Source: Gammaproteobacteria bacterium
Lineage (GTDB): Bacteria; Pseudomonadota; Gammaproteobacteria; Xanthomonadales; SZUA-36
DNA length: 64,000 nucleotides
Direction: 5' to 3'
Assembly: GCA_024279945.1 (NCBI GenBank)
Contig: JAJRRA010000048.1
Span: 1-64,000 of the forward strand
Positions 1 through 64,000 of the stretch are shown piece by piece (within the stretch, counting starts at the first letter, position 1; every line of letters starts with the position of its first letter). The notes beneath the pieces were generated by a model, which saw only the letters and a list, made by a program, of their open reading frames with translations, did no database searches and had not been told where the DNA came from. Made by a program: the position numbers and the translations under genes.

Positions 1-140
1 AACTTTGTTGACGGCACCTATGGGTTCCGGGTAACAATATGCAAAACCCGCGTCGCTATCGCTGCGAGGGGTGGCAACCTTGACCGGTTCAGGTGGCAAC
101 CTTCAAACGGATTAGGGGGCAATCTTCACCGGAATACGCA
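1..140 (+). mobile_element. Terminal part of an IS21-like element (cut by window edge)
   Basis: Three imperfect direct repeats lie in tandem: GGTGGCAACCTTGACCGG (from about 70), GGTGGCAACCTTCAAACGG (from about 91) and GGGGCAATCTTCACCGG (from about 115). The last runs into CCGGAATACGCA, which ends at 140. Repeated GTGGCAACCTT-type boxes followed by a terminus ending in CA are the layout of IS21-family ends, where each box is a transposase site. No transposase frame is visible here; it would lie left of the window. A terminus with the same outer 12 bases, inverted, occurs at 58548. The family assignment rests on this layout only. Confidence 0.6.
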
Positions 141-270
141 GTAACCTTTCCAGAACACTTAAAACCATGTCCCGCTATGGCATCGTGGAGATGAAAAGAG
201 AGAACAATCATGTCCGCCCAATTGCAAAAGCAACCGGGTTTCGCATCATCGCGGCATGAGAAAAAAGGAA

Positions 271-358
271 AAAAAGGGGGGCAGGTTGAATAACCTGAAA
301 ACGTAGGGTTAGCCTGAATCGCCTTTCAGTCAGGTTAATTCAACCTGACCCCTTTTTT
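271..358. repeat. GGGGTCAGGTT-type palindromic repeat, long version
   Basis: The left arm is about GGGGGCAGGTTGAATAACCTG (276-297, with one extra G) and the right arm CAGGTTAATTCAACCTGACCCC (331-352). A-rich sequence lies before it and a run of T after it, so the transcript would form a long hairpin. It belongs to the family seen at 1064, 2942, 3433, 17181 and 21221. It sits directly after the stop codon of the PIN toxin, so it may also act as a terminator. Confidence 0.75.
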
Positions 359-765
359 CCCTGCAAAAACCTGGCGGGGGTGATGATCCGGACGGAACGA
401 AATGGGTGCAGGGCCAGCAGGTCTTTATCGCCTGTGATGATGGTCTGCGCCCGGCCATTGACCGCGAGTTCGAGAAACTTGTCGTTCTTCGGGTCCCGGC
501 ACGCCTGTATCTTCCGAACAATCACCACGCGCTCGACCACTCGGCCCAAAACCCGGAAATACTCCTGGCGGTTAGCCAGGGAAATCCAGGGATCGCATTT
601 GGCGCGCGAGAGCACCGACGCGAATTCATGTAAGGTCTCGTCAGAGACGATCAGGCGCCCGCTGTGCAACCCTTTTCGAGCCGCCCGGGCCGGAACGCCG
701 GAAGGTATGAGCAGGTGGCTTATGAGTATGTTGGTATCAAAAACCAGGCGCGGCACATCGCTCAT
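340..765 (-). CDS. PIN-domain toxin of a type II toxin-antitoxin pair
   Basis: This 141-residue single-domain protein is a PIN-fold ribonuclease. The acidic metal-binding residues of the family are visible: Asp10 in VFDTN, Glu47 in ETLHEF, Asp95 in DPKND and Asp113 in TGDKDLL. PIN toxins of this type cut RNA, often tRNA or mRNA, when not held by their antitoxin. Its start codon overlaps the stop of the upstream Phd-like gene by four bases (ATGA), the usual sign of translational coupling in such pairs. The closest familiar description is the family named putative toxin-antitoxin system toxin component, PIN family. The RNA target cannot be read from sequence. Confidence 0.88.
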   Translation of the reverse strand: MSDVPRLVFDTNILISHLLIPSGVPARAARKGLHSGRLIVSDETLHEFASVLSRAKCDPWISLANRQEYFRVLGRVVERVVIVRKIQACRDPKNDKFLELAVNGRAQTIITGDKDLLALHPFRSVRIITPARFLQGKKGSG

Positions 766-1007
766 TCGGCGAGGATTTCATCGAGTTTTTGTTCCGTAAG
801 CCCGCGGCGGTCCGCCTGCTCGCCAACCTTGTCGCAGAACTGTTCAAACTCTGAAATATTCATTCCGCGCAGGCGTTCGTATTCTCTGGGCGAGAGCACC
901 ACAGCGACTTCACGGTTCTGACGGCGAATCATCACCGGCTCGGTTTGTGCGGCGTCGAGGACCGCCGCGAGTCTCTGTTTGGCCTCGGTTGCCGTTACGT
1001 ACTGCAT
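762..1007 (-). CDS. Phd/YefM-family antitoxin
   Basis: This 81-residue protein begins MQYVTATEAKQRLAAVLDAA, the classic Phd/YefM N-terminus that dimerises and binds operator DNA. The stretch VMIRRQNREVAVVLSPREYERL is the rest of the fold. The acidic C-terminal 35 residues would wrap the toxin. It is the first gene of the pair, as is normal, and a dyad directly upstream (1021-1046) fits autoregulation by the antitoxin or the complex. The start is supported by an AGGTGA element about 7 bases before ATG. Confidence 0.9.
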   Translation of the reverse strand: MQYVTATEAKQRLAAVLDAAQTEPVMIRRQNREVAVVLSPREYERLRGMNISEFEQFCDKVGEQADRRGLTEQKLDEILAE

Positions 1008-1020
1008 TTTGAGTCACCTG

Positions 1021-1055
1021 TGTCTATATTTTGTACATTATAGACAAAATAGACA
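1021..1055 (-). promoter_or_regulatory. Probable toxin-antitoxin autoregulatory operator
   Basis: A perfect dyad TGTCTATA (1021-1028) / TATAGACA (1039-1046) is followed by a further half-site TAGACA (1050-1055). It lies 13 bases ahead of the antitoxin start, in AT-rich sequence where the promoter must be. Phd-type antitoxins bind such palindromes to repress their own operon; the binding here is inferred. Confidence 0.6.
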
Positions 1056-1063
1056 AAACATAC

Positions 1064-1117
1064 AAAAAGAGGTCAGGTTGAACTAACTTTTTGGTTGATT
1101 CAACCTCACCCCTTTTT
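1064..1117. repeat. GGGGTCAGGTT-type palindromic repeat
   Basis: AGGTCAGGTTGAA (about 1070-1082) faces TTCAACCTCACCCC (about 1099-1112), with a short inner pair CTAAC/GGTTG, then a T run. It is a slightly decayed member of the family. It lies between the stop of the secreted protein gene and the promoter side of the toxin-antitoxin operon, and could terminate either. Confidence 0.7.
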
Positions 1118-1119
1118 CA

Positions 1120-2820
1120 TTACTCTCCGCCCCCACAGTTCCCGGTCGCACCGATGGTTGGCGGCGTCAGTCGATTGATGTCGAAACTGATGTCGCCGAA
1201 CAGTTCTGAAGTTACCTCGATATTGGCCAGGTCGCAGTCTGACCAGGTGACCTTGATGTTGCCCCAGGGCGTGCGCACCACCTTGTCCGGGTTGAAGGCG
1301 GCACCAAACTCCGTGCCATCGGTGATCACCATGGGCACATCGGCTGAGTTGCCGATGATCGGTGCAGAACCCACCAGCCAGGCCTGGCGGCCGCTGGTAT
1401 TGTTTTCATAGGTAAAATAAAATACCACCAGTGTGTTAACACCATCGATCACGGCTACATTAAAGATAAACCCCTCACCATCGCGCGCCACCTGGTACCA
1501 GGAACCGGAATAGCCGCCATCGATGGTGGTGTCAACCGGAACCGATACCGCCGATTGACAGACCCCCTCAACGCCGGTCGGCGCAGGAGTCAGGCGCACC
1601 AGTTCATAGCGAACCGCCGGGAAAAAGGGAGAATCCGACTCGACCAGTGCATTGTTGCAACCGTTGAAGCTCACTTTCACGTTACCCCAATCCATACGGT
1701 TAACCGAATCCGGGTCCATGGCCGGCCCGAATTGGGCGCCATCGGCAATAATCACCGGCACGGAAGCCTTGTTGCCGATAATGGGCGCCGAGCCAACCAG
1801 CCAGGCCTGGCGGCCGCTGTTGTTGTTTTCGTAGGTAAAATAAAACAGCACCAGGGTCGGAATACCGCCGACCACGGCCACGTCAAAAATAAATCCTTCG
1901 CCGCTCCGCTCCGTACCAAGCCATGACCCGGACAGGGTGCCGTCAATCGTGAGCGCATCATCACCGCTAAAGGCCTGCCGGTCCTGAACATATATAGGAT
2001 CAGACACTGTATGAGTATAGATTCTGGTCTCGCCGGTCTCATGGTCTACAACAGTGAGCACAAAATCCAGCGGATCGAACATGCTATAAGTGACCCAGTA
2101 CCGGCCATTGGCTGAGCTGCCGTCATTGATGGTGACAAAGAGATCGAAAAAAGTTGGATTGATGAAGGGGAATCCAGCAGTGCCGCCGGACAGTTTCTGC
2201 ACCGGGGATGTTGAGTCACCGGTTTCCACGGAAACCTCGAAGCGTCCGTCATGCAGGCAGCTTGTGCCTGCGCTTTCCATACAGTCCCCCGCCGCCTCAG
2301 TCGTGTTTTCGGCCGCAGACTGCGGGGTCTGAATGGATTTGGATGCCGCCGATTTCTGTTGCCCTCCCGGGCAAGTGGCAAAGGCATTCGTGTCGGTGAT
2401 TGGCTGGAAGGGTGTGCCATCCGGGCTTGAATAGATACTTACCTGTCCGCTTTCCGTGTCAGTAACCGTCAAAGTGGTTTCAACATCGGTGAGTCCAGCA
2501 GCAAATACCCAGAATTTGCCTCCCCCCGCACAGTCATCGAATACGTGAACGGCTACTTCCAGGTTATCCGGGTCAAAAAACCAGAAACCGGTCCAGTCGT
2601 CCGAAACAGGAATTACCCGCCCCGAACCCGAGCCATCGAAATCCTGCACGGTACCGGGATGTCCCGCCTCTGTCATCCAGTCAACTTCCACTTTGAAGCG
2701 GTTTCCGTTGAGGCACAAAGTGATGGGGCTGGCTGCGCAGGGATCCGCACCATGCTGTCCATAAGCCAGCGGGCTACACAGAATAAGGGCCAAAAGGCCC
2801 GTCAGGGTGGTTCTCCGCAT
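1120..2820 (-). CDS. Secreted protein with two pairs of internal repeats (function unknown)
   Basis: This is a 566-residue protein. The N-terminus MRRTTLTGLLALILCSPLAYG is a clear Sec signal peptide. Two repeat types follow. Type A occurs near residues 30-150 and 185-290: LCLNGNRFKVEV... and CLHDGRFEVSV..., each with an FxxxNPxxxxxxVxxxDG-like core and a VxDxExG segment near its end. Type B occurs near 290-410 and 435-560: SGSWxxxxRxGEGFIFxVAV..., then FYFTYENNxSGRQAWLVGSAPIIGN, ending in a WGNxKVxxxxC segment. The two B copies are nearly identical over long stretches, so they arose by recent duplication. Paired cysteines fit an exported protein. I know the A motif only as a recurrent unit in secreted proteins; no enzymatic motif is visible. 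Confidence 0.8.
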   Translation of the reverse strand: MRRTTLTGLLALILCSPLAYGQHGADPCAASPITLCLNGNRFKVEVDWMTEAGHPGTVQDFDGSGSGRVIPVSDDWTGFWFFDPDNLEVAVHVFDDCAGGGKFWVFAAGLTDVETTLTVTDTESGQVSIYSSPDGTPFQPITDTNAFATCPGGQQKSAASKSIQTPQSAAENTTEAAGDCMESAGTSCLHDGRFEVSVETGDSTSPVQKLSGGTAGFPFINPTFFDLFVTINDGSSANGRYWVTYSMFDPLDFVLTVVDHETGETRIYTHTVSDPIYVQDRQAFSGDDALTIDGTLSGSWLGTERSGEGFIFDVAVVGGIPTLVLFYFTYENNNSGRQAWLVGSAPIIGNKASVPVIIADGAQFGPAMDPDSVNRMDWGNVKVSFNGCNNALVESDSPFFPAVRYELVRLTPAPTGVEGVCQSAVSVPVDTTIDGGYSGSWYQVARDGEGFIFNVAVIDGVNTLVVFYFTYENNTSGRQAWLVGSAPIIGNSADVPMVITDGTEFGAAFNPDKVVRTPWGNIKVTWSDCDLANIEVTSELFGDISFDINRLTPPTIGATGNCGGGE

Positions 2821-2941
2821 CTCAATTCCCTTTTATAATTATTAGCTATCAGAATAACTATAGGACAAGTCCGTGCAAAAGGCTGCCCCCTTAGAATAGG
2901 CGGAGCGAGTGCAGTAATTGACACGCTTTGTAAAAATGGGC

Positions 2942-3012
2942 GGTAAACCCGACCGACAGCGCTTCGCGCTCCGAACGGGGGTCAGGTTCTCGGAACCAGA
3001 CCCCGGCTTTAC
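2942..3012. repeat. Composite palindromic repeat of the GGGGTCAGGTT family
   Basis: An outer pair GTAAACCCG / CGGCTTTAC encloses a tight hairpin AGCGC-TTC-GCGCT (2958-2970) and an arm pair GGGGTCAGGTTC / GAACCAGACCCC (2977-3004). This resembles a mosaic REP unit. It lies in the leader region of the tmRNA gene, about 50 bases upstream of its 5' end, where nothing else is coded (2821-3064). Confidence 0.65.
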
Positions 3013-3064
3013 CCTAGGGACGCGCCAGCGCTGACATGTTAAACTACCCAGACTTAAGACCCTA

Positions 3065-3425
3065 GGGGGCGACCTGGATTCGACGCAGGTAGTGAAACCC
3101 AAGGTGCATGCCGAGCTGCAACCATCTCGTAAAACTGATTGCAAACTTTTAGTTGCCAATGATGACAACTACGCTTTAGCAGCTTAAACACCTGCGTAAA
3201 GCCTTCCGCCCGGTTTCGTGCCTGTACGACCGGATCACGGGAGTCACCCTATACAGGATCGCGATGAAGCACGCCTGGTGTGGATTCGTTAAAACTTATC
3301 CAGGCTCGTTGTTGGTCTTCCCTGCCGCTCGGGTAGCCTTCAATTAAATAAAATGACCGGATAAGCATGTAGAGCCAAAGGCGGATCACTTGCGGACGCG
3401 GGTTCGATTCCCGCCGCCTCCACCA
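3065..3425 (+). ncRNA. ssrA: tmRNA (transfer-messenger RNA)
   Basis: tmRNA rescues ribosomes stalled on broken mRNA and tags the nascent peptide for proteolysis, working with SmpB. The 5' end GGGGGCGACCTGGATTCGACG and the 3' end GGTTCGATTCCCGCCGCCTCCACCA carry the tRNA-like domain. The acceptor stem GGGGGCG (3065-3071) pairs with CGCCTCC (3415-3421), then discriminator A and an encoded CCA (3423-3425). The mRNA-like part has resume codon GCC at 3155 and reads ANDDNYALAA before TAA at 3185-3187, close to the common ANDENYALAA tag. The length of 361 bases is normal for a one-piece gammaproteobacterial tmRNA. Confidence 0.97.
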
Positions 3426-3432
3426 ATGATCC

Positions 3433-3487
3433 AAAAAAGGGGTCAGGTTGAAGTAACCGAAAGGTTATTCAACCTGACCCCTTTTTT
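3433..3487. repeat. Perfect GGGGTCAGGTT hairpin with T tract (possible tmRNA terminator)
   Basis: The arms are AAAAAAGGGGTCAGGTTGAA (3433-3452) and its exact complement (3468-3487), a 20-base-pair stem. Inside, AACC-GAAA-GGTT makes a small hairpin with a GNRA tetraloop. It starts eight bases after the tmRNA 3' end and has A and T tracts on the two sides, so it can work as an intrinsic terminator in either direction. It is the best-preserved member of the repeat family in the window. Confidence 0.8.
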
Positions 3488-3498
3488 GCGGCCCTCAG

Positions 3499-3525
3499 TG
3501 ACAAAGTTTGTCAGTCAGCGACAAA
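3499..3525. promoter_or_regulatory. Candidate enhancer-type activator site upstream of pilA
   Basis: A perfect dyad TGACAAAGTTTGTCA (3499-3513) is followed by another CGACAAA half-site (3519-3525). It lies about 85-100 bases upstream of the -24 element of the sigma-54 promoter, the normal distance for an enhancer-binding activator. TGTC-type half-sites are what PilR is known to use in Pseudomonas; that PilR binds here is inference. Confidence 0.5.
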
Positions 3526-3600
3526 AATACAGCATTTTGAGCTCAGCCATGAATTATAAAGATACCCTATCCTGTTGTTTTTATGAGATTCAGTATTTTC

Positions 3601-3616
3601 TGGCACACAGATTGCA
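3601..3616 (+). promoter_or_regulatory. Sigma-54 promoter of the pilin gene
   Basis: TGGCAC-ACAGA-TTGCA matches the -24/-12 consensus TGGCAC-N5-TTGCW exactly. It lies 79 bases ahead of the pilin start codon, leaving a leader of about 65 bases. pilA genes of Pseudomonas and relatives are transcribed by RpoN with the PilS/PilR system, so sequence and context agree. Confidence 0.88.
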
Positions 3617-3694
3617 TGTTTTTTATGTCGGGTACCGTATTTATAGGCCTTATTAAAGCGGTACTCAATAAATCTGCCCAGGGAGGGCCAGCAG

Positions 3695-4165
3695 ATGAAG
3701 TATCTTTATCGAGGGCACCAAGGACCGGCCTCAAGAGGATTTACGCTAATCGAATTGATGATCGTGATCTCGATCATCGCCATTTTAGTATCAATCGCCG
3801 TACCCGCTTACCAGAGCTATTCGGTCCGGGCAAAAGTCAGTGAAGGATTGAGCCTTGCGGCCGCCGCAAAGCTGGCAGTGGGTGAGACCTGCATGAGCGA
3901 CCCGACCATCGTTCCCAGCAACAGCACGGTCGGCTATTCATTCACCAACAGCAAGTACGTCAGCTCCATCGCCATCAGTCATACCTGCCAGGAGCCCTGG
4001 ATTATCATCCGCACCGTCAATACAGGTGCCGCGACCAACGTAGTTCTTTCCCTGGATGGCTACTTAAGCGCGGCGGCCGGTCGCGTGGTGTGGAATTGTA
4101 ACCAGGTGGCCGGCCTGAAGAGACATATGCCGCAGAGTTGCCGGGATAATCACGGCGTTCCCTAA
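3695..4165 (+). CDS. pilA: Type IV major pilin (PilA-like)
   Basis: This 156-residue prepilin has a 15-residue leader ending in RG, cut before FTLIELMIV by the prepilin peptidase PilD. Glu5 of the mature protein and the long hydrophobic helix ([19 protein letters not shown]) are the assembly signals. The remaining 110 residues form the globular head, with two cysteine pairs possible, including a C-terminal loop (WNCNQ...PQSCRD) typical of the pilin D-region. It stands alone behind a sigma-54 promoter, as major pilins do; the minor pilins are 42 kb away. GGGAGG about 10 bases before ATG supports the start. It could be a second pilin rather than the main one. Confidence 0.9.
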
Positions 4166-4193
4166 ACCGTGCCCGCTTACCACGGCGGGAATC

Positions 4194-4571
4194 TTAATCT
4201 TTTTGGATGGGCGTCTTACGGCCTTTGTCATCGACGCAGACAAAAGTAATATGGGTGTCAAACAGCACCTGATGCTGCTCACGCTGATAGCGCTCCCCGA
4301 ATACTTCAACATGGTAGGTGACTGAACTGGTGCCGATACGGGTCTGCTGACAATCGAAACAGAGAATCTGCCCCTTCACGATCTGGTGCCGGAAGGTCAC
4401 ATCATCCAGACCGATGGTCACGAACTTACGCTCCGGCAAATCCAGGCTCACGCGAATGTAGGCGATTTCATCCACCCATTTCAGTAAATTACCTCCGAAC
4501 AGAAAACCATAGTCGTTCAGGTGCTCCGGCCGCACGATTTTGTAATGCTGCATGAAAACAGGGCCATTCAA
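4194..4571 (-). CDS. Hotdog-fold acyl-CoA thioesterase
   Basis: This 125-residue single hotdog domain resembles the YciA/acyl-CoA hydrolase group. GFLFGGNLLKWVDEIAYI carries the conserved G-G-x-L-L-x-W-x-D segment with the catalytic-type Asp, followed by VTIGLDDVTFRHQIVKGQ and a central strand hydrogen-bond segment. Such enzymes release free acids from acyl-CoA. It follows the leuD-like gene by 45 bases on the same strand and may be the last gene of that operon, where it could recycle CoA from branched acyl-CoA intermediates. Substrate length cannot be told from sequence. Confidence 0.85.
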   Translation of the reverse strand: MNGPVFMQHYKIVRPEHLNDYGFLFGGNLLKWVDEIAYIRVSLDLPERKFVTIGLDDVTFRHQIVKGQILCFDCQQTRIGTSSVTYHVEVFGERYQREQHQVLFDTHITFVCVDDKGRKTPIQKD

Positions 4572-4616
4572 TATGGGCCCTACATGCTAGAGCCTGAGCT
4601 AGCTGGCCGCAAGCGA

Positions 4617-5120
4617 CTAGCCCACTGCACGCTCCTGCAGCAGTCGCCGCGCATACGGGATCAGGCCGCCGGCATCGATAATGGCCTGGCGCGCCTGCGG
4701 CAATGCCTCAATGGCATAGAAATTGCCGCTGGTGAGGTTCCACACCTTGCCCTCCCGAACTTCCAACTCGTCACCCTCCCCGGCCTCAATATCCGGGCAA
4801 ATGATCATCTGCAACCCGACGTTGATTGAGTTTTGCAGGAAAATCCGGGCGAAGTTACGAGCCACTACGGTCAGGCCGTAACCCTTGATGCAGGAGGCCG
4901 CCTGCTCACGTGACGAACCGCAGCCGAAGTTGTCCCCGGCAACGATGAAACTTCCCGGCGGAACCTGCTTCGAAATCAACCGTTGATTGAATTCGCCATC
5001 GTCCGCAAACGCATATTCCGGCGTCTCCGTCGGCAGTACCGTGGCCATGAAACGGCCCGGATAGATGATATCCGTTGAAATATCATTGCCCAGTTTCAAA
5101 GCAACCTTGCCTTGTGCCAT
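4617..5120 (-). CDS. Aconitase-family small (swivel) subunit, LeuD-like
   Basis: This 167-residue swivel domain starts with LGNDISTDIIYPGRF, the pattern of isopropylmalate-isomerase and homoaconitase small subunits. GDNFGCGSSREQA (near residues 63-75) is the substrate-binding loop. It joins the large subunit encoded one base upstream to make a hydro-lyase that moves a hydroxyl group between neighbouring carbons of a branched dicarboxylate. The context (CoA-transferase and lyase rather than leuA) argues against leucine synthesis and for a catabolic C5/C6 dicarboxylate such as citraconate, citramalate or methylmalate. The exact substrate is open. Confidence 0.88.
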   Translation of the reverse strand: MAQGKVALKLGNDISTDIIYPGRFMATVLPTETPEYAFADDGEFNQRLISKQVPPGSFIVAGDNFGCGSSREQAASCIKGYGLTVVARNFARIFLQNSINVGLQMIICPDIEAGEGDELEVREGKVWNLTSGNFYAIEALPQARQAIIDAGGLIPYARRLLQERAVG

Positions 5121-5121
5121 G

Positions 5122-6411
5122 TCAGTTCTCCTCTCTCGGGTCTGAGATCACGCCGGTCAGCGCACTGGCCGCAGCCACCGCGGCGGAACACAAGAATACC
5201 TCCGCCCCCGGGTTGCCCATCCGCCCCTTGAAATTTCGGTTGGTGGTGGCAAGGGCGGTTTCACCGTCACCCAGCGCCCCCTGATGGATACCCAGGCAGG
5301 GTCCGCAACCGGGGTTGCAAACCACTGCACCGGCCTCGATCAGGTCACTCCCATAACCCAGGCGCAGCGCATCCCGGTAGATGCGCCAGGAGGCCGGGAA
5401 CACAATCATGCGCATATCCGCTGTCACCCGTTTGCCTTTGAGTATCCCGGCGGCAACCTCGAGGTCATCCAGGCGGCCGTTGGTGCAGGAGCCCACCACG
5501 ATCTGATTGATTTTCTTCCCTTTTACCTCAGCAATGGGCTTGACGTTGTCAACGGTGTGAGGACAGGCGATTTGTGGTTCGAGTTGGCTGGCGTCAATTT
5601 CCACTACCCGGTCATAAACTGCATCCGGGTCGGCGGCAAAAAGGTCCAGTTCATCCGCAACCCCCGCCTCATCGCGCAGGTAGCGGCAGGTCTCCTCGTC
5701 CGGTGGAACCACGCCTGCAGTCGCACCGGCCTCCACCGACATATCGCACAAGACCAGGCGACCGGATGTCGAAAGATCACGAATGGTATCGCCATGAAAC
5801 TCGATCACCCTGAAGTTGGCGCCCTCGGCGCTGAGCAGGCCCACCAGGTGCAGGATCAGATCCTTGGCGTAGACCGCAGGTGGGAGTTCGCCGTTTACCA
5901 CGACCTTGATGGTGCCCGGCACCTCCACATTGAGAATGCTCCCCAGCGCCCAGACCGCGGCCATTTCCGTGGCCCCGATGCCGAAGGCGAAAGCACCCAG
6001 CGCACCGTGTGTGGTGGTGTGGCTGTCGGTGCCCAACAGCACCTGCCCGGGCCGCACATAACCATTTTCGGGGAGAATCTGGTGACAGATACCGCCCACA
6101 TCACCACGAATATCGTGAAACTTGCCGATCCCCTGCGCGGCAACGAACTCGCGGGTTTTCTTGTGATTGGTCGCCGTCTTGGACGACTCGGCGGGCACCC
6201 GGTGGTCGAAGATAATCGCGATCCTGTCTGGATCCCAAACGCGGGCCTCCTGCCCGGTATCACGAAAAATTTCCTGAAACTGGTTAATCACGAGCGCCGC
6301 ATTTTCATGCGACATCGCCAGGTGTACCGGCAATTCAAGGATGTCCCCCACCAACACCTCGTCCCGCTTGCAGGCGCGGGCCAGCAATTTCTGTATGTAA
6401 GTCATTCCCAT
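5122..6411 (-). CDS. Aconitase-family large subunit, LeuC-like, [4Fe-4S]
   Basis: This 429-residue protein has the normal length for the compact archaeal-type LeuC/homoaconitase large subunit. Three cysteines that hold the catalytic [4Fe-4S] cluster are in place: Cys309 in VVGSCTNGR, Cys369 and Cys372 in CNPGCGPCLG. The loops LLGTDSHTTTHGALGAFAFGIGATE bear the substrate-contacting residues. It is followed at one base by the small subunit. DmdA/DmdB-type dimethylmaleate hydratase and citraconate/mesaconate hydratases have the same architecture, so LeuC is a family label here, not a claim of leucine biosynthesis. Confidence 0.9.
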   Translation of the reverse strand: MGMTYIQKLLARACKRDEVLVGDILELPVHLAMSHENAALVINQFQEIFRDTGQEARVWDPDRIAIIFDHRVPAESSKTATNHKKTREFVAAQGIGKFHDIRGDVGGICHQILPENGYVRPGQVLLGTDSHTTTHGALGAFAFGIGATEMAAVWALGSILNVEVPGTIKVVVNGELPPAVYAKDLILHLVGLLSAEGANFRVIEFHGDTIRDLSTSGRLVLCDMSVEAGATAGVVPPDEETCRYLRDEAGVADELDLFAADPDAVYDRVVEIDASQLEPQIACPHTVDNVKPIAEVKGKKINQIVVGSCTNGRLDDLEVAAGILKGKRVTADMRMIVFPASWRIYRDALRLGYGSDLIEAGAVVCNPGCGPCLGIHQGALGDGETALATTNRNFKGRMGNPGAEVFLCSAAVAAASALTGVISDPREEN

Positions 6412-6434
6412 GTTGCTTTACTCCTTAAACTTCG

Positions 6435-7634
6435 TCACACGATCTGTTTCGCCTTCATATTTTTCAGTTCTTCTGGCGTGATACCGATTTCCGCCAGCAC
6501 TTCGGCCGTGTGCGCCGAAAGCCTGGGCGGCGGGGAAGTGATTTCTCCCTGCGTCTGCTCAAATTTCGCGGTCAAGGTGAACAACGGAATGGTGCCCACC
6601 CCTTCCACCGGAACATCCTGCAGTACCCCGCGATGCTGTACCTGTGGCTGCTTCAAGGCGTCCTCGAGGCTCAGAATTTCGCCACAGGGCACGTTCCCGG
6701 CATTGAGCAGTTCCACCCACTCACCGGTATCGCGCTCTGCCAGTTTTGCCTCCAGCAGGGGGGTCAAATCCTTGCGATTTTGCTTGCGGGTATCACGCTC
6801 CTTAAAGCGTCGGTCCGTTTTGAGCTCCGGCAGTTCGAGCGCATCGCAAACCGCTTCCCACTGCTCCTGCTTGTTGGCGGCGATATTGATGTGGCCGTCC
6901 CCGGTGCGGAAAACACCGGACGGCGCGGCAGTGAAGTTGTCGTTGCCCATCGGCACCGGCTGGCGCTTGCCAATCAGCAGGTTCGCCGCCACCCAGCCCA
7001 TCAGCGGCATAATGGAGTCAAGCATGGCCACATCGATAAACTGGCCCTTGCCGGTACGCTCGCGGTGGTAAAGAGCCGACATGACGGCGAAGGCGGCATT
7101 TAAGCCGCCCACCGTGTCACAAACGGGAAATCCGGTGCGCAGCGGATTCAGACGTTCGTCACCGTTAACCGACATCTCGCCGCTCAATCCCTGGATGATC
7201 TGGTCGTAAGCCGGTTTCAGCGCATCGGGCCCGGTTTGACCGAAGCCTGAAATAGCGCAGTAGACCAGGCGCGGGTTGATCTCCCTGAGTACATCGTAAT
7301 CAAGCCCCAGGCGTTTCATCACGCCGGGGCGGAAATTTTCCACCAGCACATCGGCTGTCTTCACCAGCTTTTTGAAAATCTCCTTGCCTTCGGCCGACTC
7401 GGTGTTGAGCGTGACCGACTTCTTGTTCGAGTTCTGCGCCAGGAAACTGGTCCCCATCAGTTGCTCATTCAACTCGGGAAGGTTGCCGAGCTTGCGCGCC
7501 AGATCGCCGCCCCGGGGATTTTCTATCTTGATCACATCGGCCCCCAGCAAGGCAAGGTGCAAGGTGGCAAAAGGTCCGGCCAGTACGTTGGTCAGGTCGA
7601 GAACCCGTACGCCCTTGAGCATCGGCTCACTCAT
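6435..7634 (-). CDS. CaiB/BaiF family (class III) CoA-transferase
   Basis: This 399-residue protein has the interlocked-dimer CoA-transferase fold. The N-terminus LKGVRVLDLTNVLAGPFATLHLALLGADVIKIE is diagnostic, and Asp173 (FPVCDTVGG) sits where the family's catalytic Asp forms the mixed anhydride. Family members move CoA between dicarboxylates, for example succinyl-CoA:citramalate CoA-transferase. The start overlaps the stop of the lyase gene by four bases, so the two are made together. Together they look like an activation-and-cleavage pair: acid to acyl-CoA, then acyl-CoA to two products. Specificity is inferred only from context. Confidence 0.92.
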   Translation of the reverse strand: MSEPMLKGVRVLDLTNVLAGPFATLHLALLGADVIKIENPRGGDLARKLGNLPELNEQLMGTSFLAQNSNKKSVTLNTESAEGKEIFKKLVKTADVLVENFRPGVMKRLGLDYDVLREINPRLVYCAISGFGQTGPDALKPAYDQIIQGLSGEMSVNGDERLNPLRTGFPVCDTVGGLNAAFAVMSALYHRERTGKGQFIDVAMLDSIMPLMGWVAANLLIGKRQPVPMGNDNFTAAPSGVFRTGDGHINIAANKQEQWEAVCDALELPELKTDRRFKERDTRKQNRKDLTPLLEAKLAERDTGEWVELLNAGNVPCGEILSLEDALKQPQVQHRGVLQDVPVEGVGTIPLFTLTAKFEQTQGEITSPPPRLSAHTAEVLAEIGITPEELKNMKAKQIV

Positions 7635-8566
7635 TCTGTCTCCTTTTTTTGCCCGGTTTCTTGCCCGACCCTGTGCAAAGGTCCGGTTTTGTGGACGCAG
7701 CCCGGCATGTCGCGGTCAAAATACTTTGCCACATCACGAGCCAGAGTGATCAACTGAGCGAGATCCACATCCTGACGCTGCCCCTGCAACTGCAAAGCAT
7801 GCACAAAATCTTCGGTGGCCACATTTCCCGCCGCCACCCGGGTGAACGGACAGCCCCCCAGGCCCGCAAACGAGGTCTCAAATAAGCTCACGCCTGAACG
7901 CAAGGCGGTCAGGATATTGGCCATACCGAGTCCGTAGGTGTTGTGGAAGTGGCAAGTGATCTCAACGCTGGGGTCGAGTTTGAATACAGCGGCAAACAGG
8001 CGCTCGACCTGATCCGGAAAAGCATGGCCGGCGGTATCCGCCAGGCTGATGTTGCGCAGGCCGGCCTCCAGGTACGCCGCTACCATGGTGAGTACGCGTT
8101 CTTCGGCAATCGGGCCTTCAAAACCGCAACCAAAGGCTGATTGCACGGAAACCTGTACTTTCTTTCCCGCCGCCAGCGCCTGCTGCGCCGAGCCGATGAT
8201 GCGGCGGGTGGCCTCGCTGCTGGACATACCCGTGTTCTTCATACTGTGGGTTTCGCTGGCCGAAGCACCCAGGCAAAACATCTCGACCCCGCACTCCAGG
8301 CCACGCTCCAGGCCCCGTTCATTGAGCACCAGGCCGGACAGGACAACCGAAGATGTCTTGTCGCGCCTGAGCCGTCGGAACAGTTCATCGGTATCGGCCA
8401 TCTGCGGGACTTTTACCGGGTGAACGAAGGAACCCACCTGGATGATGTCCACTCCGGAGGTAACAGCCTGGCGAATCCAGCCTTCCTTGATTTCCAGCGG
8501 GACAACTTCCCGCTCCATTTGCAGGCCATCACGAAGGCCTACTTCGTGAATGACGATGCGCGTCAT
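7631..8566 (-). CDS. HMG-CoA lyase family enzyme (possible citramalyl-CoA lyase)
   Basis: This 311-residue TIM-barrel protein starts IHEVGLRDGLQ, the HMGL signature, with the metal-binding Asp13, HFHNTYG (His206, His208) and the loop AGLGGCPF with catalytic Cys239. HMG-CoA lyase cleaves 3-hydroxy-3-methylglutaryl-CoA to acetoacetate and acetyl-CoA; relatives cleave (R)-citramalyl-CoA to pyruvate and acetyl-CoA. Beside a CaiB transferase and an aconitase-type hydratase, the citramalyl-CoA reaction is the more economical guess. Leucine degradation is the alternative, but no isovaleryl-CoA or methylcrotonyl-CoA genes are in the window. Confidence 0.88.
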   Translation of the reverse strand: MTRIVIHEVGLRDGLQMEREVVPLEIKEGWIRQAVTSGVDIIQVGSFVHPVKVPQMADTDELFRRLRRDKTSSVVLSGLVLNERGLERGLECGVEMFCLGASASETHSMKNTGMSSSEATRRIIGSAQQALAAGKKVQVSVQSAFGCGFEGPIAEERVLTMVAAYLEAGLRNISLADTAGHAFPDQVERLFAAVFKLDPSVEITCHFHNTYGLGMANILTALRSGVSLFETSFAGLGGCPFTRVAAGNVATEDFVHALQLQGQRQDVDLAQLITLARDVAKYFDRDMPGCVHKTGPLHRVGQETGQKKETE

Positions 8567-8584
8567 GAATTCCTCACCCGATGA

Positions 8585-9706
8585 TCAGAGCTTCGCGGTG
8601 ATGGCTGCGGCCATCTCGATGGTGCTGTCTGAACCGCCCATGTCGTAGGTGCGCGCCTTGCCCTCACGCACCACGGTGGCGACAGCATCCTCAATCTTTT
8701 GTGCGGCATCCGTCTCACCCAGCCAGTCGAGCATCATTTTGGCAGTCATAATGGTGGCAATCGGGTTGACCTTGTATTGTCCGGCGTACTTGGGGGCCGA
8801 ACCGTGGGTCGGCTCAAACACCGCCAGTTTCTCGCCCATATTTCCGGAACAGCCAAAACCCAATCCGCCGACCATTTGTGCACACAGGTCGGAAACGATG
8901 TCGCCATAAAGGTTCGGCGCCACCAGTACATCGTAGTTGAACGGGTTTTTGATCAACCACATGGTCATGGCGTCAATATTGGCATCGTCCATGGCGATAT
9001 CCGGGAAATCCTTCGCGACCTGGTGTGCCGTTTCCAGGAAAAGGCCATCGGTGGCGCGCACGACGTTGGCCTTGTGCACCACGGTGACCTTCTTGCGCTT
9101 GAACTTGCGGGCAAACTCAAAGGCGGCGCGGATGATTCGTTCGGAGCCTTGCCTTGTATTAATTTTGCAGGAAATCGCGTACTGATCACCGGGCAGATCT
9201 TTGAACGCGCTGAACGCCGGCGCCTGCTCGGACAACAGGTCTCGCAGTGAATCCGGGACGGGGTTGAATTCAACACCTGAATACAGATCCTCGGTGTTCT
9301 CACGGAAAATAACCAGATCAATGCCCTCGCGGTAGTTAAGCGGATTTTGCGGATAGGCCTTGCACGGCCGCAGGCACACATAGAGGTCGAAAAGTTGGCG
9401 CATGCGCACGATCGGTGAACGGTAGCTCAGACCCTGCCCCTGCAAAGCGGGCGCCAGTTCCTTTTCTGCATCCTTTACCGGCTTTGAAGTGATGGCGCCA
9501 AACATCGCGGCATCTACATTATTCAGGAGGTCAATCGTGCGGGCGGGAAACGCATCACCCTCGTTGCACCAAAACTCCCAGCCAATGTCACCGTGAATGT
9601 ACTCAGCGTCAAAACCGACACGGTCAAGCACCATCCGCGCCGCTTCCATCACCTCTATACCGACACCATCTCCGGGCAACCAGGCGATCCTGTAATTCCT
9701 GCCCAT
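8585..9706 (-). CDS. Isocitrate/isopropylmalate-family dehydrogenase
   Basis: This 373-residue beta-decarboxylating dehydrogenase carries WLPGDGVGIEV (N-terminal glycine turn), SYRSPIVRMRQLFDLYVCLRP (substrate arginines), RENTEDLYSGVEF, VVHKANVVRATDG (catalytic Lys), NLYGDIVSDLCAQMVGGLGF (metal Asp residues) and EPTHGSAPKYAG (cofactor loop). It oxidises a 2-hydroxy-3-carboxy acid and releases CO2. I chose the ATG at 9706, 20 codons inside the longest frame, because AGGAGG precedes it by 7 bases and the family starts there. It is the first gene of the operon; 3-methylmalate or isocitrate-like acids are possible substrates. Confidence 0.9.
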   Translation of the reverse strand: MGRNYRIAWLPGDGVGIEVMEAARMVLDRVGFDAEYIHGDIGWEFWCNEGDAFPARTIDLLNNVDAAMFGAITSKPVKDAEKELAPALQGQGLSYRSPIVRMRQLFDLYVCLRPCKAYPQNPLNYREGIDLVIFRENTEDLYSGVEFNPVPDSLRDLLSEQAPAFSAFKDLPGDQYAISCKINTRQGSERIIRAAFEFARKFKRKKVTVVHKANVVRATDGLFLETAHQVAKDFPDIAMDDANIDAMTMWLIKNPFNYDVLVAPNLYGDIVSDLCAQMVGGLGFGCSGNMGEKLAVFEPTHGSAPKYAGQYKVNPIATIMTAKMMLDWLGETDAAQKIEDAVATVVREGKARTYDMGGSDSTIEMAAAITAKL

Positions 9707-9855
9707 ACCGCGAACCTCCTTAACGACATTGCGAGTGACAGTACACCTGCCGGCTGATGGCGTCATTGATATTAATCAAATGCTGCAATTGAGCTGCCGG
9801 CTGACCGACTGTAAGCAGACCAATGGAAAAAAATGACAGTTTTTGATTTATGTCA

Positions 9856-9884
9856 ATTGAAGAGGGAAATATTGGCCCCTATAT
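9856..9884 (+). promoter_or_regulatory. Heat-shock (sigma-32) type promoter of hsp20
   Basis: A -35 element ATTGAAG (9856-9862) is followed after 13 bases by CCCCTATAT (9876-9884). The E. coli sigma-32 consensus is CTTGAAA, 11-16 bases, CCCCATnT. The match is strong and the gene behind it is a small heat-shock protein. The predicted leader of about 125 bases contains GCCTCC near 9950, which could pair with the AAGGAGG ribosome site at about 10003-10010. Confidence 0.72.
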
Positions 9885-10016
9885 TCTGTGGCGTGATGGG
9901 TGAAGTCGTCGGAATGGACATGCCCAGGCAGAGCAAAGGCAAGTGCCTCCGAGAGACGTGCTACCCATCGTTTCAGTTGTTTTTATTCTGTTGATCGAAT
10001 GAAAAGGAGGTGCAAA

Positions 10017-10538
10017 ATGACACTGAAGCAAATTATTCCCTGGCGCTGGGGTGGATTGAGAACCCTGGAAGAGGAAGATCGTCCGTTTGAATCGTTTTTT
10101 CACGGAATGGACGCTCTCCAAAAGCAAATGGATCTTCTTTTCGAGGATTTCTGGAAAGGCAGCGGACATTCCTCCTTGATGTCCAACCCCAGGAATTTCG
10201 CCCTGGTGAATCCCCGTCTTGATGAGACAGAGGACGACAAGGCCTTTCATGTCAAAATTGAATTGCCGGGCATGGATCAGGAGGATGTCGATATTACTTT
10301 GTCTGATGGCCTGCTCATCATCCGCGGGGAAAAGAAGCAAGAGGAAGAAGATCGCGGTAAGGACTTCTACCGGAGTGAGCGCACTTTCGGCGCATTCCGC
10401 CGTACACTGCCTATCCCGGTAGATGTTGATGAATCCAAAATTGAGGCTTCATTCAAGAAAGGGGTTTTGAACATCACACTTCCGAAAACCGAAGAAGCCA
10501 AAAGGAAAATCAAACACATCACTGTAAAAGCAGCCTAG
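10017..10538 (+). CDS. Small heat-shock protein, Hsp20/IbpA family
   Basis: This 173-residue protein has an alpha-crystallin domain over roughly residues 65-165 (VNPRLDETEDDKAFHVKIELPGM..., then FRRTLPIPVDVDESKIEASFKKGVLNITLPK). The A-x-x-x-n-GvL motif of the family appears as SFKKGVLNI. It is an ATP-independent holdase that binds unfolding proteins in the cytoplasm. The start is the ATG after AAAGGAGGTGCAAA; an upstream in-frame ATG at 9900 lacks a ribosome site and lies at the transcription start. The N-terminal aromatic segment (residues 20-45) fits substrate binding. Confidence 0.93.
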   Translation: MTLKQIIPWRWGGLRTLEEEDRPFESFFHGMDALQKQMDLLFEDFWKGSGHSSLMSNPRNFALVNPRLDETEDDKAFHVKIELPGMDQEDVDITLSDGLLIIRGEKKQEEEDRGKDFYRSERTFGAFRRTLPIPVDVDESKIEASFKKGVLNITLPKTEEAKRKIKHITVKAA

Positions 10539-10554
10539 GTAAAGGCTCTTATCC

Positions 10555-10588
10555 GGACGCGTGCCCTGTTGCAAGAGGGCACGCGTCC
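10555..10588 (+). terminator. Hairpin after hsp20
   Basis: GGACGCGTGCCCT (10555-10567) pairs with AGGGCACGCGTCC (10576-10588) around an 8-base loop, a 13-base-pair GC-rich stem. Only a short T stretch follows (CATTTT), so it may be a weak terminator or a stabilising 3' end. Confidence 0.7.
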
Positions 10589-10744
10589 GCTCATTTTGGC
10601 CGCAGCAGGCTGCGTGTCCCCTACCCGCCTCAACAGTCTTATTGCGTCTAATCTGAAGTGATTAAATCACACGAACAATACAGACGAATTCCTGAAAATC
10701 CTTCATACTGCTTTGCTTAAGCAGTGGCCCGGGAGCGATGAGCA

Positions 10745-12199
10745 ATGAATACCGTTTTGAAAGACGATCAGGACAGTCATAATGGCGAAATGGCTGTTGA
10801 ACTGACTGCCTGCCTGGAACGGCAGCGCCAAGCCTATTTCGCTGAACCCAACCCGGATTATGTGCAACGGAAGCAGGATCTGCTGTCACTGAAACGGATG
10901 ATCAGTGACAACCGGGAAGAGATCAGCCGCGCCATCAACCGGGATTATGGAAACCGCTCGCGCCACGAGACTCTGCTGGCCGAAATTATCGTGGTCATTG
11001 ACGGCATCAACTTTGCGCTCAAACACCTGAAACACTGGATGAAAACCCAACGGCGTGAGATTGATTTTGCCCTCTATCCGGGTGCAAAAAATCGGGTCAT
11101 TCCACAGCCGCTCGGTGTTGTGGGAGTTATCGTGCCCTGGAATTTCCCGATCCAGTTGTCCTTCACACCACTGACTTATATTTTTGCGTCCGGCAATCGC
11201 GCAATGGTGAAAATGTCGGAAAATTCCCGCCATTTGTCCCACTTGTTGATCAACCTGGCGCCGGATTATTTTCCACCGGAAAAGCTCTCCTTCTTTGAAG
11301 AAACCGGCCGGGTCGGCATCGAGTTTGCCCAATTGCCGTTTGACCATTTGTTGTTTACCGGTTCAGGCACCACCGGCAAGGCGGTGATGGCCTCGGCCGC
11401 AAAAAACCTGACGCCGGTCACGCTGGAACTCGGTGGCAAATCCCCAGCGGTTATCGCAGCCGACTACCCGCTGCAAACAGCCGTTGAGCGCATCATGTTC
11501 GCCAAGCTGTTCAACGCCGGCCAGGTTTGTGTGAACGTGGACTATGTCTTCGTGTCCGAAGACCGAATCGACGAGTTCGTCGAAGGCGCCCGGGCCTGGG
11601 TTGGCAAGCACTGCCCGGACATCAACAGCCCGGACTATACCGCCATTATCGATCAGCGAGCGCTGGATCGGCTCAATGAAAGCCTGGCCGATGCTACCCA
11701 GCGCGGTGCAACACTCGTCAACCTGACCCCGGGGCAGAAATCAGCTCCGGGCATGCGGAAATTTCCTCCCCACCTGGTATTGAACCTGTCAGACGATATG
11801 ATCCTTCTGCAACGCGAAATATTCGGCCCAATCCTGCCGATTATTCCCTACCGGGATCCGCAAGAGGTGCTGGACTACATCAACCGGCGCAACCGCCCGC
11901 TGGCATTCTATCCGTTTACAAACGACCGCAAATTGCAGGCATTTTATCTGGACCGCGTTATGTCCGGTGGCTCCTGTGTCAATGACGCCCTGCTCCACCC
12001 CGGCCAGCACGACCTGCCGTTTGGTGGTGTCGGCGCCAGCGGCATGGGGCATTACCATGGCTATGAGGGTTTCGCCACCTTCTCGAAACTGCGCCCGGTC
12101 TTTTACCAGGCACGATTCAGCGCACTGAAATTTCTCGCGCCACCCTACGGAAAACTGGCCAACAGCATGATAAACCTAATCCTTAAGATAAAGTTATAG
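10745..12199 (+). CDS. Aldehyde dehydrogenase (coniferyl/benzaldehyde type)
   Basis: This 484-residue NAD(P)-dependent aldehyde dehydrogenase is of the class-3 group that includes coniferyl aldehyde dehydrogenase. Catalytic residues are Glu228 in TLELGGKSP and Cys262 in FNAGQVCVN; the oxyanion Asn is in VPWNFP. The C-terminus (MINLILKIKL) is hydrophobic, as in membrane-associated class-3 enzymes. It opens a plus-strand run with a 2-hydroxyacid dehydrogenase and a 2-oxoacid decarboxylase, so a simple role is oxidation of the aldehyde released by that decarboxylase. GGGAG precedes the ATG. Confidence 0.9.
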   Translation: MNTVLKDDQDSHNGEMAVELTACLERQRQAYFAEPNPDYVQRKQDLLSLKRMISDNREEISRAINRDYGNRSRHETLLAEIIVVIDGINFALKHLKHWMKTQRREIDFALYPGAKNRVIPQPLGVVGVIVPWNFPIQLSFTPLTYIFASGNRAMVKMSENSRHLSHLLINLAPDYFPPEKLSFFEETGRVGIEFAQLPFDHLLFTGSGTTGKAVMASAAKNLTPVTLELGGKSPAVIAADYPLQTAVERIMFAKLFNAGQVCVNVDYVFVSEDRIDEFVEGARAWVGKHCPDINSPDYTAIIDQRALDRLNESLADATQRGATLVNLTPGQKSAPGMRKFPPHLVLNLSDDMILLQREIFGPILPIIPYRDPQEVLDYINRRNRPLAFYPFTNDRKLQAFYLDRVMSGGSCVNDALLHPGQHDLPFGGVGASGMGHYHGYEGFATFSKLRPVFYQARFSALKFLAPPYGKLANSMINLILKIKL

Positions 12200-12213
12200 A
12201 ATACTGATATATA

Positions 12214-13608
12214 ATGAATAGTCTTATTTCAAAAATGAAACAAATTGTAGGCGCCAGGGGCATCCTCCTCGGTGCAGACGTTCGCAGCCGCTCAGACTTC
12301 TGGCCCCCAACGGGAGGGTGTCAGGCCAAAGCCCTGCTGCGCCCGGCCACGACCCGTGAAGTCTCGGAAATCCTGAAACTGTGTCATGCCGAAGGCCAGA
12401 CTGTTGTCACCCATGGCGGCCTGACCGGCCTGGTCGGCGGGGCCCGGGCTTGCGAGGACGACCTGGTGCTTTCCATGGAGCGCATGACCGACATCGCAGC
12501 CGTTGACGTCATTAATCGCACGATAAGCGTGGAAGCCGGCGTGCCTCTGCAGAAGGTTCAGGAGGCAGCAGAAGCGGCTGACCTGCTGTTTCCACTGGAT
12601 CTGGGCGCTCGCGGTAGCGCCACCATCGGGGGAACCATCTCTACCAATGCGGGCGGTAACAGTGTTATCCGTTACGGGATGATGCGTAATCAATTACTGG
12701 GCGTTGAGGCGGTGCTGGCCGATGGCACAATCATCTCGTCACTCAAAGGCGTCATCAAAAACAACACCGGCTACGACCTCAAGCAATTATTTATCGGCTC
12801 TGAAGGAACGCTGGGCGTTGTCACCCGGGCCGTGCTGCGCCTTCGCCCCTTGCCACGCTCATGCAATACCGCCCTGGTTGCGATTGATGATTTCGAACGC
12901 CTCGGGCGCTTCCTGCGGGACATGGATTCAGCACTCGGTGGCACCCTCAGCGCCTACGAGGTCCTGTGGAACGATTTCTACCGCCTGATCGTGGCTAATA
13001 GTGATCGTCATGGCTTGCCTCTGGGCCCGGACCATGAGTTTTACGTACTGATCGAGTCAACCGGTGGGCATGAGGATGCCGACAAAGCCCGCTTTGAAGC
13101 CGCACTGGAAGAAGCGCTGGAGCAAGAACTGATCGTGGATGCGGTAGTTGCACAAAGCAAACAGCAACGTGAAGACCTTTGGGCGATTCGCGATGACATT
13201 GAAAGCCTGGCCAAAAAACTGTTCCCCCCGATCACTTATGACATCAGCCTGGGGATCCCACAGATGGATGACTACGTCAGCGAAGTCCGACAACAACTGA
13301 CCGAGCACTGGCCTGATTCTCACATGGTGGCTTTTGGTCACCTCGGTGACGGCAATATTCATCTGGTCATCACCGTCGGCAGCCTGGAAACAGATGAAGT
13401 CCACGCGGTAAACGAAATCGTTTACACGGCCCTGGGCCGTCGCCAGGGCGTCATTTCAGCGGAACACGGTATTGGCCTGGATAAACGGGAATACCTGAAA
13501 CACTCACGCAGCGCCGAGGAAATCGCGCTGATGAAAACCATCAAACAGGCACTTGACCCCAGGGGCATACTCAACCCCAACAAAATCTTCGAGGTAGTTT
13601 CGTCATGA
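12214..13608 (+). CDS. FAD-linked D-2-hydroxyacid dehydrogenase (GlcD/Dld family)
   Basis: This 464-residue flavoprotein has a PCMH/VAO-type FAD domain in the first 220 residues (RPATTREVSEILKLCHAEG, THGGLTGLVGGA, GARGSATIGGTISTNAGG, GSEGTLGVVTRAVLRLRP) and a FAD-oxidase C-terminal cap with the metal-binding FGHLGDGNIHL and AEHGIGLDKREYL. The family oxidises D-lactate, D-2-hydroxyglutarate, glycolate or D-mandelate and passes electrons to quinone, cytochrome or ETF. Its stop overlaps the start of the next gene (ATGA at 13605), so its 2-oxoacid product probably feeds the ThDP enzyme. Confidence 0.9.
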   Translation: MNSLISKMKQIVGARGILLGADVRSRSDFWPPTGGCQAKALLRPATTREVSEILKLCHAEGQTVVTHGGLTGLVGGARACEDDLVLSMERMTDIAAVDVINRTISVEAGVPLQKVQEAAEAADLLFPLDLGARGSATIGGTISTNAGGNSVIRYGMMRNQLLGVEAVLADGTIISSLKGVIKNNTGYDLKQLFIGSEGTLGVVTRAVLRLRPLPRSCNTALVAIDDFERLGRFLRDMDSALGGTLSAYEVLWNDFYRLIVANSDRHGLPLGPDHEFYVLIESTGGHEDADKARFEAALEEALEQELIVDAVVAQSKQQREDLWAIRDDIESLAKKLFPPITYDISLGIPQMDDYVSEVRQQLTEHWPDSHMVAFGHLGDGNIHLVITVGSLETDEVHAVNEIVYTALGRRQGVISAEHGIGLDKREYLKHSRSAEEIALMKTIKQALDPRGILNPNKIFEVVSS

Positions 13609-15164
13609 ACGGCGCAGAACGATTACTGGAAACCCTGATAGAAAGTGGTGTCGAACTATGTTTCGCCAACCCGGGCACATCGGAAATGCAACTGGTTTCC
13701 GCCATTGGCAACAGTGAGAAAATGCGTGCGGTTCTGTGTCTTTTCGAGGGCGTCGTTTCCGGCGCAGCCGATGGCTATGCCCGCATGAGCGACAAGCCGG
13801 CGCTGACCCTGCTGCATCTCGGCTCCGGTTTTGCCAACAGCATGGCCAATCAGCACAATGCAATGCGCGCCCATGTTCCACTACTCAACGTCGTTGGCGA
13901 CCACGCCACCTACCATTTGAAATACGACGCCCCACTGACCTCGGATGTCCCCGCTCACGCCCGCATCAGTTCAGACTGGACCCACGTATCCGAATCTGCT
14001 GACGACCTTGCCGCAGCGGGCGCCCAGGCCGTGCAGGCAACGTTGAAAGGATGGGGAAAGATCGCAACCCTGATTGCACCGGCCAACCATGCCTGGGAAG
14101 AATCCACACAGGTAGCGCCCGTGCTGAGCAGTCCTGAACTTGAAGAGGTATCCGCCGGCACGCTATCCGATATTGCTGCTGCTTTGTCCAACGGCAAAAC
14201 CACGGCGCTGTTTATGGGTGGACGGGCGTTACGCGAGGAATGCCTGCACGCAGCGGGTCGTATTGCCCGCGCCTGTGGCGCGCGTATCCTGTGTGAAACC
14301 TTTCCCGCTCGCCTGCAACGCGGCGCTGGGCGCGTGGTGGTTGAGCGCCTGCCCTACTTTGCAGAACAGGCGGCGGAACTTCTGAGCGATTTTGAACAAC
14401 TCATCCTGGTGGGTGCCAGTGCACCGGTGTCGTTTTTTGCCTACCCCGGCAAGAAGAGTTGGCTGACACCCGATAGCTGTGAAGTCATCAAACTGGCCGG
14501 CGTCGATGAGGATGTACTCGGTGCGCTGGAAAGTGTGGCCGAGGCGATGGCCGCAAGCGAAGCGCCTGAAACTGCCTCAGCCGTGGCGGAGCAAACCACC
14601 CCGGTTGGTGATCTCACGCCGCTGGCCATTGCTCAAACCCTGAACCAGTTCATGCCGGAAAATGCAATTGTTTCAGACGAGGCGGCCACCTGTGGGCTGG
14701 CCATGTTTCCGGCCACGGAAAATGCACCGCCGCATGACTGGCTGACCATCACCGGAGGCGCCATCGGCCAGGGTCTGCCGCTGAGCCTGGGTGCGGCCCT
14801 TGCCTGCCCGGAGCGCAAAGTTATTGCCCTGCAGGCTGATGGCAGCGCCATGTATACCGTTCAGGCCTTGTGGTCGATGGCCCGTGAGAACACGGATGTC
14901 ACCGTGGTCATCATGAACAATCGCAGTTACGCCATCCTCAACATTGAACTGGCCCGGGTCGGAGCCGGGCAGGCAACGCCGAAAACCCTGTCGATGTTCG
15001 ATCTTTCCAGGCCGGATATCAACTGGGTGGATCTGGCTCAGGGGATGGGCGTTGCAGCGACGCGGGCTGACTCTGCTGAGGAGTTTCATCAACAATTTGC
15101 TGCTGCGATGGCAAGTCACGGGCCGCGCCTGATTGAAGCGATGGTAGTTCAGCAAATGCCCTGA
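13605..15164 (+). CDS. ThDP-dependent 2-oxoacid decarboxylase/acetolactate-synthase-like enzyme
   Basis: This 519-residue protein has the three-domain pyruvate-oxidase/decarboxylase fold. Glu48 (FEGVVSGAADGYARM) is the cofactor-activating acid, His71 lies in the active-site loop (LLHLGSGFANSM), and QADGSAMYTVQALWSMAREN...NN is the ThDP/Mg motif. Length and layout match benzoylformate decarboxylase (MdlC), although databases often call this group acetolactate synthase large subunit. No small regulatory subunit follows, which argues against branched-chain amino acid synthesis. Coupled to an upstream 2-hydroxyacid dehydrogenase and aldehyde dehydrogenase, a decarboxylase role is favoured. Confidence 0.85.
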   Translation: MNGAERLLETLIESGVELCFANPGTSEMQLVSAIGNSEKMRAVLCLFEGVVSGAADGYARMSDKPALTLLHLGSGFANSMANQHNAMRAHVPLLNVVGDHATYHLKYDAPLTSDVPAHARISSDWTHVSESADDLAAAGAQAVQATLKGWGKIATLIAPANHAWEESTQVAPVLSSPELEEVSAGTLSDIAAALSNGKTTALFMGGRALREECLHAAGRIARACGARILCETFPARLQRGAGRVVVERLPYFAEQAAELLSDFEQLILVGASAPVSFFAYPGKKSWLTPDSCEVIKLAGVDEDVLGALESVAEAMAASEAPETASAVAEQTTPVGDLTPLAIAQTLNQFMPENAIVSDEAATCGLAMFPATENAPPHDWLTITGGAIGQGLPLSLGAALACPERKVIALQADGSAMYTVQALWSMARENTDVTVVIMNNRSYAILNIELARVGAGQATPKTLSMFDLSRPDINWVDLAQGMGVAATRADSAEEFHQQFAAAMASHGPRLIEAMVVQQMP

Positions 15165-15168
15165 CGGA

Positions 15169-16251
15169 CTACTGACTTTCGATCAGATCGGAAGTGATGT
15201 CTTCAATCCGGTTGACGCCCATCAGCGCCATGGCGACTGCGATTTCCCGCTGAAATACAGCGAGAAGATCGCTCAGTCCCTGTTCACCACGCCCGGCTAT
15301 CGCCCAGACCCACGGGCGCCCGATCAGCACGCTGCGCGCACCCAGCGCGACCGCCTTAACAACGTCAACTCCACTGCGCACACCACCATCCATGTAGACC
15401 TCAACACGGTCACCAACTGCCGCAGCCACTTCCGGCAGCTTGACGATACTCGAAGCGACTCCATCCAGTTGCCGCCCACCGTGGTTGGAAACAATGACAC
15501 CGTCAGCACCCACATCGGTCGCTGAACGGGCATCTTCATCAGTCATCACACCCTTGATCAGGATTTTACCCTTCCACAGTGAACGCAGCCAGGCAATATC
15601 CTTCCAGGTGACAGTAGGATCGAACTGAGAGTCGACAAATGTCTTGAAACTGTTGAGACTGTTGGTGTCCGAAACCACCTCACGCAGATTGCCAAAGATA
15701 AGCGGCTTTCCCTTGAGCCCGACGTCAAAAATCCAACGGGGATGTGCTGCCATTTGCCACGCTTTTGTCAAAGCCGCAGCCAGCCCACTGTCCATCATCC
15801 CGTTACGCCAGTCACGGTGGCGCAAACCGGCGACCGCCAGATCAACCGTAAATACCAGGGTCTCGCAACCTGCGGCCTGTGCACGCTCAAGCAAGGCAGC
15901 TACCAGGCCCCGGTCGCGCAGCATGTAGAGCTGAAACCAGAACGGTGCCTCAATAGCAGCCTGTACCTCTTCCAGTGGGCAAATTCCCACTGTCGATGTG
16001 GTGAAAGGTATACCTGCCGCCCCGGCCGCGCGAGCCGCCTGTACTTCGCCGCGCCTGGCCATCATGCCGGCGATACCGATTGGTGCCAGCGCCAGGGGCA
16101 TAGCGGCCGGCTGACCACAAAGTACGGTGCCGGTATCGATATCAGAGACGTCACACATGACCCGCTGTTTGAGCCTGAAACGGCGGAAATCAGACACGTT
16201 GGCGGCCAGGGTATCTTCTTCGTTGGCGCCACCGTCTATGTAATCAAACAA
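15169..16251 (-). CDS. FMN-dependent L-2-hydroxyacid dehydrogenase (LldD/MdlB family)
   Basis: This FMN-binding TIM barrel of 360 visible residues has the family features FDYIDGGANEE at the start, PLALAPIGIAGMMA, VIVSNHGGRQLDG with the catalytic His, and YMDGGVRSGVDVVKAVALGA near the end. It oxidises an L-2-hydroxyacid to a 2-oxoacid. The end given is a TTG codon, but conserved family sequence continues upstream in frame (PVTTQDYRRLAQKRLPRFL) with no ATG, GTG or TTG before a stop. An ATC at 16311 with AGGAG eight bases ahead is the likely true start. It converges on the ThDP gene with a 4-base gap. Confidence 0.88.
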   Translation of the reverse strand: MFDYIDGGANEEDTLAANVSDFRRFRLKQRVMCDVSDIDTGTVLCGQPAAMPLALAPIGIAGMMARRGEVQAARAAGAAGIPFTTSTVGICPLEEVQAAIEAPFWFQLYMLRDRGLVAALLERAQAAGCETLVFTVDLAVAGLRHRDWRNGMMDSGLAAALTKAWQMAAHPRWIFDVGLKGKPLIFGNLREVVSDTNSLNSFKTFVDSQFDPTVTWKDIAWLRSLWKGKILIKGVMTDEDARSATDVGADGVIVSNHGGRQLDGVASSIVKLPEVAAAVGDRVEVYMDGGVRSGVDVVKAVALGARSVLIGRPWVWAIAGRGEQGLSDLLAVFQREIAVAMALMGVNRIEDITSDLIESQ

Positions 16252-16522
16252 AAAACGCGGCAGGCGTTTTTGCGCCAGGCGACGATAGTCCTGTGTAGTT
16301 ACTGGAGTGATATTGCAGTCTCCTGTTTACTTGCACATTTTGCATTGAAAAAACGAAATACTTACTGCCCCGCATTGTACTGCCACACACAATGTCAGCG
16401 CACAATCACCTGGTAAAGTTTTTCTTCCATAGCACCAAAGGACCACTTACCATTCGACTTGAACCAGTCCTCGCGAGATCCGCGACACATTCATCTGATA
16501 CCGGGGCAACAGGAACACAAGC

Positions 16523-17176
16523 ATGAGAATGAAGCTCTGGCATTGCCACAACACACGCTCTTTGCGGCCCCTGTGGGCGATGGAGGAGATGGGCATGACC
16601 TATGAACTCGTCGAACTCCCCTTCCCGCCGCGTGTTCTGCAGAAAGATTACTTGCGGGTAAACCCACTGGGAACTGTGCCCTACTTTGTCGATGGCGACA
16701 CACATATGACCGAATCGTCGGCTATTGCTCACTATTTGGTTGAACGCTATCAGCGCTATGATTTTGGCCTTAAAGCCAGTCACCCGGAATTCGGTGCCTA
16801 TCTCAACTGGATGTATCATAGTGACGCCACCCTGACCTTTCCCCACACGATAGCCATCCGTTACGCCATAATGGAATCTGAAGAACGTCGCCTGCCCCAG
16901 GCTGTCAGTGATTACGGTCGCTGGTTCATCGGTCGCCTGAAACGCCTCGACCGTCACATCAGTGACCGTAAATATCTGTGCGACCAGCGCTTCACCATCG
17001 CCGACATTGCGATTGGCTACGCCCTTTACCTCGGCGAAATAGTAGGCTTCTCGAAGGATTACAGTACCGCAATACTGGCCTATCTGGATCGCCTCAAAGC
17101 TCGCCCTGCTTTCCAGAAGGTGGTGGTGATTGGTGAAGCAGAGAGTACATTCAAAAATATCAGCTTGTGGGGCTGA
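16523..17176 (+). CDS. Glutathione S-transferase family protein
   Basis: This 217-residue protein has an N-terminal thioredoxin-like domain (MKLWHCHNTRSLRPLWAMEEMG, VNPLGTVPYFVDGD, ESSAIAHYL: the cis-Pro and the glutathione-binding Glu-Ser) and a C-terminal helical domain (from about residue 85) ending in a typical FTIADIAIGYAL segment. Family members conjugate or transfer glutathione, isomerise, or reduce. It is divergent from the FMN oxidase gene across a 270-base gap in which I see no further gene. Substrate unknown. Confidence 0.9.
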   Translation: MRMKLWHCHNTRSLRPLWAMEEMGMTYELVELPFPPRVLQKDYLRVNPLGTVPYFVDGDTHMTESSAIAHYLVERYQRYDFGLKASHPEFGAYLNWMYHSDATLTFPHTIAIRYAIMESEERRLPQAVSDYGRWFIGRLKRLDRHISDRKYLCDQRFTIADIAIGYALYLGEIVGFSKDYSTAILAYLDRLKARPAFQKVVVIGEAESTFKNISLWG

Positions 17177-17180
17177 CTTC

Positions 17181-17197
17181 CTGACCCCGGTTTTACC
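17181..17197. repeat. Half of a GGGGTCAGGTT-type repeat
   Basis: CTGACCCCGGTTTTACC matches the right half of the composite repeat near 2998-3013 (CAGACCCCGGCTTTACC) and of the hairpin at 21239. The left arm is missing, so this is a decayed copy between two convergent genes. Confidence 0.5.
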
Positions 17198-17207
17198 AGA
17201 TAGACAT

Positions 17208-18773
17208 CTATTTATTTGCCTTTTCCGCCTGATCCAGGAAACGTTCCGTCAGTTTATCCACCGACCAGGAGTCGGGTTTCTGGCTGGGTGGATATTCAAT
17301 GAATGTCTGCAGGAATGTTGCCGTTTGCGCCAGGCCCATGTAAACCCAGGGCGCTTTGCTTATCACCCAGTCCCAGTAGGTATTGGAATTCTGGTCAGCA
17401 CGTTCGTAGGGGTCACGACGGAGGTTGAAAATTTTCGGCAAGCGAAGCACAACCTCAGGCTCGGCCCACAAGGCCATAGTCTTCGCACGCTGCTCGGCGT
17501 ACACAATCTTCCAGTCACCGACCCGCACACCAACCGGCATACCTTCATCGTTGAGGTAGTGGAAAACCTGCCGGGGTCCGGACTTCGCTTCCCCGGTCCA
17601 GTACGGCAGGAAGTTATAGCCGTCCAGGTGTACCCGGAATTTGGTGCCACCGGCCGTATAGCCCTTCTTAAGTTTATTGACAATATCCGGTTCGCCGACG
17701 GTTGCCAGCAAAGTCGGTAACATATCCAGGTGGGACATAATCTCGTTTGAAACCACTCCGGCGGGAATCTTGCCGGGCCAGCGAAACAGGGCGGGTATGC
17801 GGTAAGCGCCTTCCCAGTTGCTGTTCTTTTCACTGCGATAAGGTGATATGGCGGCATCGGGCCAGGTATTGTAGTGCGGTCCGTTGTCGGTGGAATACAT
17901 CACGATGGTGTTGTCGGCGATTCCCAGCTCGTCCAGTTTGTCCAGCAATTCTCCAACCACATCATCATGCCCCATCATGCTGTCGTTATACGGCCCCTGG
18001 CCGGAGCGGCCGACATCTGACGGCTTGGTGTGTGTCCTGAAGTGCATGTGGGTCGCGTTGAACCAGACAAAGAAAGGTTTGTCCGCAGCGTTGGCGCGGT
18101 CGATAAAATCCAGACTTGCGGCGAGGAATTCTTCATCAACGGTTTCCATGCGCTTGCGGGTCAGTGCACCGGTATCCTCAATACGGCCGTCCGCATAGGA
18201 GTGAATTACACCGCGCGGGCCGAACTTCTCGCGAAATCCAGGTGCTTTGGGGTAGTCCGGGTCTTCCGGTTCCTCTTCGGCGTTGAGGTGGTATAGATTT
18301 CCGAAAAATTCATCAAAACCGTGATTGGTCGGCAGGTATTTATCCTTGTCGCCCAGGTGATTCTTGCCGAACTGCCCAGTGGCATAGCCCTTATCCTTCA
18401 ATAACTGAGCAATGGTCACATCGCGGGCCTGCAGGCCCAGTTCAGCACCTGGCAAACCTACCTTGGTGAGACCGGTGCGCAGGCCAGACTGACCGGTAAT
18501 GAAGGTCGAACGGCCCGCAGTACAGCTTTGATCACCATAATAATCGGTCATCCGCATGCCTTCTTTGGCAATGCGGTCAATATTCGGTGTGCGGTAGCCC
18601 ATGATCCCGTCGTTATAGGCGCTAATATTCATTATGCCGATATCGTCACCCCAAATAATCAGGATGTTCGGCTTCCCTTCTTTTGCAGCAAGGCTGCCTG
18701 ATAACACCAGAGCCAGAACAGAAAAGACCAGGAGCATGAACATGTTTCGAAGTGATGGCTGTTTATTGCACAT
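17208..18773 (-). CDS. Secreted arylsulfatase (formylglycine sulfatase)
   Basis: This 521-residue protein has a signal peptide (MFMLLVFSVLALVLSGSLA, residues 11-29). Cys84 in SCTAGR is the C-x-A-x-R site that a formylglycine-generating enzyme would convert. ILIIWGDDIG holds the calcium-binding Asp pair, and KNHLGD and YSTDNGP hold further active-site residues. It hydrolyses sulfate esters in the periplasm or outside. The start at 18773 has AGGAC just ahead; the ATG at 18809 lacks a ribosome site. Neighbours are a GST and a mobile-element scar, so no operon context helps with the substrate. Confidence 0.93.
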   Translation of the reverse strand: MCNKQPSLRNMFMLLVFSVLALVLSGSLAAKEGKPNILIIWGDDIGIMNISAYNDGIMGYRTPNIDRIAKEGMRMTDYYGDQSCTAGRSTFITGQSGLRTGLTKVGLPGAELGLQARDVTIAQLLKDKGYATGQFGKNHLGDKDKYLPTNHGFDEFFGNLYHLNAEEEPEDPDYPKAPGFREKFGPRGVIHSYADGRIEDTGALTRKRMETVDEEFLAASLDFIDRANAADKPFFVWFNATHMHFRTHTKPSDVGRSGQGPYNDSMMGHDDVVGELLDKLDELGIADNTIVMYSTDNGPHYNTWPDAAISPYRSEKNSNWEGAYRIPALFRWPGKIPAGVVSNEIMSHLDMLPTLLATVGEPDIVNKLKKGYTAGGTKFRVHLDGYNFLPYWTGEAKSGPRQVFHYLNDEGMPVGVRVGDWKIVYAEQRAKTMALWAEPEVVLRLPKIFNLRRDPYERADQNSNTYWDWVISKAPWVYMGLAQTATFLQTFIEYPPSQKPDSWSVDKLTERFLDQAEKANK

Positions 18774-18919
18774 TTTGAAGTCCTGTAAGTTCGAGAATAT
18801 TCGTACCATATTCTTGATTTTGAAAGGTGACGAGCCAAAATATAACAGCTTCCAAGTGCGGCCATAAGGTTTACTCCGGCCAAATGCAGGTACCTAAAAG
18901 GTCAAATCAAAGCTGTATT

Positions 18920-20549
18920 CTAACCCCAATATTTCATGAGCACCTCTGATCCAGCCTGATTTGGCAATGGATTCCTGATTTATGCTGTCAGGGCAGTCGG
19001 ATGGAAGATATGTTGGATTTTCGAGGATTTTTCCTGGTATTTGGGCACCAACAAGCGCTGAACACAGTCCATTTGCACCACTCAGGCATAGCTGTCCATC
19101 ACGCCTGTTTCAACGCGCCTTTTAATCAGTAATCGTCTGGACTATCCCGGCGCGAGCCGGGCTGCAACATGGAAGAACAGTCTCTGATAGGGACAAGCAC
19201 TCGATAACAGAAAACGGATACGCCGGGTATTGCGCAAGATGATCGCCCCGACCTTGAGCAGCTTCAGGCGCAGGGTGCCAACATAAACATTGGCCAGTTC
19301 CGTACCCTGCAATGCCAGACGCCGGATCGCTTCCAACAGCATGTAGGCCAGCGACGATAACAACAGCCGGAACTGGTTGGGCCACCAGCGGTGGCAAGAA
19401 GTGCGATCAGCGAATAGATCCAGTTGCTGCTCCTTGATACGGTTTTCCATCTCACCACGTGCGCAATACAGCTTGTCGTAAAGTGTTTTTCTATCACCTT
19501 TCAGGTTGGTCACTACGTAACGCGGGTTACTGCCTTTGCCCGTATGTTCGATCTTGGCAATGACCCGACGCTTGCGCTTCTTCCAACTGCCTGCAGCATA
19601 GCGAATATCAGAAAACCAGCGTATCTTGGCACCCAACTGGGCATAACAGTCACTGGCATCACGTTGCAGTTGCGCCGTGAGGGCATTGAGGCGTTTGTTC
19701 TTGGCAATACCGACAATGTACCCCACATTGTTGCGTTCACACCACGACAACATATGATGGCGGCAGAAGCCCGAGTCTGCCCGGAAGATGATTTTAACCT
19801 TCGGCCAGACCTGGCGCAGACGCTTGACCAGCAATGCCAGGATGGCCCAGGCATGTTTGGCACCATCGATCTTGCTCTCCCGCAAGTAACCGACCAAAAG
19901 CTGGTTACGGCAAAAGACATACAGCGGTAAAAAGCCGTGGTGGTCGTAGTAACCGTGAAAGAAGCGACCTTCCTGATTACCATGCACTCGATCATCGGTG
20001 GCATCAAAATCCAGAACCAGTTTTTTCGGAGCTTTTTATAAGAAGCGATGAACTGCTCGACAATCACTTCATGCATCTGCACAGCAGTTTCGCGGTCTGC
20101 CCGGTTCTCCCAGCGGCACAGGGTCGGACTGCTGGCCAGTTCCTCGGTACGCCCCAGTGCCGTTTGAATGGCCAGGTCCAGGCGCAGGGTCTCGTGGTCG
20201 TTGAGGTCTTCATAACCCAGTGCCAGTGCATAGACCCGCTGGCGCAGCAGACTCAGGTTATCGTGGTCAATACTTGCCTGACGGCGGGGATCATCGAGGC
20301 TACGTGACACTGCCTCGGTCAGACCCAGGCGGTGGTCTACCTGCTGTAACAGAAGCACACCTCCATCTGAGGTGATGTCGCCACCCTGAAAGTTGGCCTC
20401 GACAATACGTTTTTTTAGGACTGGAAATTGAAACGATTCTTGGGTACAGTTTGTCACAGGCAAAACCTCTTCTTTATTCAATGTAGACAATTGAATTATA
20501 AAGATTTATAAGGGGTTTTGCCTTTTTATTGATGAAATATTGAGGTTAG
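18920..20549 (-). mobile_element. IS1380-family insertion sequence, about 1.63 kb
   Basis: The ends are an 18-base inverted repeat with one mismatch: CTAACCCCAATATTTCAT at 18920-18937 and the complement of CTAACCTCAATATTTCAT at 20532-20549. The size and single transposase gene agree with the IS1380 family. I see no clear 4-5 base target duplication: the left flank is GTATT, the right flank TGCTC. This suggests that a rearrangement or deletion followed insertion. The right end cuts the tnpA gene of an IS66-type element. Confidence 0.75.
19142..20490 (-). pseudogene. IS1380-family transposase, frameshifted
   Basis: Two overlapping frames together make one transposase of about 445 residues. The first (20490 down to about 20033) has FQGGDITSDGGVLLLQQVDHRLGL and a DNA-binding N-terminal half up to FIASYKK. 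The second (19987 down to 19142, and in frame upstream) has the DFDATDD motif, RADSGFCRHHML and the E-containing YCARGEMENRIKEQQLDLF, the DDE catalytic set. The switch is at the A tract near 20030-20045 (TAT AAA AAG CTC versus TAT AAA AAA GCT), so one A appears to be missing. The element is probably immobile unless the ribosome slips there. Confidence 0.85.
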
Positions 20550-20843
20550 TGCTCGAGCATCCACCTCGCCGACAAAAGCCACCGATACACTGTTGGGCAA
20601 ACCGATACGCCACTGGTTGCTGGCAGCTGTTTCCATCACCTGTGCCTGTTGGAACCGGGTTGGTCGCATCACCGGTAGCGCACCCTTTTTGACCAGAGTT
20701 TTTTTACCACCATACATGGCGCAGGCAGCAATACCTTGCGAAGCCGCATACTCAGCCATGCTTTTTCCGGAAGCTTCACAGGCCTGGACATGTCCCAACC
20801 AATAGCGCTGACGATCCGTCAGCGCAGATATCATTTTCTGCAT
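20526..20843 (-). pseudogene. IS66-family TnpA (orfA), 3' end cut off by the IS1380 element
   Basis: This frame starts MQKMISALTDRQRYWLGHVQACEASGKSMAEYAASQGI, a recognisable IS66 TnpA helix-turn-helix protein, and continues with a GGKKTLVKKGALP segment. The last residues after VDARA are encoded by the IS1380 inverted repeat (20532-20549), so the natural C-terminus is lost, and tnpB and tnpC are absent from the other side. This is a remnant. Its outer end towards 20900 cannot be fixed exactly. Confidence 0.75.
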
Positions 20844-20906
20844 TTCGCTTTACTCCTGGCTCGCTGTGAGCGTAGAGTTTGATGGCAATGGGATTATGAA
20901 AACAGG

Positions 20907-21239
20907 GTGTCGTTCACGTGGCATTTACCCTATATTGATATCGCCAACAAATCTGCAGAATTTTTAGCTGAAAAAACTGGTGGCACAGCACAAAGTATGA
21001 TTTTCGAAGCGGTCGCCAATATCCCTTCCACCGCGCACATTCTGGGCGGAGCAACCATTGGCCGGGATAGTAAATCCGGTGTAATCGATAAAAACCATCG
21101 TGTCTACGGTTATCAGAACATGCTGGTTTGCGATGGCTCAGCGGTCCCTGCCAATCCCGGTGTCAACCCCAGCCTGACCATTACGGCAATGACCGAACAC
21201 GCCATGAGTAAGATTCCGGTCCGGGGTCAGGTTCTATAA
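20907..21239 (+). pseudogene. C-terminal fragment of a GMC oxidoreductase (cholesterol-oxidase-like)
   Basis: The frame ends with GATIGRDSKSGVIDKNHRVYGYQNMLVCDGSAVPANPGVNPSLTITAMTEHAMSKI, the C-terminal FAD-binding segment of GMC oxidoreductases of the cholesterol oxidase type, including the N-P-x-x-T end of the active site. Recognisable protein begins at about YIDIANKSAEF (near 20935). The N-terminal FAD domain of about 400 residues is missing, and the IS66 remnant begins where it should be. The gene was broken by transposition and is not functional. The stop codon lies inside the 21221-21251 hairpin. Confidence 0.8.
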
Positions 21240-21251
21240 ACCTGACCCCGG
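21221..21251. repeat. Perfect CCGGGGTCAGGTT hairpin between convergent genes
   Basis: CCGGGGTCAGGTT (21221-21233) pairs with AACCTGACCCCGG (21239-21251) around CTATA, a 13-base-pair stem. It belongs to the repeat family seen near the tmRNA. It overlaps the end of the GMC fragment and lies 6 bases from the stop codon of the peptidase gene on the other strand. Confidence 0.8.
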
Positions 21252-21256
21252 CTCTG

Positions 21257-23551
21257 CTACTCCGCTGCATCCAGCATAATACGCTGGATCTTTCGTGCCC
21301 GGGGCCCATAACCCGCAGCTCGAGCATCTTTCGGCCAGTCTCTCATGAATGGCTCCAGCAGCTCGCCAGGCAATGTGTGCCAACTGACAATGGAAAGGTC
21401 AATGGCGTCCGGGCTACGGGTCAGCAAACGGATTTCGAAAGATTGCCTGTCCGGGTTCACCAGTTGCAGGGTATCAACCCGCCACTGGTGCTTGGACTCA
21501 AGTGATGTATCCAGCGCCAACTGGCCATCGACCCAGGCCTTCTCCAGCCCACTCTCCTTCGCAATAAGCAATTTCAGGAATTCCAGCCTCTCTTTGCTGT
21601 GTATAACAAAGCGGTGAGACCAGCCATCTTCCTCGCGCCTCACGCTGTGCTCACTCACCTCCACCCCGGGCAGCTTAAGAGCCGGCACGGTCATGGCTAG
21701 TTGTTCAGTGGACTGTAACCAGCCGGAGTCCAATTCAAGTGGCTCAAAACCATGCGCATCTGCATAGTCTTTATCGGGACGTGAAAAGAGACTTTCCAGC
21801 ACCAACTGCCCTGTTTCACTGCCTTCCACTTCGCTGTACATCACGGTCATGCCGCGCGGGCGCTCAGGGGTAAACCCAGGCAGGGAGAGGTGCACAATGC
21901 ACAGCAACAGGATGGCGACAAGTCCCCAGCGTACCGGCTGCCAACTGAGTTCCCGGCCACGCACAAATGCGAGCAGCATGGGCAGCGCCGTCAACGTCAT
22001 GTACGACAGCGGGATTATTTTGAAATGGCTCTGGTCAAAATTGAGCACTACATCCAGCAGGAAAAAGTGATAGAACGATATGAATGCCGTGCCGGTAAAA
22101 CCCAATACCGAGGACATCAACAGGGGCGCGGGAGATTTTTTTCGGAGCAGATCAATGACGGATCCGATAGCGAACATCGCCAGGGGAATCAGCGTAATGT
22201 AGCCGGCGGTGGGCAGTTTGTCCGCCAGCACCATACCGGCAAGGAAAATCAGCCCCCAGCCCAACATCATCATGGCACAGGGAGATACCTTGCCGGCGAA
22301 CAGCTTTAAAGTGGCATACAAAGACAGCACCACGACTCCGAAAACTGCCAACCGCCCGATCCAGGGGTACGGATGTTCAATCGGGTGAAGATCTGGCCAG
22401 TGTCCAAGCGGGTATGACAACAGAAAACCACCCAGTACGATGGTGCCCAACAGGAACGGAACCACCAACAGCCCCCAGCGTAGCTGCCAGATCCGGAAGT
22501 CTTTGCGGAAGGCTGCGGCAATGGCAATCAGGGCCCACATCCCCAGCACCAGCGCTAAACCCAGCACGATACTCGAGGGGTAATGCACCAGCCCACCGGC
22601 AAAAACATCAATGTAACCAGCATCTTCACGCGACCTGAAATGATCAAGGCCACGATCCCCCAACGCCTTAATCATGCTCCAGGCATTATCGCCATGATGT
22701 TGAAGGCTGCCGATATCCAGGTGATTCAGGTCATCGATCGATGAATGGTAAACCGCAACGCCTTGTGAAAAAGCAAAGTTTAGTCCGGCCACTCCTTTGC
22801 GTTTATACACCGTGTAATCGGTGTCATTCGGCATCCGTTTGTATATTTCGTTGACCAGTGAATTACCGACCGGACGGTCCACATTCTTCGAATACATGCG
22901 GATGATTCCGCGGTTACCTTCACCCGTTTCGAACAGGGCGCTGGGACCGGTATTTCCGCGCGCCTCAAGGTTGACGACTGCTTTTACCTGGGCAAAAAGC
23001 GGATGGTATTGTGCAAACGCATCGGCCCCGATCAGGCCGTTTTCCTCGCCATCGGAAAGCAGAAAAATGATGCTATTTTTAAACGCTGGAAACTCTGCCG
23101 CCATGCGGGCGATTTCCAGCACCGCTGCCACGCCAGCGCCGTCATCAGCCGCTCCGGGGCCGGTCCAGCTACTGTCATAGTGGGCCGTAAGCAATACGGC
23201 GTTCTTTCCCTCTGAACCCGGCTTGAGCGCAATAATGTTTTCGATCGGACTGCAACCACCGAACATCGGGTTACAGTGAAAACGGGACTGGATTTCCACT
23301 TCATAACCCGCAGCCTCAAGGTGGGATATGATCCGGTTTCGAACCACCAGGTTATACGGTGAACCGGCGACATGGGGTACTCCATCCTGCAGGAGGTCAC
23401 GAAGAATTGCCTCGGAGCGAAGTGCAGAGAATTCCACATCTGAAGCATCTGCTCCTACCGGGTCAGGTACAGAAAAAGAGCGCAATACGCCCAGCAGCAC
23501 CAGGGCACAGATCAGTATCAGCGAAACGGGGTGGCGCAATCGAAGCATCAC
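21257..23551 (-). CDS. M28-family zinc peptidase with membrane domain
   Basis: This 764-residue protein has an N-terminal signal anchor (RHPVSLILICALVLLGVL), then an M28 aminopeptidase domain over about residues 40-310. LTAHYDSSWTGPGAADDGAGVAAVLEIARM carries the first zinc His and the bridging Asp, and LLSDGEENGLIGADAF carries the catalytic Glu pair. About eight hydrophobic segments follow between residues 320 and 560, then a soluble C-terminal domain. This layout resembles membrane-bound M28 enzymes of the Fxna/ERMP1 type. It is encoded directly after the TRAP genes (about 50-base gap) and may deliver amino acids or peptide-derived acids; that link is inference. Confidence 0.88.
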   Translation of the reverse strand: MMLRLRHPVSLILICALVLLGVLRSFSVPDPVGADASDVEFSALRSEAILRDLLQDGVPHVAGSPYNLVVRNRIISHLEAAGYEVEIQSRFHCNPMFGGCSPIENIIALKPGSEGKNAVLLTAHYDSSWTGPGAADDGAGVAAVLEIARMAAEFPAFKNSIIFLLSDGEENGLIGADAFAQYHPLFAQVKAVVNLEARGNTGPSALFETGEGNRGIIRMYSKNVDRPVGNSLVNEIYKRMPNDTDYTVYKRKGVAGLNFAFSQGVAVYHSSIDDLNHLDIGSLQHHGDNAWSMIKALGDRGLDHFRSREDAGYIDVFAGGLVHYPSSIVLGLALVLGMWALIAIAAAFRKDFRIWQLRWGLLVVPFLLGTIVLGGFLLSYPLGHWPDLHPIEHPYPWIGRLAVFGVVVLSLYATLKLFAGKVSPCAMMMLGWGLIFLAGMVLADKLPTAGYITLIPLAMFAIGSVIDLLRKKSPAPLLMSSVLGFTGTAFISFYHFFLLDVVLNFDQSHFKIIPLSYMTLTALPMLLAFVRGRELSWQPVRWGLVAILLLCIVHLSLPGFTPERPRGMTVMYSEVEGSETGQLVLESLFSRPDKDYADAHGFEPLELDSGWLQSTEQLAMTVPALKLPGVEVSEHSVRREEDGWSHRFVIHSKERLEFLKLLIAKESGLEKAWVDGQLALDTSLESKHQWRVDTLQLVNPDRQSFEIRLLTRSPDAIDLSIVSWHTLPGELLEPFMRDWPKDARAAGYGPRARKIQRIMLDAAE

Positions 23552-23600
23552 GCAAGTTTATAATGACTGACTCGACCTTGCAGAAGTTTATTGCCGGGAG

Positions 23601-24857
23601 TCAACTGATAAGCACCAGGGACAACCAGGGCCAAAACGCAATAAGGGCGACGGACAAAAGCAGGAACAGGAAAAACGGCAAGGTGGAAACATACAATTCA
23701 ACTATCGATCGGTCAAAACGGTAACTGGCGATAAAAAGATTCAAACCGACCGGCGGGGTCAGGTATCCCAATTGCATGGTCGCAAGAAATACAATACCCA
23801 GATGTACCGGGTGGATGCTAAATTGTGTTGCGATCGGAAGGATCAGCGGAACCACCAGAACGATCGCTGAAAAAATATCCAGGATTGCTCCCAGCAGGAG
23901 CAGGAAAACCAGCAAGAGCAACAGGAAACTCAAGGGACTGCTCACCATGGCGCTGACCCAGGCCAGGAGTTTTTGCGGAATACCGGCATCGATCATGTAA
24001 TTTGTTGATGCCAGGGACATACCCAGTATGATCAGGATGCCACCGACCAGCACCATCGACTCACGCATGATTGCCGGCAGCTTCCGCAGTGGGATTTCAC
24101 GCAAAATGAACACATCGACAATCAGCACATACAGGGCCGTTACCGCCGCAGCCTCGGAAATGGCGAAATAGCCGCTGTATATCCCACCCAGCACAACCAC
24201 CGGCAATGGAATTTCCCAGATTGATTCCCGCACTGCGGCCCGTACTTCCTTCCAGGAAAAATCAGAAAGGGGCACGCGCAGTGCACGGTTTTTCCAGACA
24301 CTGTAGCCCGACAGCATAATGAGCATCAGGAAACCGGGCAAAATACCGGCCAGGAAGAGATCCTCAATCGGGATTTCAGCGATAACCCCATACAGGATCA
24401 GCGGCAGTGAAGGCGCAAACAGCAGGCCCAGGCTACCGGCCGATGTCACCAGACCCAGATTGAATTTTTCCGGATAACCGGCCTCCTGCAGCGCGGGAAA
24501 CAGAAGCGCGCCGATGGCGATAATGGTCACTCCTGAAGCACCGGTAAAAGCCGTAAAAAAAGCACAGGTCGCCAGTGAGACAATCGCCAGCCCCGCCGGC
24601 ATCCACCCCAGTAATGCCTGAGTCAGGCGGACAAGACGTCGGGGAGCGCCGCTTTCACCCAACAGGTAACCGGCAAAGGTAAACAGGGGAATGGCCAGCA
24701 GGATCGGCATTTCAGCCATGCCGTAGAACTCGATCACGACAGCCTGCAGATCAATGCCTTCCTGAGTAAAACCCCACATCGCACTGGCTGCAATTACTAC
24801 AAACAAGGGGGCGCCAAGCAACGCCAGAAGAACCAGCAGCGGACCAATCAGGATCAC
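23601..24857 (-). CDS. dctM: TRAP transporter large permease (DctM)
   Basis: This 418-residue inner-membrane protein of about 12 segments belongs to the DctM family of sodium-coupled TRAP transporters. LGLLFAPSLPLILYGVIAEIPIEDLFLAGILPG and LTPPVGLNLFIASYRF are the two family helical-hairpin regions. I take GTG at 24857 as start, overlapping the dctQ stop (GTGA); the longer frame to 24965 would overlap dctQ by 110 bases and adds non-family sequence. It forms the transport channel with DctQ and is fed by DctP. Confidence 0.92.
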   Translation of the reverse strand: MILIGPLLVLLALLGAPLFVVIAASAMWGFTQEGIDLQAVVIEFYGMAEMPILLAIPLFTFAGYLLGESGAPRRLVRLTQALLGWMPAGLAIVSLATCAFFTAFTGASGVTIIAIGALLFPALQEAGYPEKFNLGLVTSAGSLGLLFAPSLPLILYGVIAEIPIEDLFLAGILPGFLMLIMLSGYSVWKNRALRVPLSDFSWKEVRAAVRESIWEIPLPVVVLGGIYSGYFAISEAAAVTALYVLIVDVFILREIPLRKLPAIMRESMVLVGGILIILGMSLASTNYMIDAGIPQKLLAWVSAMVSSPLSFLLLLLVFLLLLGAILDIFSAIVLVVPLILPIATQFSIHPVHLGIVFLATMQLGYLTPPVGLNLFIASYRFDRSIVELYVSTLPFFLFLLLSVALIAFWPWLSLVLIS

Positions 24858-25363
24858 GATGCTCTGTCTCCTCTGAACTGGGCCACCAGACGCTTCAGGA
24901 AAAACAGACCATAGCGCCAGGCAATAAGGCCAAAGCCAACCGGCAGCACCAGTTGGAGCAGCCACGCAGGTACCTTGCCCAGCAACATATCCCCATATTC
25001 ATACGATGTACGCACAAAACTGATGCTGTGCCAGGTGATAAGCGCACAGATGCTCGCGGTAAAAAGATCCACGACAATTTTTATGCGCTCATTGGCTTTC
25101 GGCGACAGAAAACGATCCAGCACCGCAATATTGATGTGTTTGTCTGTTCGGCTGGCCGCTACTGCTCCGGCCACCGCAACCCACAGCACCAGCATTCGTA
25201 ACAGTTCGTCACTCCAGATAAACCCGAAACCGAAAACATTCCTGGCGACGATCTGGCCAGCGGCCAGCAGGATCATGCCACCCAGGATAATAACCAGGAC
25301 GGCGTCTTCCAGCCTGCGGCCTGTTTTCTCAAGCCGTTGCATCGTGGTTAGGCGCGGGTTCAA
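24854..25363 (-). CDS. dctQ: TRAP transporter small permease (DctQ)
   Basis: This 169-residue membrane protein has four hydrophobic segments: residues about 21-41, 52-70, 90-112 and 130-155. GGMILLAAGQIVARNVFGFGFIWSDELLRMLVLWVAVAGAV and RTDKHINIAVLD are family-typical. It is the partner of DctM and lies 12 bases after dctP, so P, Q and M are one transcript. The small subunit stabilises the large permease in the membrane. Confidence 0.92.
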   Translation of the reverse strand: MNPRLTTMQRLEKTGRRLEDAVLVIILGGMILLAAGQIVARNVFGFGFIWSDELLRMLVLWVAVAGAVAASRTDKHINIAVLDRFLSPKANERIKIVVDLFTASICALITWHSISFVRTSYEYGDMLLGKVPAWLLQLVLPVGFGLIAWRYGLFFLKRLVAQFRGDRAS

Positions 25364-25375
25364 TTTGCAGGCCTG

Positions 25376-26413
25376 TCAAAATTGCTTTGTGGGCCTGTTC
25401 GCACCCTGCGCAGCACGAAATTCGACCAGCAAGGCCTCCATCTGTTCCAGCATGTGAATATCAAACACACCTTTTCGGGCCAGTGCTCGGTGAGACTCAA
25501 GCACAATCTCACGCCAATGGCTGACTTCTGCTTTATCCGGTGTGACCATTTTCATTCCACTTTCCAGCAAGGCCTGCATCGCGTTACGGCTATCGCTCAC
25601 CCCGCTGCGATCAAATTTCTGATAGATACCTTCCATCACCTCCCGCACAACAGCCTGATCTTCCGGGGCAAGCTTTGAAAAAGCCCGTTTGTCGATCAAC
25701 ATGGCTGCATAGACATAGGCCACCGGTATTTCAGTAATGTAATTGAGCCTGGTGTGCCATTGAAAGACCAGGGCGCCCACCGGCGGGACCGCTACACTGT
25801 CGATCAGATCGGTTTGCAAACCGGTCATCACATCAGTGATCGGCATGGTCACCGGAGCGACCCCCAGTGCCCTGAGTGCCGCATAGCCGGCCGGATCGCC
25901 TTCAGGTGTCCAGATTTTCTGACCCTTGAGATCCGCCAGGCTTGCCAAAGGCTTATTCGACATCATGTAGCCAAAACCAGCAGTGGCAAAACCAAAATTT
26001 ACATAGCCGGCATCTTCCAGGCGCTGCCTCAGTTCAGGCTCCAGGCGATCACGTACATAGCGCGCTTCTTCGATGGTGTTGAACATCATGGGCAGGGAAA
26101 ATATATCTGCATCCTTCTGAAAGCCATTCAGGCCTCCTGAACTGAATGCGCCCCCATTCAACTGGCCCGTACGCATTTTGCGCCGAACCTGCCGGTCGTT
26201 ACCCTGTATGCCACCGCCATAGAATTTGAAAATGACCCTCCCCTCGGTGCGCTCTTTTACTTCTTTGGCGCCGGCCCGCATATCCTTCATCCAGGATGAA
26301 CCTTCGGGGGCAATGCTTGCAATTTTCAGGGTGTGCGAAAACACCAGTGGCGCCCACAACGACAGCAGCAATGGAAGAATTTGGCTAATAAATTTAATTT
26401 TCATCGTTGTCAT
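25376..26413 (-). CDS. dctP: TRAP substrate-binding protein (DctP)
   Basis: This 345-residue protein has a signal peptide (MTTMKIKFISQILPLLLSLWAPLVFS) and a DctP domain: LKIASIAPEGSSWMKDMRAGAKEVKERTEGRV, FGFATAGFGYMMSNKPLASLADLKGQKIW, and VAPVTMPITDVMTGLQTDLIDSV. The conserved Arg for carboxylate binding lies in the middle domain of the family. It captures a ligand, probably an organic acid, in the periplasm for DctQM. The association with a TatT-type lipoprotein places it in a subgroup that works with an outer partner (TatT), so the ligand may be hydrophobic or unusual. Confidence 0.92.
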   Translation of the reverse strand: MTTMKIKFISQILPLLLSLWAPLVFSHTLKIASIAPEGSSWMKDMRAGAKEVKERTEGRVIFKFYGGGIQGNDRQVRRKMRTGQLNGGAFSSGGLNGFQKDADIFSLPMMFNTIEEARYVRDRLEPELRQRLEDAGYVNFGFATAGFGYMMSNKPLASLADLKGQKIWTPEGDPAGYAALRALGVAPVTMPITDVMTGLQTDLIDSVAVPPVGALVFQWHTRLNYITEIPVAYVYAAMLIDKRAFSKLAPEDQAVVREVMEGIYQKFDRSGVSDSRNAMQALLESGMKMVTPDKAEVSHWREIVLESHRALARKGVFDIHMLEQMEALLVEFRAAQGANRPTKQF

Positions 26414-26442
26414 TCAATCCTGAATCTCGCTCGCCGGAAAAC

Positions 26443-27315
26443 CTAACAATAGTCATCAGCGCTGTCGAGTAATTCCTGCGCTTCCTTTTGCGCCAGCGTA
26501 TTGAGCAGGGTATACCCCTCGTGCACCGGATCGGCTGACAATACTTCGTTCAATAAGCGGTCGTGAAGTTCCCGATCGTACAAGGTGCGCGCGTAGTATC
26601 TCGCATAATCAACCTTGATGCTCAAATCCTGGCCGCCGGAAAGGGCTATAGCGCGTTGATAATGGGTATTGCCGGCTTCGAAATCCCCGCCCAACGCAGG
26701 TGGGCGAATGGTGTCGAGCACTGCCAGAAAATGCTCTACATTAGACCGCTCGTATTGTGGATCCAACTCCTGCACACGAACCATCGTAGCCTGCACCTGG
26801 GGTAAGCTGGCCAGTGCCGCCCAATCTTCACTATGGGCCTTGACATAGGCGATCCAGCTTACACCAAAAATATAAAGAGCCCCAGCATCCTTTTTATTCA
26901 GCTTTTGCAGGGCAGCGACATAATCCTCAAAGGGAAGTTCCCATATATCACAGCCACGCTTGTCCGCCGCGCATAAGGCGCGCTGCCCATATGAGCGTGC
27001 CCTTTCGGTCAGTTTGCGCGCCCGCTCCGGATCGTCAACAAAGACCACGCCATAGGCTGCATACAGGCTGGCGGCCGCACTGAGTGCTGCCTCATTATCC
27101 GGTGAGGCGGTAACGAAACTGTCCAGCATTAATAAATAGGAAGGCGCACCGTCACGAACCAACTCGGGATCATCCTGATTCAGGATCGCCGTGCTCAAAT
27201 TGTCTGCCAGACCGCTGCCGGCAGTCGCCATCATGGAGGCACAGCCTGTGAGCAACAGGACCGCTGCTGCCAACAGGCACGCATTTACGAGCAAAGTTCG
27301 CCAGTGTGAAATCAT
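26443..27315 (-). CDS. TatT-like TRAP-associated lipoprotein
   Basis: This 290-residue protein has a lipobox LLLTGCAS (Cys at residue 25), so it is a lipid-anchored periplasmic protein. The rest is all helical with TPR-like repeats (ETAALS...YAAYGVVFVDDPERARKLTERARSYGQRAL..., NTHYQRAIALSGGQDLSIKVDYARYYARTLYDRELHDRLLNEVL). TatT of Treponema is a TPR lipoprotein that forms a trimer with ligand pores and contacts the TRAP solute-binding protein. Position just upstream of dctP (29-base gap) supports this identity. Confidence 0.85.
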   Translation of the reverse strand: MISHWRTLLVNACLLAAAVLLLTGCASMMATAGSGLADNLSTAILNQDDPELVRDGAPSYLLMLDSFVTASPDNEAALSAAASLYAAYGVVFVDDPERARKLTERARSYGQRALCAADKRGCDIWELPFEDYVAALQKLNKKDAGALYIFGVSWIAYVKAHSEDWAALASLPQVQATMVRVQELDPQYERSNVEHFLAVLDTIRPPALGGDFEAGNTHYQRAIALSGGQDLSIKVDYARYYARTLYDRELHDRLLNEVLSADPVHEGYTLLNTLAQKEAQELLDSADDYC

Positions 27316-27418
27316 GTTTTAACTGCAGTGAAAAAAGACGCACCCGATTATAACGAATTCATGAGAATCATGACCTTCAAATCAGCCTGGATATTTCGGC
27401 AGCAACAATCGGAGTCAG

Positions 27419-29809
27419 CTACTCACCGTAGGGTATCCAGATATTTTTTATCTCGGTGGCCTTGCGCAGGAAACTTTCACCCTGCCCTTGCTCATCGTCT
27501 TCCCAGTCGTGATAAAGGCCGTAATTGACCCAGGTTCGCTTCATGCTTGCGGCCGCTTCTTCCTCGACCATTCGGCTGCCCTGACGGCTCCCCCAGTACC
27601 ACATTCCTTCTATGTCATAGTGCTTCGCCAACACCTCAGCCAGCACGTCCTGATCACCACTGATGATATTGACCACTCCAGCGGGCAAATCCGAGGTATC
27701 CAGGACCTGGTAAAAATCACTGGCTAGCAAAGCGTAGTGCCGCGAAGGCACTACAACTACCCGGTTTCCCATCGCGATAGCCGGCATCACGGTGGAAACG
27801 AAACCGAGCAGTCCGGCTTCTTCCGGAGCCACGATACCGATAAGGCCCAACGGCTCTTTCATCGCCAGCGTGACGTTGCGCATGGGAGTGGCGTGGACCC
27901 GGCTATCGTATTTATCCGACATGGCGGCGTAGGTGTAGATGCGCCTGATGCACAGATCCAACTCCGCGTGGGCTGAGGCTTCATCTTTGCCGCTGAGCTG
28001 TGAAATACGGCGGCTAAATTCTTCGCTCCGAGCATTCAGGTTTTCAGCAATATAGTAGAGCACCTGGGCCCGATTGTGCGCGGTCGCACCGCCCCAGCCG
28101 GTAGCCGCCCGCGCCGCTTCGACTGCGTTACGGATGTCTTTGCGATTGCCCATTGGGATCTCGGCAATTACTTTGCCGCCAGCATCATAAGCCACCTGAC
28201 TGTAGCCGCCGTCAGGCCGGACCTGCCTGCCGCCAATATACAATTTGGGCGTACGGTCAATGCCTGGCGCATCTTCACTGTCGATTTTCTCGACCGGTAC
28301 AAAGCGCGGTATCTGCTGCACCGGGTCTTTGCTCAGTTTGGATTCCCAGAACGGCTTCACATATTCGTACAGGCCTTCCTTGCCACCTTCACGGCCAAAG
28401 CCGGATTCACGGTAACCACCAAAGCCGGCAGCCGCATCAAACACGTTGGTGCAATTGACCCAGACCGAGCCGGCCTTGAGCTTTGGCGCCACATCCAGAG
28501 CCAGGTTGATGTTCTCTGTCCAGATGCTGGCAGCGAGGCCGTAACGGCTGTTGTTGGCCAGGAAAACAGCTTCAGCCGGGGTTCGGAAACTCATCGAGAC
28601 CAGAACGGGGCCGAAGATTTCTTCCTGCGCCAGGGTAGCGGATGGCTGCACATCAGTCAGCAAGGTGGGTGGATAATAACAACCCTCATCGGGCATGTCG
28701 CAGTGTGCCTGCCATTTTTCCGCACCTTCTTCCACACCCAGATCCACCAGCTTGCTGACTCTTTCCAGTTGCGAACGGTCGATTAGGGCGCCCATGTCGA
28801 TACCCTTGTCCATCGAGTCACCCAGGACCAGTTTCGACATGCGTCTCTTCAGCTTTTCATGCAACCGAGGGGCTACTGATTCCTGGACCAGCAAACGCGA
28901 TCCGGCGCAGCAGACCTGCCCCTGGTTGAACCAGATGGCGTCCACCAGACCTTCAACCACACTGTCGAGGTCCGAATCTTCAAAAACGATATAAGGCGAC
29001 TTGCCACCCAGTTCCAGAGTCAGTTTCTTGCCGGTACCGGCGGTCGCCTTGCGCAGAATTCGTCCCACCTCGGTGGAACCGGTAAACGCCAGCTTGCCGA
29101 CTTCCGGGTGATGGGTCAGCGCCTCACCTGCTTTGTGATCGCCCAGCACCAGATTGAATACACCAGGCGGCAAGCCAATCTCCCCACACATTTGTGTAAA
29201 CAGGACTGCGGTAGAGGAGGTGAATTCCGCCGGTTTCAAAACCACGGTATTACCCATCGCCAGTGCCGGCGCCACTTTCCAGGCCAGCATCAACAGCGGG
29301 AAATTCCAGGGAATGATCTGACCGACCACACCAATGGGGCGGTAACCGGCCATTTGCTGGTGCATGACCTGAGCCCAGCCGGCATGGTAATAAAAATGCC
29401 GCGCCACCAACGGAATGTCGATATCGCGCGATTCGCGGATAGGCTTGCCGTTATCCATGCTCTCGAGTACCGCAAACAAGCGGCTGTTTTTCTGGATGTG
29501 GCGTGCGATGGCGTAAAGATAACGGGCCCTGTTGTGCCCACCCATGGCGACCCAGCCCTCCAGTGCGTCCGCCGCGGCCGCAACGGCGCGATTCACATCT
29601 GCATCGTTGCCATCGGCCACCCTGGCCAGCCGCTCGCCATTGGCCGGATTGACGGTGTCGAAAAATTTACCCGATTGAGGGTCTTCCCACTGGCCACCGA
29701 TAAAGTGACGCAGGGTATGATCCCGGGCCTGCAACCACTGCTGTGCCTGCTGAGGGCTTTCCGGCGACGGGCCGTATTCCATGGATTCAAATATCGCTTT
29801 TACTGACAT
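27419..29809 (-). CDS. Two-domain aldehyde dehydrogenase, ALDH16 type
   Basis: This 796-residue protein is about 300 residues longer than a normal ALDH. Domain 1 (residues 1-490) is complete, with Glu266 in LELGGKSP and Cys300 in FNQGQVCCAG. Domain 2 (about 525-796) repeats the NAD-binding half of an ALDH (VAYDAGGKVIAEIPMG..., LGLIGIVAPEEAGLLGFVSTVMPAIAMGNRVVVV...) but has no catalytic Cys. This is the ALDH16 architecture, known from mammalian ALDH16A1, whose domain 1 lacks the Cys, and from active bacterial versions. It lies 17 bases after deoC, so oxidation of acetaldehyde from deoxyribose-5-phosphate is a plausible job. Confidence 0.93.
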   Translation of the reverse strand: MSVKAIFESMEYGPSPESPQQAQQWLQARDHTLRHFIGGQWEDPQSGKFFDTVNPANGERLARVADGNDADVNRAVAAAADALEGWVAMGGHNRARYLYAIARHIQKNSRLFAVLESMDNGKPIRESRDIDIPLVARHFYYHAGWAQVMHQQMAGYRPIGVVGQIIPWNFPLLMLAWKVAPALAMGNTVVLKPAEFTSSTAVLFTQMCGEIGLPPGVFNLVLGDHKAGEALTHHPEVGKLAFTGSTEVGRILRKATAGTGKKLTLELGGKSPYIVFEDSDLDSVVEGLVDAIWFNQGQVCCAGSRLLVQESVAPRLHEKLKRRMSKLVLGDSMDKGIDMGALIDRSQLERVSKLVDLGVEEGAEKWQAHCDMPDEGCYYPPTLLTDVQPSATLAQEEIFGPVLVSMSFRTPAEAVFLANNSRYGLAASIWTENINLALDVAPKLKAGSVWVNCTNVFDAAAGFGGYRESGFGREGGKEGLYEYVKPFWESKLSKDPVQQIPRFVPVEKIDSEDAPGIDRTPKLYIGGRQVRPDGGYSQVAYDAGGKVIAEIPMGNRKDIRNAVEAARAATGWGGATAHNRAQVLYYIAENLNARSEEFSRRISQLSGKDEASAHAELDLCIRRIYTYAAMSDKYDSRVHATPMRNVTLAMKEPLGLIGIVAPEEAGLLGFVSTVMPAIAMGNRVVVVPSRHYALLASDFYQVLDTSDLPAGVVNIISGDQDVLAEVLAKHYDIEGMWYWGSRQGSRMVEEEAAASMKRTWVNYGLYHDWEDDEQGQGESFLRKATEIKNIWIPYGE

Positions 29810-29826
29810 GTCGGATTCCTTCCCAA

Positions 29827-30825
29827 TCAGCTCACCGGATGCCTGTGCTGTGCAGAGTAACTTCCGGTCAGGTGGTGTTCCAATTGACGCTCAATATCGC
29901 CCAGAAGGCTACTGGCGCCAAAACGGAATAATGTTGGCGTAAGCCAATGATTTCCCAATTCTTCTTTCATTAAAATCAGGTAGTTTATCGCATCTTTCGA
30001 CTTATTGATCCCGCCCGCCGGCTTGTACCCGATCTGGTAGCCGGTCAGTTCGCAGTAGTCCCGGATGGCGCGAACCATGACCAGACTGTATGGCAGCGTC
30101 GCGTTAATCGATTCTTTGCCGGTGCTGGTCTTGATGAAATCGGCGCCGGCCATCATGCACACCCAACTGGCTTTGGCCACATTCGCCAGTGTCGCCAGTT
30201 CGCCGGTCGCCAGGATAGTCTTGAGGTGCGCATCACCACAGGCTTCACGGTAGGCTCTCACCTCGTCATACAACCCCTGCCAGTTACCGGTCAACACCAG
30301 CGCCCGGCTGATGACAATATCAATTTCAGCGGCACCTGCCGCTACGGATTCGCGTACCTGGGCCAGCTTAAGCTGCAGCGGTATCTGCCCGGCCGGAAAA
30401 CCGGTCGAGACGGCAGCGACCGGAATACCGCTGCCTTCCAGCTCGCGCACGGCAGTTTCAATCAGATTGTGGTAAACGCATACAGCGGCTGTCGTGATGT
30501 TGAACTCGGCAACACCCAGGCCTTCGAGTATGTCGCGGCGCAGCGGCCGCCTGGCTTTCTGGCACAGGCGCCGAACCTTGCCCGGGGTGTCATCACCCGC
30601 CAGCGTGGTGAGATCAATGCAACTCAGGGCTTTGAGCAACCAGGCAGCCTGGTAGTCTTTCTTTAGGGAACGCCGCGTAGCCACCGTGGCAGCACGGCGC
30701 TCCACCGCACTGCGGTTGATCCGGATACGACCGAACAAATCCGGTTCGAAATTCATGCCCGGATTGCGTTCAATCACTTCATGCGCCCTGATCGAATGTA
30801 CGTTTGACTGCGATGTATGCGCCAT
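29827..30825 (-). CDS. deoC: Deoxyribose-phosphate aldolase
   Basis: This 332-residue class I aldolase splits 2-deoxyribose-5-phosphate to acetaldehyde and glyceraldehyde-3-phosphate. The Schiff-base Lys is in ADFIKTSTGK; IDLTTLAGDDTPGKVRRLC, VYHNLIETAV, AEIDIVISR and KPAGGI (second conserved Lys) are family landmarks. About 60 extra N-terminal residues, as in animal and some proteobacterial DERA, make it longer than E. coli DeoC (259). It is the first gene of a two-gene operon with the ALDH16 enzyme; no other nucleoside genes are nearby. The start is taken as the first ATG. Confidence 0.93.
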   Translation of the reverse strand: MAHTSQSNVHSIRAHEVIERNPGMNFEPDLFGRIRINRSAVERRAATVATRRSLKKDYQAAWLLKALSCIDLTTLAGDDTPGKVRRLCQKARRPLRRDILEGLGVAEFNITTAAVCVYHNLIETAVRELEGSGIPVAAVSTGFPAGQIPLQLKLAQVRESVAAGAAEIDIVISRALVLTGNWQGLYDEVRAYREACGDAHLKTILATGELATLANVAKASWVCMMAGADFIKTSTGKESINATLPYSLVMVRAIRDYCELTGYQIGYKPAGGINKSKDAINYLILMKEELGNHWLTPTLFRFGASSLLGDIERQLEHHLTGSYSAQHRHPVS

Positions 30826-30900
30826 ATTATGACCCGTATAGTGTCTCTGACAGGAACCAGTATAATTGGCTATCGATTCGATGTGCAGAACCTTTGTGGA

Positions 30901-31137
30901 TATGTAAGAGGCCGCTTGCGGCTGAAGGGCAGGGTCGCGCCCAAGGGCGCTCTTACAGGATATGTAAGAGGCCGCTTGCGGCTGAAGGGCAGGTCGCGCC
31001 CAAGGGCGCTCTTACAGGATATGTAAGAGGCCGCTTGCGGCCGAAGGGCAGGTCGCGCCCAAGGGCGCTCTTACAGGATATGTAAGAGGCCGCTTGCGGC
31101 TGAAGGGCATATTTTGCGCGCAAGCGCGCTTTTACCA
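30901..31137. repeat. Four-unit REP/BIME array
   Basis: A unit of 59-60 bases is repeated at 30901, 30961, 31020 and 31079, the last with a diverged second half. Each unit has outer arms TGTAAGA / TCTTACA and two inner hairpins, GGCCGC-TT-GCGGCT and GCGCCC-AA-GGGCGC, i.e. two REP elements facing each other. Nearly identical copies point to recent expansion. REPs of this TGTAAGAG-plus-hairpin kind are spread by RAYT (TnpA-REP) proteins; none is in the window. The array fills the 409-base gap between divergent genes deoC and the VPS10-like gene. Confidence 0.88.
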
Positions 31138-31234
31138 TTACATGGCATAATAACGATCTGCTTTTTCACCTGAACTTAACTGTTCCCCAGCCGTACTCAT
31201 TGCAGGCTGGCAGAAAAGACCACCGGAGACCACC

Positions 31235-34200
31235 ATGATTAAGCTGAAGCATGCCCTGCTGGCATCCTGTAGCCTCCTTATCCTGGCTTCATCGCTTGCA
31301 GCCATGGAAGAAAAGGAGAGCAAACCAGGGTTCAATGAGGCGACTTTCCAAGGCCTGGAATGGCGCGGCATCGGCCCGGCGCTGATGTCCGGGCGTATCG
31401 CCGATATTGCGATTGATCCCGACAGACGAAGTACCTGGTACATCGCCGTGGGCAGTGGCGGCGTGTGGAAAACCATCAACCGCGGGACAAGCTGGAAGCC
31501 CGTCTTTGACGGCCAGGGTTCCTATTCCATCGGCAGCATTACGATTGACCCGAATCAGCATAATGTCATCTGGGTAGGCACAGGCGAAAACGTCGGTGGC
31601 CGCCACGTTGGCTACGGCGATGGCGTGTACAAGTCGCTCGATGGCGGCGAAACCTGGAAAAATATGGGGCTGAAAAATTCCGAACACATCGGCATGATCG
31701 CAGTTGATCCACGTGACTCCGATGTCGTGTACGTTGCCGCCCAGGGACCCTTGTGGTCTGCCGGCGGGGACCGGGGCCTTTACAAGACCACCGATGGTGG
31801 TGAAAACTGGGAATTGATCCTGTCCGGTGGCAACTATACCGGGGTCAACGAAATTCACCTGGATCCGCGCGCCCCAGATGTCTTGTTTGCGGTTAAACAT
31901 CAGCGCTACCGTAACGTGGCTGCATTGATGAACGGCGGGCCGGAGTCGGGTATTTTCAAATCTACCGACGGTGGCCGCAACTGGCGAGAGCTCAGCGAGG
32001 GACTCCCCGATGAGGACATGGGCAAGATCGGGCTGGCAATTTCCCCCATCAAACCGGACGTGATTTACGCCACCATTGAACTCGGCGGGCGTAAAGGCGG
32101 CTTCTGGCGTTCCACCAATGCAGGCGAGTCCTGGGAAAAGCGCAGTGATTACGTTTCCAGCGCCACGGGACCCCACTATTATCAGGAAATATTCGCCAGC
32201 CCGCACCAGTTCGACCGCATTTACCAAATGGACTCCACACTGCATATCTCCGAAGACGGCGGCAAGACCTTCATTGCTCAGCCCCACGGAGCGAAACACA
32301 GCGACCACCATGCGATGGCTTTCGACCCAAACGATCCCGACTACCTGATGTACGGCACCGATGGCGGCCTGTACGAATCATTCGACCGGGGCAAAACTTT
32401 TCGCTTTACGGCCAACCTGCCCGTTACCCAGTTTTACAAGGTCGCGGTGGATTACGACACCCCGTTCTATAACCTCTATGGCGGCACCCAGGACAACAAT
32501 ACCCAGGGGGGACCCTCACGCACCACCAACGTCAATGGCATACGCAACAGCGACTGGTTCGTGACCCTGTTCGGCGATGGACATCAGCCGGCGGTTGACC
32601 CGACCAACCCGGATATCATCTATTCAGAATGGCAGGGAGGCAACCTGGTGCGCTTCGACCGCACGACCGGAGAAATGGTCTACATTCAGCCTCAACCAGA
32701 TGCCGGTGAAGAAAACGAACGCTTCAACTGGGACTCACCCATCCTGATCAGCCCACACTACCCGGCCCGGCTTTACTACGCCAGCCAGCGTGTCTGGCGC
32801 TCGGATGATCGTGGCGATAGCTGGACCCCCATCAGCGGCGACCTGTCCCATGGTATTGACCGGCTCAAACAGCCGATGATGGGCCGTACCTGGAGCTTTG
32901 ACGCGCCCTGGGACCTGTGGGCCATGTCCAAATTCGGCACCATTACCTCTCTGTCCGAATCGTCCCTGGTCGAAGGCCTGCTCTACGCCGGCACCGATGA
33001 CGGGCGTATCCACGTCAGCGAAGACGGCGGACAAAACTGGTTCAGCATCGAGCGCCTGCCGGATGTGCCCGATGCGTTTTTCGTCAACGACATCAAGGCG
33101 GACCTGCACGATGCAGATACCGTGTATGTGGTGGTCGATAACCACAAGTCGGGTGATTTTTCACCCTATGTGCTCAAGAGCAGCAATCGTGGGCGCAGTT
33201 GGGTCAGCCTTGCGAAAACGCTGCCCGAACGCCATGTTGCATGGCGCATCGTACAGGACCACGTCAACCCGAAATTACTGTTCCTGGGTACCGAATTTGG
33301 CGTGTTCTTCAGTATCGATAGCGGCAAGAAATGGGCCAGGCTCGCTGGTGGCGCTCCCACCATTCCATTCCGCGACCTGGCCATCCAGAAACGTGAAAAC
33401 GATCTGGTCGGCGCGACCTTTGGCCGTGGTATCTGGATACTGGATGACTACACGCCACTGCGCACCGTGACGGCGGAACAACTCCAGCGTGAGGCCACGC
33501 TTTTCCCTGTCCGTGATGCACTGTGGTACATCCCCAGCCTGCCGCTGGGTGATTTCAAGGAAAACGGTAAGGCCAGCCAGGGTGACGCATTCTTTATCGC
33601 TCCCAATCCACCCTTTGGGGCCGTATTCACCTACTACCTCAAAGAGGGCCTGAAATCCGGCAAAGAACAAAGAAGTGAGGCTGAGAAGAAGCAGGCAGCC
33701 AGCGGCGAAGACACCCCCTACCCCGGTTGGGATGCCATTCGGGCGGAAGAAATCGAAGAAGCTCCTGTGATCATCCTGACCGTCAGCGACAACGAGGGAA
33801 AGGTCATCCGGCGGATTGAAGGATCGGTCGAGTCCGGATTTCATCGCGTGGCCTGGGACCTGAGATACCCTCTTTCTTCCCCGTGGACAGCCGAATCCGG
33901 TGGTGATACCTATATTGCAATTCCGGGTCCACTGGCTGCACCCGGTTCCTATTCAGTCAGCCTGGCCAGGCGCGTAAACGGCGAACTGACCGAACTGGGG
34001 GATACGCAGACTTTTGCCGTAATCCAGATGCGTGAGCCCGGGCTGAAAGGCGTTTCGCCGGAACAGATGGTGGCTTTTACACGGCAACTGGATGATCTCA
34101 ACCGACAGGTGCAGGGTGCTGCGAGTGCGATCAAAGACAGCTTGACCGAAACCGGCGCCATCAAGCAGACGCTGCTGCGTTCCGACGCCGCAACCAGCCT

Positions 34201-34522
34201 GCGCGATACGGTCCGGGCTCTCGAACTGGAATTGCTGGACATGCAGGACCACCTCAACGGCAATACGGCGCGTGACCTGTATGGCGACCCCGGTCCGGTC
34301 TCAATCAGCCAGCGCCTGAATGTGGCCATGATGGGTACGTTCCGGTCCACTTACGGCCCAACCCCAACGCATGTACGTTCCCTGGAAATTACCATTTCAG
34401 ATTTCAGCGAAGTAAAAGCCCGCTTGCAGAAAATGCTCGATGAAGACTTGCCGACACTACGCAAGCAGCTTGATGCAGCCAAAGTGCCCTGGACACCAGG
34501 TCGCGGTGTGCCCGAAGCCTGA
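31235..34522 (+). CDS. Secreted VPS10/sortilin-like BNR-repeat protein
   Basis: This 1095-residue protein has a signal peptide (MIKLKHALLASCSLLILASSLAA). Up to about residue 740 it is a series of Asp-box/BNR beta-propeller repeats (GGVWKTINRGTSWKP, GVYKSLDGGETWKN, GLYKTTDGGENWEL, GIFKSTDGGRNWRE, GFWRSTNAGESWEK, RVWRSDDRGDSW, RIHVSEDGGQNWF), the sortilin/VPS10 type of ten-bladed propeller often labelled glycosyl hydrolase. The C-terminal 350 residues hold a beta domain and helices (residues 940-1060). No catalytic residues can be assigned. Its stop shares a base with the start of the TonB receptor (TGATG), so the pair probably handles one ligand or peptide at the cell surface. Confidence 0.88.
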   Translation: MIKLKHALLASCSLLILASSLAAMEEKESKPGFNEATFQGLEWRGIGPALMSGRIADIAIDPDRRSTWYIAVGSGGVWKTINRGTSWKPVFDGQGSYSIGSITIDPNQHNVIWVGTGENVGGRHVGYGDGVYKSLDGGETWKNMGLKNSEHIGMIAVDPRDSDVVYVAAQGPLWSAGGDRGLYKTTDGGENWELILSGGNYTGVNEIHLDPRAPDVLFAVKHQRYRNVAALMNGGPESGIFKSTDGGRNWRELSEGLPDEDMGKIGLAISPIKPDVIYATIELGGRKGGFWRSTNAGESWEKRSDYVSSATGPHYYQEIFASPHQFDRIYQMDSTLHISEDGGKTFIAQPHGAKHSDHHAMAFDPNDPDYLMYGTDGGLYESFDRGKTFRFTANLPVTQFYKVAVDYDTPFYNLYGGTQDNNTQGGPSRTTNVNGIRNSDWFVTLFGDGHQPAVDPTNPDIIYSEWQGGNLVRFDRTTGEMVYIQPQPDAGEENERFNWDSPILISPHYPARLYYASQRVWRSDDRGDSWTPISGDLSHGIDRLKQPMMGRTWSFDAPWDLWAMSKFGTITSLSESSLVEGLLYAGTDDGRIHVSEDGGQNWFSIERLPDVPDAFFVNDIKADLHDADTVYVVVDNHKSGDFSPYVLKSSNRGRSWVSLAKTLPERHVAWRIVQDHVNPKLLFLGTEFGVFFSIDSGKKWARLAGGAPTIPFRDLAIQKRENDLVGATFGRGIWILDDYTPLRTVTAEQLQREATLFPVRDALWYIPSLPLGDFKENGKASQGDAFFIAPNPPFGAVFTYYLKEGLKSGKEQRSEAEKKQAASGEDTPYPGWDAIRAEEIEEAPVIILTVSDNEGKVIRRIEGSVESGFHRVAWDLRYPLSSPWTAESGGDTYIAIPGPLAAPGSYSVSLARRVNGELTELGDTQTFAVIQMREPGLKGVSPEQMVAFTRQLDDLNRQVQGAASAIKDSLTETGAIKQTLLRSDAATSLRDTVRALELELLDMQDHLNGNTARDLYGDPGPVSISQRLNVAMMGTFRSTYGPTPTHVRSLEITISDFSEVKARLQKMLDEDLPTLRKQLDAAKVPWTPGRGVPEA

Positions 34523-36666
34523 TGCCGTTCCGTTTCGAGGGGGGAATTCTCCCCCCACTGATGATGATGTCAGTCTGTTTTTCATCCACCGGTATCGCTG
34601 CTGAACAGATGGATAAGGAGACAATGTCGGCGGCTGAAGAAATACGGGTGCTCGAAACAGTACAGGTAACCGCAACGCGCCGGGCGCAGTCCATCTACGC
34701 GGTTCCGGAGGCGGTAAGCGTGATCGATACCGGGACGATCAATCGCCGGGCGCCGGAACTGCTGGCTGAAATGCTGCGCGGCCTGCCCGGCACCTTTTTC
34801 CAGCAAACCACTCCCGGCCAGGGCATACCCATTATTCGGGGCCTGAAAGGTTCACAGGTATTACACCTGGTTGACGGCATGCGCCTGAACAATGCTTTTT
34901 TTCGCAACGCCCCCAACCAGTATCTTGGCCTGGTGGACGTGTACATGACTGAAACGATGGAAGTTGTTCGCGGTTCGGCACCGTCTCTGTACGGGGCAGA
35001 CGCCATGGGTGGCGTAGTCCAGGTCTTGAGTTCTGAGCCCGATTTTTCCTCTTCCCAGTGGCAAAACAAAGGCCGGGTCTATGCTTCATTCAGCAGCGCA
35101 GACAACAGTATTGTTGCCCGGCTTCAGGCGTCGGGAGGCAAGGACGGCTCGGTCATTTCAGGCGGTCTGACCTACCAGAACCATTCCAATCGCCGTGTAG
35201 GTGGTGGCGAAAAAGTGACACCCAGTGCCTATTCAGTCCGGGCCGCTGACTTCAAATGGCGCCAGACGCTGGGCAGCAACTCAGAAATCATGTTGTCTGC
35301 CCAGTATTTGGAACAACCCTCAACACCCCGTGTGGATGAACTGGTGGCAGGCTATGGCCAGGACCGCCCCAATTCGGAATTATATGAATTCAAACCCAAT
35401 CAGCGCAATTTTCTCCATGCCCGCTATCGGCTGGAAAGTGACGCAACCTGGTTCAGCCGCTTCGAAGCGCACCTGGCACGCCAGCTCATCACCGATGACC
35501 GCCTGACGCAGGATTACAGCGATCCGGAAATTGTGCAGGAATTTAACCAGAGCAAACTGGATGGCCTCACACTGCAATTCAACTCACCCTGGAGTTGTGG
35601 CCTGTCCAATTTAAGCCTGTCCAATTCAAGCCCCGCATATTGTGAACTGGTGTGGGGTTTCGAGTACTACATGGACGAAATTTCCAGCACGCGAATTCGC
35701 ACAAACACCAACAGCGGCAACCGGGGCGAATTATCGCGTGGCCGCTTCCCTGATGGTTCAGGCATGGACAGCGCCGCCCTGTACGCCTCTAACGATTGGT
35801 ACTGGGATGCGCTGACCGTCAGTGCGGGCCTGCGTTACAGTTGGTTTGATATCTTCCTGCCGGCCGGCCCGGAGAGTCCAGCGGTGCGCCTTAAACCGGA
35901 TGATCTCACCGGAGACATCCACTTCAACTACGAAATCAAATCAGGTTTGCACCTGGTGAGCAACATGGGGCGAGGCTTCCGGCCACCCAACATTTTCGAT
36001 CTCGGCACGCTCGGTTCACGCCCCGGCAACCGCTTCAACGTGCCCAACAGCAAACTCAAGCCGGAGTCAGTCTGGAGCTACGATCTGGGTATCAAGTCAG
36101 GAGGCAGTCGCTGGGAAGCTGAATTGTTCCTTTTTTATTCCGACTACAAAGACAAAATCAACTCCCGGTTTACCGGGGATACGACAGCAGATGGTCGCTT
36201 CATCGTACGCAGCGACAACCTGAACAGGGTGCAACTCTGGGGCCTTGAATCCGGCCTTCGCTACCTGATCACGGACGATGCAGAATTTTATGTGGTCATC
36301 AACTATACCCAGGGCGAGGAAAAGGACAGTACCGATGTGACGGCGCCGGCTGATCGTATCCCACCGTTGAATGGCCGTATTGGTTTAACCCTGACACCGG
36401 GTAACAGCTTGCGCCTGGAACCCTATGTTGATTTTGCCGGTGCACAGAACCGGCTGAGCCCACGTGATGCCAGTGACCCGCGAATCAACCCTGCAGGTAC
36501 ACCCGGCTGGGCCACTTTCAACCTGTTACTCAGTTGGCAGGCCAGTGAAAGCGTGGAACTGGGACTGAGACTGGAAAACCTGGCGGATAAAAACTACCGT
36601 GAACATGGCTCCGGCATCGATGCGGCGGGACGTAACCTGGGAGTCTGGTCCAATATACTGTTCTGA
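34522..36666 (+). CDS. TonB-dependent outer-membrane receptor
   Basis: This 714-residue protein has a short signal region, then VLETVQVTATRRAQSIYAVPEAVSVID (TonB box region) and a plug domain (PGTFFQQTTPGQGIPIIRGLKGSQVLHLVDGMRLN..., RGSAPSLYGADAMGGVVQV). The barrel strands run to the C-terminus, which ends with Phe (WSNILF) as outer-membrane barrels do. It takes up a large substrate with energy from TonB-ExbBD. It is translationally coupled to the upstream VPS10-like protein. The start at 34522 gives an odd, weakly charged leader; a start at one of the later ATGs (34561-34567) would give a cleaner one. Confidence 0.92.
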   Translation: MPFRFEGGILPPLMMMSVCFSSTGIAAEQMDKETMSAAEEIRVLETVQVTATRRAQSIYAVPEAVSVIDTGTINRRAPELLAEMLRGLPGTFFQQTTPGQGIPIIRGLKGSQVLHLVDGMRLNNAFFRNAPNQYLGLVDVYMTETMEVVRGSAPSLYGADAMGGVVQVLSSEPDFSSSQWQNKGRVYASFSSADNSIVARLQASGGKDGSVISGGLTYQNHSNRRVGGGEKVTPSAYSVRAADFKWRQTLGSNSEIMLSAQYLEQPSTPRVDELVAGYGQDRPNSELYEFKPNQRNFLHARYRLESDATWFSRFEAHLARQLITDDRLTQDYSDPEIVQEFNQSKLDGLTLQFNSPWSCGLSNLSLSNSSPAYCELVWGFEYYMDEISSTRIRTNTNSGNRGELSRGRFPDGSGMDSAALYASNDWYWDALTVSAGLRYSWFDIFLPAGPESPAVRLKPDDLTGDIHFNYEIKSGLHLVSNMGRGFRPPNIFDLGTLGSRPGNRFNVPNSKLKPESVWSYDLGIKSGGSRWEAELFLFYSDYKDKINSRFTGDTTADGRFIVRSDNLNRVQLWGLESGLRYLITDDAEFYVVINYTQGEEKDSTDVTAPADRIPPLNGRIGLTLTPGNSLRLEPYVDFAGAQNRLSPRDASDPRINPAGTPGWATFNLLLSWQASESVELGLRLENLADKNYREHGSGIDAAGRNLGVWSNILF

Positions 36667-36774
36667 ACCATTCAATGACGCCGTAAATATGCTCAGAACT
36701 CTGTGTTACGCTTTGCGCCGGGCAGATGCAGCCACCCAGGTTGTTCAGGTTTTTTGCTGGAGCAAGGGAACGAC

Positions 36775-37548
36775 ATGATTACCCGCGATGAGCTAATGCA
36801 AGTATTCAGAGGTCGTGGCGATACCGATGTCGGCTATCTGGAGGCCCATTCATCCCGTTTCCTCAACACCTATCACCGCTTTGACTCTGGCTGGGATCGC
36901 AATGCGGGCATACGCCTACTCGATATCGGTGCACACTGGCTGCACCAGTCCGCCGTTTTCAGCCTGGGTGGTTACCAGGTTACCGCCACCGATGTGCCGA
37001 TTACCTTCGATTCGGAATCTGTCCAGGCCGTAGCCGGATTACTTGAAATTGAGCTGCTCTCCTACACCGATCTCTCCGCCGAAGGTTCGCTTTCCGCGAT
37101 TTCTTCAGACAGCATGAACATCGTGCTGATGGCCGAAATTATCGAGCACATCACCTTCAACCCGGTCGAGTTATGGAAAGAGATTTACCGGGTGATCGTT
37201 CCCGGTGGCCGGATTGTCATCACTACGCCCAACTACTACCGGACGGGCGGGAAGGCCTGGGAATGGAGGCGCTTCCTGGCGGGGCTTGGCAGTGGTATTT
37301 CCGTCCGCGAGATTCTCAATACGCCCACCATGGGCCATCACTGGAAAGAATTCAGCCTGGGTGAACTGCAACACTATATTGACTTGCTGTCACCCGACTT
37401 TGCTTGCGTAAAGGGGGAATACACCAATGACAGCAACAGCAAGGACCGTGTTTTCCAGAAACGCTTCAAATGGCTGCTACCCGGGATTCACCTGGAAGTG
37501 GATGTGGCTGAAAAATCCTCGGGAATAACCATTATTCCAGACTGGTAA
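36775..37548 (+). CDS. Class I SAM-dependent methyltransferase
   Basis: This 257-residue protein has IRLLDIGAHWLHQSAVFSLGGYQVTATDVP (SAM-binding motif I and the acidic end of strand 2), a VLMAEIIEHITFNPVELWKEIYRVIVPGGRIVITTPN block (motifs II and III, UbiE/Methyltransf_11 style) and a C-terminal domain of about 80 residues. The ATG at 36775 with AAGGGA ahead is preferred over the frame start at 36703, which adds 24 residues of no family character. Substrate unknown; it is followed convergently by the membrane sulfatase-like gene. Confidence 0.85.
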   Translation: MITRDELMQVFRGRGDTDVGYLEAHSSRFLNTYHRFDSGWDRNAGIRLLDIGAHWLHQSAVFSLGGYQVTATDVPITFDSESVQAVAGLLEIELLSYTDLSAEGSLSAISSDSMNIVLMAEIIEHITFNPVELWKEIYRVIVPGGRIVITTPNYYRTGGKAWEWRRFLAGLGSGISVREILNTPTMGHHWKEFSLGELQHYIDLLSPDFACVKGEYTNDSNSKDRVFQKRFKWLLPGIHLEVDVAEKSSGITIIPDW

Positions 37549-37565
37549 AAAACTCCCTGCCTGGA

Positions 37566-39455
37566 TCAGTCTTTCAGGTAAGCACGTTCCTGTAAATGCA
37601 ACAACATCAATTGCCGGGCCTCATCCATGGAAAGCCTGTCTTCACATTGCAGTGTTGAACCATCTATTGAGGCCAGTTGCAATTTCATATCAAGCAGGCG
37701 CAAATCAAAACCCTGCTTGCAATAAACCATGAACAGACGCCCGAGGGAATACCACGGCGCCTGCGGATTGCTCACGGACCAGAAAATGCCGTCCACCGTC
37801 TTGGCTCTGGAACTTCCGCTGGCAAAGATCGGCCGGGTGCTGCGATCTTGGGCATCTGCGCTGAACATCGACTGGCCTTCCATCCAGACAGGCACGCTGA
37901 TGTCCAGGACATCGAGCAGCGTGGGTGCGAGATCCAGCCGCTGAGTATTACCGTCACCAAAAGCACGGTCCGTCGACCCGGGCAGGCGGAGCAGCAGCGG
38001 GATTCGGTTCAGGGGGTTGTGTTTAAACCCGTGGTCGGAGGTAACGATAAAAATGGTGGAATCCAGCAAACCGCTGTCTTTGAGCAAGTTATAAGTTTCT
38101 TTCACATAGCGGTCAAAGTCGATGATGGCATCGTCATAGCCGTCTTCATCCCAGTCCAGAGGATAGCTTTCCTCGCTGGAATAAATACGCTCACGCGGCC
38201 GAAATCGAGTGCCGTGCGTGCCCATCATGTGCACATGCAGAAAAAAAGGCTGCCGACCTTCACCAATGAACCGGTGAATTTCTTTCATGCGGGCGGGGTC
38301 ACGGACAAATCGCTCATCCGGTTTATTGACTACGGCCATCGGGTCAAGCATGGCCTTGTTCTTCCAGATATGGCCAAAGCGTTGTGACAAACGCTCAGAA
38401 ATTCGATCCGTCAGCAGAGAAGTGGCGTTCAGGCCCGGCCAGGAGCGAATCAGGGCAACCAGCGTGCCGCCGGTATCCTTGAGCTTGCGGAAATTTGCCT
38501 CATCAAAACCGCCTCGCATATTCAGGTCATACGGGTCTGCATAGTGCCGCATACTGATATCCGCATTGTAATATCCCAGCTTCTTCAGCACGCCGGGCAG
38601 ATGCTCAAAACTGTCGCTGCCGCGCAAGACATCGGGTGGATAGATCACCCGGGTGGTGGTGGGAAACTTTCCGCTCATCATGGAAATCACCGAACCACCG
38701 GTTTCTGCTGCATTGGAAAAATGATTTTCTGCGATCAGGAATTCATCCCGTACGCTGTCGAGGAACGGTGTGGTCGGTCGCCCGTAACCATACACAGACA
38801 TGTGCTTCGCCCAGATGCCGTCACCGGACAGAATGAGGATATTGAGTCGCTCCCTGTCCATCCCGCTGATGACACCGACATCATCCGGCGCGCTCAGAAC
38901 CGCGACAACGACAATCGGCAGACCGGTCAGAACAATCAGCCCTGCAAGCAGCGCCAGGCCTTTTGAACCAGCACTGACATTGCGCTTGCCCAGCAGTTGG
39001 TGCAAAGTCCGGGCCGCGTAGACCAGCAGAGCGATGCTGAAAACTCGATAAAGCCAGATTCCCGTTTCCTGTGCATTGCGAATACCCCAGCCGAACAGCG
39101 TCAGTGTGAAGTTATCCGTCAATAACAACAAAGTAAAAGCCAGCAGGATAATGGCTGGACAAACCGCGACCACCGACACCAGCAGTGACCGCCGGGTAAA
39201 CCTGCTCAACAACCAGGCCAGGGCGATAAACGGCAACGATCCAAGCACCAGGGCCACCGTCATAATCAAGGCAGTGCCTGACAGTACGGCAAGCTTTTCC
39301 CACAGCGAGTAGAGGCTCATGAATGAAGGCTTGGTGACGAAAAACAGCCATTCGAAGACTACCCAGGCCGTCGCCACAACTGTGATGATGAGCAACACGC
39401 GGGTAATGTTCAGCGCTGTTTTACTTTGATTCCTTGCAGACATGGTGATTGACAA
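37566..39455 (-). CDS. Membrane-bound alkaline-phosphatase-superfamily protein (LtaS/PEtn-transferase-like)
   Basis: This 629-residue protein has five hydrophobic segments in residues 15-200 and then a periplasmic sulfatase-fold domain (ILILSGDGIWAKHMSVYGYGRPTTPFLDSV..., IFIVTSDHGFKHNP). At the nucleophile position the sequence reads AAETGGSVISMMSG: a Thr, not the Cys/Ser-x-Pro-x-Arg of true sulfatases. Thr is the nucleophile in phosphoethanolamine transferases and lipoteichoic acid synthases, so a phospho-group transferase acting on a surface glycan or lipid fits better. It is on the same strand as, and downstream of, the methyltransferase and the small membrane protein. Confidence 0.85.
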   Translation of the reverse strand: MSITMSARNQSKTALNITRVLLIITVVATAWVVFEWLFFVTKPSFMSLYSLWEKLAVLSGTALIMTVALVLGSLPFIALAWLLSRFTRRSLLVSVVAVCPAIILLAFTLLLLTDNFTLTLFGWGIRNAQETGIWLYRVFSIALLVYAARTLHQLLGKRNVSAGSKGLALLAGLIVLTGLPIVVVAVLSAPDDVGVISGMDRERLNILILSGDGIWAKHMSVYGYGRPTTPFLDSVRDEFLIAENHFSNAAETGGSVISMMSGKFPTTTRVIYPPDVLRGSDSFEHLPGVLKKLGYYNADISMRHYADPYDLNMRGGFDEANFRKLKDTGGTLVALIRSWPGLNATSLLTDRISERLSQRFGHIWKNKAMLDPMAVVNKPDERFVRDPARMKEIHRFIGEGRQPFFLHVHMMGTHGTRFRPRERIYSSEESYPLDWDEDGYDDAIIDFDRYVKETYNLLKDSGLLDSTIFIVTSDHGFKHNPLNRIPLLLRLPGSTDRAFGDGNTQRLDLAPTLLDVLDISVPVWMEGQSMFSADAQDRSTRPIFASGSSRAKTVDGIFWSVSNPQAPWYSLGRLFMVYCKQGFDLRLLDMKLQLASIDGSTLQCEDRLSMDEARQLMLLHLQERAYLKD

Positions 39456-39474
39456 TACGGGCAGGCTGTATTAC

Positions 39475-40902
39475 TCAGCCGCTTTCAGCCGGGCGTTTCA
39501 CGCACAGATACAGACTGCGATTACCCTCGTTCACATCCTGTTTGCGCTGAATTTCGAAATGCCGCAGCAGGTTTGCTTCCAACGATTCGCGGCTGTAATC
39601 CTGGTACTTGTCTTCTTTGTTGCGCAGCAAAATTTGCACTTTGTCATCATTGCGCGAAACAAACTCAATCACCAGCCTGTCCGTCAGCCCGGCGAGCCAG
39701 TCGATGAACTCTGCAAGTGGAATATTTGCGCTGATGACGACGTGGTGGATCAACGCCAGGCACAACAGCAGGTCCGGGCGTGCGCGACTGGCGAGATCGC
39801 TGCGTTCCTGATTGCGCCAGCCCCAATTCGGGGAGGGGTCAGCAACATTTTGTACCAGCGGAAGAATCCCGCTGATATCCGATGACCGCAATTCCCGATA
39901 CAAGCGCTCAACGGCAAAATGATCCAGATCCATCGCCAGCACCGTGTCGGCGTGCCGGGCGGCAATTCTCGAGAACTGGCCGGTGTTGCAGCCGATGTCC
40001 CAAACCAGCTTCGCCTTGCTGCCTGAGACGCAATCGCTGATAAAGGACTCTTTCACCTGGTGATCGCTTTCACTGTAGTTATGAAAAGATTCATAACTGC
40101 CCCACTCGGATCCGTCTCCCTGCCAGCTCAGCTTTGCCACCAGTTTCTTCAGCTTCCGCACATTGGCCAAAATCATTTCTTTGTGAAATCCGGCTGATTT
40201 CAGTTCAGACCGAACGTCTTTTTGCGTGCTTCCAAAACGCTGGTCCAGCTTCGCCTGCAGCCACACATGACTGAATACGCCACTCCGAAAGCGGTCACGA
40301 AAGCCAAAAAGGCGGGCCGCCGTCTGCACGTCGATACCATCGATGCTGGCTCTCATCAGCGGCTGGAAGTGAATGCCCTTATAGGCCTGCAACATCAGTG
40401 GAAACAGGAACATCTCGCAGAACTGCCGGTAGCCTGACCATGCTGCACCCTGGGGCAATGCTTCGAACGAAGCGATGTCGATAAAGACGGGCTGCCCATC
40501 CACGAACTGAATATTGTAGGGCGATGCATCCTTCAGGGTCATGCCTTCGCCGATAGCGGCTTCGAGCAGATTCAGTTGTAACAACGCGGCATCACGCAAC
40601 ATACCGAAAGTCCACTCGTAGGGATACGAAATCACCGGGATGCGCTGGTGCTCAATGAACCCGGCCCATTGCCGCTTTACCTCTTGCGGCAACGGAACCT
40701 CACCAGGCGCCCGTTCTTCGCTGGCGACCAGTGTGCCTGATTCAAGATATTTGCGATAAAATTTTGCCGATGTGAGCTGGCTGAAAGACTCGAGGGCACT
40801 TTCGCTGACACCACGTATTATGCGTTGATCCAACCGGTAAATCCTGCCGTCCCGGTCGCGGAACGAACCGGCATCGACAATGAACGGCGGCGCAGAACCC
40901 AC
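39475..40902 (-). CDS. Two-part methyltransferase with kinase-like N-terminal region
   Basis: This is a 475-residue protein. Residues about 100-200 hold LKDASPYNIQFVDGQPVFIDIASFE, which looks like a kinase-type catalytic loop (D-x-x-x-x-N ... D-x-A). Residues 290-470 are a class I methyltransferase (LVWDIGCNTGQFSRIAARHADTVLAMDLD, LLLCLALIHHVVI). This fusion is a known family in nodulation-gene and glycan clusters. I take GTG at 40902, two bases after the stop of the small membrane protein; a TTG at 40947 would overlap that gene. The substrate may be a sugar or lipid carrier, given the sulfatase-like and sulfotransferase neighbours. Confidence 0.85.
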   Translation of the reverse strand: MGSAPPFIVDAGSFRDRDGRIYRLDQRIIRGVSESALESFSQLTSAKFYRKYLESGTLVASEERAPGEVPLPQEVKRQWAGFIEHQRIPVISYPYEWTFGMLRDAALLQLNLLEAAIGEGMTLKDASPYNIQFVDGQPVFIDIASFEALPQGAAWSGYRQFCEMFLFPLMLQAYKGIHFQPLMRASIDGIDVQTAARLFGFRDRFRSGVFSHVWLQAKLDQRFGSTQKDVRSELKSAGFHKEMILANVRKLKKLVAKLSWQGDGSEWGSYESFHNYSESDHQVKESFISDCVSGSKAKLVWDIGCNTGQFSRIAARHADTVLAMDLDHFAVERLYRELRSSDISGILPLVQNVADPSPNWGWRNQERSDLASRARPDLLLCLALIHHVVISANIPLAEFIDWLAGLTDRLVIEFVSRNDDKVQILLRNKEDKYQDYSRESLEANLLRHFEIQRKQDVNEGNRSLYLCVKRPAESG

Positions 40903-40903
40903 T

Positions 40904-41116
40904 TCAGACCGATTCGTCGTCGGCGGCGGACCTCTTACGCAGTCCAATGGCCACCCGGATCTTGTACCAGAACAGCTTGATCGCCACGCCTACTGCCGCA
41001 ACACCACCCAGGATAACCTGGAGTAACATGCTGCCCGTGCCCGGATCGAGATAAGCAAACGCCGGCTCAGCAACGAGCACCAGCAAGAGGATTGCAAGTC
41101 CATGCCGTAATTTCAT
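40904..41116 (-). CDS. Small membrane protein with YLDPGTGSML motif
   Basis: This 70-residue protein has a cleavable-looking signal (LRHGLAILLLVLVAEPAFA), then YLDPGTGSMLLQVILGGVAAVGVAIKLFWYKI, one transmembrane helix with a conserved Y-x-x-P-G-x-G start, and a short basic/acidic cytoplasmic tail. ATG at 41116 follows AAAGGTGA by 7 bases. It is first in an operon with the methyltransferase and LtaS-like genes. A relative occurs at 55681. The function is not known to me; it may be a partner of the surface-modification enzymes. Confidence 0.85.
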   Translation of the reverse strand: MKLRHGLAILLLVLVAEPAFAYLDPGTGSMLLQVILGGVAAVGVAIKLFWYKIRVAIGLRKRSAADDESV

Positions 41117-41365
41117 CAAAATATCACCTTTCCCGCGTTGCAGGCGTTAGCTATTTGTGTTCCAGCAGATTCCAACAGAATAAAACATTATATTGCACAA
41201 TGCCTGATGGTCGCCAGCCGCTTCTGAGCCGGTGGAATGCATGACCGACTCGCAAACGCAGGCATTTTGGCCGACCACATTCCCAAGTCGCCGCAAGGAA
41301 CGGTGTCGCAACCGCTTCTCCTGAGATACAATCGCGCTCCAGTCCCTCGCCATTGCAATTTTAAA

Positions 41366-42706
41366 GTGCTGACCAAGAATATATTCTTCACCATGGGTAT
41401 TTTCGCCCTTATCCTCCTGCTCAGTTCCTGCGGTAAGGATGAAACGGTATATCACCCGGGCCTCCAGACCAGCCTGCCCGACTCCACTAGCCTGAATTTT
41501 CTCATCATCAGTTTCGACGCCTTGCGTGCTGATGCACTGGGCCTGTATGGTTATCCGCGCAACACGTCCCCCAACCTGGACCGTTTCGCGAAACAGGCAC
41601 TGGTGTTTGACAATGCGTACACCGCCTCGCCCACCACACCGACTTCATTCGCTGCTGCGTTCAGCGGCCAGTATCCCTTTCGTGTATTCATTGGCTGGAA
41701 GTTACTCCCAACGATTACGTTGGCCAGCGTGATGAAAGAATCCGGTTTTTATACTTTCGGGCTATTCAACAATGTCCAGCTTGCGCCTGAACGGAATTTT
41801 GGCCAGGGCTTTGACTCCTACAATGTCCCTACCTGGAAAGATGAGCAGATTCTGGAAGAAGCGAAACGACTCTTGAGTGATGCTGCAGACCGGCGTTTTT
41901 TTGGCTGGATTCACTTTATTTCTCCCCATACACCGTATGAGTACCGTGAAATGTCGGCGCAACTGGCAGGTCCGCGAACCGAAGGCCGGTACGCGAAAAC
42001 AACCCGCGGAAGGTTTGACGTGGAGTCAGACGAAGAACTCAAGCGGGTGCGCGACCTGTATGACGGTGAAGTCTATTTTGCCGATGACTTGTTCCGCCAG
42101 TTGATGGAACATCTGGAGTCACTGGGTTTAAGCGACAACACCGTGATCATCGTGACTGCGGACCATGGCGAGGAGTTTATGGAACACCAGCAGTTGCAGC
42201 ACAATGCGGTGTATCAGGAACTTATTCATATCCCACTGATCATCAGCCACCCCGGCCTGAAGGAAGGCGTCCGGACCGACGCGCGATACCTCAACGTGGA
42301 CCTGATGCCCACTGTTGCCGCCATGGCGGGCATCGAATTGCCGGACAACATTGACGGCATCAATCTTTTCAAGCCCTTCGACAGCAACCGCTTTCGCCTG
42401 TCGGCCAGCATGACGAACAACAAGCGCTACGAAATTTCCAACGAACAGGCAGCAAAAAAATTCATTCTCGGGTGCACGCCTGAATTTCGTGAGGAATTGT
42501 ATGAACTCGGTACCGATCCGGGTGAGAAAAACAACCTGATCCTTGATCAGCCGGACGAGGCCGGAAGGCTTTTTGCGGCAATGGAGTCCATCGCCCTGGG
42601 TGATCCATGCACGACCATCATCAATGCCAATCGTGGCCGGAAACCGAAGAATCTCCTGAGTCCGGAGCAAATTGAGAAACTCAAATCCCTCGGCTATATC
42701 CAGTGA
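41366..42706 (+). CDS. Sulfatase-fold lipoprotein
   Basis: This 446-residue protein has a lipobox LLLSSCGK, so the mature protein is a lipoprotein. The sulfatase fold is clear: FLIISFDALRADALGLYGYPRNTSPNLDRFAKQA, IVTADHGEEFMEHQ, IPLIISHPG. At the nucleophile site it reads SPTTPTSFAAAFSG, again without Cys or the x-Arg, so it is probably not a formylglycine sulfatase but a related hydrolase or transferase. The start is uncertain: GTG at 41366 gives a lysine before the hydrophobic core; ATG at 41393 is possible; the frame opens at 41237. It overlaps the next gene by GTGA. Confidence 0.82.
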   Translation: MLTKNIFFTMGIFALILLLSSCGKDETVYHPGLQTSLPDSTSLNFLIISFDALRADALGLYGYPRNTSPNLDRFAKQALVFDNAYTASPTTPTSFAAAFSGQYPFRVFIGWKLLPTITLASVMKESGFYTFGLFNNVQLAPERNFGQGFDSYNVPTWKDEQILEEAKRLLSDAADRRFFGWIHFISPHTPYEYREMSAQLAGPRTEGRYAKTTRGRFDVESDEELKRVRDLYDGEVYFADDLFRQLMEHLESLGLSDNTVIIVTADHGEEFMEHQQLQHNAVYQELIHIPLIISHPGLKEGVRTDARYLNVDLMPTVAAMAGIELPDNIDGINLFKPFDSNRFRLSASMTNNKRYEISNEQAAKKFILGCTPEFREELYELGTDPGEKNNLILDQPDEAGRLFAAMESIALGDPCTTIINANRGRKPKNLLSPEQIEKLKSLGYIQ

Positions 42707-44616
42707 ACAACAGTCGATCCGGCAGAAGAAGAATCGCGTTCATGCTTCTTGGTGCCTTGCTGCTGACTGCCTGCGGGGAGCCACCCCGCGTGGATCAGCG
42801 CCTGATCATTCTCGGCTTTGACGGTATGGACCCTGTACTGGTGCAGCAATGGATGGACGATGGTTCCCTGCCGAACTTTCAGAAACTGGCGACAAGGGGG
42901 GAATTCCAACCCTTGGCAACCAGCAACCCTCCCCAGTCCCCCGTAGCCTGGTCGAATTTTGCGACCGGTACCGGCCCCGGCAAGCACGGCATTTATGACT
43001 TCCTGCGCCGTGATCCTGAAACCCTGTTGCCGGCATTTTCAATATCAAAATCCATTCCGCCACAGCAGTTTCTTTCCCTGTTTGGCATGGAACTGCCACT
43101 GGACAGTGGCGAAATCATCAACCGCCGAATTGGTACCCCGTTCTGGAGCGCCATCGAAGAACAGGGGGGACGTTCCACGGTTCTGCGGGTACCGGTCACC
43201 TTCCCGCCCGACCCGATTCACCGCATGCTGGCCGGCATGGGTGTACCCGACCTGATCGGCACTCAGGGAACCTATACCATTTACTCCACCCGGCCAATCG
43301 CAGGATCGGAAACCAGCAGTTCGCGCTCCGTGCGCCTGCGGCCGAACCGTGAGGGACATATCAAGACCTTCCTGGTGGGCCCCGCACATCCTCTGAGACC
43401 GCAGGCCCCGGCCCTGAATACTGAAATGCTGCTTGACCCGCAAGGAGAGAAAGTCCGTATCCGCCTTGGGGACTCTGATGTTCAACTGGCGGCAGGCGAA
43501 TGGTCTGACTGGGTGAGTGTGAGCTTCAAATATTTTGGCCCGGCGTCTGTAAAAGGCATAGTCCGGCTCTACCTGCTCCAGGCCTATCCCCAGGTTCAGC
43601 TCTATGTATCACCCATCCAGATCGACCCCCGCAATCCGGTGGTTCCGCTGTCTTCACCACCGGATTACGCCAGCGAAATGGCGCAACGCTTCGGCCTCTA
43701 TCACACCATAGGTATGCCGGAGGAAACCTGGTCGCTCAACGAGGGCCACCTGACTGATCATGCCTTCCTGGAAATGGAACGCACCATCCTGCACGAGCGG
43801 GAAAATATGTTTTATGACGCGCTCGACCAGCACGACAGCAATGTGGTGATCAGCATATTCGTCCAGACCGACCGGATCGCCCACATGTTTTACCGTGGCA
43901 TTGATCCACAACACCCGCTGTATGAAGAAACGGATGACGAGGCGCGCCAGGCCATTCACTGGATTTACACCGAAGCTGACCGGGTGCTGGGCGAAACCCT
44001 GAATCGGATGGGGGCAGATGACCGGCTGATCGTACTCAGCGACCACGGTTTTGCACCGTTCAGGCGGGCGGTCAATCTCAATCGCTGGCTGCTTGACGAG
44101 GGACTGCTGGTGCTGGAGAAAGGCCAAAAGGAATCACCCATCGGCTTTGCCCGGGTGAACTGGGCACAGACCCGGGCCTATGCACTGGGGCTGAACAGTG
44201 TGTTCATCAACCGGCGCGGCCGCGAGGCTCAGGGGATTGTCACTGAAGATGAAGCCGGTGAAATCAAACAACAGATAATTTCCAGCCTGCCCGGCCTGTT
44301 GGATCCGGACAGTGGTTTGCCTATGGTCAGGGAGGTATTTGATGGTGCTGTCCTCTACCCAGGCAACGGCAATCAGGATGCACCGGACCTGGTCATTGGC
44401 TACGAGCCAGGCTTCAGGGCTTCCTGGCAAACCACGCTGGGCGGTGTGCCGAACTCACTGGCGGACGATAACAAAAAGAAATGGAGCGGGGATCACTGCA
44501 TCACCCCGGAGGCGGTTCCCGGCGTGGTGTTTACTTCCTTCAAGCCGGTAATTCCGCTGGATTCCTTGCAGGACGTTGCACATTATGCCAAACAATACTG
44601 GAAGGTATCACCATGA
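42703..44616 (+). CDS. Type I phosphodiesterase/AP-superfamily lipoprotein
   Basis: This 637-residue protein has a signal with lipobox LLLTACGE (Cys at about residue 24). LIILGFDGMDPVLVQQWMDDGSLPNFQKLA is the metal-binding start of the phosphodiesterase/nucleotide pyrophosphatase family, SPVAWSNFATG carries the nucleophile region, and IVLSDHGFAPFRRAVNLNRWL carries the second metal pair. It probably hydrolyses or transfers a phosphodiester or sulfo group on an exported glycan or lipid. The start is GTG overlapping the previous stop; the next gene follows through a short overlapping mini-frame. Confidence 0.87.
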   Translation: MNNSRSGRRRIAFMLLGALLLTACGEPPRVDQRLIILGFDGMDPVLVQQWMDDGSLPNFQKLATRGEFQPLATSNPPQSPVAWSNFATGTGPGKHGIYDFLRRDPETLLPAFSISKSIPPQQFLSLFGMELPLDSGEIINRRIGTPFWSAIEEQGGRSTVLRVPVTFPPDPIHRMLAGMGVPDLIGTQGTYTIYSTRPIAGSETSSSRSVRLRPNREGHIKTFLVGPAHPLRPQAPALNTEMLLDPQGEKVRIRLGDSDVQLAAGEWSDWVSVSFKYFGPASVKGIVRLYLLQAYPQVQLYVSPIQIDPRNPVVPLSSPPDYASEMAQRFGLYHTIGMPEETWSLNEGHLTDHAFLEMERTILHERENMFYDALDQHDSNVVISIFVQTDRIAHMFYRGIDPQHPLYEETDDEARQAIHWIYTEADRVLGETLNRMGADDRLIVLSDHGFAPFRRAVNLNRWLLDEGLLVLEKGQKESPIGFARVNWAQTRAYALGLNSVFINRRGREAQGIVTEDEAGEIKQQIISSLPGLLDPDSGLPMVREVFDGAVLYPGNGNQDAPDLVIGYEPGFRASWQTTLGGVPNSLADDNKKKWSGDHCITPEAVPGVVFTSFKPVIPLDSLQDVAHYAKQYWKVSP

Positions 44617-44638
44617 GCGAAAAACCGGCAGTAGAGCC

Positions 44639-45781
44639 ATGCCAGACAAGCGGATGAAGACCGGAAAAAGTGGTGTCCGTGTTCCAACCGGCCTGCATTT
44701 TCAGTCACGATTCTTCGCCGCCACCCAGTCCATTTGGAGGCGACTGGCCGAACTGGAATCCAGTGCGGTTCGCGACGAAATGAATCAACGCAGCATAGAC
44801 CGCCCGGTGTACGTCACCAGCCTGCCCCGCTCCGGAACCACCATCCTCACCGAGATGCTGGAGCGGCATCCGGACCTGACCTGCCACCATTACAGTGATT
44901 TTCCCAACGTGTGGACACCCTACTGGCGCAATTACCTGCTGCAAAAAACCCGCAGACACACACCAAAAATGGTGGAAAGAGCCCACAAGGATCGAATCCT
45001 GGTCAGTAACGAGAGCCCGGAAGCTGTGGAAGAAGTGTTATGGATGAATTTCTTCCCATCAGTGCATGACGCCCGCCAGAATAATGTTCTGGATGGAACC
45101 ATGCGAAAGGACGAATTTGATCTTTTCTACCGCGAGCATATCCTGAAGCTGCTTGCTATCCGCGACTCAAAACGGTACCTGGCCAAGGGTAACTACAATG
45201 TTTCCCGCATCCGCTACATTCTTTCCCTGTTTCCGGACGCAAAATTTCTCATTCCCATCCGTCACCCGGTACACCACATCGCCTCCCTGGTAAAACAGCA
45301 AGCCCTGTTTACGCTTGCCAGCCAGGAAGACCCGAGAGTACCGCTGCAACTGGCCCTGTCCGGTCATTTTGAATTCGGACCAGAGCGGACTCATGTCAAC
45401 CTGGGTCGGCCACAAGCCAGCCAGGCCATCAGCAAGGCCTGGACGCAAGGGCGCGAGGTGGAAGGCTGGGCGCGATACTGGGCAATGACCTACCAGCATA
45501 TCCTCGATCAGCTACAGCAGTTTTCGGAAGTACGCGATGCCTGCCTGTTGTTTCGCTATGAAGATTATTGTGCCCATTCTGCAGCGGTCATTGACACCAT
45601 TCTGGATCACTGTGGGTTGCCACCTGACGGGTTCAATTCGATCCGCTCGGAATACGCTGAGCGACTCACGCTGCCCCGTTACTACCAGCCTGACTTCAGC
45701 CCGGATGAACTGAAGCAAATCTCCATTCACTGCGAACCGGTCTACGAAGCCCTGTCCCAATGCTGCCTGCCTGCGGAATAA
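44639..45781 (+). CDS. Sulfotransferase family protein
   Basis: This 380-residue PAPS-dependent sulfotransferase has a 5'-phosphosulfate loop YVTSLPRSGTTILTEML near residue 62, then FLIPIRHPVHHIASLVKQQ (3'-phosphate binding motif) and RYEDYCAHSAAVIDTILDHCGL at the C-terminal side. It would add sulfate to a glycan, lipid or small molecule. It is the last gene of a plus-strand run with two alkaline-phosphatase-superfamily lipoproteins. Starts at 44639 and 44654 are both possible; between 44613 and 44657 a 14-codon frame overlaps the neighbours at both ends. Confidence 0.88.
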   Translation: MPDKRMKTGKSGVRVPTGLHFQSRFFAATQSIWRRLAELESSAVRDEMNQRSIDRPVYVTSLPRSGTTILTEMLERHPDLTCHHYSDFPNVWTPYWRNYLLQKTRRHTPKMVERAHKDRILVSNESPEAVEEVLWMNFFPSVHDARQNNVLDGTMRKDEFDLFYREHILKLLAIRDSKRYLAKGNYNVSRIRYILSLFPDAKFLIPIRHPVHHIASLVKQQALFTLASQEDPRVPLQLALSGHFEFGPERTHVNLGRPQASQAISKAWTQGREVEGWARYWAMTYQHILDQLQQFSEVRDACLLFRYEDYCAHSAAVIDTILDHCGLPPDGFNSIRSEYAERLTLPRYYQPDFSPDELKQISIHCEPVYEALSQCCLPAE

Positions 45782-45910
45782 CCCACCCCTGGTACAATTC
45801 GACAAACGGAACAAACTGACAGACCAGTGGCCCTTCTGCACATTCGAGATCAGTGCTATCTTATCTACCAAGGGTTTTGTTTCGTTTAGTATAGCTTCAA
45901 GGATGAAGTT

Positions 45911-46465
45911 GTGGTCTGTCAGAAGGGGTTCTGTTTCAAGCACAGGTTGGTGCAGTCGCACCTCTCCGCCAATGGGTTCACCATTGTCGAATTTGTTATC
46001 GCGCTCCTGATCGGTGCAATCACCCTGACACTCGCCCTACCCTCACTACTGGCTCTATCTGCCAGCAATCAGGTGATTGCAGCCAACAATTCGATCATTT
46101 CGGGTCTCAACATGGCACGGAATCAGGCGATTATGAGTGGCGATGATATAACCATATGCCCAAGCAATGATGGCGCCTCCTGCCTCGACAGAAGCTGGGA
46201 TAAGGGCTGGATCGTATTCAATGACAAGGACAGCGACTCGGTTGCCGATGCGGCTGAGATTCTTCGTGTGATTGACATCGATGGCAAAATTGCCAGTAGC
46301 GGATATGGACAACAAATTGTATTCCGTTCCAACGGAACCACCACGATGGGCTCCAGCGCAATCATCACCAACTGTTACTCCAATAGCGGGATAAGCGCTA
46401 AGTGCCTGGATATCAATGTCAACCGTTTCGGCATGATCGAATCTACTACTTCAACAGTGCTGTAA
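45911..46465 (+). CDS. fimU: Minor pseudopilin FimU/FimT (GspH family)
   Basis: This 184-residue protein has a prepilin site NG|FTIVEFVIALLIGAITLTLALPSLL with a 22-residue leader, then a GspH/FimT domain with the pattern NSIISGLNMARNQAIMSGDDITICPSNDGASC and KGWIVFNDKD. It is first in the minor pilin operon, the same order as fimU in Pseudomonas. Minor pilins prime pilus assembly and carry PilY1 to the tip. The start codon is GTG; no better start lies inside. Confidence 0.9.
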   Translation: MVCQKGFCFKHRLVQSHLSANGFTIVEFVIALLIGAITLTLALPSLLALSASNQVIAANNSIISGLNMARNQAIMSGDDITICPSNDGASCLDRSWDKGWIVFNDKDSDSVADAAEILRVIDIDGKIASSGYGQQIVFRSNGTTTMGSSAIITNCYSNSGISAKCLDINVNRFGMIESTTSTVL

Positions 46466-46476
46466 GTGCCCGGCCT

Positions 46477-46986
46477 ATGAAAAATCTTCAACATCAGACC
46501 GGCATCACACTGATCGAAATTCTTATCGCCATACTGATATTCAGCGTAGGTCTGGCGATACTGGCCGGACTGGCTCTTTCCTGCCTGCGTAGCACGGCCG
46601 ATGCCCATTTCACAACGCAGGCAACCATTATTGCTGACGAACTGTCGGAAATGATGCGGGCCAATCTGTCCGCCTATGAGAGCAACAGCTTCGTTAGCAC
46701 ACCCGCCACGATTCAGAAAGCCTGCTCACCTAGCACAATCTGCACCTCTGGTGAACAGGCCAGACACGATTCAGACAAATGGCGCTGGCATACGGCGCGG
46801 GCACTACCGGACGGAATCGCGGTGATGTGCATGGATTCTACTCCAGCCGATGGACAACCCGGAGCCATTGCCTGCGATGGATCCGGCTTGAATACAATCA
46901 AATTGTTTTGGAAAGACAGCCGCAATGAAGATGTGCTGCTCAACGGAGAAACTTATCATCGTTACGTCGTCGCCATCGTCCCCTGA
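46477..46986 (+). CDS. pilV: Minor pilin PilV
   Basis: This 169-residue protein has a short leader MKNLQHQTG cut before ITLIEILIAILIFSVGLAILAGLAL. Residues 55-170 fit the PilV family (AIIADELSEMMRANLSAYES..., C-terminal YRRYVV-like end). Four cysteines may form disulfides in the periplasm. It begins 11 bases after fimU. Note the mature position 1 is Ile rather than Phe, a tolerated variation in minor pilins. Confidence 0.88.
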   Translation: MKNLQHQTGITLIEILIAILIFSVGLAILAGLALSCLRSTADAHFTTQATIIADELSEMMRANLSAYESNSFVSTPATIQKACSPSTICTSGEQARHDSDKWRWHTARALPDGIAVMCMDSTPADGQPGAIACDGSGLNTIKLFWKDSRNEDVLLNGETYHRYVVAIVP

Positions 46987-47011
46987 AAGGAGAGCAGGCC
47001 TGTCCTTAAAG

Positions 47012-47833
47012 ATGCTCAATAGTGGATTCACGCTGACCGAACTTCTGATTGCTTCCGTTCTTGGTGTGATTCTCCTTATGGCTATTACGATGGTCTTTGC
47101 AGGTGCAAAACACGGCTACCTGTTGCAGAACGGACTCTCTCGTATACAGGAGGATGGCCGAGTCGGGATATCTCTGATTGCGGAACAAGTACGTAAGGCT
47201 GGTTTTCGCAAACCTGTCTGGAATGTGCCCCTGATCGGCTATTCGCCGTTGACAAACGCCTCAGTCAACGGCGCCAACGATGCCAATGACACCCTGCAAC
47301 TTATGTACCTTGATGACCGTAACTGCTCCGGAGTACTCAACGCAGCCATTGATCCGGAAACCACCGAGCCCAAGGCAGACTACAAACGGGTCACTTTTTC
47401 AGTCGATAGCGCCGAAAACCTGAAGCTGAGCTGTGAGTTCGGTTCAGACCCGCGCAACCTTCAGTTACAGGTCTCCAGCGAAACCATCATTGACGATGTG
47501 GAAAGTTTCCAGGTGCTGTACGGCATCGATACCGATTTCCCCCCGGACTTCAGCATCAATGGCTGGACAACAGCAGACACCATCACCCCAAAGGTTTCTG
47601 TGTGCCTGCAGAGCCAGTACCTGTGCGAAGCAGACGGACTGTTGAACAAAATGCAATCCGGCATCCCACTCGCGGTGAAGATCGGCATCCTGGTGGCAAG
47701 CCCTGATAATACCGGTTCCGATACCGACAAGCAGCCAATCAACCTGCTTGATATTTTCATCGCTGCCCGAAATGACAACAAGTTGCGAAAACCATTTACA
47801 GCAACCATTTCATTAAGAAACCTGACCTTATGA
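47012..47833 (+). CDS. pilW: Minor pilin PilW
   Basis: This 273-residue protein has a prepilin start SG|FTLTELLIASVLGVILLMAITMVF, then GYLLQNGLSRIQEDGRVGISLIAEQVRKAGFR, the standard PilW segment, and a long head domain with paired cysteines. ATG at 47012 has no close ribosome site; AAGGAG at about 46985 would serve a CTG near 47000 better, so the leader may be four residues longer. It ends in ATGA overlap with pilX. Confidence 0.88.
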   Translation: MLNSGFTLTELLIASVLGVILLMAITMVFAGAKHGYLLQNGLSRIQEDGRVGISLIAEQVRKAGFRKPVWNVPLIGYSPLTNASVNGANDANDTLQLMYLDDRNCSGVLNAAIDPETTEPKADYKRVTFSVDSAENLKLSCEFGSDPRNLQLQVSSETIIDDVESFQVLYGIDTDFPPDFSINGWTTADTITPKVSVCLQSQYLCEADGLLNKMQSGIPLAVKIGILVASPDNTGSDTDKQPINLLDIFIAARNDNKLRKPFTATISLRNLTL

Positions 47834-48426
47834 GCCATACTCAGCGTTCCCGCAAATGGTATGTATCGACAAAGCTGACACGGCCGGCACATCAACGCGG
47901 TGCGGCTTTGCTCATCGGCCTGGTCCTGATTGTGGTGCTCATATTGCTGAGTCTCTCCTACACCCAAAGTGCAATTATTCAGCAACGCCTGGCAGGAAAC
48001 TACAAAGATATCAGCCTTGCGTTTCAGTCCTCGGAAGCAGGTGCACGTTGGGGTTCCGCCTGGCTGCAAAGCCTGGGCGGAGGTACGCTTAGCCGCCCGT
48101 TCCCATGCCAGTCTAACTGCGACAACACCTCCAGGGTATGGCTCGTGGGCCAATACCCCAGTCATCCCGAACCCGGGGACACATTCTGGGCTTCAGCACG
48201 TATTTACGGTGTTGATCCTGCGGATGACATCAACTTGGGGCAACACGTTCCCCTGGTGAGCAGTCAACCAAGATTTATTATGGAAGAACAGTATTTCCGC
48301 CGCGATGACCTGGCTGGTGATCCACAGATTGGTGTGGCCTACTTTCGCGTGGGAAGCCTGGGGAATGGACGCCGTCAAAACAGTGACTCTATTGTGCGAA
48401 CCGTGGTAGCCAAGAGATTCGAATAA
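47830..48426 (+). CDS. pilX: Minor pilin PilX
   Basis: This 198-residue protein has a longer basic leader and RG|AALLIGLVLIVVLILLSLSYTQSAIIQQRLAGNYKD, the PilX N-terminal motif in which mature position 5 is not Glu. FQSSEAGARWGSAWL follows as in the family. It lies between pilW and pilY1 as expected and forms part of the priming complex that presents PilY1. Confidence 0.88.
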   Translation: MSHTQRSRKWYVSTKLTRPAHQRGAALLIGLVLIVVLILLSLSYTQSAIIQQRLAGNYKDISLAFQSSEAGARWGSAWLQSLGGGTLSRPFPCQSNCDNTSRVWLVGQYPSHPEPGDTFWASARIYGVDPADDINLGQHVPLVSSQPRFIMEEQYFRRDDLAGDPQIGVAYFRVGSLGNGRRQNSDSIVRTVVAKRFE

Positions 48427-48463
48427 ACCACTGACCTGACACAAACAGGCAGGGAGTTCAAGG

Positions 48464-51400
48464 ATGAACCAAGCAGACAAAGTTTCTAAAAACGCTGGAA
48501 TAGCTATCCTGACACTGATCCTTGGCCTGGGCTCGCCGGGTTTCTCCCCAGCCTCTCTTTTACTCCCGAATGTGCCCCTGTTTGTCAACATCAGTACAAC
48601 GCCGAATATTTTCCTGCAAATGGACGATTCAGGTTCCATGGACTGGGATATTTTGACTCCAACCCATTTCACAACGTGCCGCTACAACTACAAAAAGTAC
48701 TGCAGCATGGTTGAAAAATCCGGTGAATTCTATGACTGGACCGGCAAGTGGGATAGCTGGGGCCGCAGGATATTTCGAAATTTTGAATACCTGGAAACGT
48801 CGTGGGACGACGCCTATAACACGCACTGCTACAACAGCAGTCTCGATACGATTGAACTGTGTGGCAACCGGACAGGTGATGCTCCCTGGGACTGGCGCAT
48901 CAGAAGCAGTTCTCTGAATGTTCTGTACTTCAACCCGAACATCGACTACCTGCCCTGGCCTGGGTACAGCAACGCCAATTTCAATTCAGCACGCTCTTAC
49001 CCCGACCCGGCACAATACGGCTACAGCGACACGGATAATCTCGATGGTTTCGTCTACTACTACTGGATAGACGACATGGGCTTCAGTGGACCCCTGCCCG
49101 ATCGAACAAACCCAAGCATCGGAGCCAATAACATTGTCGATGAATGGGACAGCAACATCAAAGTAACCGTCACCTCCTCCACCTATAGTTGCAGCCTGTA
49201 TAAATACAGTCCGGATCAAGGCGGTCTCAATCCAAGCGTGCAGTCGCTCGCAACTTCAGATCCTCTGTGCCAGGCTGCAGTGGGCATTAACACCTCGCTG
49301 GCTGTATTCCAGCAAAACATTGCCAACTGGTTCCAGTATTACCGGCGCCGCAATATGGTAACCCGCGCAGCCGTATCAAACGTTATTACGGATCTGCCTG
49401 CATTTCGTTACGGCTTCAGCATGATCAATGACTACAATCTGTTCGTGGAGATGCCGCCTGCTTCGGTCAATGATTACCGGGCTCACAACGCTGACCTGAT
49501 CAGACAATACCTTGAGTATCCCCAGGTGATACATGGCACGCCGCTACGCAGGGGGCTGGAACGGGTTGGTCGCTACTATGACGGCCGCTTGAGCGGCAAA
49601 GCCGACCCAATCATCAGTGCCTGTCAGAAGAATTTTACAATATTGTTTACCGATGGTTACTGGAACGGAAGTTCGCCGTATATCGTACAGTCCGATGTTG
49701 ACGGTGATAATGGAGTCATATTCAAAAACAGCTATTGGGAAACACGAATTCTGCTCGCTGATGTCGCAAAGTACTATCATGACATCGACTTGTCCAGCCT
49801 GCCGGATCTCGTTCCTACCGACCAGTTTGACGCGGCCAATCAACAACATATGGTCACTTTTACCATCGGTTTCGGCGTCACCGGGTCCCTCTATGACGTT
49901 GATGGCGATGGCTGGCCGGATAATCTGAATAACGGATCCAAATGGTATTTGGCCGGAGCCAACGACAATGAACGTCGCGTTGATGATCTGTGGCATGCTG
50001 CCTGGCACAGTCGTGGCAAATTCATTTCCGCTGAACGCCCCGAGGAACTTATCAGCAGTTTGAGGGATGCCATTCTCGGTATCAGTAAACGTGTCGGTGG
50101 TGCGGCATCCGGCGCCACAAATGGCGGCTCAATCTCCGGTAAATCCAAGGTCTTCCAGGCCAAGTTCGACGCATTTGACTGGCACGGATCACTGCTGGCT
50201 ATCAATGTAAGTTCAAGCACCGGCAAACTGGATACGATTGCCTGGGAAGCCGGTACAGTCCTGGATAGCTATTCCAACAACTGGTTCATTACAAGCCGAA
50301 AAGTCTATACCTTCGATCCGGTAAACCACTCCGGCAAAAGTTTCACCTGGGCCGGTTTGAACCAAAATCAGAAGGATCTGATGAGTATCAATCCAAATAC
50401 CGGCAGTGCGGACAGCCAGGGTGAGGCCCGCGTAAACTTTATCCGGGGTTCAAATGCTGGTGAAGGGCTTAGCTTCAGGAGCCGCCAGCACCGCCTGGGT
50501 GACATCGCAAATTCTGATCCGGAGTTTGTTGGTGCTCCACCATTTTTCTATCCATTTGGCGCTTACCAGGCCTTTGCCACGAGCAACCAGAACCGGCCAG
50601 CAGTTGTTTATGTCGGCGCCAATGACGGCATGCTTCATGCCTTCCGTGAATCGGACGGCAGCGAACTTTTTGCCTTTGTTCCAAACAAAATCATCCATAA
50701 ACTGCCGGCATTAACCGCCACCAGCTACCGTCACGATTATTATGTTGACGGTTCTCCGGTCTATGGTGACATTCAGTCTGGCACATCCTGGAAGTCCGTA
50801 TTGATCGGATCTCTGCGTTCTGGCGGGCACGGTTTGTATGCCCTGGATATTACCGATCCAACCACCTTCGGCACGTCAAATATCATGTGGGAATTTACCG
50901 ACCAGGATGATGCTGATCTGGGTTATGTGTTCGGCACACCGCAAATTCGAAAAATGGCTAATGGGAAATGGGCCGCTGTTTTCACCTCTGGATACAACAA
51001 TACGGAAGCCGACGGCAACCCCTCAGTAACGGGTTCTCAGTACGTTTACATACTGTTTATCGAAGACGGCCTGGACGGATGGTCTGCCAACGATTTCGTC
51101 AAAATCCCCGTTTCTGGCGCTGATGGCATGTCAGCACCCGCAGTCACCGATGCTGACGGTGATCATGTAGCGGACTTCATTTATGTCGGAGACCTAAACG
51201 GCAACATGTGGAAAATTGACGTGACATCGTCCTATCCAGCCGACTGGGGGCTGGCATTCAATGGACAGCCGTTGTTTGTAGCAAAAAATGCGGCAGGTGT
51301 GCGCCAGCCGATCACCAACCGCCCGGCCATCATGCGCCATCCCCTGTCGATCCGCGAAGGGGTCCTGGTTCTGTTTGGAACCGGTAAATACCTGGAAATC

Positions 51401-52144
51401 AATGATGACACTACTTTGGGTGTACCTCAGCAATCTGTCTATGCTATCTGGGACCGTGACGGCTACTACAATCACGCCCTGAACCAACGCAACAACACCG
51501 GCGACCATGGCTTCACCCGCGCCGACCTGAAAAACCCCAATATTTCTGTAGATGCCCAGTCAGGCAAGAGAGTCATTTACGACTATGGCCCAAATACACC
51601 CATCTGGTTTGACGCCATTGGCAATCCGAATGACCGCGGTTGGGTTGTTGATCTGCCTGTGGCAGGAGAACGGGTGATACGAAAGATCGTGCTACGGGAC
51701 GATACCGCCTTTCTGGTCTCCCTGATTCCGGAAACGGATGAATGTTCGGCTGGCGGCAGTGGGTGGTTGATGGTGTTAAATGCACAAACAGGCGGTGCTC
51801 CGCGTTTTCCGGTTCTGGACATCAACGATGATAAGGTCATCGATGACGGCGATGTACTGAACCTGCCCAATCCGTATGACGGAACAAATGCAATCCCCAG
51901 CATCACCAATCCTGTCGGTATCCAGATGTTGAGTATTCCGAACCTGCCGGCCATGCTTTACGATGACCGCTCCTCTGACCTGGGTGGCGTATTTCCTCCC
52001 CGCCCGAACGCACCGCGGGGCTGTGGTTCAGGCGGAGCAAAATCATTCACCTACACGACCCGGACCAACGGCAGTATCAAGATGATCACCGCCGCACACC
52101 AGCCCCTGTCCTGCGGCCGTCAGAGTTGGATGCAATCCCATTAA
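48464..52144 (+). CDS. pilY1: Pilus tip adhesin/assembly factor PilY1
   Basis: This 1226-residue protein has a signal peptide, then a von Willebrand A-like N-terminal half with a MIDAS start DDSGSMD near residue 53, and a C-terminal seven-bladed propeller (about residues 650-1150: [48 protein letters not shown]). Two calcium-binding-type loops are visible: [10 protein letters not shown] near 477 and [10 protein letters not shown] near 896. In Pseudomonas the latter kind controls pilus extension and retraction. Length and operon position agree with PilY1. A cysteine-rich N-terminal third may be disulfide-linked. Confidence 0.93.
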   Translation: [1226 protein letters not shown]

Positions 52145-52169
52145 TCCACATTCAAGAGGAACTCAACCC

Positions 52170-52484
52170 GTGTCGAAACTCATACGAAATATTCTGGCCC
52201 TGGCGCTATTGCTGACCTCCCCGTTGACGCTGGCTGAAAAAATTACCGGGACGCTGAATAGGGTCTCGTTTAGCGAACACTTTATCCAGGTCGACAACGA
52301 GACTCTGGAAGTTAATACAGACTATACCCGGGTTATTTATCACGGTGACACGGTAGGTGAAGAGAGCCTGAGACCCGGCGATCAGGTCGAACTGATTATC
52401 AGCGATGATACCGGTGCAAACCAGAGACGCGATTTACATACCGTGATCCTGTTACGCGGCAGCAAGTCCGGACTGGACCGTTAG
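52170..52484 (+). CDS. Small exported PilY2-like protein
   Basis: This 104-residue protein has a signal peptide (LIRNILALALLLTSPLTLA), then one compact beta domain: ITGTLNRVSFSEHFIQVDNETLEVNTDYTRVIYHG..., LRPGDQVELIISDD. It has the form of a single OB-like or SH3-like barrel. Its place between pilY1 and pilE is where Pseudomonas has pilY2, also a small exported protein. I base the name on size, fold pattern and position, not on clear sequence identity. Confidence 0.7.
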   Translation: MSKLIRNILALALLLTSPLTLAEKITGTLNRVSFSEHFIQVDNETLEVNTDYTRVIYHGDTVGEESLRPGDQVELIISDDTGANQRRDLHTVILLRGSKSGLDR

Positions 52485-52494
52485 GAGGAGAAAT

Positions 52495-52902
52495 GTGAAA
52501 CAGCACACCACAGGGTTCACTCTGGTCGAGATGATGATCGTAGTGGTCTTGCTCGCGATTATGATAAGCCTCGCTATTCCCAGCTACCAAAATTATGTCG
52601 TGCGGACCAATCGCACCGAAGCCATTGAAGCGTTACTTGCAGCGTCCAGTTGTCAGGAGCGTCTGTTCATACGGAATAATGCTTACAGCACCGGTGCCTG
52701 TGGCGGCACATCATTCAACAATCACTACCTGATCAGCGTAACCACCAGCAATGCCAACCAGAATTTCCTTGCCTCTGCAGTTCCACAGGGACCCCAACTC
52801 AGTGATAGATGTAAAACACTGACTATCAACGACAGGGGCGTGAGGACAGCCAACAGTCAAACCGCTGCATTTGCCCAAACCTGCTGGACCGGTAAATTCT
52901 AG
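52495..52902 (+). CDS. pilE: Minor pilin PilE
   Basis: This 135-residue protein has a short leader ending TG|FTLVEMMIVVVLLAIMISLAIPSYQNYVVRTNRTEA. The head has CQERLFIRNNAYSTGACGG and a terminal AQTCWTGKF, as in the PilE/ComP minor pilins. The start is GTG, preceded by GGAGGAG. It ends the minor pilin operon; the 220 bases after it up to the sulfur cluster contain nothing I can recognise. Confidence 0.9.
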   Translation: MKQHTTGFTLVEMMIVVVLLAIMISLAIPSYQNYVVRTNRTEAIEALLAASSCQERLFIRNNAYSTGACGGTSFNNHYLISVTTSNANQNFLASAVPQGPQLSDRCKTLTINDRGVRTANSQTAAFAQTCWTGKF

Positions 52903-53124
52903 AGACGTTCTTCATTGGTCCAGTTCAGTGAAAACAGGCTACGGAATTGATGCACTGAAATGCAGCTTTAGCGTCTGTACCACGTTCTTTTTCTGAATGA
53001 GCTCCTGCCGGTCGACAAAGCATATACAAATTATGTAATATTTATCCATCCTCAGCGGAAAACTTCAAAAAAATCATCATTTTTTCATCAATTTCCACAA
53101 ACTGAGTAGCAACAGAGGTCCTGC

Positions 53125-53523
53125 ATGTTATCGAAACCGCTTTATATTCTCGTTTGCTCGGAAAACCATGAAAAAATCCAAATGGCAGCAATGGCTGCCT
53201 CAGTCGCCGCCGTTTCTGAACGGCCGGTTTCCGTCTTTATCAGCATGGGCGCAATCTATACCTTCAAGGCCGGTCTTTCCGATGATGAACGGTACCGCGG
53301 TGGCGACTTTTCCAGCATTCTGCGAGAAAAAGGGGCACCTGATGCACTAAAACTTCTTGAGATGGGAAAGCAACTGGGAGAAATGTCCATTTATGCCTGT
53401 TCGATGGCGCTTGATATTCTCGGCTGGGATGAAACCGATCTCGAAGGTGACCTGTTCGATGGTGCAATGGGATTAACCAAGTATCTGTCTGATGCAGAAG
53501 CGGGGCAGATCATCACTTTTTAG
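53125..53523 (+). CDS. DsrE-family sulfur-carrier protein
   Basis: This 132-residue protein of the DsrE/DsrF-like fold (YILVCSENHEKIQMAAMAASVAAV...) has a conserved Cys92 in YACSMALDILGW at the position where DsrE-type proteins bind persulfide. It is the first gene of a DsrE-TusA-SQR-DUF1641 run. In sulfur oxidisers DsrE and TusA pass sulfane sulfur between enzymes in the cytoplasm. The spacing of 40 bases to tusA supports co-transcription. Confidence 0.88.
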   Translation: MLSKPLYILVCSENHEKIQMAAMAASVAAVSERPVSVFISMGAIYTFKAGLSDDERYRGGDFSSILREKGAPDALKLLEMGKQLGEMSIYACSMALDILGWDETDLEGDLFDGAMGLTKYLSDAEAGQIITF

Positions 53524-53563
53524 CCTTGTTGTCCGGGGCTTATGAACCTGCAGGAAATAACAA

Positions 53564-53794
53564 ATGGCTCAAAGAAAATTGATCGATGCTCGTGGCGCAT
53601 TTTGCCCCGGTCCGCTGATGGAGCTTATTGCAACCTTAAAGCTGATTGAGATCGGCGATGAAATAGAAGTCCTCTCAACCGACAAGGGCACTGCGGCAGA
53701 TGTGCCTGAATGGGTGGCGAAAGTTGGCCATGAGATGGTTGAAACCGTTGATCATGGCGACCACTGGAGCGTCGTTGTCCGTAAGGCAAAATAG
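53564..53794 (+). CDS. TusA-family sulfurtransferase
   Basis: This 76-residue protein contains the TusA signature LIDARGAFCPGPLMELIATLK with the persulfide-carrying Cys14 (C-P-G-P). It follows the DsrE-like gene and precedes SQR, so it likely belongs to sulfide or sulfane sulfur metabolism rather than tRNA thiolation, for which a chromosomal tusA elsewhere would be expected. Confidence 0.92.
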   Translation: MAQRKLIDARGAFCPGPLMELIATLKLIEIGDEIEVLSTDKGTAADVPEWVAKVGHEMVETVDHGDHWSVVVRKAK

Positions 53795-53862
53795 TCACTG
53801 GAGTAAAACAGACCCGAACCATCAATTCACCAAAATACATATAAAAAGACGGGAGAAATACC

Positions 53863-55002
53863 ATGGCAAACAGAATTCTGATCGTAGGTGGTGGCCTGGC
53901 GGGAACCATTATCGCCAATGGACTGTGCCGCCAACTGGGCAAACAGTTGAGAAGCGGTGATATTTCTATCTCCATGCTGGGTACATCGGACCAGCATCTG
54001 TATCAGCCCGGCTTGCTGTATGTGCCTTTTGGGAAAATTCGTGAATCGGAATTGTTCCGTGATCAGCGCAGGGTTCTTGATAACCGGGTCCCCTACGCCA
54101 TTGACCCAGCCACCAACATCGATATCGAGGCAAAAAAGGTAAGCACGAAATCCGGCAAGGTTTACGACTACGACTACCTGGTTATCGCCACAGGGTCGCG
54201 TTTAATGCCCCAAAACATTCCGGGTATGGAGGAAGGTGCACACTGGTTCTATGATCTCGAAAGTGCACGCAAAATGCGTGCAGCCCTCAGTGAATTTGAG
54301 GGTGGGAAAATCATAGTGAACGTCAATGCACCACACAAATGCCCGGTAGCACCACTTGAGATAACGTTCATGCTCTATGACTACCTGGAAGAAAAAGGGG
54401 TCATGGACAAGACCGAGATCACCTATACCTACCCCATTGGCCGCCTGCATGCACTGGAACCGGTCGCTGAGTGGGCAAAACCTGCAATGGATCAACTCGG
54501 CATCAAGTACGAAACATTTTTCAATACCCGCGAAGTCGACCCCGACGCTAAAACCATTACTTCGGAAGAAGAAGTCACTCTGGATTATGACTTGCTGGTC
54601 ACCATTCCTCCTCACAGTGGTGCCCAGGTGATCACCGATTCCGGTCTGGGCGATGGCGGCTGGGTACCAACTGACAGGTACAAACTGCTGCACGAAGGCT
54701 CCACCAACGTATTTGTCTGTGGCGACACCACCAATATTCCGATTTCAAAGGCCGGGTCCACCGCACACTTTGAAGCCGACACCATCGTCGACAACCTGGT
54801 TTCGTTACTAACCGAAGGGCACTGGGCAAGGCATTACGATGGCAAGGTCTTTTGCTTCATTGAGACCGGCATGAACGAAGGAACCTATGTCTGGTTCAAC
54901 TACAAGACGCCTCCCAGCCCGGGGGCGCCGTCACAGATGATCCACTGGTTCAAACTGGCATACAACCGGCTTTACTGGTTGTCGGCCCGTGGCCTTCTGT
55001 AA
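53863..55002 (+). CDS. Sulfide:quinone oxidoreductase-like flavoprotein
   Basis: This 379-residue FAD protein has ILIVGGGLAGTIIANGL (dinucleotide motif), YDYLVIATGSRLMPQNIPG, VNAPHKCPVAPLE (Cys160), and VFVCGDTTNIPISKAGSTAHFEAD (FAD and quinone-side motif). A second cysteine near the C-terminus is Cys331 (FCFIETG). Typical SQRs use a Cys pair at these regions to hold polysulfide. The C-terminal WFKLAYNRLYWLSARGLL is an amphipathic helix that could sit on the membrane. It oxidises sulfide and reduces quinone, with TusA/DsrE as likely sulfur acceptors; the SQR subtype is not certain. Confidence 0.88.
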   Translation: MANRILIVGGGLAGTIIANGLCRQLGKQLRSGDISISMLGTSDQHLYQPGLLYVPFGKIRESELFRDQRRVLDNRVPYAIDPATNIDIEAKKVSTKSGKVYDYDYLVIATGSRLMPQNIPGMEEGAHWFYDLESARKMRAALSEFEGGKIIVNVNAPHKCPVAPLEITFMLYDYLEEKGVMDKTEITYTYPIGRLHALEPVAEWAKPAMDQLGIKYETFFNTREVDPDAKTITSEEEVTLDYDLLVTIPPHSGAQVITDSGLGDGGWVPTDRYKLLHEGSTNVFVCGDTTNIPISKAGSTAHFEADTIVDNLVSLLTEGHWARHYDGKVFCFIETGMNEGTYVWFNYKTPPSPGAPSQMIHWFKLAYNRLYWLSARGLL

Positions 55003-55017
55003 GGGAGGGGGATCACT

Positions 55018-55536
55018 ATGACAGAAGTAAACCCACCGTCCGATGTATTGCGACTGGCGCAGGCAGCCCAGGAATCACTGACCGACACCATGGTAGAAAG
55101 ATTATCGATAACCGGCGCTAATGCGCTGGAAGTGGTTGACCGCCTGAACGACGAAGATACCTTTGATGCCGTCATGTCGGTAATTGACAAGCTGACTGAT
55201 ATCCATCGAAGCGGTGCACTGGATACCCTTTTTGAAGCCGCAACCATGATGCACGTTGCACGCAGCGCCGTGACCGATAACATGATTGAGCGCATGTTCA
55301 TCTTCGTTGAGCATATGATGAGCAACCTGGCCAACGAGGAAATCGCTGAAATGGCTCACAATGCCCGGCGTGCGATGGAAGAAGCCGGAGATGAAATAGC
55401 TGAGCGCGGTACTCCCAACGGTGGCTTGCTGGCGACAATATCGATGCTGAATAAACCGGAAACACAACAAGCGCTGCAGTTTCTCCTCGCTTTCGCCTGC
55501 AAAATGCGGGCACGAACGGCTGGCGAGAATGACTGA
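55018..55536 (+). CDS. DUF1641 family protein
   Basis: This 172-residue all-helical acidic protein has no signal or membrane segments. MMSNLANEEIAEMAHNARRAMEEAG and ALQFLLAFACKMR fit DUF1641, proteins regularly encoded beside sulfide:quinone oxidoreductase or formate dehydrogenase. It starts 15 bases after the SQR stop behind AGGGAGGGG. It may dock the flavoprotein to its partner; the role is not established. Confidence 0.8.
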   Translation: MTEVNPPSDVLRLAQAAQESLTDTMVERLSITGANALEVVDRLNDEDTFDAVMSVIDKLTDIHRSGALDTLFEAATMMHVARSAVTDNMIERMFIFVEHMMSNLANEEIAEMAHNARRAMEEAGDEIAERGTPNGGLLATISMLNKPETQQALQFLLAFACKMRARTAGEND

Positions 55537-55680
55537 ATATTTATAGTTTGCAAAAAATCGAGCCGCGCTGTAACGCTGCCAACAAATGCCTGCAAATGCT
55601 CGGCGTGGTCGCGGTATGAACGCCTGTCGTTAAGCTTTATACTTCTGCACCAGATCAACTCACTTGATGTTATTTGAATT

Positions 55681-55917
55681 ATGCTGAAAACCTTGCTTAT
55701 AGTACTACTGGTGTTAATCTCCAGTCCCGTTTCCGCCTACGTTGGCCCCGGCGCCGGTATCAGCGTGCTGGGATCACTGCTGGGCATTCTCGCTACGATC
55801 TTTGTTGCCATCGGAGCTATTCTTTTCTGGCCAATAAGAAAACTGATGCGGCGTAAAAAGAAGCGGACAGAATCCGGGCCTTCTCAGGACACCGATTCTT
55901 CCAGTGCTGACTATTAA
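55681..55917 (+). CDS. Small membrane protein with YVGPGAG motif
   Basis: This 78-residue protein has a signal (LKTLLIVLLVLISSPVSA), then YVGPGAGISVLGSLLGILATIFVAIGAILFWPI, one or two membrane passes, then a basic stretch (RKLMRRKKKR) and an acidic/Ser tail. It has the same plan as the 70-residue protein at 40904: signal, Y-x-x-P-G-x-G, hydrophobic helix, charged tail. It is 26 bases ahead of the next membrane protein. Function unknown. Confidence 0.82.
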   Translation: MLKTLLIVLLVLISSPVSAYVGPGAGISVLGSLLGILATIFVAIGAILFWPIRKLMRRKKKRTESGPSQDTDSSSADY

Positions 55918-55943
55918 GCCAAAATTGCGGTCTGAGTCCTGCC

Positions 55944-56705
55944 ATGGGCCTGCTTGATCTCCCTGCCCCCCTATTCACCGCCCTCGACAATGTACTTGGC
56001 ATGGCATTGCCCCCGGTGCTGCGTCTTGTGTTCTGGGGAATCCTGGCGGGTTGGTTGACGATGGTGGTCTACCGCCGTCTTTCCAATCAGGAAAAGATCG
56101 GCGAACTCAAGGCGCAACAAAAAGTGCAGCAAAAAAACATTGCTGAGTTCGATGGCGAGTTTGAGCAACTGATGCCGCTGATTGGCCATACACTGGGACT
56201 GGGTTTCAGGCAGCTTGGCCTTGCGCTTGGCCCCGCTTTGTTGTCCACCGTGCCGGTTTTATTCCTGATCGTCTGGGTCGCCGGAGCCTTTGGCAATGAA
56301 ATGCCCGCTACCGGCAGCATGGTGTACCTGACCGCCGAACCCACCAATGATGATATCCACTGGTCGCCGGCCACTGGAGTCGAATCCAGCAACGACGGCT
56401 GGCTGTTCGAATGGCCTGCTGAGGGACAATTGCTGACGGTGACGGACGGTGACCAATCGCTTCTGACTCTGCCACTGAAAAAAACCATTCCCATCATCCA
56501 TAAAAAAAAATGGTGGAATCTTTTTATGGCCAACCCGATTGGCTATTTACCTCAAAGCAGCAAGACTGAAGCTATCCACATCAAGTTGCCACAGCAAATC
56601 ATCATTGGTTTTGGCCCCGGCTGGATGCGCGGCTGGATGTTCAGCTTTTTTCTGGCCTTTTTGCTGTCGTCGCTTGGGTTCAAGTTTCTGCTGCGGATCG
56701 ACTGA
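55944..56705 (+). CDS. Membrane protein resembling the EMC3/TMCO1 (DUF106) branch of the Oxa1 superfamily
   Basis: This 253-residue protein has a transmembrane helix at about 27-45, a charged Gln/Lys-rich coiled-coil segment at 48-72 (NQEKIGELKAQQKVQQKNIAEFDGEF), a helix GLGFRQLGLALGPALLSTVPVLFLIVWVAGAFG ending in the membrane, a beta-rich extracytoplasmic stretch (about 120-205), and a last helix FFLAFLLSSLGFKFLL. A first TM, coiled coil, then TM pair is the DUF106/EMC3 plan. The inserted beta-rich stretch is unusual for it. The assignment is tentative; it could be a membrane insertase for the small protein encoded just before. Confidence 0.65.
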   Translation: MGLLDLPAPLFTALDNVLGMALPPVLRLVFWGILAGWLTMVVYRRLSNQEKIGELKAQQKVQQKNIAEFDGEFEQLMPLIGHTLGLGFRQLGLALGPALLSTVPVLFLIVWVAGAFGNEMPATGSMVYLTAEPTNDDIHWSPATGVESSNDGWLFEWPAEGQLLTVTDGDQSLLTLPLKKTIPIIHKKKWWNLFMANPIGYLPQSSKTEAIHIKLPQQIIIGFGPGWMRGWMFSFFLAFLLSSLGFKFLLRID

Positions 56706-56716
56706 AAAGCAGGCTC

Positions 56717-57190
56717 TCAACGACGCCGGGCACGGAAGAATTCTTTCAGCAGGGACGAGCATTCCTCTTCCATCAGACCCCGGTGAGTCAATATACCGTG
56801 ATTGTGCGAATAATCCGCATACAGATCGAAGGTTCCACCCAGTGCTCCGGTTTTGGGGTCTCCGGCGCCAAAGTAGATATGCTCCAGGCGGGCATGCAGC
56901 ATAGCTCCCGCACACATGACACAGGGTTCCAGCGTGACATACAGTGAACATCCCGGAAGCCGGTAATTTCCGAGCCGCTCCCCCGCTGCACGCACGGCAA
57001 GAATTTCTGCATGGGCACTGGGATCATTGAGTGCGATGACGCGGTTCCAGCCCTCACTGAGCAATTGACCGTCTTTGACGATCACGGCGCCCACCGGTAC
57101 TTCGCCCTCTTCCCCGGCGCGGCACGCCAAATCCAGAGCCCGGCGCATCCAGGCTCGGTCAGATTCCTTCATGACCGGAGACACACTCAT
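56717..57190 (-). CDS. tadA: tRNA-specific adenosine deaminase
   Basis: This 157-residue zinc deaminase has H60-A-E62 in SAHAEILAVR and PC90-VM-C93 in EPCVMCAGAMLHAR. It converts A34 to inosine in tRNA-Arg(ACG), which is essential in most bacteria. YFGAGDPKTGALGGTFDLYA is typical of TadA rather than guanine deaminase. It converges with the EMC3-like gene at a 12-base gap. It marks the last ordinary chromosomal gene before the AT-rich block. Confidence 0.95.
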   Translation of the reverse strand: MSVSPVMKESDRAWMRRALDLACRAGEEGEVPVGAVIVKDGQLLSEGWNRVIALNDPSAHAEILAVRAAGERLGNYRLPGCSLYVTLEPCVMCAGAMLHARLEHIYFGAGDPKTGALGGTFDLYADYSHNHGILTHRGLMEEECSSLLKEFFRARRR

Positions 57191-57289
57191 CGGAAGTTAC
57201 GCAGGAGCATCATCGCATTGCACTCTTCCGTAGAAAGATGGTACCAGTAGCTATTCGCTGTTATGTCTGGGGGAGGATTTGCCCTTGCC

Positions 57290-57850
57290 TCATTTAAAAA
57301 ACAGTTTTTCTTCATATTCCATAGCATTTTGAAAGGTCTGACTATTATTTATTAAACGCTGGATAACCAAAGCGCCTTGTATAGCAATTAAAAAATGTTC
57401 TGATCTTATTTTTGATTCTTTTTTACTCAAGCCAGCGTCCTTAGCCAGCTTAATAAGTGCGTCAAGCCAATCACTATAGTCTTTATTTAACAGCTCACTG
57501 ATTTCCTTTTTTTTCTCTCCAAGACTAAGAACATTTAGAAGACAATTTTTTTTGCCCTCATGATAAAACGAATTAATAGTAGTGAGCATCGTATTAAAGC
57601 GCTGTTCTGGCACTTGTTTATCATTGAGTAAAGGTCCAATGATATAAGTATGTAATTGTGAACTGACATACAACACAACGGCTGTAGCCATATCATCCTT
57701 TCCCGCTGGAAAGCGGTGGTAAAGGCTTGATTTTTTGAGTCCGGTTACTTCAGATAACAGCGATATCGACGTGCCTTCGTAGCCACGACATCGAAAAACT
57801 TCAAACAGCGATGCAGCCAAAGAATCATCATCTATTGTTGGTAACGCCAT
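57290..57850 (-). CDS. TetR/AcrR-family repressor
   Basis: This 186-residue protein has an N-terminal helix-turn-helix domain (LAASLFEVFRCRGYEGTSISLLSEVTGLKKSSLYHRFPAGKDDM), then a TetR ligand domain with Cys87-region and many lysines. ATG at 57850 has GGGGA ahead; a longer frame begins at 57868. It is divergent from a DsrE-like gene and its operators lie in between, so it likely represses both. The codon use is AT-rich, unlike genes before 57 kb, which suggests transfer. Confidence 0.9.
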   Translation of the reverse strand: MALPTIDDDSLAASLFEVFRCRGYEGTSISLLSEVTGLKKSSLYHRFPAGKDDMATAVVLYVSSQLHTYIIGPLLNDKQVPEQRFNTMLTTINSFYHEGKKNCLLNVLSLGEKKKEISELLNKDYSDWLDALIKLAKDAGLSKKESKIRSEHFLIAIQGALVIQRLINNSQTFQNAMEYEEKLFFK

Positions 57851-57877
57851 AAATCCCCGCAAAAACATTTGTTGACA

Positions 57878-57924
57878 GTATACCGAATGATCGTTACAGT
57901 ATCAATATACCGATCGTTCGGTAT
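57878..57924. promoter_or_regulatory. Two TetR-type operator sites in a divergent promoter region
   Basis: A dyad ATACCGA-TCGT-TCGGTAT lies at 57907-57924, and a related partial site GTATACCGAATGATCG at about 57878-57893 shares ATACCGA. Both are in the 110 bases between the divergent regulator and DsrE-like genes. Such ATACCGNNCGGTAT palindromes are typical TetR operators. The regulator next to them is the obvious binder. Confidence 0.7.
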
Positions 57925-57961
57925 ATTGTAATTTTTAAATTTTATAAAGGTACTTATCATT

Positions 57962-58237
57962 GTGAACAAAACAGCAATCGTTATTTTATCTGACCCCGAA
58001 AATGGTGAAGAAGCATTAGGTCGTGTATTCAATGGCCTTGCAACGGCCTACCTCTATAATTTGATAAAAGACAAAATAGAGGGAGTGTCTAGTGGCTGCG
58101 CCGATTTTTTTGGTGGCACAGAAGAAGCGACTTCTAATGGATATAAATTATTAACAGACAATCCTATTCCGGGCACTTCTGGTCTCCCAAGCATCAGAAA
58201 ACTGATTAATTCAGATGCAACAGTTTTAACGTTTTAA
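57962..58237 (+). CDS. Short DsrE-family protein, probably lacking a middle segment
   Basis: This 91-residue protein starts at GTG. The first third (AIVILSDPENGEEALGRVFNGLATAYLYN) and the last half (VSSGCADFFGGTEEATSNGYKLLTDNPIPGTSGLPSIRKLI...TVLTF) match a well-known DsrE-like family of about 120-130 residues. The family's central stretch, a Q-G-A-G-T-R-W region as I remember it, is missing between LIKD and KIEG. This may be an in-frame deletion or a short variant. It is followed by a PNPOx-like gene, its usual partner. Confidence 0.72.
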   Translation: MNKTAIVILSDPENGEEALGRVFNGLATAYLYNLIKDKIEGVSSGCADFFGGTEEATSNGYKLLTDNPIPGTSGLPSIRKLINSDATVLTF

Positions 58238-58256
58238 CCTGATCAGGGGGAGCCAG

Positions 58257-58547
58257 ATGACAAATAACAATCCCTTTCATCAAGGTGAACTTGAGGTCCA
58301 AAAATTAGCCGGCGAGCAAACTATTGCTTCCAGGTTAACCAGGCTTGTTCAGAACTCCATACCAACAAGAGCATTGGATTTTGTTCGCCAACAATCTGTT
58401 ATTTGGATTGGTATTGAAGGGCTGGATAGTTTTCCATGGGCGTTTCCGTTGTTTGGCTCACCTGGATTTATTAACCCCGACAAAGAAAAACAGATCGAAA
58501 TTAATCTGAAGGCTAATCATTCTATTCCTGTTGAGTGGCATAGCTCC
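58257..58547 (+). pseudogene. N-terminal part of a pyridoxamine 5'-phosphate oxidase-like protein, truncated by an IS21-like end
   Basis: The frame (MTNNNPFHQGELEVQKLAGE..., FVRQQSVIWIGIEGLDSFPWAFPLFGSPGFI) matches the start of FMN-binding split-barrel proteins usually encoded with DsrE-like proteins. Family proteins run on for another 100-200 residues. Here the homology ends at IPVEWHSS and the reading frame passes into an IS21-like terminus at 58548 and stops at 58568. It is therefore a broken gene at the edge of the island. Confidence 0.75.
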
Positions 58548-58647
58548 TGCGTATTCCGGCGATCATGAACACCGATTCTGGTTCATCGTGAACACCTGAT
58601 TTCTCAACGCATCACGAAGTCTCTTTTTAACTCAGGTGTTCACGATG
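58548..58647. mobile_element. IS21-like terminus with internal inverted repeat
   Basis: TGCGTATTCCGG (58548-58559) is the inverse of the terminus that ends at 140. It is followed by ATGAACACC and GTGAACACC boxes (multiple-site layout of IS21 ends). CATCGTGAACACCTGA (58584-58599) is perfectly repeated in inverted form at 58632-58647. No transposase gene is left: the next gene starts 180 bases on. This looks like the scar of a deletion that joined the chromosome to the conjugation operon. Confidence 0.6.
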
Positions 58648-58826
58648 AGTCAACACCGCCCATTATTTTCCGCATGGATTCTCCTTTCAGTTGTAGCCGG
58701 TGTGAGTTGTGCATCAGCCGGTCCAGAATGGCTCTTAGGCAAAACCTACTTGTGTCCAGGGGCGACCATTATCTCAATCAACAGCTATTAGGATTCGTCC
58801 AAATCCGTGGTCTATTCCCTAATGTC

Positions 58827-59195
58827 CTAGGATCGTTCAGAAATGTTGGAAGGTTTCCCCCCTTTGCACCAGTCCACGTTACCCTTCTTGATCCAGAAGT
58901 GGCAGCCACAGGTATTGCGTTGATGGATAGAAGGCGCAACAGTCGGCCTGCGCCACCAGTCCATCGTGACTTTCCACCGTGGTCGCTGATGAGGGTTAAG
59001 AGAAAGATCGATCCGTTCTCCGCAACCGCCAGGGCATTGAAATGTGACCCATTTCGATACACCACCGTCACGGACAACAATAAACTCTTCAGCTTCACCT
59101 TGATCACGTGGGGGCAACCTCATCCGCTCCGTTGCGGTGAAATCAACCTTAAGTAATCCGAGCCGTCTCGCAGTATTTATAATCCACGTTTTCAT
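58827..59195 (-). CDS. DUF6527-family Cys-rich protein of a ubiquitin-like conjugation system
   Basis: This 122-residue protein starts MKTWIINTARRLGLLKVDF. It has two cysteine clusters, CPGGCGE (near residue 54) and CGCHFWIKKGNVDWC (near residue 96), with a region RIDLSLNPHQRPRWKVTMDW between, as in the DUF6527 family. The cysteines look like a zinc-binding treble-clef or rubredoxin-like pair. The family is encoded next to Multi-ubiquitin, E2 and JAB-E1 proteins. It starts two bases after the E1 gene stops, so translation is coupled. A role as E3-like or adaptor protein is a guess. Confidence 0.82.
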   Translation of the reverse strand: MKTWIINTARRLGLLKVDFTATERMRLPPRDQGEAEEFIVVRDGGVSKWVTFQCPGGCGERIDLSLNPHQRPRWKVTMDWWRRPTVAPSIHQRNTCGCHFWIKKGNVDWCKGGKPSNISERS

Positions 59196-59197
59196 AA

Positions 59198-60598
59198 TCA
59201 GAGCACCATATTCAGACAGGGTTCGACATCAGCACGGCCAAGGGTGTTGGGGTCGTAACAGGCAGGACAGCCAGAGGTTGGAGTCACACCGGGAAAGCGA
59301 TCGTCACTGGCGTGAAAGCGCCTAATACGCGTGGCGTGCATTCCCGATTTCCCATGAAAGCCCGTAACTGCCGCAAGGAGCTCGCCAATAGCCATGCATG
59401 CGGCCTCAGTCGTGAATGCAGCGACCGCTGGTGTCAGATCTCCCTCACCAAGGACATAGGCTTCCTGCTTTAAGGCCTCGAACCCTATCGGATCACGGCG
59501 TTTCAGCGCTTCCTCATGAGCACGCCGCGGATCAATATGTCGACCACATAGCAGGCACGGATGGCCATCCACCAAGGTCGAGACGCGCGCGAAGAGATCG
59601 AAGCCATTATCCGCCCGGCGCTGCATAGCAAGGCCGACATCTATAACAGGGATGCCATAGAATCGGCTGAACCTATTCAGGACGCGCCTGCCAGCGTGAT
59701 CGTCAGTGCAGGAGAACACGACATCACACGCTTTTAGTGCGTCCACTGTGCCAGGATCGCCAACAAATGCATCGATCGTGACAAGTTTCATCCCAATATC
59801 AGCATCATGAACGGTGCGCTGGTGAATTTCGGCCTTGGTCGTTCGATCTTCGGCATCCTTGCGGCGGCTGCCGTGAAGCCGATTGAGGCTGGAAAGGTCT
59901 ACCTCATCTCTTTCGAACAATATCGCCTGCTGGACTCCATGACGCATCAGCAGCGGAAGCACTGCACTGCCCGTGCCACCACCGCCGACTACACCCACGC
60001 GAAGATTTGAAATGGTGCGATTTGCGGTATCCCCGAAAAGCCGCTGCTGCCGGTCGAAAAAATCAGGATGCGCGATGTTGGCTTCGGGTGAGGTCAAGGC
60101 AATGCGCGGCCCAGCATGAAGAATACGGTTGATCGGCTCAAACTGATCGCGCGTAATCCATATCCGTGCTGCCATCACACCATCGCCATTGATTACGATG
60201 CTGATAAGGCCCTGCGTACCCTTCAGGTGCGCGGTACGGGCAAGCTCAGCTTCATTGCGACTATCCTGGTCCGAAAACTCAGCCATCCCGCCAGGATGCG
60301 TGTGAACGATGGCCGGAATCCATCCTTCACGAGCGGCCTCGCCAAAGAGGTGCATCAAACTATCGGTCGTCCAGGTGATGTGAATCGGCGAGGTGTCGAC
60401 CACCTCGCTCCCGGCGATAGGCTGGAAGGCATGACTGACGAACCGGCGACGTCGGACACCAGACCACGGGTCCGCGTCAATATCGGAGACACCAAAAAAC
60501 AGCGTTGCCGCAGCCTCATGACCATCTCCGCTTCCAAGCAGCGACTTGATCTGCATCTCGTGTGACGCCTGAAGAATGAGATCGAAGTCAATCTTCAT
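59198..60598 (-). CDS. Fusion of JAB deubiquitinase-like protease and ThiF/E1-like adenylyltransferase
   Basis: This is a 466-residue protein. Residues 10-160 form a JAB/JAMM metalloprotease: Glu28, His99-x-His101 and Ser109-x2-Asp112 in IVHTHPGGMAEFSDQD. Residues 200-440 form an E1/ThiF domain with nucleotide loop LRVGVVGGGGTGSAVLPLLMRHGV, and zinc-type CxxC pairs (CLLC near 380, CPAC near 450). It would process the ubiquitin-like precursor and activate its C-terminus. ATG at 60598 overlaps the E2 gene stop (ATGA); the longer frame would run into that gene. JAB-E1 fusions are known in bacterial Ubl operons. Confidence 0.9.
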   Translation of the reverse strand: MKIDFDLILQASHEMQIKSLLGSGDGHEAAATLFFGVSDIDADPWSGVRRRRFVSHAFQPIAGSEVVDTSPIHITWTTDSLMHLFGEAAREGWIPAIVHTHPGGMAEFSDQDSRNEAELARTAHLKGTQGLISIVINGDGVMAARIWITRDQFEPINRILHAGPRIALTSPEANIAHPDFFDRQQRLFGDTANRTISNLRVGVVGGGGTGSAVLPLLMRHGVQQAILFERDEVDLSSLNRLHGSRRKDAEDRTTKAEIHQRTVHDADIGMKLVTIDAFVGDPGTVDALKACDVVFSCTDDHAGRRVLNRFSRFYGIPVIDVGLAMQRRADNGFDLFARVSTLVDGHPCLLCGRHIDPRRAHEEALKRRDPIGFEALKQEAYVLGEGDLTPAVAAFTTEAACMAIGELLAAVTGFHGKSGMHATRIRRFHASDDRFPGVTPTSGCPACYDPNTLGRADVEPCLNMVL

Positions 60599-61509
60599 GA
60601 GCGAGCCTCTTCCAAGGCCACGCGCACCCGGGCCACCATCGTTTGCAGACCGTCCACCCCCGGACGCCAAGCCGGGCAATGACGTGACCACCGCTGCCAG
60701 ACTCGATCCGCAAAATTGTGATTCACATTCGCAGCACGAGCTTCCCGTCCGCTGGCAGACAATTTGATTCGTGGTGATGTGTAGAACATGTCGGGCGGCG
60801 TGTCAGGATATCCGGGAGGCAAGATAATCAGGACATCCGCGACATCATGATCGTACTTGCCTTCCGGTAATGAGTAACCTTTGAGAATGACCCCGATCGT
60901 GCCGCCGCTCTTAACGACGTCGAAACTAATGTCTCGACTTTCAAGAAAGGCGCGATCGCCCGACGGAATCATCTCCCTGCCCTCTGTGGTCTGATCAATG
61001 ATCGATATAAAGCGTTCGACGCCAGGCTTCCCCAGATCGATAAGATCGCAATCATTAATCTTCTGGTCATGGCCGCCTGGAACATCGAGCCAGAGCGCAT
61101 AGTTAGGCGCAAGGGCAGCAAGCTTTTTGATGACGAAACCAGAAATTAAGCGCTTCGGCCACTCAAGATCTTTATCATCTATCTTGAACAGAAACTTGCG
61201 ATCGGTCCGCGCGACCAGTACCCGTTCAGCGCCACGACCGCACAGATCATAAGATTCATCGAGGCGAATATCCTCGAAATCACCACTAGGGAGAATAGCC
61301 GTCGCTGTATATTCGTGGACGGGGGCACCTCCTGTCGCCTCGATGAACTGTCGACCCAAAAGCATGGGGTCATCAAAAATATGATTTTTGAAGTCCAGTG
61401 TCTCGTCCGCGATCAATACTCGAAAACGGGCGCCGGGCTTGAGCGGGCGTCCGTCATGAATGGCATCAGCGAGATCATCGACATTCTGATCTTGAGGGTT
61501 ATCAGTCAT
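60595..61509 (-). CDS. Multi-ubiquitin-like protein fused to an E2-like conjugating domain
   Basis: This is a 304-residue protein. Residues about 25-100 and 100-185 are two beta-grasp (ubiquitin-like) domains (RFRVLIADETLDFKNHIFDD..., RKFLFKIDDKDLEWPKRLISGFVIKKLA). Residues 195-304 are a Prok-E2-type domain: VILKGYSLPEGKYDHDVADVLIILPPGYPDTPPDMFY, the E2 proline-rich core, then HNFADRVWQRWSRHCPAWRPGVDGLQTMV with Cys278 as the candidate thioester site. Fusion of polyubiquitin and E2 in one chain, with JAB-E1 and DUF6527 next door, matches a class described in comparative genomics of bacterial ubiquitin-like systems. ATG at 61509 has AGAAGGAA ahead. Confidence 0.88.
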   Translation of the reverse strand: MTDNPQDQNVDDLADAIHDGRPLKPGARFRVLIADETLDFKNHIFDDPMLLGRQFIEATGGAPVHEYTATAILPSGDFEDIRLDESYDLCGRGAERVLVARTDRKFLFKIDDKDLEWPKRLISGFVIKKLAALAPNYALWLDVPGGHDQKINDCDLIDLGKPGVERFISIIDQTTEGREMIPSGDRAFLESRDISFDVVKSGGTIGVILKGYSLPEGKYDHDVADVLIILPPGYPDTPPDMFYTSPRIKLSASGREARAANVNHNFADRVWQRWSRHCPAWRPGVDGLQTMVARVRVALEEARS

Positions 61510-61593
61510 AAGACATTCCTTCTATTTAGTGGCGGGAGCACAGTGCTCCCGCTTTCAGAAGGTCAATCGCAGCGTTTCCGCAAGACCGGTAAA

Positions 61594-64000
61594 TCAGATG
61601 AGATTATTTTTGATGAGCAGCCCTTGAGGGGGATCGTCACAAACGAAGAAGTGCGGGCAACGAGGGCAAGTTCGATTGGGGTTGGGTGGGAAATTGCCAG
61701 ACAGGATTTTGCCGATCGCTTCGTCGATCCTGTCGCGGCGATTATTGAGCATCTTCGGGCTCAAGGAAACAGACGCGGCGACCTCATCGGTAAGGAAAAC
61801 GAATTCCACTTCTGCATCCCTACCTGCCGCCAACTGGTATGCAGCAGCATCAAGTGATTCGGTAGCCTTGGAAGTCTGACGACCGGTCCAGATACGACGG
61901 ACGACGACCCTACCGTCGCTCCTTTCGACATAATCATCGGGCTTAACCACTATCTTCGCTACTCCCATGTCGATCTCGAGGTCGCGCGGAGTGAGTTGTT
62001 TATCGCCCTTTCGAAGGGCAATCAGGATGTCAAATAGCCTGCGTCCTGCGACTTTATAGTCTTCTGCATTTGGGTTGTCAGCCGGGCCACGTGCCTCCCA
62101 GTGTTCCTCAAAGTCGGGAATATCATTCGATGGATCGGTCAAAAGAGCGTCGATTGCGCGTTGAACTGCAGCATGCATTTGCATGAAAGCGCTTTCCGTA
62201 CGACGCCCCCCTAACTTGAGGACGTGAGTAAACAAGAAGCGGCGCGGACATTTGTCGTAGAGCGCAAGTTGTGCCGGTGTCAGGGTAACCGTTTCCTGAA
62301 ATCGGACGTCTACACAGCTTGGTGAAGACGGCGGCGCTTCGGTTGCCGCCAACGGCGCTTCAATACTCACCGTATCACCGAGGCGGTCAATAAACGGCGA
62401 CGACCTCTGGGAACGACCGCCTCGTTGTTTCGAAGGCGCGTAGAGAAAGAGGCTGTCTTCTGCACGGGACAAAGCGACAAAGAAGAGGCACTCCTGTTCC
62501 TCATCATGACCGGGCTTAAGTGCATCGAGGCCCCGAGTACCTTCCTCATCAATTAACCCATTTGGTGGAGGCAAGGCACGAATTTGATTGGCAGACTGAG
62601 GCAATGAAGCGGCGGAAAGTGAGGGCATATGCACCGCCTTGAACTCAAGTCCCTTGCTCTTGTGGATCGTCAAAAGGCGGACAGCATCGAGGGACTGGGC
62701 GGCGACGGGGAGGTCCCTCAAGTCTCTTTCGTCCGACAAAATGACGAGTCGACGAATATGATCCAGCAGGTCTCCAATTGGGTAACCATGCCGCTCAATA
62801 TACGTCGATCTTAGAAAGTTTTGCAGTTGCCACAGAGCAATCGCAGGCAAGGGCTCATTTCCACTCAGGCCAAGCGCATATCGTGCAGCAAGACGAGTAC
62901 GATCAAGGTAGAGCGAAGCGAAAGCCCTCCAGGGTGTTGCCTCGGGCGTAAGCCCATGAAACGCCTTCGCAAGAGCGGCAAACTTGCTTGCACCTCCGGG
63001 CGAAATAACGCCTCCCGTGGGAAGTATGTCACGCCAAGCAAGCGGCTCCAGGGAAGAGGCATCAGCCAGCGCCTTTACAGCGGCCACAACGTCCGCCAAC
63101 GGCACTGAAAATTCAGGAGTTGTCGCAACCTTTACGAGTGCCATCGCACGCGGGTCGATGAGAAGAGAAAGTAGTGAAAGCGCCTCTTTGGTTGCCGACC
63201 GATCGAACAGAGGCCCCAGAAACAGGACGGGTACGTCTTGCGCTTCGAGACTGGCGGCCACCTCTGCCAGCCGATCATTCGACTTACAGAGCACAGCTTG
63301 ATTCATGTAGGTGATGCCGCTCTCCTTGCAGGCATTGATCCGAGCAGCAAGTTCATTCAGTTCGTCGTCTTTCGTGCCGACGCGCACGAAAACGGGCTTT
63401 TGGCCCGATGAGCCTCGGTGTGCTGCCGATTGAAACCCGGTTTCGGCAGCTTTCATATCTGCACACGCGAATCCTGCGTAGGCGTCACAAACCTCTTGGA
63501 CAGAACGGTAATTAACCGTCAACCCCATCGTTTGACCACCGGGAAAATCGTCGGTTTCGAATCGCACCATATTGACTGATGAGGCACCACGAAAGCGATA
63601 AATCGACTGTTTGGCATCCCCCACAACCCACAGGCCTTGTCCGTCAGGCTTTAGCGCCTTCAACAATTGGACACTTGCACGATTGACATCCTGGTACTCA
63701 TCTACAAGGACATGAGAGTAACGTGAGCATAGTTGCCCACGCACATCTGCGTCAGTCTCGATAAGCCTCACGGTACGAAATACTAGGTCGCCGAAATCGA
63801 CCGCACCACGTTCGGCTTTAAGCGCCTCGTACGCCTCATACACTTGGGCAATTTCCAAACACCTCTTGCCATGAGTGCGTTCTTCATCGGTTTGAGCCGA
63901 GTCGTATGTCGATCGCGCAAGTATTTTATAGTCTTGGTGGTCAACCACCTCGTCTTTGGCTCGGGAAATTGCAGCTAGTAGGTCCCTCAGCACATCTGTC
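61594..64000 (-). CDS. UvrD/AddA-type helicase with C-terminal nuclease-fold domain (partial, N-terminus beyond window)
   Basis: At least 800 residues are visible; the ATP-binding Walker A part lies outside. SF1A motifs are clear: VDEYQDVNRA (II), GDAKQSIYRFRGA (III), VNYRS (IV), TIHKSKGLEF (V), FVALSRAEDSLFLY (VI). The last 250 residues have the RecB-like fold with a first Cys (YDKCPRRFLFTHVL) and a terminal C-x2-C-x5-C (TCPRCPHFFVC), the AddB/Cas4 Fe-S arrangement. The active-site strand reads VVVRRIWTG where active nucleases have D-x-K, so cleavage is doubtful. It lies 84 bases upstream of the E2/ubiquitin gene on the same strand and may belong to the same operon. Confidence 0.88.
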   Translation of the reverse strand, partial: TDVLRDLLAAISRAKDEVVDHQDYKILARSTYDSAQTDEERTHGKRCLEIAQVYEAYEALKAERGAVDFGDLVFRTVRLIETDADVRGQLCSRYSHVLVDEYQDVNRASVQLLKALKPDGQGLWVVGDAKQSIYRFRGASSVNMVRFETDDFPGGQTMGLTVNYRSVQEVCDAYAGFACADMKAAETGFQSAAHRGSSGQKPVFVRVGTKDDELNELAARINACKESGITYMNQAVLCKSNDRLAEVAASLEAQDVPVLFLGPLFDRSATKEALSLLSLLIDPRAMALVKVATTPEFSVPLADVVAAVKALADASSLEPLAWRDILPTGGVISPGGASKFAALAKAFHGLTPEATPWRAFASLYLDRTRLAARYALGLSGNEPLPAIALWQLQNFLRSTYIERHGYPIGDLLDHIRRLVILSDERDLRDLPVAAQSLDAVRLLTIHKSKGLEFKAVHMPSLSAASLPQSANQIRALPPPNGLIDEEGTRGLDALKPGHDEEQECLFFVALSRAEDSLFLYAPSKQRGGRSQRSSPFIDRLGDTVSIEAPLAATEAPPSSPSCVDVRFQETVTLTPAQLALYDKCPRRFLFTHVLKLGGRRTESAFMQMHAAVQRAIDALLTDPSNDIPDFEEHWEARGPADNPNAEDYKVAGRRLFDILIALRKGDKQLTPRDLEIDMGVAKIVVKPDDYVERSDGRVVVRRIWTGRQTSKATESLDAAAYQLAAGRDAEVEFVFLTDEVAASVSLSPKMLNNRRDRIDEAIGKILSGNFPPNPNRTCPRCPHFFVCDDPPQGLLIKNNLI

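Follow-up and report, generated by a model that had tools for sequence, protein, structure and literature searches.

A six-gene Bub-type operon that includes an IrrE-UvrD trio in a gammaproteobacterial genome

The ubiquitin-like (Ubl) operon at the end of the window, the whole 64,000-nucleotide stretch analyzed here (contig JAJRRA010000048.1, positions 1 to 64,000), has a six-gene form consisting of c2, c3, an IrrE-UvrD fusion, a Ubl2-E2 fusion, a JAB-E1 fusion and a DUF6527 gene. By its protein matches, the cassette of the last three genes is of a known kind, namely Bub-type and class 6e of Iyer et al. The operon kind itself is therefore not new; what is new is the TTEG end of the Ubl, the rejection of Cys278 as the E2 active site and, above all, a linked IrrE-UvrD trio that is common to other Ubl systems.

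Gene order and proteins of the operon

Three intact genes on the minus strand form the cassette, running from 61509 down to 58827. The gene for the BubA-BubB-like Ubl-Ubl-E2 fusion (60595..61509, 304 aa), identified by Pfam, structure and sequence matches, is followed with a 4-base ATGA overlap by that for the BubCD-like JAB-E1 fusion (59198..60598, 466 aa) and, after a 2-base gap, by that for the DUF6527 protein (58827..59195, 122 aa). The sequence-only reading had delimited these three genes correctly and had missed the start of the operon, which is longer. The gene 84 bases upstream of the Ubl-Ubl-E2 gene, also on the minus strand, is cut by the window end and encodes the C-terminal part of an IrrE(M78)-UvrD-PDDEXK_1 fusion (61594..64000; whole gene to contig position 64980). 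Upstream of it, outside the window, are the small gene c3 (contig 64967-65617, or from 65533 with a later start) and the sigma-like gene c2 (contig 65526-66359). The genes c2, c3 and the IrrE-UvrD fusion belong to the same conserved unit as the cassette.

The domain make-up read from the sequence was borne out by Pfam. Multi_ubiq (PF14452) matched the 304-aa protein in two stretches (E 1.4e-25) and Prok-E2_E (PF14462) its E2 part (E 1.6e-41). Prok-JAB (PF14464, E 2e-7) and ThiF (PF00899, E 6.2e-29) were both found in the 466-aa protein, and DUF6527 (PF20137, E 2.3e-24) matched the 122-aa protein, in agreement with the earlier naming of this third gene.

Kinship with catalogued prokaryotic Ubl operons, as proposed in the same reading, was confirmed by both the class 6e fit and the Bub structures. 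Class 6e is described in PMC1779556 as combining polyUbl, an inactive E2/RWD-like domain fused to it or next to it, a metal-binding protein and a JAB-E1 fusion. The cassette fits this description, with a fused E2-like domain and DUF6527 as the candidate metal-binding protein. The two Ubl repeats counted by Pfam lie within the two to three of this class. In contrast to the present operon, the account of the class in the sections of PMC1779556 concerned mentions no helicase or sigma-like partner and names no Ubl end.

The operon was assigned to Bub (bacterial ubiquitination-like) because of the multi-Ubl, BubB and BubCD matches. The solved relatives comprise Citrobacter BubB and BubCD (PDB 9ea4, 9ea5, 9eae, 9eav) and multi-Ubl proteins (8u38, 9d59, 9d5b, 9cd2). 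The bacterial multi-ubiquitin structure 8u38 matched the Ubl part (E 9.5e-28), while at the sequence level Citrobacter BubB matched the E2 part (E 4.8e-10) and Citrobacter BubCD residues 9-416 of JAB-E1 (E 1.6e-20). For the 304-residue protein an AlphaFold model was built from a 29-row alignment (mean pLDDT 79.7, pTM 0.44). The Ubl part of the model matched bacterial multi-ubiquitin structures, and its E2 part matched Citrobacter BubB with a TM-score of 0.85 by target length (rmsd 1.7). Bub operons share with this one the multi-Ubl, a Prok-E2_E domain with QRWSRH and the JAB-E1 fusion; they differ in that here Ubl and E2 are fused and the upstream IrrE-UvrD trio replaces a separate IrrE regulator. 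The cassette differs from the anti-phage Bil (BilABCD) operons, since the PADLOC models of BilA, BilB, BilC and BilD gave no match to the three window proteins at E up to 1.

The residues Glu28, His99, His101, Ser109 and Asp112 of the JAMM site were present here and in all 37 aligned relatives. This supports the protease site that had been read as Glu28, His99, His101 and Asp112, and the E1 part was likewise upheld by the ThiF match and by conserved adenylation residues. In the E1 part Cys297 (37/37, within a CTDD motif) and Cys291 (33/37) were near-invariant, and the putative zinc cysteines 348, 351, 444 and 447 of JAB-E1 were each kept in 35/37. Every other cysteine column of the 37-protein alignment was filled in at most 24/37, and no clear thioester cysteine was found in the E1.

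Cys54, Cys58, Cys96 and His99 were invariant in 27/27 DUF6527 proteins and form a candidate metal site. The class 6e metal-binding signature is printed as C-x3-C-x(35-38)-H-x2-C (PMC1779556). The DUF6527 protein reads C54-x3-C58, 37 residues, C96-x2-H99, so the spacing fits and the last two ligands are reversed. Among the other Bub-like plasmid operons opened, DUF6527 was present in all except L088, which has none in its gene table. Its fold found no Foldseek match at E 0.001 and reached VIA Z 2.2 at best, a result that does not show a new fold.

The Ubl end and the E2-like domain

The TTEG motif (residues 174-177; 60979..60990, minus strand) lies between the second Ubl and the E2-like domain, and its Gly177, buried in the fusion, is proposed as the end of the mature Ubl on the basis of conservation, the ends of separate Ubls and the model. 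TTEG was kept in 26/26 fused proteins of the window's clade, with length variation just behind the Gly, and was absent from two fused proteins of a more distant enterobacterial type (L054 and L078). In operons with split Ubl and E2, 9/9 separate Ubl genes stop 0-8 residues past the Gly of TTEG or STEG. Three end exactly there (L053 from Synechocystis pSYSX, L087 and L089), five end 2 or 3 residues past it and one 8 past it (L052); the annotated Ubl reading frames of L088 and L089 are short (67 and 88 residues). Residues 173-179 form a low-confidence, disordered stretch of the AlphaFold model, in which residues 1-5, 235-238 and 277-285 are likewise of low confidence. Since separate Ubls end at or near this Gly and the JAMM site is intact, the simplest reading is that the Ubl-E2 fusion is a pro-protein, for which we infer a JAB cut behind Gly177; with its end buried, the tag probably has to be cut free. 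A check for a cleavable junction between residues 180 and 200 had earlier been suggested. The suspicion of a cut between Ubl and E2 was well placed, and the candidate Gly177 stands just before that range.

The fusion might instead work uncut, with Gly177 internal, the E2-like domain an RWD-like binder and the multi-Ubl a scaffold or filament that yields no conjugated tag. RWD-like binding of Ub was suggested by Iyer et al. in 2006 (PMC1779556), the E2-like domain has no conserved Cys, and the titles of PDB 9d59 and 9d5b name multi-ubiquitin protein filaments from Citrobacter and Methylobacterium. However, the TTEG at the joint in 26/26 proteins falls where separate Ubls naturally end, and the conserved JAMM and E1 residues would hardly be needed by an uncut scaffold. 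We regard the uncut form as unlikely.

The E2-like domain (Prok-E2_E) covers residues 181-302 (60604..60969, minus strand), as delimited by Pfam, structure match and alignment. It was aligned with 27 domains from other fused proteins and nine from separate E2 genes, giving 37 domains in total. Residues invariant in 37/37 include Q272, W274, S275, R276, H277, W281 and D286, and the RWSRH motif with Ser275 and His277 occupies residues 273-277 (60679..60693, minus strand). The codon of Cys278 follows directly (60676..60678, minus strand). Position 278 held Cys in two domains (the window protein and L002), Asn in 29 and other residues in six, and the fullest cysteine column among the 37 domains reached 22/37. 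By this alignment the E2-like domain has no conserved cysteine, in agreement with class 6e, whose E2-like domain was already called cysteine-less by Iyer et al. in 2006 (PMC1779556).

Cys278 as the E2 active site is thus rejected; its loss in relatives is the finding that the sequence-only reading had itself named as speaking against its proposal. The model of that reading, a canonical cascade in which the E2 forms its thioester at Cys278, has in its favor the Cys of the window protein and L002, but it is scarcely credible given Asn in 29 and other residues in six of the 37 domains. Citrobacter BubB, which reads QRWSRHR at the matching place, also has no Cys at this position, and the site falls in the low-confidence loop 277-285. 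The assertion that the active-site residues are intact is therefore true of the JAB site and of the adenylation residues in the E1, but not of the E2. Papers on Bub reportedly describe an unusual transfer chemistry. Conservation in the alignment makes Ser275 and His277 candidates for a role in non-cysteine Ubl transfer.

The IrrE-UvrD trio and its distribution

The full IrrE-UvrD gene of the window's contig encodes 1128 aa with an IrrE/M78 protease, a UvrD helicase and a PDDEXK_1 domain, and Peptidase_M78 matched its IrrE part (E 6.2e-8). HEXXH, Walker A and DEYQD were kept in 18/18 sampled IrrE-UvrD proteins, and four Fe-S-like staple cysteines were invariant in the nuclease domain of these 18. 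No acidic residue or lysine of the PD-(D/E)XK site was invariant among them, so the nuclease domain is probably dead and an active nuclease is doubtful. The C-terminal part of c2 matched the sigma factor FliA (profile E 9.1e-7), making c2 sigma-region-4-like. In c3 no Pfam family was found in the three members scanned, nor was there a significant PDB match (best E 0.46).

The genome scan yielded 36 relatives in named genomes. A UvrD-family gene lies directly upstream of the Ubl gene in 32/36 (truncated at the end of the contig in L005, L009 and L019). As for the other four, the upstream DNA ends within 1 kb in L034; the match in L022 is partial and sits at a contig end, and the 6.4 kb upstream of it hold no UvrD gene; L036 and L037 have a cassette but no trio. 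Both c2 and c3 clusters were found in 28/36 relatives and in the window's contig.

The link was also examined from the helicase side with ten plasmid loci picked for variety, not at random. Six of these came from the best 60 of 92 plasmid records at E 1e-60 or better, and the four loci of lower identity from the best 50 of 235 records, a set with many partial hits to ordinary UvrD helicases. A Ubl/E1 cassette was found in 10/10. Five loci carry Ubl3-DUF6791-E1-DUF6527 (L075, L076, L077, L079, L080), L078 carries enterobacterial Bub in divergent orientation, L082 a Mesorhizobium-type cassette, and three carry Bil (L081, L083, L084). L083 matched the PADLOC models of BilA, B, C and D (E 4.9e-57 to 6.5e-175), and the same upstream trio precedes the Bil genes in all three Bil loci. 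The small trio genes gave no tblastn match in L078, L082 and L083, where c2 and c3 were assigned by position and alignment; c2 likewise gave none in L084, where it was assigned by position alone. With a c3 profile, six of 398 genomes of the phylum were found to have c3, the window's own included, and 6/6 carry helicase and cassette.

That the trio and Ubl cassettes only happen to occur in the same defence islands, with no link in function, would fit the AbiEii, RES and SbcCD-like genes near some loci, but it is very improbable, because the gene order is fixed with short spacing in 32/36 loci and trio-first sampling led to the cassette in 10/10 plasmid loci and 6/6 genomes.

A quick tree built from 47 helicases requires six changes among the five cassette kinds, against a possible minimum of four, and places fused Bub L050 and enterobacterial Bub L078 inside the Ubl3-DUF6791 group. 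It therefore seems that the trio stayed constant while the cassettes behind it were exchanged; the deep order of the tree is uncertain owing to the long branches of L083, L084 and L101. At E 1e-60 or better, 92 of 72,556 plasmid records carry the helicase, and the module is thus not peculiar to one genome. We found no paper linking these operons to the IrrE-UvrD protein; the literature search was partly swamped by unrelated matches, and absence in print is not claimed.

CapP, a known partner of Bub operons, is a protease of the ImmA/IrrE kind. It is activated by ssDNA and cleaves the repressor CapH, and in one survey 219/544 Bub operons had CapW or CapH+CapP, others having CapK+CapS (PMC13373217). 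An IrrE profile, built from the IrrE neighbors of eight Bub-like plasmid operons, was run over the open frames of 63 loci. L005, L009, L019 and L034 were set aside for contig ends too near, and L022 because its gene is partial and neither type was found. A separate IrrE gene occurred in 0/46 loci with a full or nearly full IrrE-UvrD protein (flanks about 3 to 9 kb, many of the 46 being close relatives) and in 10/12 loci without the fusion (10/13 counting L022). Eight of these ten had built the profile, so L036 and L037, the latter with its IrrE downstream, are the independent finds; L052 and L054 have neither fusion nor separate IrrE gene. The window's contig is outside the 63-locus set, and its neighbors, inspected by eye, show no separate IrrE gene. 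Judged on separate IrrE genes only, no CapP-type regulator of the Bub-adjacent kind was found here.

The IrrE part of the fusion matched the stand-alone IrrE set in hhalign (probability 96%, E 4.8e-9), and c3 matched the HTH partner set weakly (probability 12.5%). The likeness to the CapH+CapP pair lies in an IrrE-type protease beside a Bub operon, with HEXXH kept in 18/18; the differences are that the protease here is fused to a helicase and that c3 is weakly similar to the HTH partners. Because separate IrrE genes are absent where the fusion is present and the IrrE part matches the stand-alone set, we infer a control role in these operons for the fusion, whose helicase would sense DNA. The trio could instead be the effector, the Ubl cassette modifying IrrE-UvrD (or phage DNA-processing proteins) and thereby turning a DNA-attacking helicase on or off. 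A constant helicase beside a variable Ubl cassette is what a shared substrate would lead one to expect, and in Gabija defence UvrD-like helicases (GajB) are at work (PMC10952713). However, the fused nuclease site is degenerate and a control role accounts better for the missing separate IrrE gene, making the effector role rather improbable.

The operon lies in an inserted island and is read as horizontally acquired. The guaA loci were fetched for 19 relatives, in 14 of which tadA lies in the same stretch. The guaA-tadA gap is <20 bases in both congeners (L056 and L057) and 11.3 kb here. The island between the two genes holds the six operon genes, an RNase_T exonuclease gene and a RES gene preceded by a 133-aa gene, and its stretch adjoining tadA has a GC of 0.406. 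The nearest Ubl-E2 relative in the genome scan, at 77%, was that of the alphaproteobacterium Marinicaulis flavus. Relatives occurred on 173 of 72,556 plasmid records and on 0 of 50,697 phage records, and three pattern matches in viral_contigs included no relative; an origin from phage is not supported. No E. coli carriers emerged, the Kluyvera locus L026 giving no match in megablast. Defence-type genes (AbiEii, RES and SbcCD-like) are also found near some of the loci.

Proposed mechanism and meaning

The best explanation, which we favor with restrained confidence and in which every activity, target and phage link is deduced, is a DNA-stress-triggered Ubl conjugation by a horizontally acquired six-gene Bub-type operon. 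IrrE-UvrD would be the DNA sensor, its helicase engaging broken or single-stranded DNA arising from phage replication or damage. This engagement would switch the HEXXH protease, which would act on c3 or c2 and so raise operon expression. JAB would cut the Ubl-E2 precursor after Gly177, so that a Ubl of two domains with TTEG at its end is released from the E2-like protein. The E1 domain would adenylate Gly177, and the E2-like domain with Ser275 and His277 would help to pass the Ubl to its target, with no thioester forming on an E2 cysteine. JAB may also remove the tag, and DUF6527, carrying the candidate metal site, probably binds the target or the Ubl. Protection against phage has yet to be demonstrated for Bub operons, whose role is described as open (PMC13373217).

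Several observations count against this explanation, namely L054 and L078 without TTEG, the weak likeness of c3 to HTH partners and its lack of Pfam and PDB matches, the variable nuclease site, L036 and L037 without the trio, and the choice of the plasmid loci for variety.

More tentatively, and somewhat short of an even chance in our judgement, the module may be an exchangeable front end, in which the trio would read DNA stress and switch on whichever cassette stands behind it (fused Bub, enterobacterial Bub, Ubl3-DUF6791-E1, Mesorhizobium-type or Bil). The Bub tag would then be stored as an inactive Ubl-E2 pro-protein and released by JAB at Gly177, with non-cysteine E2 transfer through the candidates Ser275 and His277. 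The TTEG result reduces the question of the tag end to a one-residue test. A helicase-protease partner common to Bub and Bil operons suggests a DNA signal as the trigger and names the protein to be knocked out.

Low-GC stretch and pilus-like genes in the window

The stretch between the Bub-type Ubl operon and tadA (57191-58826) displayed a low GC content of 0.406, and its composition differed from that of the neighbours on both sides. A TetR-like ORF was recognized by eye within it (57290-57868). Elsewhere in the window, a PilY1-like protein of 1226 aa was also identified by eye; after it come a small protein and one that resembles a type IV pilin (48464-52902).

Genes adjoining the trio and the cassettes

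Genes encoding an RNase_T exonuclease, a RES-domain protein and a 133-aa protein are localized just past the window end (66428-68132 of contig C49), upstream of the trio (c2, c3 and the IrrE-UvrD fusion gene) and on the same island. The latter two are possibly a RES-type toxin-antitoxin pair. In two related loci, genes for an AbiEii-family toxin and DUF6088 adjoin the trio (L049:2404-4033 and L080:2430-4554). Downstream of the cassette, SbcD-like phosphoesterase genes were detected in several loci, in some of which an SbcC-like ATPase gene followed (L007:10834-14570, L012:10695-11933, L025:10298-13581, L082:12088-15273 and also L002).

Ubl and E1 of the Ubl3-DUF6791 cassettes

The Ubl3-DUF6791 cassettes encode a three-domain Ubl (L026:7998-8753), whose C-terminal tail was conserved as FNVT[KR]T-x-QS type and lacked a terminal Gly in loci L024-L033, L035, L036, L075-L077, L079 and L080; variants included a DKS ending and, in L077, INVSRTIQS. 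In the E1 of these cassettes (L026:8668-9912), DUF6791 replaces JAB, and an FDGDFPC-like stretch of this E1, noticed by eye, could represent an E2-type cysteine motif.
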